From contig JAFGTD010000248.1 in assembly GCA_016934295.1 (NCBI GenBank), forward strand, positions 1-35,408: a stretch of 35,408 nt of DNA, in the 5' to 3' direction. Below are positions 1-35,408 of the stretch, piece after piece (the stretch's first letter is position 1; each line of letters starts with the position of its first letter). Under the pieces are notes generated by a model. It was not told where the DNA came from. It worked only from the letters and a program-made list of their open reading frames with translations, and searched no databases. The stretch comes from Acidobacteriota bacterium (GTDB lineage: Bacteria; Acidobacteriota; UBA6911). The translations under genes were made by a program, and so were the position numbers.

Positions 1-652
1 GGCGCGGATCGGAAGGCATGCGGGAGGATGCCTGTTGAAAAGTCCGGTTGCCTTCGAGTATGGAATCCAGCTGGTCGAAGTACAGGGCGGTATTCCGATA
101 TCCCGGAAGCGGGAGACGAATATCCGCCGGGTTCATCCCGGCTGTCAGGATCCCGAACAGTGCGAGTCCCCGTCCGGCTTCTTCCGCGATCTTCAGCCGT
201 TTGCCGGGGTCGGCAATCCCGGTCAGGCTTTTGTACGACCGCGCCCGGCGGATCCTGGCCATTAGCCGCCAGTACTGCGGACCGTCGGAATCTTCCGTCT
301 TCAGGTATGGAGCCCCTTCTTTTGTCGGAGCCAGCCGGATCGGTTCCCACTCCTCGTTTTTCGGCAGGGCTCCCTCCGATATCGCTTTTCCTTGAACCCG
401 CAGGCATGCAATCAACGTATCCATTACAGCCTCAGGATCGGCGAATACGTCCGTATTCAGCTTCTGAAGCAGGTACTCGCGGCGATTTTCCGAATGTCCG
501 GCCGCTACAAGATAGGTTGAATAATGGACGTTGCCTTTCCCGGGAAAATCGGAGATTTCGATCGGTTCGGGAAGATCGAACCGGCGAGCGATTGCGTACG
601 CCCGTTCTAATGGAATTGCCGGTGTCGGATTTGATTTGAATTCTTGAAACAT
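1..652 (-). CDS. Partial phosphotransferase-family kinase (N-acetylhexosamine kinase-like), N-terminal part
   Basis: The reverse strand is open from an ATG at 652 to the left edge, about 217 codons with no stop, so the gene is cut by the window. The translation starts MFQEFKSNP and contains an LQKLNTDVFADPEAVMD stretch, followed further on by GRGLALFGIL and PLPGYRNTALYFDQL. These resemble the N-lobe of APH-like phosphotransferases of the N-acetylhexosamine 1-kinase group, where an LQ-x-hN-x-x-VF-x-x-P block and an LPGF-x-x-T block occur. The catalytic aspartate region would lie beyond the window, so activity cannot be judged. The likely role is phosphorylation of an amino sugar or a similar small substrate in the cytoplasm; the substrate is inference. 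A GGAAAGGA-like stretch lies about 12-19 bases upstream of the ATG, rather far for a ribosome site. Plus-strand reading frames here are shadows. It is divergent from gap, sharing a 193-base spacer. Confidence 0.66.
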   Translation of the reverse strand, partial: MFQEFKSNPTPAIPLERAYAIARRFDLPEPIEISDFPGKGNVHYSTYLVAAGHSENRREYLLQKLNTDVFADPEAVMDTLIACLRVQGKAISEGALPKNEEWEPIRLAPTKEGAPYLKTEDSDGPQYWRLMARIRRARSYKSLTGIADPGKRLKIAEEAGRGLALFGILTAGMNPADIRLPLPGYRNTALYFDQLDSILEGNRTFQQASSRMPSDPR

Positions 653-731
653 TCCGGACGCGCCGTCCTTTCCCGCCCCTGACTTTGCCGAAGACTCACA
701 GTATGCACGATTAATATTTATAAATCGAAGG

Positions 732-759
732 TTCAATCTGTTTTTTCAAAGCGTATAAT
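732..759 (+). promoter_or_regulatory. Candidate sigma-70 promoter for gap
   Basis: A perfect TATAAT at 754-759 lies 16 bases after TTCAAT at 732-737, a weak -35 element. The surrounding 700-830 stretch is strikingly AT-rich compared with the flanking genes. The element sits about 87 bases upstream of the gap start. The reading is by eye only. Confidence 0.4.
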
Positions 760-845
760 TGTAGTTTCAAATACACTGATTTTCAGAACGTTTTTTGAAA
801 ATCCGATTCAGGGACTATTTAAGAATTATTTTGGGAGGATATTCC

Positions 846-1841
846 ATGTCAATCAAAGTTGCCGTAAACGGTTTCGGCCGCATCGGTCGTAATTTTGTAC
901 GATGCTGCATCAATGACCCCGAAATTGAGGTTGTCGGTATCAACGATATTACCAGTCCTGAAGTTCTCGCTCATCTGCTGAAGTACGATTCCGTTCTGGG
1001 GCGTCTGGGAGGAACCGTGGAATTGAGCGACGGCGATCTTCTTGTGAATAACAACCGTATAAAGGTTTTCAGCGAGCGGAACCCCGACGATCTTGACTGG
1101 AATTCGCTCGATGCGCAGATTGTTGTGGAGTCCACGGGTTTGTTCAGAGACGCTGAAAAGGCAAAGGCTCACCTGAAGGGCAGCGTGAAGAAGGTCATTA
1201 TCTCCGCACCCGGCAAGAATGTGGACGGCACCTTCTGCATGGGCGTCAATACGGATACCTACGATCCCGACAGGCACCACATTATTTCCAATGCGTCCTG
1301 CACCACCAATTGCCTGGCGCCCGTTGCGAAAGTTCTGGATGAAACCTTCGGCATCGAATTGGGCTTCATGACGACGATTCACAGCTATACCAACGATCAG
1401 AACCTGCTGGACCTCCAGCATAAGGACTTGCGGCGCGCGCGCGCGGCGGCGGTCAACACGCTTCCCAGTTCGACCGGCGCGGCCAAGGCGATCGGCCTGG
1501 TTCTGCCGCAGCTTGACGGAAAGCTGGACGGCATTGCCATCCGCGTTCCCACTCCCAATGTGTCGCTTGTCGATCTGGTTGTAACGGTTCGCAAGACGGC
1601 CACAAAAGAGGAAGTCAACGCGGCGTTTAAAAAAGCCTCCGAAGGAGCACTGCGGGGCATTCTGGGCTACTCCGAAGAGCCGCTGGTTTCATCGGACTAT
1701 ATGCAGGCACCCGAATCGGGCACCGTGGATGCCCTGGAGACCAAGGTGAACGGGAACCTGGTTAAGACTCTTTCCTGGTACGACAACGAGTGGGGCTATT
1801 CCTGCCGGCTGCAGGATCTGGTCAAGTTTATCGGTAAATAG
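846..1841 (+). CDS. gap: Type I glyceraldehyde-3-phosphate dehydrogenase
   Basis: This enzyme oxidises glyceraldehyde-3-phosphate to 1,3-bisphosphoglycerate with NAD(P)+ in glycolysis, or runs in reverse in gluconeogenesis. The 331-residue product has the usual length. It opens with the Rossmann motif VNGFGRIGR, carries the active-site SNASCTTNC with the catalytic Cys at residue 152, and ends with the typical [17 protein letters not shown] region. I chose the ATG at 846 because GGGAGGA at 833-839 lies 6 bases upstream and the protein then begins [11 protein letters not shown], as usual in the family; an in-frame TTG at 795 would add 17 unconserved residues. pgk follows 86 bases downstream on the same strand, so the two are probably co-transcribed. 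Identification is secure. Confidence 0.97.
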
Positions 1842-1864
1842 CTATTGAGTGGTATTGGAGGCGA

Positions 1865-1885
1865 GGGCGAACACAAGGTTCGCCC
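1865..1885. repeat. Palindromic hairpin of a dispersed-repeat type between gap and pgk
   Basis: GGGCGAAC at 1865-1872 and GTTCGCCC at 1878-1885 form a perfect 8-base-pair stem around a five-base loop, followed by CCTACG. Short palindromes of this style (GGGCGA...TCGCCCCTAC) occur as dispersed intergenic elements in many environmental bacterial genomes, from general knowledge. There is no T-tract, so it is not a classical terminator. It could modulate gap-pgk transcript stability. Confidence 0.55.
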
Positions 1886-1927
1886 CTACGTTCATTCGCC
1901 CCGATTTTATGGAAGGGGGAGGTGGCC

Positions 1928-3118
1928 ATGGCTAAATTGACAATTCAGGACCTGGATCTCGAGGGGAAACGGGTGTTTGTGCGGGTGGATTTTAATGTGC
2001 CCGTCAAAGACGGTATCGTTACGGACGATCTCCGTATCCGGGCGGCGCTTCCGACGATTCAATACGGCATCGATCGGGGGGCCGTATTGGTTTTGGCCTC
2101 CCACCTTGGGCGGCCGAAAGGCAGCCCCAAACCCGAATTCAGTCTTGCTCCGGCGGCGGCGCACCTTTCAAAACTATTGGGCAGGGAAGTGAAATTCACC
2201 CGTGATTGTATCGGGGAAGAAGTGGAACGGACCGTAAGAACAGCGAAACCCGGAGATACGGTCCTGCTCGAAAATCTCCGTTTCCACCCGGAAGAGGAAG
2301 CCAACGACCCTGCCTTTGCGAAAAAATTGGCGGCCCTGGCCGACGTTTATGTGAACGACGCATTCGGCAGCGCCCATCGCGCGCATGCGTCCACGGAGGG
2401 TATGGCACATTTTGTGGAGAAGGCGGCGGCGGGATTCCTGATGGAGAAGGAGCTGCATTACCTCGGGGATGCGCTTGAAAACCCGGAACGCCCCTTTATT
2501 GCAATCCTGGGCGGCGCAAAGGTATCCGATAAAATCAAGGTCATCGAAAACCTGCTCGGGAAAGTCGACCGCCTCCTCATAGGCGGCGCCATGATGTTTA
2601 CTTTTCTCAAAAGCCTGGGAAAACCCATCGGGAAATCCCTTTGCGAACAGGACCGGCTGGATCTCGCCCGCGACCTCCTGTCCGCGGGCGAAACCGAATC
2701 CGGAGAATCAAAAATTCTGCTTCCAAGCGATGCGGTTGCTTCCACGGGCCCGGAGGACGAGAATGCGGCACACATCGTTCCCTCCGGGGAAATTCCCGAA
2801 GGGGAGATGGGCCTGGATATCGGGCCGCAAACCTGTTCCCGCTACTCGGAGATTATCCGCAGCGCCCGGACCGTTGTCTGGAACGGGCCGATGGGTGTTT
2901 TTGAGAGGGATGCTTTTGCCGCGGGGACGATGGCCGTGGCGAACGCCGTAGCGGATTCCGGCGCGGTGTCGGTTATCGGCGGAGGCGATTCGGCCGCCGC
3001 TGTTGCGAAGGCCGGAGTGGCGGAACGGGTGACCCATGTTTCGACCGGAGGCGGGGCCTCGCTGGAATTTCTCGCCGGGTTGGAACTCCCGGGAGTCGCC
3101 GCTTTAAGCGATAAATAA
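1928..3118 (+). CDS. pgk: Phosphoglycerate kinase
   Basis: This kinase transfers the acyl phosphate of 1,3-bisphosphoglycerate to ADP in glycolysis and is cytoplasmic. The 396-residue product matches family length. Diagnostic segments are [11 protein letters not shown] near the N-terminus, [20 protein letters not shown], the hinge region [13 protein letters not shown], and the C-terminal nucleotide-binding stretches WNGPMGVFE and [11 protein letters not shown] chose the ATG at 1928 because the purine-rich GGGGGAGG at 1915-1922 lies five bases before it; the GTG at 1922 would overlap that ribosome site. It follows gap. In related bacteria tpiA and secG usually come directly after pgk, but here they are about 31 kb away. 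Confidence 0.97.
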
Positions 3119-3141
3119 ACCAAAGAACCCACCATAAATTA

Positions 3142-3200
3142 TAGTGACTTTAAAGTACGGAATAAGTGCCGCTCCGGGGCTTTTCCCAGCAAGGTCACTA
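3142..3200. other. Spacer inverted repeat downstream of pgk
   Basis: TAGTGAC at 3142-3148 is the exact inverse of GTCACTA at 3194-3200, enclosing a 45-base loop that contains GC-rich short inverted segments. No T-tract follows. It lies in the 254-base spacer between pgk and msrB, in which no other gene is visible. Its function is unknown; it may be a transcript-end or attenuation structure, or chance. Confidence 0.25.
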
Positions 3201-3372
3201 GAAAATGCAGAACTCAGTAATGACTCCACAGCGAGTTTTGGACCTGGGACCTGTGCCCCGATATTCAGGGATTATTTTGTAACCATACTGTGACTAACGG
3301 CAGATTGAGTATTAAGTAATTAGTATGAGGTTTCGGGATCAAAAATATTCCGGAAGAGAACGGGAAGAGTCT

Positions 3373-3906
3373 ATGAGAAAACAAAATTTACTGAAACTCT
3401 TCGGCTTACTGGTGTTTGCCGGGGCAACTATCGGATTCATATGGACGGGATCGGGAAATACTTCGGAAGGAGAGTCCAAAATGACGGATTTGAAACGGTT
3501 GAATAAATCCGAGGAGCAGTGGAAACAGATTTTACCTTCGGATCGCTTCCGGATTCTTTTTAAGGAAGGGACCGAGCCCGCCGGATCCAGCCCGCTTGAT
3601 AATGAGAAACGTACGGGTACGTTTCTTTGCGCCGCCTGCTATCAGCCGCTGTTTAAATCCGAAACGAAGTACGACAGCGGAACCGGGTGGCCGAGCTTCT
3701 ACGATCACATTCCCGGCAGTCTCGAAACAAGTCTGGACTTCAAGCTGATCTATCCCCGCACCGAGTATCATTGCAGCCGTTGCGGCGGCCACCAGGGGCA
3801 TGTCTTCAAGGACGGGCCTCCGCCCACCGGAAAGCGCTTCTGTAACAACGGGCTCGCACTGCTATTTGTTCCTGAAGGGGAGCCGTTGCCTGAATTGAGG
3901 AATTGA
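3373..3906 (+). CDS. msrB: Peptide-methionine (R)-S-oxide reductase MsrB, membrane-anchored or exported
   Basis: MsrB reduces the R epimer of methionine sulfoxide in proteins. The 177-residue product starts MRKQN and has a hydrophobic stretch (about residues 8-25) that acts as an uncleaved anchor or export signal; no lipobox cysteine is visible. The SelR domain follows, with both zinc-binding CxxC pairs (CAAC and CSRC), the GTGWPSF block, the GGHQGHVF block, and the catalytic cysteine in KRFCNNG. The ATG at 3373 is preferred to an upstream ATG at 3325 because the hydrophobic segment then sits at the N-terminus and a GGGAAGAG purine run lies just before it, although the spacing is only 3 bases. 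The stop is 2 bases before the msrA start, so the two form an operon. Confidence 0.92.
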   Translation: MRKQNLLKLFGLLVFAGATIGFIWTGSGNTSEGESKMTDLKRLNKSEEQWKQILPSDRFRILFKEGTEPAGSSPLDNEKRTGTFLCAACYQPLFKSETKYDSGTGWPSFYDHIPGSLETSLDFKLIYPRTEYHCSRCGGHQGHVFKDGPPPTGKRFCNNGLALLFVPEGEPLPELRN

Positions 3907-3908
3907 AA

Positions 3909-4511
3909 ATGAAAACATTAATAATCGGGGCGGCGGCCGCATTTCTTCTCTGGCCATTTTCCGTGTCTGCTTCAGCCGAACAGAAAACGGCCACTTTTGC
4001 GGGCGGGTGTTTCTGGTGCATGGAAGCCCCGTTCGAAAAGCTGGACGGAGTTGTGTCGGTAACCTCGGGTTACGCCGGGGGGCACAAGGAAAACCCTACA
4101 TATGAGGAGGTCTCCTCCGGAGGTACCGGGCATATAGAGTCTATTCGAGTGGTATACGATCCCGCCAGGATAAGCTACAGCCGGTTGCTGGAAGTCTTTT
4201 GGCATAATATCGATCCCATGGCGCGCCACGGCCAGTTCTGCGACGCCGGCGAACAGTACCGTTCCGCCATCTTCAGCCACGACGATGAGCAGCGCCGCAT
4301 GGCCGAATCCTCCAGGGCGGCGCTTGAAGCGTCCGGACGTTTCAAGCAAGCCATTGCTACGGAGATCATGGAAGCCGGCGCGTTCTGGCCTGCTGAAGAA
4401 TATCACCAGGATTACTATAAAAAGAATTCCATACGCTACCGGTTTTATCGCTGGAACTGCGGTCGCGATAAACGCCTGGAAGAACTTTGGGGAAAGGAGG
4501 CCGGTAAATAG
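3909..4511 (+). CDS. msrA: Peptide-methionine (S)-S-oxide reductase MsrA, exported
   Basis: MsrA reduces the S epimer of methionine sulfoxide. The 200-residue product begins with a signal peptide (MKTLIIGAAAAFLLWPFSVSASA, cleavage probably before EQK), then the canonical catalytic GCFWCMEAPFE motif, SGYAGG, and the HNIDP and QYRS segments, ending with a YRWNCGRDKRL tail whose cysteine may be the resolving residue. I chose the ATG at 3909 because it has GAGG 8 bases upstream and gives an immediate signal peptide; a TTG at 3903 overlaps the msrB stop. Together with msrB this is a compact periplasmic methionine-repair pair. It points to occasional oxidant exposure of the envelope in an otherwise anaerobic organism, which is inference. 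Confidence 0.93.
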   Translation: MKTLIIGAAAAFLLWPFSVSASAEQKTATFAGGCFWCMEAPFEKLDGVVSVTSGYAGGHKENPTYEEVSSGGTGHIESIRVVYDPARISYSRLLEVFWHNIDPMARHGQFCDAGEQYRSAIFSHDDEQRRMAESSRAALEASGRFKQAIATEIMEAGAFWPAEEYHQDYYKKNSIRYRFYRWNCGRDKRLEELWGKEAGK

Positions 4512-4658
4512 ATAAAAATAAAATCTTAACAGTCCGTGGTAAAAGTACAATGGACCGCGTTCCGAGCGCCGCATGGGCAGATGCAAGGCAGCACGACGCA
4601 GGCGATGTCTTACCGGCCTCCAGTTTTTACTATCCCGGTATATCAGAAATAACCGGCA

Positions 4659-6263
4659 TCAGTTTTTGCAATACTTACGCGTAACGGCCTCGGCCGCTTT
4701 AATCCCGTCGACAGCCGAGGAAATAATGCCTCCGGCGTAGCCCGCTCCTTCCCCGGCCGGAATGAGGCCGGCTACGGAAAGACTCTCCATATTTTGGCCC
4801 CGGGTAATGCGCACGGGTGAAGAACTGCGTGTTTCCACGCCGGTAAGGACGGCATCGGGTCGGGAAAATCCTTTTATCTTCCGGCCGAATATGGGGATCG
4901 CTTCGCGGAGCGCTTCGGTGACGTATGGAGGCAGGCAGACGGCCAGATCGCAGAGAGTCACGCCCGGCTTATAGGATGGTTTGATTTCCCCGAAGGATTT
5001 CGATCCGCGGGATGCCAGGAAATCGGCAACCAGCTGCGCGGGGGCATTGTAGTTTCCACCCCCAAGTTCAAAGGCTTTCTGTTCCCATCTGCGCTGGAAG
5101 GCGACGCCGGCGAGCGGACCGCTGTCGGGAAAATCGGAAGGGACGACGCCGACCAGAAGAGCGCTGTTGGCGTTCGGTCTGTTCCGGAGGCCGGGGCTCA
5201 TCCCGTTGGTTACGACGCAGCCGGTTTCCGACGTGGCGGCGATTACCGATCCACCGGGGCACATGCAGAATGTATAGGCAGAACGGCCGTTCGAACAGTG
5301 ATGCGTCAGTTTATAATCCGCCGCGCCGAGTTTGGGATGGCCCTCGAACCTGCCGTATTGCGCCGCATCGATCATCTTCTGCGGATGTTCGATGCGGAGG
5401 CCTATGGAAAAGGATTTCGGTTCCAGGACGACTCCCTTATCCGAGAGCATTTCGAAAGTGTCCCGCGCGCTGTGGCCGATGGCGGCAATGACGCAACGGG
5501 ACAGGATTTTCTCTCCGGTGTCGAGTACGACACCCCGGATTCCGCCCTCCTCAACAAGAATGTCCGCAACCCGGTTTTCGAAGCGCACCTCCCCCCCTGA
5601 AGACAATATCGCCTGCCGCAGGTTGGCGATCACTTTGACGAGGCGATCCGTGCCGACATGAGGCTTATTGAGATAGAGTATTTCTTCAGGGGCGCCCGCC
5701 GCGACGAGATCTTCCAGGACCTTTCTGCAACGGTTTTCCCGGTCCTTGATCTGCGTGACGAGTTTTCCGTCGGAGAAAGTGCCGGCTCCGCCTTCGCCGA
5801 ACAGGGCGTTGGACTGGGGATTCAGGATCCCCGTTCTCCAGAAAAGAGCCACATCGCGCGCTCTTTCCTTCATGCTCTTTCCCCTCTCCAGGAGGATCGG
5901 GCGAAAGCCCGTCCGGGCCAGTGTCAGTGCCGCAAAAAGGCCGCACGGCCCGGCCCCCACGACAACCGGGCGGAAGGGCAGGGGATCGGGCGCCCTGCCG
6001 GCGAATCGATACGTTTCATCCGGAGCACGGCCGATCTTCCGGGACTCGACGAATTTCTTCAGAATCGATTCCTCATCCGCAACTTCAACAATAACGGAGT
6101 AGTTAAAAAAGATCGCGTTCCGCTTTCGGGCATCCGCCGACTTTTTGCAAATTCGATGGTTGAGCAGATCCTCCCTGCCGATGCCGAGCGCTTCGAGGAT
6201 TGCCGTCTTCAGATCGTCTTCCGAGTGATCGATATGCAGCCGTATGTCCGACAGCCGTAACAT
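4659..6263 (-). CDS. NAD(P)/FAD-dependent dehydrogenase of the COG2509 family
   Basis: A 534-residue flavoprotein of an uncharacterised but widely conserved family. The N-terminal ~95 residues form a small alpha/beta domain (MLRLSDIRLHIDHSE...), followed by the FAD-binding motif VVVGAGPCGLFAALTLA and the ERG segment. Further on there are ATSETGCVVTNGMS and a C-terminal FAD-contacting GAGYAGGIISSAVDGIKAAEA. The substrate is unknown. The ATG at 6263 is chosen because the family typically starts at MLRLSDIRL; an upstream TTG at 6281 adds MKGPKP. It converges with msrA and lies 62 bases downstream of another flavoprotein on the same strand, so the two may be co-transcribed. Confidence 0.85.
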   Translation of the reverse strand: MLRLSDIRLHIDHSEDDLKTAILEALGIGREDLLNHRICKKSADARKRNAIFFNYSVIVEVADEESILKKFVESRKIGRAPDETYRFAGRAPDPLPFRPVVVGAGPCGLFAALTLARTGFRPILLERGKSMKERARDVALFWRTGILNPQSNALFGEGGAGTFSDGKLVTQIKDRENRCRKVLEDLVAAGAPEEILYLNKPHVGTDRLVKVIANLRQAILSSGGEVRFENRVADILVEEGGIRGVVLDTGEKILSRCVIAAIGHSARDTFEMLSDKGVVLEPKSFSIGLRIEHPQKMIDAAQYGRFEGHPKLGAADYKLTHHCSNGRSAYTFCMCPGGSVIAATSETGCVVTNGMSPGLRNRPNANSALLVGVVPSDFPDSGPLAGVAFQRRWEQKAFELGGGNYNAPAQLVADFLASRGSKSFGEIKPSYKPGVTLCDLAVCLPPYVTEALREAIPIFGRKIKGFSRPDAVLTGVETRSSSPVRITRGQNMESLSVAGLIPAGEGAGYAGGIISSAVDGIKAAEAVTRKYCKN

Positions 6264-6325
6264 GGGCTTGGGCCCTTTCAAATATAGGGTTGCAATTGCA
6301 GGTCACGATCCGCAGGCAATGAAAT

Positions 6326-7567
6326 TTACCCCGCTGCATTCATTCCGGCTACCCATCCGGACGACCAGGCCCATTGAAGATTGTAGCCGCCGCAATCCCC
6401 GTCGATGTCCAGAACCTCTCCGGCAAAATAGGCACCCGGAACGATTTTCGATTCCATCGTACGGGGATCCACCTCGTCGACATCCACGCCGCCGGCCGTT
6501 ACCTGGGAAAACATCCAGGATTGCACACCCGTGCATCGCAGGGGCCAGTCTTTCATTCGCATGGCCAGGCGATGAATCTCCTGTCGGGACAGATTGCCGC
6601 AAGCCGATCGACTATCCTCGAATCCGGCTTGCTGCAGAATCACCCCTATCAGGCGTTTGTGCATCAAGCCGACAAAACTCATTTCAAGCGTTTTTCGCGG
6701 ATTGTGTGCGACCCGCCGGGCGATTCGCTCCGCTGCCTCTTTTTGAGTCGAATCGGGAAAAAGATCGAGATGGAGGCTCAATTTTCTGCCGGTTCCCGCA
6801 TATTCGGATACCGGGCGGCTGAGTTGCAGAATCGGTATGCCTGAAATGCCGTAATCCGCAAACAGCAGTTCCCCTCTCTCGCTCCCCGTGACGACGTCGT
6901 CGATCCGGCATTCGGCCCGGCCCTGGATTCGTATCCCGGAAAGTCGCTTGAGAAACGGAGCGTCCAGCCGGATCTGAACCAGTGCGGGGAAGGGAGTTTT
7001 AACGGTATGGCCGAGCCTTTCGGCGAGCTTGAATCCGCTGCCGTTTGAGCCCAGGTTCGGCGCCGACTTGCCCCCGGCGGCGATAATCACGCGGTCGGCC
7101 GGATACTCCCCGGTATCGGAGCAAACACAGCGAAAACCTTTCCTGCCCTTTTCGATCCCGCTGATCCGCTTATCGCAGATAACTTCCACGCCCAGTTGTT
7201 CCATTTCATAACGGAGCACATCCAGGACGCTGGAAGCCTGGCCTGAAGCCGGATATACATGGCCGCCCTCTTCGAAAACGGGTTCGATGCCCAGTTCTTC
7301 AAAGAAGGATAAGGTTTGTTTGACATCGAATTGATCGAAGGCGCCCTGTACGAATCGGGGATTCGCACCGTGATACCTGTCGATGCACTGGTTCGTGTTT
7401 GTCAGGTTGCAGCGTCCGTTCCCGGTCGCGAGCAGTTTTTTCCCGACCCGGGCCATGCGTTCAATTACCGTAACGGCGGCTCCCTGCCGTGCCGCGACAA
7501 TGGCCGCGGTCATTCCCGCGGCTCCGCCGCCGACGATAACGATCCTGTTTCTTTCCGCTGCAGCCAT
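6326..7567 (-). CDS. BaiN/HI0933-family NAD(P)/FAD-dependent oxidoreductase
   Basis: A 413-residue flavoprotein of the HI0933/YhiN group (COG2081). It shows the N-terminal dinucleotide motif IVIVGGGAAGMTAAIVAA, the family signature GKKLLATGNGRCNLTN at about residues 42-57, the IIAAGGKSAPNLGSNGSGF block, and the C-terminal QVTAGGVDVDEVD followed by GEVLDIDGDCGGYNLQWAWSSG. The founding bile-acid enzyme BaiN reduces C=C bonds, but most members have no assigned substrate, so no specific reaction is claimed. The ATG at 7567 gives the usual start and has GAGG about 10 bases before it. It is divergent from cooC across a 228-base spacer. Confidence 0.87.
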   Translation of the reverse strand: MAAAERNRIVIVGGGAAGMTAAIVAARQGAAVTVIERMARVGKKLLATGNGRCNLTNTNQCIDRYHGANPRFVQGAFDQFDVKQTLSFFEELGIEPVFEEGGHVYPASGQASSVLDVLRYEMEQLGVEVICDKRISGIEKGRKGFRCVCSDTGEYPADRVIIAAGGKSAPNLGSNGSGFKLAERLGHTVKTPFPALVQIRLDAPFLKRLSGIRIQGRAECRIDDVVTGSERGELLFADYGISGIPILQLSRPVSEYAGTGRKLSLHLDLFPDSTQKEAAERIARRVAHNPRKTLEMSFVGLMHKRLIGVILQQAGFEDSRSACGNLSRQEIHRLAMRMKDWPLRCTGVQSWMFSQVTAGGVDVDEVDPRTMESKIVPGAYFAGEVLDIDGDCGGYNLQWAWSSGWVAGMNAAG

Positions 7568-7614
7568 TTTATCGTTTGCCTCATGTTGTGTGCGTCGCGT
7601 CCCGATACGGTTTC

Positions 7615-7642
7615 TTGATTACGGACGTCGATGCATTATACA
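7615..7642 (+). promoter_or_regulatory. Candidate promoter upstream of cooC
   Basis: TTGATT at 7615-7620 and TATACA at 7637-7642 are separated by 16 bases, about 154 bases upstream of the cooC start. The 7568-7795 spacer is AT-rich and is shared with the divergent flavoprotein gene. I saw no clear operator palindrome. The call is by eye only. Confidence 0.3.
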
Positions 7643-7795
7643 AATTTGATATAAAAGATCCAAAATACTGAATTTCGGGTTCTCCGGATTTGTCTCGGCA
7701 GGATACCATCCGTGAAAAAGATCCCATAAGGCGCTTTCATTTTGATATATAAGAGGGGATCCACTTATAGCAGGAAGCTGTTGAATTGAGGTTTC

Positions 7796-8575
7796 ATGAA
7801 AATTGCGGTTACGGGAAAAGGCGGAACGGGTAAATCCACGATAGCCGCTATCCTGGCTCATTTCTTTGCCGGCGAAGGCTACAAGGTGCTGGCGGTGGAT
7901 GCGGACCCGGACGCCAATCTGGCTGAAGCCGTCGGCCTGTCTTCAGATCGTGCTTCTTTCATCGTGCCGATTTCCGAACAGCGCGAGCTCATAAAGGAAC
8001 GGACCGGAGCGAATCCGAAGGAATTCGGCCAGCTTTTCAAGATGAATCCCGCCGTTGACGATATCCCGGAAAAATATTGTGTCGATTTTCGCGGCATAAA
8101 ACTGCTGGTGATGGGGGGCGTCAGAAAGGGAGGCGCGGGGTGCGCCTGCCCGGAGAATGTGCTGCTGAAGAGCCTTCTGTCGGATATCATCCTCACCCGG
8201 GATGAAGCGGTCATTGTCGATATGGAAGCAGGCATAGAACATCTGGGCCGGGCCACCTCGGAATCCATCGACCGGATGCTCATTGTAGTGGAACCCGGAT
8301 TGAGAAGCATTAAGACGGCCGAAAGAATCGTTGCCATGGGGAAAGAGCTCGGCATCCGGCATTTTGGAATCATCGGCAATAAGATTCAAAATGCGGAACA
8401 GGAGGAATGGATCAGGAAAAAACTTCCCGGTCAAAAGATCCACGGTATGATTTCCTACCATGACGGGATACAGGACGCGGATCTGTCGCAGAAACCGTTG
8501 ATCGATTCAATGACTGATGAAATAAAAAAGGAATTTACGGCTGTTTATAACAGTATTAAGAGGGATATTGACTGA
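7796..8575 (+). CDS. cooC: CooC-type CODH nickel-insertion ATPase
   Basis: CooC is a MinD/SIMIBI-type ATPase that delivers nickel during assembly of the CODH active site. The 259-residue product begins with a deviant P-loop, KGGTGKST (residues about 8-15), continues with the VDADPDANL switch-I segment, and has a CxC motif (C116, C118, in GAGCACPEN). That matches the paired metal-binding cysteines known for CooC dimers. VDMEAGIEHLGR is the Walker-B/switch-II block. The ATG at 7796 is preceded by TTGAGG 4 bases upstream. It opens the first half of the Wood-Ljungdahl locus and is separated from the next gene by a repeat-rich 358-base spacer. A second paralogue lies at 19414; which serves CooS and which serves AcsB cannot be decided here. 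Confidence 0.93.
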   Translation: MKIAVTGKGGTGKSTIAAILAHFFAGEGYKVLAVDADPDANLAEAVGLSSDRASFIVPISEQRELIKERTGANPKEFGQLFKMNPAVDDIPEKYCVDFRGIKLLVMGGVRKGGAGCACPENVLLKSLLSDIILTRDEAVIVDMEAGIEHLGRATSESIDRMLIVVEPGLRSIKTAERIVAMGKELGIRHFGIIGNKIQNAEQEEWIRKKLPGQKIHGMISYHDGIQDADLSQKPLIDSMTDEIKKEFTAVYNSIKRDID

Positions 8576-8576
8576 A

Positions 8577-8622
8577 AGAAGTAAGAAGCCAGAAGTCAGG
8601 AGTCAGAAGCCAGAGGTCAGCC
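8577..8622. repeat. Short imperfect tandem repeat (AGAAGTC/AGAAGCC type)
   Basis: Directly after the cooC stop the sequence repeats AGAAG(C/T)C and AGGAGTC units several times between 8577 and 8622. A GC-rich stretch follows containing GGCCTCCGGC and GCCGGACCGCG, and a hairpin CCGAATC-TTC-GATTCGG at 8663-8679. Such strings are common as dispersed, non-coding sequence in environmental bacterial genomes. Any reading frame across them is not expected to be a real protein. Confidence 0.55.
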
Positions 8623-8702
8623 CGGCCTCCGGCAACGCCGGACCGCGTCCGGCGAAGCTTGGCCGAATCTTCGATTCGGCTAAGCGAAGCCGGATTGAAT
8701 AT

Positions 8703-8831
8703 CCTGTGACTCCGGGTGAGTTTTCAGGGTCGGTATCGGAATCGGTGTTAAAAGCTCGACCCCGATACCGATTCCGACCCCGACGCCGATAGATTCCCGG
8801 CCCAGCTTTTTGCTTCGAAAAGAGTCACAGG
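8703..8831 (+). mobile_element. MITE-like element, copy 1 (10-base terminal inverted repeats)
   Basis: The element starts CCTGTGACTC (8703-8712) and ends GAGTCACAGG (8822-8831), perfect 10-base inverted termini around 109 bases. The interior has TCGG-xx hexamer runs (TCGGTATCGGAATCGG and, inverted, CCGATACCGATTCCGACC) that would fold into a long hairpin around TTAAAAGCTCGA. There is no coding capacity. A second, clearly homologous copy lies inverted at 19202-19340. Whether it moves by a transposase in trans is inference; no target-site duplication is obvious. Confidence 0.6.
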
Positions 8832-8837
8832 CCGGGA

Positions 8838-8890
8838 GAACGTTAAAACGTTCGACGTTGAACGTTTAACGTTAAACGTTGGAACGTTTT
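8838..8890. repeat. AACGTT-rich repeat cluster
   Basis: Between 8838 and 8890 the hexamer AACGTT or a one-base variant recurs seven or more times, within a run such as AACGTTTAACGTTAAACGTT. It directly abuts the MITE-like element and ends about 45 bases before the next start codon. The palindromic units could act as binding sites or form hairpins, but similar strings are common dispersed repeats, so no regulatory claim is made. Confidence 0.5.
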
Positions 8891-8933
8891 ATATAAGGTT
8901 ATAAAAAGATCTTTTACAGCGAGGATGTAAAGA

Positions 8934-9974
8934 ATGCGATTCAGCCCACAAGGTCTTGCAACCGCCATCGGCAGCTTCCCGCATCGGGAGCCGGAGGCGG
9001 CCTGCGAATTGATTTTGAAACATATTCCGGAAATCCCGATCTGGCCGCAGCTGCCCAATGCCGATTTTCGCGAGCAGATGGAAATTCAGTACAGCGAAGG
9101 AATGCCCTGCGTTGTAGTGGATGAAGAGAAAGAGAGGATATATTTCGAAACGGGGGGCGATCCGACCGGGGAACTGGAAAAGTTTTACGAGAATGTGGTG
9201 GAGGAAAATCTGGATTACTTCCGCATTTCCCCGGAGTACAGCCGCGGCCTTTACCACATGGAAGAGAAGCTTTCTTCGATGGACCTTTCCTCCGTTCAAT
9301 TTCTAAAATGCCATGTGACGGGTCCGTTGACATTCGGTTTGAGCAAGACGGATGAAAACAAGAGGTCGATTTATTATAATGAGATCTTCCGCGATGTGGT
9401 GGTCAAGGGCATTGCATTGAAGGCCCGGTGGTTGCTCCAAAAATTTCATCCGCTGGGATGCCGTCAGATCTGTTTTGTTGATGAGCCTATCTTCTCCGCT
9501 TTCGGTTCTTCCACCTATGTAAGTCTTCAGCGATCCGATGTCGTCGACTGCCTCGGGGAGGTGGTCGAGGCTATCCATAAAGAAGGGGCGCTTGCAGGCG
9601 CGCACTGTTGCGGCAACACGGAATGGACAATCCTCATCGATGCGGGTGTGGATATTATGAGTTTCGACGCATTCGGCTACGGCGAAACCATCGGATACTA
9701 TGCGGATCGGATCAAGGATTTTCTGGGCAATGGAGGCGTCCTTGCCTGCGGGATGGTGCCTACATCGGAAATGATACGAGAGCAGACGCCGGATTCTCTG
9801 GTGCAGAAGCTGGATGCATTTGTAAAAAACCTGGTCTCCAAAGGGATTGACGAGAATCTTATTGTGCAGCAGTGCCTGCTGACACCCAGCTGCGGCACGG
9901 GATCTCTGACAGTGGCGCTTGCCGAAGAAATATTCCAGAAGCTGTCGGATGTCAGCCGGTTGATCCGGAAGTAA
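8934..9974 (+). CDS. Core MetE-type (folate-independent) methionine synthase, MesB-like
   Basis: A 346-residue protein corresponding to the catalytic barrel of cobalamin-independent methionine synthase (UROD/MetE-like superfamily) without the N-terminal MetE half. Candidate zinc ligands are H224 and C226 in AHCCGN, D245 in SFDAFGYG (Glu in MetE), and C320 in LTPSCGTG. The opening GLATAIGSFPHREPEAA is typical of the barrel start. Single-domain core-MetE/MesB proteins of Wood-Ljungdahl anaerobes are known to use a methylated corrinoid protein, not methyl-folate, as donor to homocysteine. The location between cooC and cooS supports that role, which remains inference here. The family also includes other methyltransferases, so the substrate is not certain. 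The ATG at 8934 gives the expected N-terminus; the ribosome site is weak. Confidence 0.75.
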   Translation: MRFSPQGLATAIGSFPHREPEAACELILKHIPEIPIWPQLPNADFREQMEIQYSEGMPCVVVDEEKERIYFETGGDPTGELEKFYENVVEENLDYFRISPEYSRGLYHMEEKLSSMDLSSVQFLKCHVTGPLTFGLSKTDENKRSIYYNEIFRDVVVKGIALKARWLLQKFHPLGCRQICFVDEPIFSAFGSSTYVSLQRSDVVDCLGEVVEAIHKEGALAGAHCCGNTEWTILIDAGVDIMSFDAFGYGETIGYYADRIKDFLGNGGVLACGMVPTSEMIREQTPDSLVQKLDAFVKNLVSKGIDENLIVQQCLLTPSCGTGSLTVALAEEIFQKLSDVSRLIRK

Positions 9975-10041
9975 TCATGTATTTTGGGTGCTTTAGAAGA
10001 AATATGGCGGCAATAGGGTTAATTTATATCGGGAAACAGCT

Positions 10042-10521
10042 TTGAAACGCATATATTGCATCGTTGAGAAATGCCTGGCCTGCAGGTCCTGCGAGATCGC
10101 CTGTGCGGTCGCGCACTCCGGAGTCGAAAGAGTCGAGGATGCGGTTAAAATACGTCCGTTGCCCAAACACCGAATCCGCGTGGAAAGCATCGGCGACCGG
10201 AACACGCCTCAAGGAATTCGATCGATCGCCCTGCAATGCCGGCACTGCGAGGATCCCCTCTGCGCCCAGGCCTGCATAACGGGCGGCATTTCACGGGACC
10301 CCGAAACGGGGGCTATTGTAAACAATCCGGACAAGTGTGTAGCCTGCTGGTCCTGCATTATGGTCTGTCCCTTCGGCGTCATCGTCAGATACGAGGATTG
10401 CCGTCGAGCCGTGAAATGCGATCATTGCGCGGACCGGGACGAACCGGCATGCGTGGAAGCATGCCCGACCCGAGCAATACTTTACTGCGAAGCGGAAGAC
10501 GCTCCTATTCCGGTGGAATGA
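10042..10521 (+). CDS. cooF: CooF-like four-cluster ferredoxin (CODH electron-transfer subunit)
   Basis: A 159-residue polyferredoxin with cysteine groups typical of the DmsB/HycB/CooF family: CLACRSCEIAC near residues 10-20, CRHCEDPLCAQAC, CVACWSCIMVCPFG, and CDHCADRDEPACVEACP. Together these give four [4Fe-4S] sites. In CODH clusters CooF accepts electrons from CooS and passes them to a partner, here most likely the adjacent flavoprotein. No ATG is available at the conserved N-terminus, so the TTG at 10042 (MKRIYCIVEKCLAC) is the likely start; GGGAAAC at 10031-10037 is a weak ribosome site. The stop is followed within 5 bases by the next start codon, indicating tight coupling. Confidence 0.88.
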   Translation: MKRIYCIVEKCLACRSCEIACAVAHSGVERVEDAVKIRPLPKHRIRVESIGDRNTPQGIRSIALQCRHCEDPLCAQACITGGISRDPETGAIVNNPDKCVACWSCIMVCPFGVIVRYEDCRRAVKCDHCADRDEPACVEACPTRAILYCEAEDAPIPVE

Positions 10522-10526
10522 CATTT

Positions 10527-11822
10527 ATGAAGATTGTGATTATCGGCAACAGCGCAGCCAGCACGGCCGCGATCGAGACCATCCGGGCCGAGGATAAGGA
10601 TAGTTCTATAGTCCAGATCAGCGAGGAAAGACATCCCCTCTATTCCAGGTGCCTTCTCAGCTACTACTTGGCGGATAAGATAGACAAGAACGGTCTTGCC
10701 TATCGCAGCGCCGATTTTCACAAGAAGATGGACGTGCAGTTGCATCCGGGCAGATGCGTCGAGGAAGTGGACCCCGCAGGGCAGAAGGTTACGTGTTCGG
10801 ACGGAAGCGCCCATTCCTTTGACAGGCTGCTGATTGCCACGGGGAGTTCTGCGAAGATACCGGACAATATACCAGAAACGCTCAGGGGTGTGTTCGTCCT
10901 GCGAACAGTAGCGGATGCCGAAGCCATTAAACAGAAGCTGTCCGGGGCGAAAAAGGCGGTTGTTCTCGGCGGAGGTCTCGTCGGCATGCGGGCGGCGGAC
11001 GCCCTTTGTCGGGCGGGACTCAAGGTGTTTGTCGTCATTGGGTCGAACCGTATCCTTTCCCGGATGATCGATTACGAGGCGGCCCGGATTGTGGGAACCA
11101 GGGTCAGGGACAACGATATCGAAGTGATGACCGGCTCTGATGTTTCCGAAGTCCTGCACAAGGACGGGAATGTCGTCGGCGTTGTGACGGATAACGGTCT
11201 GATGCTGGATTGTGAAATCCTGATCGTGGCGAAAAGCGTCCGGGCCAACACCGGATTGATTCGGAATACGGATATCAAGACCCGGCGGGGCATAGAAACC
11301 AACGCTTCCATGCAGACAAACTACGAGAATATCTATGCCGCCGGAGATGTTGCGGAGACCTTCGATATCACGACCGAAGAATATACCGTCAACGCTCTAT
11401 GGACCTGCGCCGTGCAGCAGGGCAGGATCGCCGGGCAAAATATCGCCCGGCGGGACGCCGCAGGAATCCCGGCAAAGTATGCCGGGTCGGTTGCAATGAA
11501 CTCTTTGAATTTCTGGGGCATCCCCATCATTTCATTCGGCGTCACCGTGCCGGAAGACGAGTCGCGGTACACGATCCTGAAAGACAGCCGGCCCGAACAG
11601 AATGTCTATAAGAAAATAGTCATCGCGGACAACAGGATCAAAGGTCTTATATTGGTGGGACGGATAGCCAACGCCGGTGTGCTCTTCTCGCTGGTTCAGA
11701 ATAAGATGGATGTTGCTCCATTTATGGATCAACTGCTCGGCGACCGCTTTAATTTCGGTCATGTTGTCCGGCATGGCGGCAAACCGGTACTGGAGAAATA
11801 TTACAGGGGACTGAGTACGTAG
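10527..11822 (+). CDS. CODH-associated FAD/NAD(P) oxidoreductase (FNOR)
   Basis: A 431-residue class-I pyridine nucleotide-disulfide oxidoreductase-like flavoprotein. It has an N-terminal FAD motif (MKIVIIGNSAASTAAIETI), a second NAD-binding motif (AVVLGGGLVGMRAADALCRAG), and the FAD-binding NIYAAGDVAE. The HPLYSRCLLSYYL segment resembles the CoA-disulfide reductase/NADH oxidase branch. Next to cooF and cooS this matches the known CooF-FNOR type of CODH cluster, where the protein is thought to couple CO oxidation to NAD(P) reduction. Of two possible starts I prefer ATG 10527, since GGTGGAA at 10512-10518 lies about 8 bases upstream; ATG 10518 overlaps the cooF stop. Substrate and direction are not shown by the sequence. 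Confidence 0.86.
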   Translation: MKIVIIGNSAASTAAIETIRAEDKDSSIVQISEERHPLYSRCLLSYYLADKIDKNGLAYRSADFHKKMDVQLHPGRCVEEVDPAGQKVTCSDGSAHSFDRLLIATGSSAKIPDNIPETLRGVFVLRTVADAEAIKQKLSGAKKAVVLGGGLVGMRAADALCRAGLKVFVVIGSNRILSRMIDYEAARIVGTRVRDNDIEVMTGSDVSEVLHKDGNVVGVVTDNGLMLDCEILIVAKSVRANTGLIRNTDIKTRRGIETNASMQTNYENIYAAGDVAETFDITTEEYTVNALWTCAVQQGRIAGQNIARRDAAGIPAKYAGSVAMNSLNFWGIPIISFGVTVPEDESRYTILKDSRPEQNVYKKIVIADNRIKGLILVGRIANAGVLFSLVQNKMDVAPFMDQLLGDRFNFGHVVRHGGKPVLEKYYRGLST

Positions 11823-11865
11823 CGGGATTCATTATCAGCGTCTTTGATGACTTTTGGGTACGTTT

Positions 11866-13761
11866 ATGACTGAAATAAATTCAAGCAGGAAAATGGAAAC
11901 CGTATGGGATCGTTCCGAGCAGCAGGAGCCGCGCTGCGGCTTCGGCGAAATGGGCATCTGCTGCCGCATGTGCCATATGGGGCCCTGCCGTATCGATCCT
12001 TTCGGACAGGGAGCGAAACTGGGAGTTTGCGGGGCGAACGCGGAACTGATCGTTGCACGGAACTTCTGCCGGATGGTTGCCGGAGGTGCCGCCGCACACT
12101 CGGACCATGGACGGTCGGTGGCGAGAACACTGCTTCTGGCGGCAAAAAACCCTGAATCGGGGTACGCAGTGAAGGACGGGAACAAGCTGGCCAAGGTGGC
12201 GGGCATCCTTGGCATAGACCCCGGGAATAAGACGAAAGAGGAAATAGCCGCTGCCGTTGCCGAAAAAGCGCTCTCCGAATTCGGCCGGCAGGAAGGAGAG
12301 CTCTCTTTTATCAAGCAGGCGCCGGAGGCGCGCCAGGCTCTGTGGCGGGGGCTCAATATCGTCCCGCGTGGAATAGACCGTGAAATTGTGGAGATGATGC
12401 ACCGGACTACCATGGGCGTGGACCAGGAGCATAAAAATCTAATGCTTCACGCTTCGAGAACGGCGCTGGCGGACGGCTGGGGCGGGTCGATGATCGCGAC
12501 CGAACTCCAGGATGTTTTGTTCGGGACACCGTCTCCCGTTCGGGGGCAGGTGAACCTGGGCGTGCTGTCGGAAACGGATGTGAATGTCGTAGTCCACGGG
12601 CATGAACCGGTGTTGTCGGAAATGCTGGTACTGGCGGCCCGGGATCCCGACATGCTCAAGCTTGCCGAATCGCAGGGCGCTTCGGGGATCAATCTCGCCG
12701 GAATCTGCTGCACGGCCAACGAGGTTCTGCTGCGGCACGGGCTTCCCATCGCGGGCAATATACTCCAGCAGGAACTTGCCGTCGCGACGGGGGCCGTGGA
12801 TGCCATGGTCGTGGATGTGCAGTGCATCATGCCTTCGCTGCCGTCGGCCAGCAAATGTTTCCACACCCATCTCATTACAACGTCTCCAAAGGGGAAGATC
12901 GAGGGCGCGAGGCACTACGACATTGAAGCGGAGAATGCCCTGCATAGCGCGCGGGAAATCGTCCGGGAAGCAATCCTGAATTTTCCCAACCGCGGGAATA
13001 CCGAAATCCCGCAGGAAAAAATGGACCTGGTGGCGGGATTCAGCCACGAGGCCATTCACTACATGCTGGGCGGAAGATTCCGCGGTTCCTATGCCCCTCT
13101 GAACGACAACATTATAAACGGGCGGATCAAAGGCGTGGCCGGCGTCGTAGGATGCTGCAATCCCAAAGTGCCCTACGACAGGGAACATGTCGATCTTGTC
13201 GGGGAACTGATCGCAAACGACATCCTGGTTGTGCAGACCGGGTGCTCCGCCATCAGCTGCGCCAAGGCCGGTTTCCTGGTTCCCGATACGGCCCACAAGG
13301 TTGCCGGCAAGGGATTGACCGAGGTATGCGAGGCTGTCGGCATGCCTCCGGTTCTGCATTCCGGATCCTGTGTCGACAACAGTCGTATCCTTGTCGCATT
13401 GTCGGAAATGGTCAAAGCCGGCGGGCTCGGCAGCGATATCAGCGATCTGCCTGTTGCCGGGGCGGCGCCGGAGTGGATGAGCGAAAAAGCCATCTCCATC
13501 GGCCATTACTTTGTAAGCTCCGGTGTTTTTACCGTATTCGGTGTGGGGCTTCCCGTTTCGGGCAGCGAGACATTCGCCCGTCATATCTTTGAAGAGTTCG
13601 AGGCAATCCTGGGAGGCAAGTGGGCGGTCGAGCCCGATGCCGGGAAAATGGCGGGATTGATTATCGACCACATCAACGGGAAGCGGGAAAAACTCGGTAT
13701 CGGCAAGGCCAGGGAGCGTGTCCTTTTCGATATGGAAATGAGAAGAAATCTGGCGGTGTAA
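11866..13761 (+). CDS. cooS: Anaerobic Ni-Fe carbon monoxide dehydrogenase, catalytic subunit
   Basis: This subunit interconverts CO and CO2 at the Ni-Fe-S C-cluster and supplies CO to acetyl-CoA synthase. The 631-residue length is normal. The N-terminus carries the B/D-cluster cysteines (CGFGEMGICCRMCHMGPCRI) and the His-rich AHSDHGRSVA. C-cluster ligand regions are visible: VVVHGHEP, GICCTANE (C281/C282), DVQCIMPSL (C320), VVGCCNPK (C430/C431), TGCSAISC (C460), and GSCVDNSR (C502). The ATG at 11866 gives the usual MTEIN start; the ribosome site is weak, so the TTG at 11854 cannot be excluded. Three bases separate its stop from acsB, so the bifunctional CODH/ACS is made from one message. In acetogens the same subunit is named acsA. 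Confidence 0.96.
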   Translation: MTEINSSRKMETVWDRSEQQEPRCGFGEMGICCRMCHMGPCRIDPFGQGAKLGVCGANAELIVARNFCRMVAGGAAAHSDHGRSVARTLLLAAKNPESGYAVKDGNKLAKVAGILGIDPGNKTKEEIAAAVAEKALSEFGRQEGELSFIKQAPEARQALWRGLNIVPRGIDREIVEMMHRTTMGVDQEHKNLMLHASRTALADGWGGSMIATELQDVLFGTPSPVRGQVNLGVLSETDVNVVVHGHEPVLSEMLVLAARDPDMLKLAESQGASGINLAGICCTANEVLLRHGLPIAGNILQQELAVATGAVDAMVVDVQCIMPSLPSASKCFHTHLITTSPKGKIEGARHYDIEAENALHSAREIVREAILNFPNRGNTEIPQEKMDLVAGFSHEAIHYMLGGRFRGSYAPLNDNIINGRIKGVAGVVGCCNPKVPYDREHVDLVGELIANDILVVQTGCSAISCAKAGFLVPDTAHKVAGKGLTEVCEAVGMPPVLHSGSCVDNSRILVALSEMVKAGGLGSDISDLPVAGAAPEWMSEKAISIGHYFVSSGVFTVFGVGLPVSGSETFARHIFEEFEAILGGKWAVEPDAGKMAGLIIDHINGKREKLGIGKARERVLFDMEMRRNLAV

Positions 13762-13764
13762 AAT

Positions 13765-15969
13765 ATGTCAAAAATTATTGCAACCAAAGCGATCCGGGGC
13801 GCCCACGAACTGGTGAAACGCGCGGAGAAGGAACTGGCGCAGGCTGTCGAGGAAAAGGGGCCCGATACACGGGTGGAATTCCCCAATACCGCCTACTACC
13901 TGCCCATCTCCCACGGCATATTGGGATTGAATATCGAAACCCTGGGAGGGCTCCATGAATTGCTTGCGGAAGCCAAAAAACTTCTACCGCCGATCCCGGG
14001 GGATACGCTGTGGCTGCCGTATCTGGGCAACACGCTCGATGCCGGGATGGCCGCCCTTTTCGCGGACGAAATCATTGAAGCAATAAAATATACGCAGGAT
14101 CCGCTGCCGTACCTGACTGAGCTGAATCCCTCGGACGGACGGCTCTGGCTGGGGGCGGCGAACGATGTCATTTTGAGAGAAAGGGGCATTGAATTCGTGG
14201 ACGGAACCGCGCCGGGATTCGCGGCCTGCGTGGGATGCTGCCCGAGCAACGAAATTGCGGTTAGTGTCGCCCGGGAACTGCAGGAGAAAAATCTTTATGT
14301 TTTCATGTCCGCCGGCAACGACGGCAGGTCCATGGCGCATCAACTCGAAGAGGAGGGCATCGAGATGGGATGGGAAACCCGTCTCGTTCCTTTCGGCGAA
14401 GACGTAACCGCAACCATACATGCGTTGGGGTTTGCCACACGCGCCGCACTTTCATTCGGCGGGGCGCGGCCCGGAGACTACGACCGCATCCTGCGCTATA
14501 ACAAAAACAGGGTATTTGCCTTCGTTCTCGCCTTCGGTCCCGTGGACGACCTCAAGCACGCCCAGGCGGCAGGCGCCATCAACTTCGGATTTCCCGCCAT
14601 TGCTGAAACCGATATCGGCCGGATACTTCCCAGCGGAATCTGCACCTACGAACATGTCGTATCTCCCGTAGAGCCGGATAAGATCGTGGCGAAGGCCATC
14701 GAGGTCCGGGGTCTCAAGGTTACCGTTTCCAAGGTTCCCATCCCCGTTCCCTACGGTCCCGCTTTCCAGGGGGAGCGCGTCCGTGCGAAGGATACGAGCG
14801 CGGAACTGGGAGGGTCCACCCTGCCCGGGTTTGAATTCGTAACATCGAAGGACCTGGATGAAGTAGAGGACGGCAGGATTGAAGTGATCGGGCCGGAGAT
14901 TGACGATATCGAAGAGGGGGCGTCCCTGCCCGTCGGGATATGGGTGGAGGTCGCCGGAAGAGAAATGCAGGAGGATTTCGAGCCCATTCTGGAACGCCAG
15001 ATCCACGATTTGATCAACGGCGCCCACAGCATTTTCCACATGGGGCAGCGGGACATCAACTGGATCCGGATCAGCAGGGAAGCCAAGGAGAAGGGCTTCA
15101 AATTCAAACACCTGGGTTCCATCCTTCATGCCAAACTCCACGGCGAATACGGCAAGGTTTTCGACAAGCTGCAGGTGAAAATCTATACCAGGGAGAAAGA
15201 GGTTTTGGAGCTTCTCGATCAGGTGCGTGCCGTTTATCGGCAGCGGGACGCCCGCCTCGCGGACATGACCGACGAGTCGGTAGAGACCTATTATTCCTGC
15301 GCGCTCTGCCAGTCCTTTGCCCCGAACCATGTGTGCATCATTACGCCCGAACGCTCCGGTCTCTGCGGCAGCTATAACTGGCTGGACGGCAAGGCGGCCC
15401 ATAAGATCAATCCAACGGGGCCGAACCAGCCGGTAAACAAAGGGGCGGTGATCGATCCGGTCAAAGGGCAGTGGCAGGGTGTCAACGAATTCGTCTATAA
15501 CAGCTCGCACAAGAGCCTGGAAATTTTTAACGCCTACAGCATTATTGAATACCCGATGACCTCGTGCGGCTGTTTCGAGTGCATTTCATGCCTGCTGCCG
15601 TCGACCAACGGCATCATGGTTGTCTATCGCGAGTTCCCCGATATGACTCCTGTCGGAATGAAGTTTTCCACGCTGGCCGGTACGGTGGGAGGCGGCGTCC
15701 AGACGCCCGGATTTATCGGCCACAGCAAGCACTATATCGGGAGCCGAAAATTCATCCTGCCGGAAGGAGGGGCCGGCCGGATTGTCTGGATGAACTCCCG
15801 GCTCAAGGAGGAAATGGCGCCGGTACTGAAAAAGATCGGAGAGGAAAAGGGGATTGAAGACTTCTACGGCATGATCGCCGATGAGACGGTGGCGACGACG
15901 GAAGAAGAAGTGCTCGAATACATAACGAAGGTGAATCATCCGGCACTGGCGATGCCGTCGCTCTTTTAA
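13765..15969 (+). CDS. acsB: Acetyl-CoA synthase catalytic subunit (CODH/ACS alpha)
   Basis: AcsB condenses CO, a methyl group from the corrinoid iron-sulfur protein, and CoA into acetyl-CoA at the Ni-Ni-[4Fe-4S] A-cluster. The 734-residue protein has the full set of A-cluster ligands with the family spacing: C512, C515, C524 and C534 (CALC...C...C), and the distal-nickel C601-G602-C603 in SCGCFEC. The N-terminal domain that meets CooS is present (MSKIIATKAIRGAHELV...). The gene starts 3 bases after cooS and looks intact to the TAA at 15967-15969. Its usual partners acsC/acsD do not follow directly; an antisense block begins right after the stop. No terminator is visible. Confidence 0.97.
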   Translation: MSKIIATKAIRGAHELVKRAEKELAQAVEEKGPDTRVEFPNTAYYLPISHGILGLNIETLGGLHELLAEAKKLLPPIPGDTLWLPYLGNTLDAGMAALFADEIIEAIKYTQDPLPYLTELNPSDGRLWLGAANDVILRERGIEFVDGTAPGFAACVGCCPSNEIAVSVARELQEKNLYVFMSAGNDGRSMAHQLEEEGIEMGWETRLVPFGEDVTATIHALGFATRAALSFGGARPGDYDRILRYNKNRVFAFVLAFGPVDDLKHAQAAGAINFGFPAIAETDIGRILPSGICTYEHVVSPVEPDKIVAKAIEVRGLKVTVSKVPIPVPYGPAFQGERVRAKDTSAELGGSTLPGFEFVTSKDLDEVEDGRIEVIGPEIDDIEEGASLPVGIWVEVAGREMQEDFEPILERQIHDLINGAHSIFHMGQRDINWIRISREAKEKGFKFKHLGSILHAKLHGEYGKVFDKLQVKIYTREKEVLELLDQVRAVYRQRDARLADMTDESVETYYSCALCQSFAPNHVCIITPERSGLCGSYNWLDGKAAHKINPTGPNQPVNKGAVIDPVKGQWQGVNEFVYNSSHKSLEIFNAYSIIEYPMTSCGCFECISCLLPSTNGIMVVYREFPDMTPVGMKFSTLAGTVGGGVQTPGFIGHSKHYIGSRKFILPEGGAGRIVWMNSRLKEEMAPVLKKIGEEKGIEDFYGMIADETVATTEEEVLEYITKVNHPALAMPSLF

Positions 15970-16079
15970 CAGATTAAAGTGTAAGGGTTGACGGCATAGC
16001 CCGGGATATCACCATCTCACAGAAAAACGGTTTCGGCGGTGGCCGCCCCCACGTCAACGCCGGCCACCAACATACTCAT
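15970..16079 (-). pseudogene. Remnant of a BadF/HgdC-type activator ATPase (archerase), N-terminal fragment
   Basis: Reading on the reverse strand from an ATG at 16079, with a good ribosome site (GGGGAAAGAGG) just upstream, the translation is MSMLVAGVDVGAATAETVFL and then a TGA at 16017-16019. Without that stop the frame continues DGDIPGYAVNPYTLIC, so the archerase-like pattern (V-DVG-A-T at the phosphate-binding loop, then D-G-x-I-x-GYAVNP) persists to about residue 31 before it ends at the acsB stop. Activator ATPases of 2-hydroxyacyl-CoA dehydratases are about 260 residues and start this way. The position, 43 bases after the dehydratase-like pair and on the same strand, is where the activator gene is often found. 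I interpret it as a gene truncated by a rearrangement and further broken by a nonsense mutation. It is far too short to be functional. Confidence 0.7.
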
Positions 16080-16122
16080 ACCTCTTTCCCCGGTGCCTTT
16101 GGCACTTTCTATAAATGCCACC

Positions 16123-17520
16123 TCATCTGCCTTTTTTTGCTTTAAGCATGAGAGCAAACGTTTCCACTTTGGTTCTCATAGAAGCTGCACTATAAGCCCT
16201 GCTGTCGAAATTATCTATTTCGAGGGAAAGGACCGGAAGGCCGGTTTTTTCTTCCAGGTATTTCTTCTGAATATGGGAAATTGTCGCAACGGGGCGGCAA
16301 TTATAGAGGTATTGGGCAATAAAACCATCCAGTTTCATCAATTCGGCCGCCCTTTCGTATAACCGGATTTGCCCCTCGGTACCGTGGTAATAGCCTCCCT
16401 CCATTTCATATTCGGCAATTATTTCACCCGCTGTCCCGTAATTCTCCCCGGATTTTACTTTGACGCCCCCCCTGCTGGCTAATATGTAGGTAAGCGGAAC
16501 AGCCAGCCCCGCTTCTTCAAATAACCGTGTTACCCTTGGATCAGAAGTATGCCCCAACCGGACCATGACCCTGGGGGCTCCCTTTTCCGTTACCCCGACG
16601 CCTGCTTCAACCCGTTTTTCCAGCTCATGGATCAGGATATCCATGGCCTTGATTCCTTCCTGGATGCCACTTCCGGTTGAAGAGCCTGAAAGCGCTTCCA
16701 GCAGTTCAAGTTCCACCAGGCTGACCGGTACAGGGTCGGCTTTCATCACTTCCGTCAGCTTTGCGAGGTTGTCCCTGAAGGGTTGACTGTTTTTCCGGGA
16801 CCTTTCCCAGGCATCAGACGCTATCTCAATTCCTAAAACCTTCTCGGCCTTTTCAAAAGCCTGGTTTATGCGGGCTCCCAGATAATGTACCCGCTCCGGC
16901 AGATACTCGGGGTATTCTCCCCACTTAGAATCCATGATCCCGTCAATATAGGCTATGGGAACCCCGTACAGCGCCGTCACAAGATCATCTGCCTTGGATC
17001 CCATATCGCAGTAATAACTGGAAGCTAAGGCAAGGTCCGGTACGGGGATCATGCCCTTTGCGATACCGCCTATCTTTGCCTGCCACAATGAGCAGAGGGC
17101 GTGTCCGGGAGGGAGTCCGTTGGCCTCGCCTGCTTCGAGTAAGGGATCAAGTTTATTGAAAATTTGCCCCATGGTATGATTCAGCACCATGTCTGGGGCA
17201 CTCACAAAAACCTCCTCCGAAGAGGCTCTCAGCATCAGGCCTGGCCCCAGTATTGCGGGAAATCCAAAGTACACAATTTTTTTACCCTCTTCCCTGGCCA
17301 GGACCAGGTCGATGAGCTCCTTAAGCCAGGCCCCCAGTAACTTCCTTACCCCTTCCAGCGATACGTCATGATGCCGCCTCACACGGCTATCGGCCGTCTC
17401 CATATCATCGGGACCTATCCCCAGTTTCTCAAACGACGCCTCTATCCTGGATCTTTCCTTTTCGATTTCCTCATGCTCAAATCCGCAGAGACTGAAAAGT
17501 TCATCGTAATAATTTCCCAT
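16123..17520 (-). CDS. 2-hydroxyacyl-CoA dehydratase/BcrC-type protein, large cluster-binding subunit
   Basis: A 465-residue member of the HgdA/HgdB-BcrB/BcrC-double-cubane protein superfamily. These proteins bind [4Fe-4S] or [8Fe-9S] clusters and catalyse radical dehydrations or low-potential reductions after ATP-driven electron injection by an archerase. All three expected cluster cysteines are visible: C143 (HALCSLWQ), C171 (YYCDMGSK) and C408 (YNCRPVA). The C-terminus has the family pattern GLPVLSLEIDNFDSR followed by RTKVETFALML. The ATG at 17520 lies 3 bases after the stop of the partner gene, with AGAGGG upstream. The substrate is unknown: dehydratase, aryl-CoA reductase and double-cubane small-molecule reductase are all possible. 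It is antisense to the surrounding acs genes. Confidence 0.8.
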   Translation of the reverse strand: MGNYYDELFSLCGFEHEEIEKERSRIEASFEKLGIGPDDMETADSRVRRHHDVSLEGVRKLLGAWLKELIDLVLAREEGKKIVYFGFPAILGPGLMLRASSEEVFVSAPDMVLNHTMGQIFNKLDPLLEAGEANGLPPGHALCSLWQAKIGGIAKGMIPVPDLALASSYYCDMGSKADDLVTALYGVPIAYIDGIMDSKWGEYPEYLPERVHYLGARINQAFEKAEKVLGIEIASDAWERSRKNSQPFRDNLAKLTEVMKADPVPVSLVELELLEALSGSSTGSGIQEGIKAMDILIHELEKRVEAGVGVTEKGAPRVMVRLGHTSDPRVTRLFEEAGLAVPLTYILASRGGVKVKSGENYGTAGEIIAEYEMEGGYYHGTEGQIRLYERAAELMKLDGFIAQYLYNCRPVATISHIQKKYLEEKTGLPVLSLEIDNFDSRAYSAASMRTKVETFALMLKAKKGR

Positions 17521-17523
17521 GAC

Positions 17524-18666
17524 CTACCCTCTTATTGTCTCCATGAATGTCTCGATACGTGTTTTCATAGGTTCGGTCTCCACGGCATCGTAATCAGACT
17601 CCAGGACAAGCATGGGGAGTCCGGTCTGTTTTTTTAATATGCCGGAGAAAAAGTATGACTCAACCTTATACGACTCGCGGTACAACAGCTGGTACCAGAT
17701 CAATCCGGATGCGTTATACTCTCTGGCCAGCCTGATCAGGAAATCAAGGCGTTCTGTGCCGGGACGGAACCAACCCGGGCATATGCGATCCATGAAATAG
17801 GTCTCAGCCAGGCCGGCAAGGAGGTCCCCCCCGACCTTTACACTGTCCCAGTAAGGGCGAATCCCCTCCGCGAATTCCTCCATGACTATGATTCCACCGT
17901 TGTCCGATACTATGTCCATTACCTTCGAGTCTCCCCGTGCAAGGGTGGATCCGGTATACAGTATTCTGGGAGCATCCCCGAAAACAGGCGAATCATCGCT
18001 GACTTCTTTGATAAACTGCTCAAGTATGTCGACCATGGTCTCTTTATCAGCCAGAAAAGAGCCGTGATTCAGGGCGACAAAATCCCTGCCGGACACGGAA
18101 ACGTTCCTGCGCTTTCTCATCCGGCTTATTTTTCTGAAAAGCTCCCTTTCCCGGTTACACAACTCTATGGACTGCTTGAGCCTCGATTCGGTGATTTCAA
18201 CTCCCGTGAAATCCTCGAGCATTTTCTTCAGCCTGACTATGCCTTTAAGGTAATACTCCAGAGCGACTTTGTCCTTCACATGCGGAACACCGAAGACGAA
18301 CGATTTTATTCCAGGAGTATAAAACCCGACTGTGTTTGAAAAGGCACGGACATGGTTGTCGGTTATTGGAACGACAATAAGATCCACAATGCTGTAGTAC
18401 GGGTCCTTTCCTGAGGTAAGGTAACCTGCCTGACTGCGCCAGAAAGGATCGAACCATCTGCAGATATAGGCGCCGGAGTTCCTTAATACGGTATTATCTC
18501 CAGCCTGTATAAAACACAGGGGTATCGCGCCACAGGCCAATATAAGTTCTTCCGGTAAAAAGCCGCCGGCGGAATATCCTATAATCTTCTGCCCCCGCTC
18601 CTTTGCTTTACTCAAATCCTTAAGTCGCGACTCCAGATGCGCGTCCAGCTTCGCAAGGGCATTCAT
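17524..18666 (-). CDS. 2-hydroxyacyl-CoA dehydratase-like protein, small subunit with incomplete cysteine set
   Basis: A 380-residue protein of the same superfamily, recognised by GFLPEELILACGAIP near residues 35-49, CRWFDPFWRSQAGYLTSGKDPY at 69-90, and the C-terminal GLPMLVLESDYDAVETEPMKTRIETFME. The positions that normally read T-C-D and F-C-x-x-Y are PITDNHVR and LLYRESY here, so two of three usual cluster cysteines are missing; C69 remains. It may bind no conventional cluster and serve as the partner of the larger subunit. The start at ATG 18666 is fixed by AAAAAGGAG ending 6 bases upstream; the ATGs at 18672 and 18705 give longer forms but fit the ribosome site badly. It is first in the minus-strand block. 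Confidence 0.78.
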   Translation of the reverse strand: MNALAKLDAHLESRLKDLSKAKERGQKIIGYSAGGFLPEELILACGAIPLCFIQAGDNTVLRNSGAYICRWFDPFWRSQAGYLTSGKDPYYSIVDLIVVPITDNHVRAFSNTVGFYTPGIKSFVFGVPHVKDKVALEYYLKGIVRLKKMLEDFTGVEITESRLKQSIELCNRERELFRKISRMRKRRNVSVSGRDFVALNHGSFLADKETMVDILEQFIKEVSDDSPVFGDAPRILYTGSTLARGDSKVMDIVSDNGGIIVMEEFAEGIRPYWDSVKVGGDLLAGLAETYFMDRICPGWFRPGTERLDFLIRLAREYNASGLIWYQLLYRESYKVESYFFSGILKKQTGLPMLVLESDYDAVETEPMKTRIETFMETIRG

Positions 18667-19200
18667 TCCCATCTCCTTTTTAGAACTGCCGGCAGGGATT
18701 TTCATCCTCGCCGGTCCATCCGGTTATCTGTTTGTTGTAAATGACGCGGTGCGAAAAACGAACGCCTGTTTCTTCAATCTCGTTCCCTGTCGCAACCTGA
18801 CTTCGGTTTCCGATAAGATGCCTTGCGTTGTTTCGTTGAATTTCAAGCCTCGATTTTACTAAGCTTTGCACAGGATTCGGCAAAAAAAACCGGAAAATGC
18901 ATAAATATATTCACGGTCAGAATTACGGTTGATCGAAAAGGGCTCTAATCGAAATAATTTTATTATACTGCCGGGAATCGGGTGCAGGAATCCCGGGATA
19001 CCTTTCAAGGTTAAATCGCGGCAAAGATTCTCAAGCCGGCGTCGCTTGTCAGCCGAAGCTTTAGCGGAGGCTGATGCCTTTGCCGGAATGCATACATTCG
19101 CATGAAAGCTGAATCTGATAGAAAATTTTCCTAATCCATTTTTCCCTGATAAGATAGGGCCTCGATCCGGTTATCCTGCATGTCTGCCGGGCGTCACTGG
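18667..19200. other. 534-base non-coding spacer between divergent dehydratase and acs blocks
   Basis: No convincing gene is visible. A 67-codon reverse-strand frame at 18680-18883 (ending GEDENPCRQF) has no family I recognise and lies just before the dehydratase-like start. An AT-rich stretch at 18888-18968 may contain promoters; a 6-base-pair stem CCGGGA (18971-18976) / TCCCGG (18991-18996) follows. The 19030-19080 stretch (AGCCGAAGCTTTAGCGGAGGCTGA) resembles dispersed intergenic sequence. Confidence 0.45.
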
Positions 19201-19201
19201 C

Positions 19202-19340
19202 CTGTGACTCTTTTCGAAGCGAAAAGCTGGGCCGGGAATCCATCGGCGTCGGGGTCGGAATCGCTATCGGGGTCGAGCTTTTAAAACCGATTCCGATTTC
19301 GACTCCGATACCGACGCCGAAAACTCACCCGGAGTCACAG
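19202..19340 (-). mobile_element. MITE-like element, copy 2, inverted relative to copy 1
   Basis: The element is bounded by CTGTGACTC (19202-19210) and GAGTCACAG (19332-19340). Its reverse complement matches the copy at 8703-8831 through almost its whole length, including GGGTGAGTTTTC, TTAAAAGCTCGACCCCGATA, ATTCCGACCCCGACGCCGAT and GATTCCCGGCCCAGCTTTT. It is longer by about a dozen bases in the TCGGTA hexamer run. It ends 73 bases before the acsF-like start. The two copies enclose about 10.4 kb. Confidence 0.62.
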
Positions 19341-19413
19341 ATTGTTTAATCCGGGTACCAACCGGAGGCCGGGCCGGCATTGGGGAGAGTCACGGTAAGG
19401 AGCGGGATGGAAG

Positions 19414-20169
19414 ATGACGAAGACAATTGCGATCACCGGAAAAGGCGGCACCGGCAAGTCAACCCTCTCGGCGGTCGCGGTGCGCTGGTTGAGCGACCAT
19501 GTTTCCAAATCCATCCTGGTTGTGGATGCGGATTCCAACGTGAACCTGAACGATCTTCTCGGTGTGGAACTCAGGGAGACGGTGGGCGGCATCCGGGAGG
19601 AAATGAAAGAGAAGGTGCAGTCGATACCGGGCGGCATGACCAAGCAGCAGTTCCTTGAGTATAAAATTCAGTCGAGTATCGTGGAAACTCCCGATTTCGA
19701 TCTCATTGCCATGGGGCGCCCGGAAGGGCCGGGATGTTACTGTTATGCCAACAGCATTCTCCGGGATATTCTGAAGACATTGTCCGGGAATTACGAGTAT
19801 GTCGTTATCGACAACGAAGCCGGCATGGAACACCTGAGCCGGCGAACAACCGCCGGGATCGATTATCTGTTGATGATCTCGGATCCGACCGTGCGGGGCA
19901 TTCACGCCGCGGGGAGAATTGGAAGGCTTATCGCGGAACTGGATACCCGGGTGCGGGAGAAATACCTGATAGTGAATCGGCTTCGCGATCCATTGCATCA
20001 AGCAGCAACGGACAGTATTGGTGCCGAGGGGCTGCAACTCCTCTGTACGGTGCCTGAAGATGAGCTGCTGACGGAAACGGACCGGCGCGGTGAGTCCATC
20101 TGGTCTGTTGCCGACAGGTCCGAACCGTACAGAATACTCGGCGGGATATTCGAGCGGTTGTTCGTTTGA
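19414..20169 (+). CDS. acsF: AcsF/CooC-type nickel-insertion ATPase (second paralogue)
   Basis: A 251-residue MinD-like ATPase with P-loop KGGTGKST at about residues 10-17, the VDADSNVNLNDLLG switch segment, a CxC pair at C108 and C110 (GPGCYCYAN), and VVIDNEAGMEHLSRR. This is the AcsF/CooC group that matures the nickel sites of CODH and ACS. It leads the second half of the acs locus, next to acsD and acsC, which favours a role on the A-cluster of AcsB, although CooC and AcsF cannot be separated by sequence reading alone. The ATG at 19414 is preceded by AAGGAG at 19397-19402 (11 bases) and GGAAG immediately upstream. It differs clearly from the cooC at 7796, so it is not a recent duplicate. 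Confidence 0.88.
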   Translation: MTKTIAITGKGGTGKSTLSAVAVRWLSDHVSKSILVVDADSNVNLNDLLGVELRETVGGIREEMKEKVQSIPGGMTKQQFLEYKIQSSIVETPDFDLIAMGRPEGPGCYCYANSILRDILKTLSGNYEYVVIDNEAGMEHLSRRTTAGIDYLLMISDPTVRGIHAAGRIGRLIAELDTRVREKYLIVNRLRDPLHQAATDSIGAEGLQLLCTVPEDELLTETDRRGESIWSVADRSEPYRILGGIFERLFV

Positions 20170-20170
20170 A

Positions 20171-20217
20171 ACGGGGACATAACGTTAATTTCTATGAGAT
20201 AAGTATCCTGTCTCCGT
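20171..20217. repeat. REP-like inverted repeat between acsF and acsD
   Basis: ACGGGGACA at 20171-20179 pairs with TGTCTCCGT at 20209-20217 with a single G-T wobble. The inner sequence TAACGTTAATTTC resembles the GGGGACATAACGTTAATTTC-type repeats that accompany REP-associated tyrosine transposases in many bacteria. No transposase is nearby. It lies 38 bases upstream of acsD and could shape differential expression within the operon. Confidence 0.5.
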
Positions 20218-20255
20218 GTTAAATAAGGTGAATTGAGTGGAAGGAGTCAAGGTAT

Positions 20256-21233
20256 ATGGGATTTGAGATTCCTATAGAAAAAAATTCCGGGAAAATAGCG
20301 GAAGTGACCATCGGGGCGACATCGGAGCAGGGCGGCACCCGCTCCAACACAATAACTATCGGTGGAAGTACGGCCCTACCGTTTCTTTTCTTTGAAGGGG
20401 AGCATCCGAACCGGCCGGCTCTGGCGATGGAGGTGTTCGACAAAGTGCCGGCCAAGTACCCGGAAGCGCTTCTAGACTATTACAGGGACGTGATCGATAA
20501 GCCGGCGGATATGGCGAAGAAGTGCGTCGAGCAGTACGGGGCGGAATTAATCAGTGTACGGCTTGACGAAACCCACCCGGAAAAGGGCGACAGAAGCGCG
20601 GATGAGGCGGCCGATGTCGTCCGGCAGGTTCTCGATAGCGTGAAAGTTCCCCTGATCATTACCGGGCACAGCCACTACGAAAAGATCAATGTAGTTATGA
20701 AAAAGGTCTGTGAAGTAACCGCCGGGGAAAACTGCCTGATCAATTATGTGGAGACGGACAACTATAAAACCATCGCGGCGGCCTGTATGGCGTACAATCA
20801 CAGCATTGTTGCGCAGTCGCCTATCGACGTGAATATGGCCAAACAGTTGAACATTCTTCTTTCGGACATGAATTTTCCGTCGGAGAAAATCGTTATCGAT
20901 CCCCTGACCGGAGCTCTGGGATACGGCCTGGAATACACCTACTCCATCATGGAAAGGATACGGAACGACGGCCTGGCGGGCGATTCGATGCTGGCGTTCC
21001 CCATGATCATCAATCCGGGCTACGAAAGTTCGAGAGTAAAGGAGGTCCGGGTTACTGAAGAGGAATACCCGGACTGGGGCGACATGGAACTGCGCAGCGC
21101 TTACTGGGAAACCGCCACGGCAATGAGCCTGTTGTCTGCCGGCTCGGAACTGATCGTTATGTATCATCCCAAGGCGATGGAAACTGTGAAGAAGCATGTC
21201 GACGAACTCTACAGCGCAGAAAGCGGGAATTAG
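20256..21233 (+). CDS. acsD: Corrinoid iron-sulfur protein small subunit (CODH/ACS delta)
   Basis: AcsD is a TIM-barrel subunit of the heterodimeric corrinoid iron-sulfur protein that carries the methyl group from methyl-tetrahydrofolate to AcsB. The 325-residue product has the expected length and segments: KIAEVTIGATSEQGGTRSNTITIGG near the N-terminus, ISVRLDETHPEKGDRSADEAADVV, PLIITGHSHYEK, IVIDPLTGALGYGLEYTYSIMERIR, and AYWETATAMSLLSAGSELIVMYHPK near the end. The ATG at 20256 follows GGAAGGAG at 20239-20246, a spacing of 9 bases. acsC begins 2 bases after its stop. The order acsF-acsD-acsC-acsV is that of a normal acs operon, so the second half is internally intact. Confidence 0.95.
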   Translation: MGFEIPIEKNSGKIAEVTIGATSEQGGTRSNTITIGGSTALPFLFFEGEHPNRPALAMEVFDKVPAKYPEALLDYYRDVIDKPADMAKKCVEQYGAELISVRLDETHPEKGDRSADEAADVVRQVLDSVKVPLIITGHSHYEKINVVMKKVCEVTAGENCLINYVETDNYKTIAAACMAYNHSIVAQSPIDVNMAKQLNILLSDMNFPSEKIVIDPLTGALGYGLEYTYSIMERIRNDGLAGDSMLAFPMIINPGYESSRVKEVRVTEEEYPDWGDMELRSAYWETATAMSLLSAGSELIVMYHPKAMETVKKHVDELYSAESGN

Positions 21234-21235
21234 AT

Positions 21236-22576
21236 ATGGCACTATCCGGTTTGGAAATCTTTAAGCTGCTGCCCAAAACGAATTGCAAGGAATGCGGCGT
21301 GCCCACATGCATGGCCTTTGCCATGAAGCTGGCACAGAAAAAAGCCGACCTCGGCGAATGCCCCCATGCTTCCGAAGAAGCCAGGGCCGCACTCGGGGCC
21401 GCAAGCAAGCCTCCTATCCGGCTTGTGAAGATCGGGGTGGGGGCCAGGGCCCTGGAGGTCGGCAACGAAACCGTGATGTTCCGCCATGAGAAAACCTTTT
21501 TTCATCAGACCGGCCTGGCGATCCGGCTGAATGCGTCCGAAGACGAAGAAACGCTTGTTTCGAAAATTCGGGAAATAGAAAATTACACGGTGGATCGAGT
21601 CGGCGAGCAACTGAAGGCGGACCTGCTTTTTCTCTCTCAGGACGAGGCCGGCAAAGATGCATTCCTGAAGCTTATCGGCTTTGCTAAAGAGCACTCCACT
21701 AAAGGCGTTATCCTGGATTCCCGGGATAGAGAATCCCTCACGGCCGGTCTCGAGATTCTCAAGGCGGACCGGCCCGCAGTCTTTTTGAGCGGGGATGTTT
21801 CGGACGGGGATTTTGAACTGGCCAAAAACCGTAGCGTAAGCCTCATCATAACCGGGGAATCCTTTGAATCCCTGGAAAGCCGGGTGGAGAAGGCGAAGAA
21901 GGCCGGAATCGAAGATCTTATATTGAACCTGAAAGCGCCCGATCTAGGCCGGCAGTTTCAGAATAATACGATTCTCCGGCGCAGCGCTCTTAAAAAGAAC
22001 TACGAACCTTTCGGATATCCCCTGCTGACAATGGTTGAAGCGGAAAACGGGCCGGACCGGATGGCAAAAGCCTCTGTCGGCTTATGTAAATACGCTTCTA
22101 TTATCGTATTGCCGCGGTACGACAAGGCGCTGCTTTATACTCTTTTCGCCCTGAGACAGAATATTTTTACCGATCCCCAGAAGCCGATCCAGGTTGAGCC
22201 GAAGCTGTACTCCATAGGGGATCCGACACCGGAATCGCCGGTGTTCCTCACGACCAACTTTTCCCTGACCTTTTTTCTTGTATCGGGCGAGATTGAGAAC
22301 TCGGGGACTTCGGCCCATCTTGTGGTCTGCGACTGCGAGGGACAGTCCGTTCTCACCGCGTGGGCGGCGGGCAAGTTTACGGGTGAGACGATCGCGAAGT
22401 TTATCAGGGAGATCAAGCTGGAGGAGCAGGTGAAAACCCGCAGGCTAATTATTCCCGGATTCGTTTCCCAGATCAGCGGCGACCTGGAAGAAAAGCTTCC
22501 GGGCTGGGAGATCCTTGTCGGTTGTCAGGAAGCCGCCGACATCCCGTCGTTCGTTAAAAGTGTCAGCATTGCTTAA
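21236..22576 (+). CDS. acsC: Corrinoid iron-sulfur protein large subunit (CODH/ACS gamma)
   Basis: AcsC carries the low-potential [4Fe-4S] cluster and the corrinoid-binding domain of the methyl carrier. The 446-residue product shows the N-terminal cluster motif with C17, C20, C25 and C42 (TNCKECGVPTC...GEC), a central TIM barrel (TGLAIRLNASEDEE...), and the C-terminal cobalamin-binding region with FLTTNFSLTFFLVSGEIENSG and LTAWAAGKFTGETIAKFI. Length and order are as in acetogens. The ATG at 21236 overlaps the region just after the acsD stop, with GCGGGAA before it. The reductive activator follows within 10 bases. Confidence 0.96.
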   Translation: MALSGLEIFKLLPKTNCKECGVPTCMAFAMKLAQKKADLGECPHASEEARAALGAASKPPIRLVKIGVGARALEVGNETVMFRHEKTFFHQTGLAIRLNASEDEETLVSKIREIENYTVDRVGEQLKADLLFLSQDEAGKDAFLKLIGFAKEHSTKGVILDSRDRESLTAGLEILKADRPAVFLSGDVSDGDFELAKNRSVSLIITGESFESLESRVEKAKKAGIEDLILNLKAPDLGRQFQNNTILRRSALKKNYEPFGYPLLTMVEAENGPDRMAKASVGLCKYASIIVLPRYDKALLYTLFALRQNIFTDPQKPIQVEPKLYSIGDPTPESPVFLTTNFSLTFFLVSGEIENSGTSAHLVVCDCEGQSVLTAWAAGKFTGETIAKFIREIKLEEQVKTRRLIIPGFVSQISGDLEEKLPGWEILVGCQEAADIPSFVKSVSIA

Positions 22577-22586
22577 TTTCGAGGTT

Positions 22587-24332
22587 ATGGTGACTGTCAC
22601 CGAAATTAACTGGAGTGAAGAAGTGGTTCCGGATTCCAGGTTTACGGTTCGATTCCTTCCTTTTGATGCAACCGTCGAGGTCGCGTCCGGGACAACCCTG
22701 TTGGATGCTGCCGTCGAGGCCGGCCTGCCCGTAAAGGCAAGTTGCGGAGGCAGGGGGACGTGCGGAGACTGTCTTCTTTCCATTAATTCAGGCAGTTATC
22801 GGGCAAGGCCTTCGGCAGGCCTCTCGAAAAACCTCGTGGCCCAAGGGTATGCTCTCGCCTGTACAACCAGGGTGACGGATAACCTCACGGTTCATTTGCC
22901 GCAATTCCAGGAACTGTCAATCCGGAGTGTCGCCGATTCCGGATTCTTTAACGCCCACAAGGATGAGGTGTCGGGGTATTACGGCCCGGCTTCCTTTTCC
23001 GAAACCGTCGCGGATGTAATCCCAAGCGCGACGGATAAAAACATATTTGGTATCGCGTGCGATGTAGGGACGACAACCGTTGTTGTACAGCTTGTGGATC
23101 TGAGGACCGGTCGCGTCCTGAGCACGGCTTCCGGGTATAACCACCAGCTTAAGTGCGGCGACGACATAATATCCCGTATCCATTATGCCGAGAAGCCCGG
23201 CCACCTCCGCGAGTTGAACACCCTGATTGTAGCTACGATCAATCGTCTTATTCAAAAGAACCTGGAAACGATTCATGGGACGTTTCTGGATATCTATTAT
23301 GCATCCGTATCCGGCAATACAACCATGACGTATCTCCTTCTGAACATGGATCCCGGCAATATACGGAAGGATCCCTATGCAGTCGGCCTGAACCGGACAC
23401 GCCTGGCCGTATCGCGGAATCTCGGCCTGAAGATGAATCCGGAGGCAATGGTTCTCTGCGCTCCCGCGGTTGGAAGTTACGTGGGCGGCGATATCACCGC
23501 CGGACTTCTCTGCACCCCCCTGCTTCGGGATGCCGAAAAGGTGTCGCTGTTCATCGATGTCGGCACCAACGGCGAGCTTGTCCTGGGAAACCGGGACTGG
23601 ATGGTGACCTGCGCCTGTTCCGCCGGACCGGCTTTTGAGGGAAGCGGGACAAAGTGCGGCATGCCGGCCGCTGCCGGCGCCATTGAACGGATAGGGCTGG
23701 ATAACGGGAGCGTGGCGTACACCGTTATAGGGGGAGGCAAGCCCAAAGGCCTGTGCGGTTCCGGATTGGTCGACCTGCTGTCGGGACTGTTTCTTCAGGG
23801 TTATATTGACCGCGGCGGAAAATTGAGCGAAGAAAAAGCCGCAGACAGGCTTGTGGAAACCGAGCGGGGCGGGGGATTTCTCATCGAGAAGGCGGAGCGG
23901 TCTTACTGGGAAAAGGACCTGGTAATTACGGAGAACGATATAGCCAATCTGATCCGCACCAAGGGGGCGGTATTTTCAGCCTGCTCTTTGCTGCTGAAAA
24001 ACGTAGGGCTCGCTTTTGAAAATCTGGACGCCGTCTACATCGCCGGAGGCTTCGGCCAGTATTTGAATATAGAAAACGCTATCAGTATCGGCCTGTTCCC
24101 CGATCTTCCGAGGGATCGGTTCCATTACCTGGGGAACAGCTCTCTTCTCGGCGCCTATCTGGTCCTTATTTCGGACAAGAACCGGGACCTGGTCAATGAG
24201 ACTGCGGGCAGGATGACCTATATAGAATTGAACACGGAGCCGGACTATATGAATGAATACACCGGTTCGCTCTTTCTGCCCCACACGGATATGGATCTGT
24301 TTCCATCCGTGAAGCGGATCTGGAACCAATAA
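22587..24332 (+). CDS. acsV: Reductive activator of the corrinoid iron-sulfur protein (RACE, AcsV-type)
   Basis: This protein uses ATP to push an electron onto adventitiously oxidised Co(II) corrinoid, restoring the active Co(I) state. The 581-residue product (COG3894 type) has an N-terminal plant-type [2Fe-2S] domain with C53, C59, C62 and C92 (CGGRGTCGDC ... LACTT), a linker, and a C-terminal ASKHA-fold domain with GIACDVGTTTVVVQLVDL, SVSGNTTMTYLLL, FIDVGTNGELVLG and YIAGGFGQYLNIENAISIGLFP. I chose the ATG at 22587, preceded by GAGG with only 2 bases of spacing; the GTG at 22590 or a start inside acsC (22515) are alternatives. It closes the acs operon; no acsE follows. Confidence 0.92.
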   Translation: MVTVTEINWSEEVVPDSRFTVRFLPFDATVEVASGTTLLDAAVEAGLPVKASCGGRGTCGDCLLSINSGSYRARPSAGLSKNLVAQGYALACTTRVTDNLTVHLPQFQELSIRSVADSGFFNAHKDEVSGYYGPASFSETVADVIPSATDKNIFGIACDVGTTTVVVQLVDLRTGRVLSTASGYNHQLKCGDDIISRIHYAEKPGHLRELNTLIVATINRLIQKNLETIHGTFLDIYYASVSGNTTMTYLLLNMDPGNIRKDPYAVGLNRTRLAVSRNLGLKMNPEAMVLCAPAVGSYVGGDITAGLLCTPLLRDAEKVSLFIDVGTNGELVLGNRDWMVTCACSAGPAFEGSGTKCGMPAAAGAIERIGLDNGSVAYTVIGGGKPKGLCGSGLVDLLSGLFLQGYIDRGGKLSEEKAADRLVETERGGGFLIEKAERSYWEKDLVITENDIANLIRTKGAVFSACSLLLKNVGLAFENLDAVYIAGGFGQYLNIENAISIGLFPDLPRDRFHYLGNSSLLGAYLVLISDKNRDLVNETAGRMTYIELNTEPDYMNEYTGSLFLPHTDMDLFPSVKRIWNQ

Positions 24333-24469
24333 CCGTTCTCCGTTCAGCGTTCAAGGTTTCCCGTTGAATCGCCATGCCTCGCCCGTGGGCTTCGTTTATA
24401 TCGAACCGCAGCGAGCGGAAAGCCGACGCCGGGCAGGTCTGATATACGCTGAAATCCAACCCTGCTGCC

Positions 24470-25378
24470 TCAGCTGCGACGGGCGCGGTAAAATGCACAA
24501 ATCATGACAAGGCCGCTCAATAGGGTAAGCCACGTTGCCGGTTCCGGGATCGGTGTGAAAAGGATGTCGTGGTTCTGGTATCCGTGCCGGGTCCCTGAAG
24601 TGAAACCCACATAGGCGGAGCCGTTGTTCAGGTCCAGCAGCCCGTCCAAATCGAGCGGAGTTGTGAAAAGCAGTGAAGAGTTCAAATATACGCTCAGCCC
24701 GCCCAGGGGATCGTAATCGATCTGCGCCTGCTGGATGAGGCCGTCGTTCAACGGCCTGCCTACGGCCTGATAATACAGTGCGGGATCTTCGGTGTAGTCC
24801 TTGGGCTCGATGCCATGCTCTTCCTTAATAGCCTCATAGGTATGGTGGGGCATGTTGAAGCTTGTCCCGCGCGTATTGACCGCAATGTGGTTTCCGTCCT
24901 GATCCCCGTAAGGAATGTTCTGCCATGTGTCGAATTCCACGGCCAGACTGTTGGAAATATACATGTAACCCATGCCGCCCGCGCCAATCCCGAGTGCCTG
25001 GTTCCCGGTAGCGGCTTCCCATCCGCCGTTCTGAATCACAAATGCGAATCCGTCGGCGCCAAGAACGCCTCCCGCGGGATCCTCTATGCCTGTTCCATCG
25101 GACATGCGAAACCAGAAAGTGGTTGAAAACCCTGAAGCGACCGATACCGGGTCGCTGGTCCAGACGGCCCCGGCAGGCGAGAGGCTGTCTATAACAGGAT
25201 TCCAAAGAGGATCCGTAGTGTCCGTCAATCGGATTCCATAGGGTATTGTAGTGGCCGTGCCCGTATAGGAGAGTGGAAGCGTCTGGAAATCGATTGCAGT
25301 TGCCCAGGCAGCCGTAGTCCAAAGGAGCCAGATACCTGCGGGAATCAGAAATATTTTAAGATGTTTTATCCTAGCCAT
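24470..25378 (-). CDS. PEP-CTERM-anchored protein with L-type lectin-like domain
   Basis: A 302-residue exported protein. It begins with a signal peptide (MARIKHLKIFLIPAGIWLLWTTAAWATA), followed by a beta-rich domain resembling bacterial legume-lectin-like folds (FWFRMSDGTG...GADGFAFVIQNGG...ALGIGAGGMGY...SLAVEFDTWQN...DGNHIAVNTRG). It ends with the PEP-CTERM sorting signal PEPATWLTLLSGLVMICAF and the basic tail YRARRS. Exosortase is expected to process it for release or attachment at the outer surface; none is visible here. The ATG at 25378 is preferred because GAGGTGAGG lies just upstream and the signal peptide then starts at residue 1; an ATG at 25441 adds 21 unconserved residues. It probably binds surface polysaccharide, fitting the polysaccharide operon next to it. 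Confidence 0.85.
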   Translation of the reverse strand: MARIKHLKIFLIPAGIWLLWTTAAWATAIDFQTLPLSYTGTATTIPYGIRLTDTTDPLWNPVIDSLSPAGAVWTSDPVSVASGFSTTFWFRMSDGTGIEDPAGGVLGADGFAFVIQNGGWEAATGNQALGIGAGGMGYMYISNSLAVEFDTWQNIPYGDQDGNHIAVNTRGTSFNMPHHTYEAIKEEHGIEPKDYTEDPALYYQAVGRPLNDGLIQQAQIDYDPLGGLSVYLNSSLLFTTPLDLDGLLDLNNGSAYVGFTSGTRHGYQNHDILFTPIPEPATWLTLLSGLVMICAFYRARRS

Positions 25379-25739
25379 CGCCTCACCTCGCGGCCAAATA
25401 GTGGTCCACCTGATAAAAACTGATCTAAAGGAACGCGCCACGATGAATTATCCATGATTGCCTTCTCATGCAGCGCACACCTGCATTACGGCTATACTTG
25501 GCTACTCACGCGAGGGGATCGGCGTACAACTTCGGGCTGAAGGAGCAGTGGATCAACAGTCATAAAACCTGTGCTCTCCCTTTGCCCTTGCAGAACAAGC
25601 TGCGTGTCCAAACGAAGATATAATAGCACTTAGCGGCAGAAAAAGCAAACCTATTCAAGGTTCCGTCGATGGCATTTCTGCGTTCCTCATGCCGTAAAGG
25701 GATCACAGCGGCTGGTTCAGGCCTGGAAAAGGTCCGCGT
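25379..25739. other. 361-base spacer without a recognisable gene
   Basis: No open frame with family resemblance, no RNA gene and no strong hairpin is visible on either strand. It separates the PEP-CTERM gene from the end of the polysaccharide operon on the same strand and should hold the promoter of the PEP-CTERM gene, but I cannot assign the elements. Confidence 0.4.
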
Positions 25740-26714
25740 CTATTGTTGATCGGGGGATTGCTTGTCCGATCTTTCGGATTTACCTTCGTCCGGATCATCC
25801 AGAAGAACAAACGGGGGGAGTCGGCTGCTTTGCTCATGGATCCTCCCAAGGTACTCTCCCAGAATCCCGATCGAAATCAACTGAATGGCGCCGAGGAATA
25901 CAATGACAAAAATCAGCGTCGGGTAGCCGGGAACTGAATATCCGGACAGGTACGCGATCAAGGTTGCCACTGTATAAATCAGGCAAAGCGCAATCGCACA
26001 TGCTCCGAGGAGGAAGGCAAGCCGGAGAGGGCGTATCGAAAGGGCCGTGATGGCATCCAGAGAAAGCTCGACCCGCTTCAAAAAGTTGAGCGGAGCCCGG
26101 CCGGCGTGTCGTGGACCGGCATCGTACGCCAGAGTCCGGCTGGGCAAACCCAGCCAGGCGGGCATGCCTCGGTAAAAGGGTCTGGAAACGGCGAACCGTA
26201 GCATTAAATCAGCCGCGCGTCGATCTATCAGCCGGAAATCACCCACTCCGGCGGGTAGCGGGATGTCCGTCAGCTTCCGAAGCGTTGTGTGAAAGAGCCG
26301 GGAAGAGGTGCGCTGGAACCATGAGGCATCGGCATTCTGGAGCCGCTCCATTTGAACCAGACTGGCGCCACCACGCCAGGCTTCGAGCATTTGCGGCAGA
26401 AGCGCGGGCGGGTGCTGCAGATCGCAGTCCATGGTAATGATGGCCGCGCCCCGGGCGGACTGGATGCCTGCCAGGAATGCAGCCTGGTTGCCGAAGTTCC
26501 GGCTCAACCTTATAAGACGCACACAGGGATCCTGATTCCGCAGGTCAAGAACGCGCCCCGCAGTATCATCCCTGGACCCGTCGTCCACAAAGATAATCTC
26601 GATCGGATTGGGTTCCGCGGACATGTGTTGCCGGATTTCCTGGTACAGCCGGGAAACATTTTTGCTCTCGTTGTATGCGGCTACAACAATACTGACCCGT
26701 TTATCTGCGCTCAT
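25740..26714 (-). CDS. Family 2 glycosyltransferase, polyprenyl-phosphate type, membrane-anchored
   Basis: A 324-residue enzyme of the DPM1/ArnC/GtrB type that would load a sugar from a nucleotide donor onto polyprenyl phosphate at the cytoplasmic face of the inner membrane. It opens VSIVVAAYNESKNV, has EIIFVDDGSRDDT, the donor-metal motif MDCDLQHPP, and a GVGDFRLIDRRAADLM block. Two membrane helices follow at about residues 228-253 and 263-287 (LAFLLGACAIALCLIYTVATLIAYL and YPTLIFVIVFLGAIQLISIGI), with the tail GEYLGRIHEQSS. It overlaps the upstream methyltransferase gene by 14 bases. It is the last gene of the operon. The sugar is not predictable. Confidence 0.88.
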   Translation of the reverse strand: MSADKRVSIVVAAYNESKNVSRLYQEIRQHMSAEPNPIEIIFVDDGSRDDTAGRVLDLRNQDPCVRLIRLSRNFGNQAAFLAGIQSARGAAIITMDCDLQHPPALLPQMLEAWRGGASLVQMERLQNADASWFQRTSSRLFHTTLRKLTDIPLPAGVGDFRLIDRRAADLMLRFAVSRPFYRGMPAWLGLPSRTLAYDAGPRHAGRAPLNFLKRVELSLDAITALSIRPLRLAFLLGACAIALCLIYTVATLIAYLSGYSVPGYPTLIFVIVFLGAIQLISIGILGEYLGRIHEQSSRLPPFVLLDDPDEGKSERSDKQSPDQQ

Positions 26715-27459
26715 TGGCTATCCCGTGAAGGTAGGTGTCACAAACCTCCTTGCGAGGTCCGGATGCTTCCAGGTAAGTGTACAGGCTGAGATTGTGAAAA
26801 GACAACGGGAAACGGCGGACCTTGACCGACTCGAAAATATGCCGGATCACTCGACATATCTCCCCTGCCGAGTTCACGTGTTCGTAGCGCATCAGCGATC
26901 CGTAGCTCAAGCCGGTGCGCAGCCGGAACAGGACTCCGGTGGTGCAGCGCCAGGCGAGGCTCCAAAGAAAACCGCCCTCGCTGGGAATCCCGGCCTGGAA
27001 GATTCCGTTTGGAGCCAACAGCTTAGCGCTCCGCGCCACAACGGCGGGCAGATCGGTGAGATGTTCCAGCACGGCAACGGAAAGGATCCGGTGGTAACGA
27101 TTTTCCTCCGGCACATCGCCGATGTCGCCATAGAGAGCGGCCACACGGGACAGCCTGCTGCTGCCGGCGTATAATTCCCCGAAGGGTTCGACGACTTCAT
27201 ATCGCCGGCAGTCCTTTTCATGGTCGATATGGTTGAGGGTGCCGGCTCCGATCTCCAGAATCGTCTCATCCCCGGGACGCCTTGCTTCGGCGATTTGCCT
27301 GTGCATCCACATCTCCAGCCGGAGGGCCGCGGCCTGGGCGGGATCCTTTCCCCGGCGGTTTGCCTGGTGGTGCCGGACATAGATTGCCTGGTGGGCGGGC
27401 GAAAGCGGCGGCCTCGTTTTTGGATAGGACTGCAGCAGGTTTTCGATCTTTTCACTCAT
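26701..27459 (-). CDS. Class I SAM-dependent methyltransferase
   Basis: A 252-residue protein with the SAM-binding motif ILEIGAGTLNH near residue 67, an acidic VVEPFGELY in the motif-II position, and HRILSVAVLEHLTDLPAVV and LLAPNGIFQAGIP as motifs III-IV of Methyltransf_11/25-like enzymes. It probably methylates a sugar or lipid-linked intermediate made by the neighbouring glycosyltransferases; this is inference from its position. Start ATG at 27459 lies 3 bases after the stop of the upstream membrane protein, and its 3' end overlaps the next gene, so translation is coupled. Confidence 0.8.
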   Translation of the reverse strand: MSEKIENLLQSYPKTRPPLSPAHQAIYVRHHQANRRGKDPAQAAALRLEMWMHRQIAEARRPGDETILEIGAGTLNHIDHEKDCRRYEVVEPFGELYAGSSRLSRVAALYGDIGDVPEENRYHRILSVAVLEHLTDLPAVVARSAKLLAPNGIFQAGIPSEGGFLWSLAWRCTTGVLFRLRTGLSYGSLMRYEHVNSAGEICRVIRHIFESVKVRRFPLSFHNLSLYTYLEASGPRKEVCDTYLHGIANERR

Positions 27460-27462
27460 GGT

Positions 27463-29478
27463 TCAAGGAGACTGGATACGGTAGAGCAGCAACGCATCCG
27501 CCGGATTCGCGGCGGCCCCGGAGGCCACCAGTTCGAGATTCAATGCGCCCGTGTATTCGGCTTTTTGATCCTCACGGATGAGGACGTAGTCCGCCTGGAA
27601 CGACCGGAGTTCCTGCGGTTGAATTGCCCGGAAACGGGTTATTACTTTATGGCGATAGTCCCGGCCCATGCAGCCGTAGGTGAGGTGTCCCTCAGCAGCG
27701 TTGAAGATCCGGGACGGCGGAAGCGCATCTATGGCTGCCGGCAGTTCGAATCTCGCTGCGCCTTCGCGTTGCGGGATGGCAAGCCTGTAAAGAAGCGATC
27801 CGGACAGGGATTTCTCCAACGGGACGCACATTACCAGAAATGCAATCAGGAAGAGCACACGGAAAGTCTTGGGTTTGAGTCTTTGCCACATCTCGGCTGC
27901 AACAAAAAAGGATAACAGAATGGCAAAGGCGCCGTGCCGCGTGTACACGCTTGGGCGGGAAACGAAGTATGCCAGGCAGAACAGGATGCATAAATAAACA
28001 AGCATCCGTTCGAAACGGAATTTTTCTTCGTCATTATTGCGTTTGCTGAAATGCGCGATGGGCCACCAGACGAGTCCCGGCAGCACGATAGCGGCGAAAA
28101 CCGCTCCGATTCCGGTATCATAGATATAAGTATAGCCCGTTTCAGTCCAGGGATAGAGGGCGATCATCCAGGGTTTCTCGCTCATGATGCCGATGACGGG
28201 GGAAATAGCATCCAGCGGCATGCCCGGCAGCCCGAACATGCTTACCGGAAAGAAAGGGTTTTGATGAACCAGGGCGTTGCGCAGATACCAGAAGCCGCTT
28301 CCGGCAAATGCGCAGGAACCGGTGATGAGCAGGGACCGAAAGATCCAGCGCCAATTGATGCCAAATCTGCCTTTTTCACTTTGACTGCGGTCGTTGCGGA
28401 GCATGACGAGGAGGAGGCCTCCTGCCAGGAAGAGACAGGCAGGCAGAAGGGAAAGCCTGGTGCCCGCGGCCAATCCAAACGCCAGGCCGAAAAGGCCGAA
28501 ATAAACCGGGTCCGCGCAGCGGGTGCGATGCAGTTCGAGCAGCAGGATCAGTGCGACCAGGGTTGGAACAATTCCAATCAGATCCGGATTGGGGATGATG
28601 GACAAATGAGTCAGGACAGGGAACGTAATCGCCGCGCAGGATGCAGCAATAGCCGCCTGCCGACTAATATTCAGCGAGAGGCAAAGCCGGTAGAGCAGGA
28701 GAGGAATCAGGATCATTGCAATCCAATCCGGCAGGGCCGCGAGCCGGTCGTTCCCCGGAAGAAGAAACCAGCGCAATATCAATTCCGCGTTGGACGGATA
28801 CGTAAAGGGAGCATTCATTTCAAGAGGGATGCTGTTGCTTATTGCATAACCGGCGGCAAGCGGCAAGTGATAGGCGCCCGCGTCATAACCGGGATGGTTG
28901 CCGATTCCCAAAAGAAGCGCGGTGATCGCAATCAGGGACACCGGTACGAGGAAGACAAGCCCCCACCAGCCTGCTCTTCCGCGCCCCGCATGTTTTTCTG
29001 TTTTTTTGCCGCCTGGTTTCCTGATCAGAACGTAGAGAAATAGGCCCAAGGCCGTCAAGCTGAGAAGGATCATGTGGTGGCCGTAGGTTACCTGCCCTCG
29101 TCCGTCGGGCCAGAAGAGCATCGCCAGCAGGGACTGGGGCACGATCAGGCAAGTGGGCATGAACAGGGCAAAGGCAACCGTCAGGTTCAAACGGCCTTTG
29201 AGACAGCGCCAGGCCAGCAACGTTATGAACAGAGACAATAAAAGCAGGCCGGCAAGCATTCCCATGTGGCTGGGATCCCACGGGACTCCCCGGGTCATTT
29301 GACTGCCGATCTGCCGCCACAGGGGATCGGGTCGCAGGGAAAGTCCCTGGTATAGCGCCTGAAAGTAATCCAATGAGGACAACCAATAGCGCAGTCCCGC
29401 ACTGAAGAGAAGATAGCCCGCCAGGGATAAGGCGCAGATTATGACCAGGATCCAGCTGCCTGAGATACGTCTATTCAT
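27463..29478 (-). CDS. Large polytopic membrane protein, probable GT-C type glycosyltransferase
   Basis: A 671-residue integral membrane protein with roughly a dozen hydrophobic helices and a C-terminal, probably periplasmic, soluble tail (from about residue 560: RFELPAAIDALPPSRIFNAAEGHLTYG...). Its pattern (a large first extracellular loop after TM1 rich in aromatic residues, repeated helices, a soluble tail) is that of GT-C enzymes that use polyprenyl-phosphate sugars. No family motif is certain to me, so the call rests on architecture and on the polyprenyl-phosphate GT2 two genes downstream. It starts at ATG 29478, 2 bases after the stop of the beta-barrel gene. Confidence 0.6.
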   Translation of the reverse strand: MNRRISGSWILVIICALSLAGYLLFSAGLRYWLSSLDYFQALYQGLSLRPDPLWRQIGSQMTRGVPWDPSHMGMLAGLLLLSLFITLLAWRCLKGRLNLTVAFALFMPTCLIVPQSLLAMLFWPDGRGQVTYGHHMILLSLTALGLFLYVLIRKPGGKKTEKHAGRGRAGWWGLVFLVPVSLIAITALLLGIGNHPGYDAGAYHLPLAAGYAISNSIPLEMNAPFTYPSNAELILRWFLLPGNDRLAALPDWIAMILIPLLLYRLCLSLNISRQAAIAASCAAITFPVLTHLSIIPNPDLIGIVPTLVALILLLELHRTRCADPVYFGLFGLAFGLAAGTRLSLLPACLFLAGGLLLVMLRNDRSQSEKGRFGINWRWIFRSLLITGSCAFAGSGFWYLRNALVHQNPFFPVSMFGLPGMPLDAISPVIGIMSEKPWMIALYPWTETGYTYIYDTGIGAVFAAIVLPGLVWWPIAHFSKRNNDEEKFRFERMLVYLCILFCLAYFVSRPSVYTRHGAFAILLSFFVAAEMWQRLKPKTFRVLFLIAFLVMCVPLEKSLSGSLLYRLAIPQREGAARFELPAAIDALPPSRIFNAAEGHLTYGCMGRDYRHKVITRFRAIQPQELRSFQADYVLIREDQKAEYTGALNLELVASGAAANPADALLLYRIQSP

Positions 29479-29480
29479 AA

Positions 29481-30410
29481 TCAGAATTCGTAAAAAGCGC
29501 CGAGTCGAAGCGAGTGCCTGTGTGCGGCGCTGTCAAGGATGTGCGAATAATCGTATCGGATATTAATGCCGGCATTCGGGGCAATCCATTTCGCCAGGTT
29601 TGTAAACGCGCCCATTGACTGGTACTGGACAAGGAAGGGTTCCCCCGTGACCAGCATATAGGCAGCGCCGCCGCCCGACATTCCGCCGGCAATGTAGTAG
29701 CGGCCCTGTGTCCCGTAGGTTGCGGAAAACTGCCCGGATACCGAACGCTGGCTTCCGGGCCGAGCAAAGTTAAGGTTGAGACTTCCGGAAAAGATAAACT
29801 TGCGCCAATAATAAAGGTTTCCCAATGCGATGATGCGACCGCCGCCGCTGTCCCGGTATGCAGGCAGCTCCGTCCACCCTACCGAAAGGGCCATACCCCT
29901 TACCTTGGGTACAGCGACAAATCCCGCCAGATCGTACCGCCTGTGCGGAGAGAATTGAATCTCCGTTTCCTGGGAGGCGCTGACTCCGCCGATCATGTAG
30001 AAATATCTGTTTACTGTGAAGTAAGAGCCAAAACCGTATGCAAGCTGCGAGCCGTCTGAATTTTGAATTCTTGCGACGCTGACAAAGGGCGCAATCTTAT
30101 TAATGCCGGTGTAGGTTAACCGGAAATCTCCGCCTCTCCAGTTTTGCGACCCGGCGCCCGGGGTAAAAGCACTGTAGAACAGCGAACCTTCGATATGAAA
30201 ATCGGTTTTCTTCGGCGGTTCTGCCGCCCGGTTTGCCTGCGGCGTTGGAGTTGGAGTCGCATCCGCAACGCCGGTGCCGCTTTGAGTCGAGGCGCCTGCG
30301 ACTTGCGCCCGCACTGCGGGCGCAACCAATCCCACGAAAAGCAGAAGAGAACCGCAGAGTCTGATCAAAGTTACTCTTGAACGAAATGAAAATTTTAGAC
30401 TACGCGACAT
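29481..30410 (-). CDS. YaiO-like outer-membrane beta-barrel protein
   Basis: A 309-residue exported protein. The N-terminus (MSRSLKFSFRSRVTLIRLCGSLLLFVGLVAPAVRAQ) is a signal peptide with cleavage probably after VRA; a Thr/Pro-rich linker (TPTPTPQ) follows. The rest is alternating beta-strands ending in RHSLRLGAFYEF, with the C-terminal Phe typical of outer-membrane barrels. The barrel resembles the YaiO family, which in E. coli sits next to a family 2 glycosyltransferase. It may form or gate the exit of a secreted polysaccharide; the role is inference. The start is uncertain: ATG 30434 (MKYAGSEDMSRS) lies 7 bases from the upstream stop, but 30410 gives a cleaner signal peptide. Confidence 0.7.
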   Translation of the reverse strand: MSRSLKFSFRSRVTLIRLCGSLLLFVGLVAPAVRAQVAGASTQSGTGVADATPTPTPQANRAAEPPKKTDFHIEGSLFYSAFTPGAGSQNWRGGDFRLTYTGINKIAPFVSVARIQNSDGSQLAYGFGSYFTVNRYFYMIGGVSASQETEIQFSPHRRYDLAGFVAVPKVRGMALSVGWTELPAYRDSGGGRIIALGNLYYWRKFIFSGSLNLNFARPGSQRSVSGQFSATYGTQGRYYIAGGMSGGGAAYMLVTGEPFLVQYQSMGAFTNLAKWIAPNAGINIRYDYSHILDSAAHRHSLRLGAFYEF

Positions 30411-30441
30411 ATCTTCAGAACCGGCATATTTCATAGGAGTT

Positions 30442-31485
30442 CTATCCGCAGCTTTCCTGTTCAATTGTTTTCCCTTCGCCTTCTGTGGCCAGGAATCCAT
30501 AAATAGTCACATCCGGTTCCAGAAAAACAGCTTTTTTACCGACAACCGTTTTTATTTTATTGGAACAGCTGATCGCCGATTGCCCGGCGATGCGCACCGT
30601 CATCTGCGAGAAAACGTGTCCGTATACTGCAGCATTTCTTCCGATGATGATGTCTCCGTCTGAAAATATATTGCCTTCCACGACGACGTCCTCTTTGATA
30701 GTTAATGTGCCGTGCGATTTAATGCTGCCTTTCAACCGGGCGCCGGCGCCGACCTCGACATCGTTGAGAAATACAACGTTTTCATTTACGACGGCCCCGG
30801 GAGGAATGGCCCGGTCCTTCAGTGGCTTGAAGGTCAATCCATTCGACAGCAGCTTTTGGGGAAGCGATGGCGCGGGCGCGGTATGCGCGGCAACGGTTTT
30901 TTCACGGCCTGTAACAATAGGCATCCCGAAAAGCCGGTGGAAAAGACAATTCTTTCCCAGAAATATTTTATCGCCGGAGGACACGCTCATTCCCAACCTG
31001 CAATTCCTGCCGGTGCGGATGGTTCCCTCGGCGTCAAGCCAGCGGCGGCATTTTGTGCCTTCGGCAAGAGTGATGTCACCGTCTCCGGCAATCGCTTGAA
31101 TGACGTTATAACATCCGATCGCCACATTCCCGGTGACATACAGTTCTTTGTTAAAAAAAACGTGGCCGTCAGAAGTCAAATCTCCTCTCGTATACACCAA
31201 ATGATCGATTGCCAGATTTTCTCCAAAATGGACGGAGCGCGTTATTTCCACCTTCTCCTCTTTGGAGAGTGTAAGAGTGCGAATTCCGGGGCTCGACTCT
31301 GAATCGGCGTTTGCGTCCTTCAGAATCCTCCTGAACGAATTTCCGAAATAGCGCGGATTGCGTATATACTCCATCGGAATGAACAGGGGTTCCGCGTCCC
31401 GTTTCCGGATCCATTCGACGATTCCGGGCAGAAAAGGAAGCGCAAACAATGCGATTAAAAACAAGGCTGTCAGTACTATGAGCAT
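30442..31485 (-). CDS. Membrane-anchored polymer-forming (bactofilin-like) protein
   Basis: A 347-residue protein with one N-terminal membrane helix (MLIVLTALFLIALFALPFLPGIVEW). Then come two right-handed beta-helix-like repeat blocks (around residues 75-175 and 230-330), with recurring G-x-(V/I)-x-(I/V)-x spacing such as GDLTSDGHVFFNKELYVTG and GSIKSHGTLTIKEDVVVEG. Bactofilins are soluble polymers of this repeat; here the repeat is tethered to the membrane. In this operon it may be a scaffold placing the polysaccharide synthase. Start ATG at 31485, 3 bases after the synthase stop. Confidence 0.72.
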   Translation of the reverse strand: MLIVLTALFLIALFALPFLPGIVEWIRKRDAEPLFIPMEYIRNPRYFGNSFRRILKDANADSESSPGIRTLTLSKEEKVEITRSVHFGENLAIDHLVYTRGDLTSDGHVFFNKELYVTGNVAIGCYNVIQAIAGDGDITLAEGTKCRRWLDAEGTIRTGRNCRLGMSVSSGDKIFLGKNCLFHRLFGMPIVTGREKTVAAHTAPAPSLPQKLLSNGLTFKPLKDRAIPPGAVVNENVVFLNDVEVGAGARLKGSIKSHGTLTIKEDVVVEGNIFSDGDIIIGRNAAVYGHVFSQMTVRIAGQSAISCSNKIKTVVGKKAVFLEPDVTIYGFLATEGEGKTIEQESCG

Positions 31486-31488
31486 GAC

Positions 31489-32934
31489 TTATTCCAGCCG
31501 GGTCTTATTTCCGGTTCCATTAGGATCCGAACTCCTGTTGGAAACATGGTTTCCCCTTGAATTGGACATCCCATTGGAGCGACGCAGATCTTTGATGTGC
31601 TGCGGGGCTTCGCTGTTCTCGTTTCGAAACCGTTTTGTCTTGCTCCATTTGGTATGGCGGCCGGTGAAAGTATCCACGATCGCCTCGAAAAACCCGATCG
31701 TAATATAGAAAGTGTTGAAAAAATAGTTGAACAGCAGCATCGGGAGAAGCAAAATCCTATTCGTTGCCCCGTCCAAAAGCGATGCGATGCCTATCTGGTA
31801 AAAGGGGGCGAAATTTCCGAATGTATTGTAGGCTCCTACGAAGAGAAACGGGAGCAGGCCTGCCACAATCTGCATTTCTCCAAGGAAAAAAAGCGCCAGA
31901 GAATCGCATATGGCGAGAACCATAATCAAGGGGATAGAATAGATAAAAAGGAGCAGCACCCCGTCCAGCTTTTCGTATCTCGTCAGATGCGAGGATTCCA
32001 ATAAAGGACCGAGATACCGAAACAAAACCTGATTGTGTCCGCGCGACCAGCGGCGAATCTGACGCGCTCGAGTACTCCAGGTCTCCGGCGCTTCCTCATA
32101 GCATTCGGCGCGGTTGGCATAGATGACTTTCCAGCCGCAGAGCAATAAACGAAACGTCAGATCGGTGTCCTCGGCAAGCAGCTTTGTATCGAAACATCCG
32201 ATGGCTTCAACCACTTCTCTGCGGAATCCACCCACGGTGCCGCCGTATTGCGGTATCAGCTGCAGATTATACCTTGCCTGTTGATCGACCTGATACCCGC
32301 CGGTTCTTTCCAAATCGAGCAGCCGGGTCAGCATGTTTGTTTTGGTGTTAACCGGCACGACCCGTCCCATTACCGCCCCGACTTCAGGATCGTTGAACGA
32401 TACGGCGATGTCTTTCAAAATGCCCTTGGGTGGGAGGTAGTCCGCGTCGAAGACGATGATGATTTCGCCCGTCGCCCGCTTCAAACCATCATTCAGTGCG
32501 GCCGGTTTGCCGCGCTCGCCCGAGTACCGGTGCACGGGTTTAATAAAAGGATACTTCGTTGCGTAATCGTCCAGAATGCGGCGGGTCTTATCCGACGAAT
32601 AGTCGTTAATGGGTATGATCTCCATTTTATCGTGAGGGTAGTCGGCCGCAATCAGCAGATCGAGGATTTTCTGCGGCGGTTCCTCGACATTATGATAGGG
32701 GAATGTATTCGACACCAATAAATCCAATATCTGTCCCGCAACCTTTTCCTCGTTATGCATGGGAATGAGTATGGATATCTTTTTAAATTCCGAATCGATA
32801 ATATCCTGATAATACACGCGCTGCTCGGAATACAGCCGGTGCATGGTAAAAAAATAATGGCGTATGGTATAGATCAGCAGCACGCAGATCGTGAAAATAA
32901 GATAGATTTTTAGAATCAGTATGACCATTTCCAT
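31489..32934 (-). CDS. Processive family 2 glycosyltransferase (cellulose/hyaluronan synthase type)
   Basis: A 481-residue polysaccharide synthase. An N-terminal membrane helix (residues about 3-25) is followed by the GT2 domain with SILIPMHNEE, IPINDYSSDKT, VFDADYLPP (D-x-D), the LAEDTDLTFRL acid catalyst region, and the processivity motif QIRRW. Three or more C-terminal membrane helices form the translocation channel. It joins sugars from a nucleotide donor and exports the chain through the inner membrane. Polymer identity is unknown; no PilZ domain is present, so direct c-di-GMP control is not indicated. The C-terminus is a hydrophilic Ser/Arg/Asn-rich tail (SNRSSDPNGTGN). It overlaps the preceding gene by 19 bases. 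Confidence 0.9.
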   Translation of the reverse strand: MEMVILILKIYLIFTICVLLIYTIRHYFFTMHRLYSEQRVYYQDIIDSEFKKISILIPMHNEEKVAGQILDLLVSNTFPYHNVEEPPQKILDLLIAADYPHDKMEIIPINDYSSDKTRRILDDYATKYPFIKPVHRYSGERGKPAALNDGLKRATGEIIIVFDADYLPPKGILKDIAVSFNDPEVGAVMGRVVPVNTKTNMLTRLLDLERTGGYQVDQQARYNLQLIPQYGGTVGGFRREVVEAIGCFDTKLLAEDTDLTFRLLLCGWKVIYANRAECYEEAPETWSTRARQIRRWSRGHNQVLFRYLGPLLESSHLTRYEKLDGVLLLFIYSIPLIMVLAICDSLALFFLGEMQIVAGLLPFLFVGAYNTFGNFAPFYQIGIASLLDGATNRILLLPMLLFNYFFNTFYITIGFFEAIVDTFTGRHTKWSKTKRFRNENSEAPQHIKDLRRSNGMSNSRGNHVSNRSSDPNGTGNKTRLE

Positions 32935-33686
32935 GCCTTGATGCTTCCTTGCAGGTTAATCGCCAGCCTGTTGGAGTAGAAAGAGAATATTCCGACAACA
33001 TAAATAAAATCGACAAGCGGCCCAAAGGCAAAGTACAGGAGCGCCATATACAGGACGGATAATTTTGAAACGATAAATAAGAACAGAACGTATCGCAGCG
33101 TGCCGATGACAACGGAATAAAAAAGCGTCATCAGGATCACCGTCATCTTGGGAATGATTGCCGGAGGAAACAGAACGATCGCCATCCCCAGTATAAAGGG
33201 GATAAAAAGCCACATGCTTATCTCGGTTATTACATAAAGTTCCGAGAATCTTGTGGCGCTGTATGGGAAGTACGAATAGAAAAAAAGAAAAAAGAGCGAA
33301 GACACCAGGTTGATGGCCGCGAGATAGAATATATAAATGGCGATGTTTTTGCCTTTTCTCATCCTCGGCAAAAAAAGCACTAATGCCAGCGAGATGGCCA
33401 GATTAATGACGGTTACGGAAAGGGACGGATACGTCCCCGGGATCGCGACAAAAGACACATCTCCAAAAAAGAACGGCCTCTCGATAACTTGAATCCATCC
33501 GGACGGATAGTACCGCGAGAGAACCGCCTGCGTAAAAAGGCTCATCCACCGCGTTATAGTCGGATACGAGAGGAACATAAGCACCGACAGGGGCAATGCT
33601 ATCGCCAGCAATTCACGAACCAGTGTCTTCCTGGAACCCGCAATCTTTCTGTATGCCCGATGATAATAAATAATCGTCTTTAACAT
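32916..33686 (-). CDS. Polytopic inner-membrane protein, first gene of the polysaccharide operon
   Basis: A 256-residue protein with about six hydrophobic segments (for example ELLAIALPLSVLMFLSYP, LSVTVINLAISLALVLFLP, IYIFYLAAINLVSSLFFLFF, MWLFIPFILGMAIVLFP). I recognise no family. Because its stop lies inside the synthase gene and the whole operon follows it, a role as membrane partner of the synthase is likely but inferred. Start ATG at 33686; GGAAACAGCAGTA lies upstream with no strong ribosome site. Confidence 0.72.
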   Translation of the reverse strand: MLKTIIYYHRAYRKIAGSRKTLVRELLAIALPLSVLMFLSYPTITRWMSLFTQAVLSRYYPSGWIQVIERPFFFGDVSFVAIPGTYPSLSVTVINLAISLALVLFLPRMRKGKNIAIYIFYLAAINLVSSLFFLFFYSYFPYSATRFSELYVITEISMWLFIPFILGMAIVLFPPAIIPKMTVILMTLFYSVVIGTLRYVLFLFIVSKLSVLYMALLYFAFGPLVDFIYVVGIFSFYSNRLAINLQGSIKAWKWSY

Positions 33687-34060
33687 TACTGCTGTTTCCG
33701 AAAATATCCTGAAGGTTCAAAATGTCACTTTATAAACCCCGGAAGCTCAAAGATGCATGTAATCCAGCCACGGCATGTAAATCAATACGCGATTATAGAT
33801 TTCCCCCGGCTCGTTAATATATATCGTGTAAAATGATGCATATCATTCAATAATTCTCAGTCAAGTCATCAACACTTTTTTATACGGGTACTGTGGGTTC
33901 AAGTGTAAATTTATCTGTATTTTGAATATAATTCCCCAGCATAGTATAGGAATGGCAGAAACGGGAAAGGGCCCGATGGATAAGAGCATGTTCAGGAGTC
34001 CCGCGTATTCGAATGAAAGATTTATAATGCAGTAATTTAAATCCGGAGAAGGGAGCGCCC
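33687..34060. promoter_or_regulatory. 374-base divergent regulatory region between the polysaccharide operon and tpiA
   Basis: This AT-rich spacer contains no gene. Visible elements are a TATAAT at 33927-33932, possibly a -10 for tpiA though no good -35 is spaced correctly; a palindrome ATGAT-GCAT-ATCAT at 33833-33846; and AT-rich TTAATATATATCG at 33814-33826. The tpiA ribosome site GGAGAAGGGAG is at 34045-34055. The palindrome lies about 150 bases upstream of the polysaccharide operon and could be an operator; this is untested. Confidence 0.35.
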
Positions 34061-34816
34061 ATGGCAAGAATGCCGGTTATTGCCGGAAACTGGAAAATGC
34101 ATAAAACGGTGGAGGAAGCGCGTGCCCTGGCGCAGGCTGTCAGAGACGGGGCGGCCGGGGTATCCCATTGCCGGGTTGTCATGGCCCCTCCTTTTACGGC
34201 CCTGTTCCCGGTCGCTGAGATTTTGCGAAATACGCCCGTTATCCTTGCCGCCCAGAATGTGCACTGGGAGCCCGAAGGGGCTTTCACGGGTGAAATCAGC
34301 CTTCCGATGCTGGAGGAAATCGGTTGCGGCATGGCCATTGTAGGGCATTCCGAACGCAGGCAGTATTTCGGGGAAACGGACGCAACCGTCAACCGCCGTG
34401 TCCGTGCGATACTGCAGTCGTCACTCCAGCCTGTTATCTGTATCGGGGAAACGCTTGAGGAGCGCGAGGCTGAAAGGCACTATGATATCATTACGCAACA
34501 ACTTGCCGGTGGATTGGACGGCTTGACACGCCAGAGCCTGTTGCGTATTATTCTCGCCTACGAACCGGTATGGGCGATTGGGACCGGCCGTACGGCAACG
34601 CCCGAAACCGCGCAGGAAATGCATGCGTTTATTCGCAACCGGCTTTCCGGGATGTTTGGTGAAGGGGCGCAGGAGGTTCGTATTTTATATGGCGGCAGCG
34701 TCAAGCCGGAAAATATCGCGGCTTTGATGCGGCAGCCGGACGTCGATGGTGCGTTGGTAGGCGGCGCCTGCCTGGAAGCGGACAGCTTCCTGAGCATTAT
34801 CCACTATAATGCCTGA
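34061..34816 (+). CDS. tpiA: Triosephosphate isomerase
   Basis: This enzyme interconverts dihydroxyacetone phosphate and glyceraldehyde-3-phosphate. The 251-residue product has the family length and active-site residues: N and K in AGNWKMHK, the catalytic His in VGHSERRQYFGE, the catalytic Glu in AYEPVWAIGTG, and the phosphate-binding LYGGSVKPEN and GALVGGACLE. Start ATG 34061 has an excellent ribosome site (GGAGAAGGGAG, 5 bases away). secG follows 30 bases downstream. In many related bacteria this pair follows pgk directly; here it does not. Confidence 0.97.
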   Translation: MARMPVIAGNWKMHKTVEEARALAQAVRDGAAGVSHCRVVMAPPFTALFPVAEILRNTPVILAAQNVHWEPEGAFTGEISLPMLEEIGCGMAIVGHSERRQYFGETDATVNRRVRAILQSSLQPVICIGETLEEREAERHYDIITQQLAGGLDGLTRQSLLRIILAYEPVWAIGTGRTATPETAQEMHAFIRNRLSGMFGEGAQEVRILYGGSVKPENIAALMRQPDVDGALVGGACLEADSFLSIIHYNA

Positions 34817-34846
34817 AGACCGGCGGAAAGCGGGTATCTGAACCCT

Positions 34847-35281
34847 ATGCTTCTATTTTATACCGTTACTACACTGCACGTATTTGTATGTATCATCCTG
34901 GTTCTTGTCGTACTTCTCCAGACGGGAAAAGGGGCGGATCTGGCCGGCGCCTTCGGGGGCGGCGGTACACAAACCGCATTCGGAAGCAGGGGGCCCGCTT
35001 CATTCCTGTCGAAGATGACAACGATTGCGGCGATTATTTTCATGTTGTCCAGTATGGGGTTGTCGTTGATTTCCACCCAGAGGGCGAGCAAATCCGTTCT
35101 TGAGGGAACGGTGGAAGAAACCGTTGTGCCCGATACTACGGCAGCCGAAGAAGAAATTGCCGATGAAAACGAACTGACTCCGGAGCAGATCCGGAGAAAA
35201 GTTGAAGAGCTGGAATCGAAAAGCCAGGCACAGCCGAATTCGGAAGAACCGGCCCCTGCTCCGGAATCCGAGTCTCAGTAG
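34847..35281 (+). CDS. secG: Preprotein translocase subunit SecG
   Basis: SecG is a small membrane subunit of the SecYEG channel that supports protein export. The 144-residue product has two membrane helices (about residues 5-24 and 57-76) flanking the family-typical loop QTGKGADLAGAFGGGGTQTAFGSRGPASFLSKMT. After the second helix there is an acidic, Pro/Glu-rich tail (ENELTPEQIRRKVEELESK ... APAPESESQ) of about 65 residues, longer than in E. coli SecG but common in deltaproteobacteria. The ATG at 34847 is fixed by the helix start; no strong ribosome site is visible, suggesting translational coupling to tpiA. Confidence 0.95.
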   Translation: MLLFYTVTTLHVFVCIILVLVVLLQTGKGADLAGAFGGGGTQTAFGSRGPASFLSKMTTIAAIIFMLSSMGLSLISTQRASKSVLEGTVEETVVPDTTAAEEEIADENELTPEQIRRKVEELESKSQAQPNSEEPAPAPESESQ

Positions 35282-35324
35282 AACAATCTGCAGCAGCCCG
35301 TTACCGGGTGAAAGCCGTTTAAGT

Positions 35325-35408
<84 letters not shown>

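Follow-up and report, generated by a model that had tools for sequence, protein, structure and literature searches.

Remnant of an archerase gene between an HGD-D gene pair and acsB in a draft Acidobacteriota genome

A short reverse-strand stretch between the large-subunit gene of an HGD-D pair and acsB is very probably what remains of the activator (archerase) gene of a cassette with the order small subunit, large subunit, activator, namely a pseudogene truncated to its 5′ end. It lies in a contig of 35,408 nt, referred to here as the window, which is the whole of contig C13 in the draft genome of an uncultured Acidobacteriota bacterium (5.45 Mb, 343 contigs, 93.8 % complete). In the explanation we favour, a fragment that comprised both structural genes but no more than the initial ~100 bp of the activator gene would have come to lie in reverse orientation between acsB and cooC, and the parts of the activator for the ATPase body and the Fe-S cluster would have been lost at the acsB junction. 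Truncation and insertion may have been a single event. The pair, if used, would be activated in trans and take its ATP-driven low-potential electrons from another archerase, most plausibly the one encoded on contig C51 of the same genome. The features are listed in Table 1.

The stub itself is ordinary gene decay, a gene fossil, though an unusually clear example. The interest lies in the insertion in the acs operon, in a pair that is orphaned yet constrained, and in the unusual small subunit. Together they cleanly illustrate one way in which a radical-enzyme-like cassette of three genes can be left without its ATP-dependent activator, and provide a natural test of archerase interchangeability within one cell. 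Among the matches listed, nothing in the literature deals with decayed archerases or archerase sharing. Relative to the first-pass annotation of this DNA, which was made from the letters alone, the insertion context, the differing cassette sites in congeners, a metagenome-assembled genome (MAG) with reciprocal losses and the small subunit without the usual Fe-S cysteines are new.

Table 1. Positions of the remnant and of neighbouring features in the window
Feature	Position	Strand	Remarks
acsB (acetyl-CoA synthase)	13765..15969	+	intact; stop codon 15967-15969; tail to tail with remnant
Inferred insert in the acsB-cooC stretch	15970..19413		acsB-cooC spacing 13 bp in G350 and 15 bp in G308 (closest AcsB found)
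Junction, end of activator homology to acsB stop codon	15970..15983		14 bp
Activator (archerase) N-terminal remnant	15984..16079	-	~32 codons, truncated on the 3′ side; from sequence and comparison with L020
In-frame TGA of remnant	16017..16019	-	Gly, Gln, Lys, Gly, Gly in five intact relatives
HGD-D (PF06050) large subunit	16123..17520	-	465 aa, intact
HGD-D small subunit	17524..18705	-	393 aa, intact
Dispersed repeat copy	19197..19378		~180 bp; cooC-proximal end of insert
cooC-like ATPase gene	19414..20169	+	next acs gene beyond insert

Identification of the remnant

Read through its internal stop, the frame between the large HGD-D gene and acsB runs from an ATG at 16079-16077(-) as M-S-M-L-V-A-G-V-D-V-G-A-A-T-A-E-T-V-F-L-stop-D-G-D-I-P-G-Y-A-V-N-P-Y-T-L-I-C-stop, and the final stop overlaps the end of acsB. 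The closest relative of the large subunit is found in a genus-mate (genome G009, locus L020; 89 % identical), where an intact 264-aa activator directly follows the pair, at the place occupied here by the stub. This activator begins VHMLVAGVDVGAATAKTVILGDGRILGHAVNP, and the window counterpart is MSMLVAGVDVGAATAETVFL-stop-DGDIPGYAVNP. Over 32 residues the two are 75 % identical (73/96 nt), and nucleotide identity falls abruptly beyond 15984, to 21/83 nt. On comparison with L020, the ancestral start was probably the second ATG (16073), which has GAGG upstream.

The L020 activator is itself closely related to archerases of solved structure, namely 9GAI chain D (MbdQ; E 2.3e-60), 4EHT (E 5.3e-60) and 1HUX (E 4.3e-55). 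When it was used as a tblastn query, the remnant was recovered with E 5.8e-9 from the window and E 2.5e-7 from the entire genome, and among the 12 matches in the genome only the remnant contains an internal stop. The remnant is thus homologous to the first ~32 residues of the archerases (BadF/BadG/BcrA/BcrD ATPases; PF01869, TIGR00241). Profile searches alone would be compatible with a chance resemblance of non-coding DNA to an archerase N-terminus, as no Pfam model was matched even at E up to 10 and TIGR00241 gave 12.7 bits (E 0.068), short of its curated cut-off of 125.4; hence the case is carried by synteny and not by profile search. However, the BLOSUM62 local score against the L020 activator is 113, whereas none of 2000 shuffles scored above 48, and this score, the genome-wide E value, the syntenic position and the level of identity refute chance, the probability of which we consider negligible. 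The remnant shares descent with archerases. Annotation models miss such stubs, and synteny finds them.

The first-pass annotation had described an archerase N-terminus on the reverse strand after the pair, broken by a TGA and ending where the acsB stop begins. The N-terminus is confirmed, as a stretch of ~32 codons with significant similarity to archerases, and the TGA is exactly where it was placed. The described end holds for the read-through frame, the stop of which overlaps the end of acsB, but not for the homology, which ends 14 nt short, at 15984.

Extent of decay

Activator homology extends to a Pro codon at 15984, and the last five residues of the read-through are non-homologous. With nothing homologous past residue ~32, both the ATPase body and the cluster-binding part are gone. 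In archerases, according to the account of the cluster in PMC11574389, two cysteines per monomer bind a shared [4Fe-4S] cluster, and the remnant retains neither these Fe-S cysteines nor the ATPase body.

Changes are also found within the part that remains. In the region corresponding to the phosphate-loop motif D-x-G-x-x-x-x-K, the residues DVGAATA are kept, but the Lys, present in 5/5 intact activators of the subfamily, is replaced by Glu. We take this Lys to be that of the first phosphate motif, with a role in the phosphate loop. The remnant has changed two of the 14 positions that are invariant across the five intact relatives, this Lys included, and in a leave-one-out control the intact activators themselves had changed 0/14, 1/15, 1/15, 4/18 (L025) and 0/14. 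Over 29 codons, pN/pS for the stub is 0.29 against L020 and 0.22-0.47 against the other four intact activators, compared with 0.14-0.39 for the same segment among the intact activators. The substitutions alone are no proof of decay, and there is little decay beyond the truncation, the stop and the Lys. Consequently, either the activator appears to have been lost recently or the TGA is conceivably an error. The truncation is independent of the TGA and stands in both cases, and the stub makes no activator.

The start codon and a GAGG-like ribosome site have been kept and the frame is open as far as the TGA, as would be expected of a retained functional element, either a 20-aa product acting as a leader or small peptide, or a selenoprotein in which the TGA encodes selenocysteine. 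But at the position of the TGA the residue is Gly, Gln or Lys in the five intact relatives and Cys in none, and the RNA following the TGA folds no better than shuffled sequences (z -0.57; 47/200 at least as stable). On these two observations selenocysteine or read-through was rejected, and the 37-residue product would in any case be without the activator body and cluster cysteines. A retained element of either kind is very improbable, and a truncated pseudogene remains the preferred reading.

The cassette in related genomes

Relatives of the large subunit, 69-89 % identical, were found at seven loci in the genome collection (L020-L026). An intact activator of 261-281 aa lies straight after the large subunit in five of them (L020, L022, L023, L025 and L026), which corresponds to five of the six loci with readable downstream DNA. 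The contig of L021 ends at the gene, and L024 has no activator. The complete three-gene cassette that the first-pass annotation had proposed should be looked for in relatives exists, with the archerase at the same place, and neither of the refuting conditions named there, lack of similarity to archerases or unrelated non-coding DNA at this position in relatives, applies.

The only relative locus with the pair but without the activator, L024 (1282-3843), shares a MAG, Zod_Metabat.1351, with the activator-bearing copy L022. In the latter, the large subunit and activator are present and the small subunit is represented only by fragments (residues 11-37 and 375-393; L022 5864-5994). This MAG is a second case of piecemeal loss from the cassette, in this instance reciprocal.

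With identities of 69-89 % among loci in MAGs titled Acidobacteria, Bacteroides, Deltaproteobacteria, Spirochaetes and Dehalococcoidia, the trio appears to have spread horizontally as a cassette. Among the frames of at least 100 aa in L020-L026 (6.9-13.4 kb each), only the pair matched window proteins and no acs gene lies beside the trio. Hence, proximity to acs genes seems to be particular to this genome, and a functional link of this HGD-D subfamily to acs genes was rejected on the same ground.

The position of the trio in the genus-mate was also considered as a source. In G009 the trio adjoins the gene at C53:42151-43131, and contig C9 of the genome studied here is syntenic with this flank (five genes, 70-83 % identical), but lacks the trio over the 1.9 kb that remain before the contig ends (none of the three proteins matched below E 0.03). 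However, three other congeners (G001, G003 and G008) likewise have other genes at this site, and we do not favour movement of the cassette from there, as independent placement fits at least as well. For the gene flanking the G009 trio on its other side, there are only 47-56 % matches in the genome, one of them at a contig edge.

Probable insertion in the acs operon

The acs region of the window contains, in order, genes for a CooC-like protein (7796), an FAD oxidoreductase (10236), CooS/AcsA (11854) and AcsB, then the reversed HGD-D pair, followed by genes for the second CooC-like protein (19414), AcsD, AcsC and RACo. A search of 396 genomes of the phylum for relatives of AcsB gave a match at E <= 1e-100 in nine, including the genome itself. 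The gene following acsB is visible in five of the eight others (L049, L050, L051, L072 and L073). The acs (Wood-Ljungdahl) operons of G350 and G308 (AcsB 79 and 76 % identical, respectively) have the same genes in the same order, acsB-cooC-acsD-acsC-RACo, at ~66-80 % identity. However, acsB and cooC are only 13 bp apart in G350 and 15 bp apart in G308, whereas in the window they are separated by 3.4 kb that contain the HGD-D pair and the stub. In none of the five loci where the gene after acsB is visible is that gene HGD-D. Because acsB-cooC is uninterrupted in G350 and G308 and HGD-D does not follow acsB in any of these five, the 3.4-kb stretch is, on this comparison, most readily explained by insertion into the acs operon. 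With the homology ending 14 bp from the acsB stop, this supports the earlier proposal that a former three-gene cassette lost its activator at acsB.

Nine congeners (G001-G009) were searched and an acsB match was found only in G005, at 41 %, so the acs operon itself was probably acquired, or else lost in the remaining congeners. GAPDH, PGK, TIM and SecG are contiguous in G003 and G008. In the window, ~31 kb (3118-34061) with acs, HGD-D and cell-surface-type genes part PGK from TIM. Eight genes lie between RACo and TIM in the window. Relatives of five of them are found, inverted, on the G009 contig before TIM, where the FAD and HI0933-like genes also have relatives, oriented as in the window, and no frame there matches acs or HGD-D. 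From the contiguity in G003 and G008 and the inverted block without acs in G009, the PGK-TIM region is rearranged, and acs and HGD-D are additions.

The main alternative is an assembly chimera or local error, in which the activator would be intact in the organism itself, and the contig would join the start of the activator to the end of acsB in error, or have a miscalled stop, or both. The assembly is a draft with the number of contigs and completeness given above, and no second genome carries the same junction. Nevertheless, no missing part of the activator turned up elsewhere in the assembly, where matches do not exceed 44 %, and the match at a contig edge (C16) is only 39 % identical and part of a 969-aa frame. 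Both the stop and the altered Lys are upstream of the junction and would not be explained by a false junction. The contig also carries the dispersed repeat of this genome twice, together with the genus-typical GAPDH, PGK, TIM and SecG genes, so it is not grossly misbinned. We consider an assembly error unlikely, and truncation of the activator gene in the genome remains the preferred explanation.

The HGD-D pair

The first-pass annotation spoke of a dehydratase-like pair from a dehydratase/reductase cassette. Both subunits match PF06050 (110.7 and 226.4 bits, cut-off 28.4). The label dehydratase/reductase is a loose one, as the small subunit is without the canonical cluster cysteines. In having two PF06050 subunits in tandem, the pair resembles component D of the 2-hydroxyacyl-CoA dehydratases (HgdAB/HadBC), next to which an archerase gene is normally found. 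In 2-hydroxyglutaryl-CoA dehydratase, as described in PMC8473912, there is one [4Fe-4S] cluster per subunit, with three cysteines each. PMC11971306 gives Cys95/128/380 as the ligands in BzdO and Cys36/73/100/263/293/327 as the double-cubane ligands in BzdN.

The large subunit has three cysteines, C143, C171 and C408, conserved in all seven subfamily copies aligned; C171 and C408 align with cysteines of MbdO, and C143 is outside the aligned stretch. In contrast, HMMER alignments to HadC and DCCP place Asp, Asp and Arg in the small subunit at three conserved cysteine positions, which we read as those of cluster ligands, and this pattern is found in 6/6 copies aligned, that of the window included. 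The HadB and HadC equivalog models scored far under their cut-offs (34 vs 750 and 74.6 vs 700 bits). The best solved relatives of the small subunit are DCCP (6ENO; E 2e-34) and BzdN of the class I benzoyl-CoA reductase BzdNO (8S02 chain B; E 2e-25), though the aligned cysteines are not conserved. Likewise, the DCCP model NF040772 gave 201.7 bits against a cut-off of 350, with the aligned cysteine positions lost.

Because the small subunit is without the canonical cluster cysteines while the large subunit keeps three conserved cysteines, we do not file the pair as either a canonical dehydratase or DCCP. In function it is probably reductase-like, a heterodimer fed by an archerase, and it may represent an undescribed single-cluster subfamily with the cluster site in the large subunit. 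A wider proposal, that such a one-cluster-site subfamily is a mobile cassette across phyla of anaerobic habitats, re-wired here to a non-cognate archerase and possibly in the service of acetyl-CoA synthase or its corrinoid protein as an ATP-driven reductase, would be a long shot. An HGD-D pair with a small subunit lacking the usual cluster ligands nevertheless deserves to be pointed out.

Relative to L020, dN/dS is 0.09 for the large subunit and 0.12 for the small subunit. Numbers of non-synonymous and synonymous changes (N:S) were assigned to branches using L021 for polarization, after 34 ambiguous sites per gene had been left out. On the window branch they are 18:43 (0.42) for the large and 23:32 (0.72) for the small subunit, and on the L020 branch, where the activator is intact, 35:69 (0.51) and 35:58 (0.60), so that the window value is slightly above that of L020 for the small subunit and below it for the large. 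Otherwise invariant positions are broken in 7/283 (large) and 3/201 (small) cases in the window, and in 9/285 and 5/203 in L020. The pair is under purifying selection with no visible decay. Relaxed selection is not clearly seen in the branch counts, though a recent loss of the activator would leave no trace.

Other archerases in the genome

A search of the genome for archerases elsewhere, also suggested in the first pass, returned 11 PF01869 matches on eight contigs, the remnant not among them, and there are eight PF06050 matches, including the two in the window. No orthologous activator was found in the 93.8 %-complete genome. As the best match to the L020 activator, on C51, is only 44 % identical, relocation of the activator within the genome was rejected. 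The C51 activator follows a paralogous pair (31 and 36 % identical to the window pair), and it is proposed as the substitute for this reason. It is not a proven substitute, as its N-terminus has no specific similarity to the remnant (score 43, shuffle maximum 45) and nothing in that region marks it out. Another archerase is available in the cell, and the pair may use it.

Repeats and a second acs fragment

A lone 96-bp fragment at L091 (C110:1178-1273 of the same genome), with no other window DNA matched within the 9 kb looked at, is 79 % identical to the 3′ part of acsB (window 15847-15942) and would be a second acs fossil in this genome.

The dispersed repeat at the cooC-proximal end of the insert is partly palindromic, and its second copy in the window is at 8690-8833. 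With 40 of 153 candidates scored, the genome contains at least 42 matches, including the query itself, the others being up to 94 % identical. Matches in G009, G001 and G008 are weaker and often partial. The repeat is possibly a REP/MITE-like element involved in the rearrangement.
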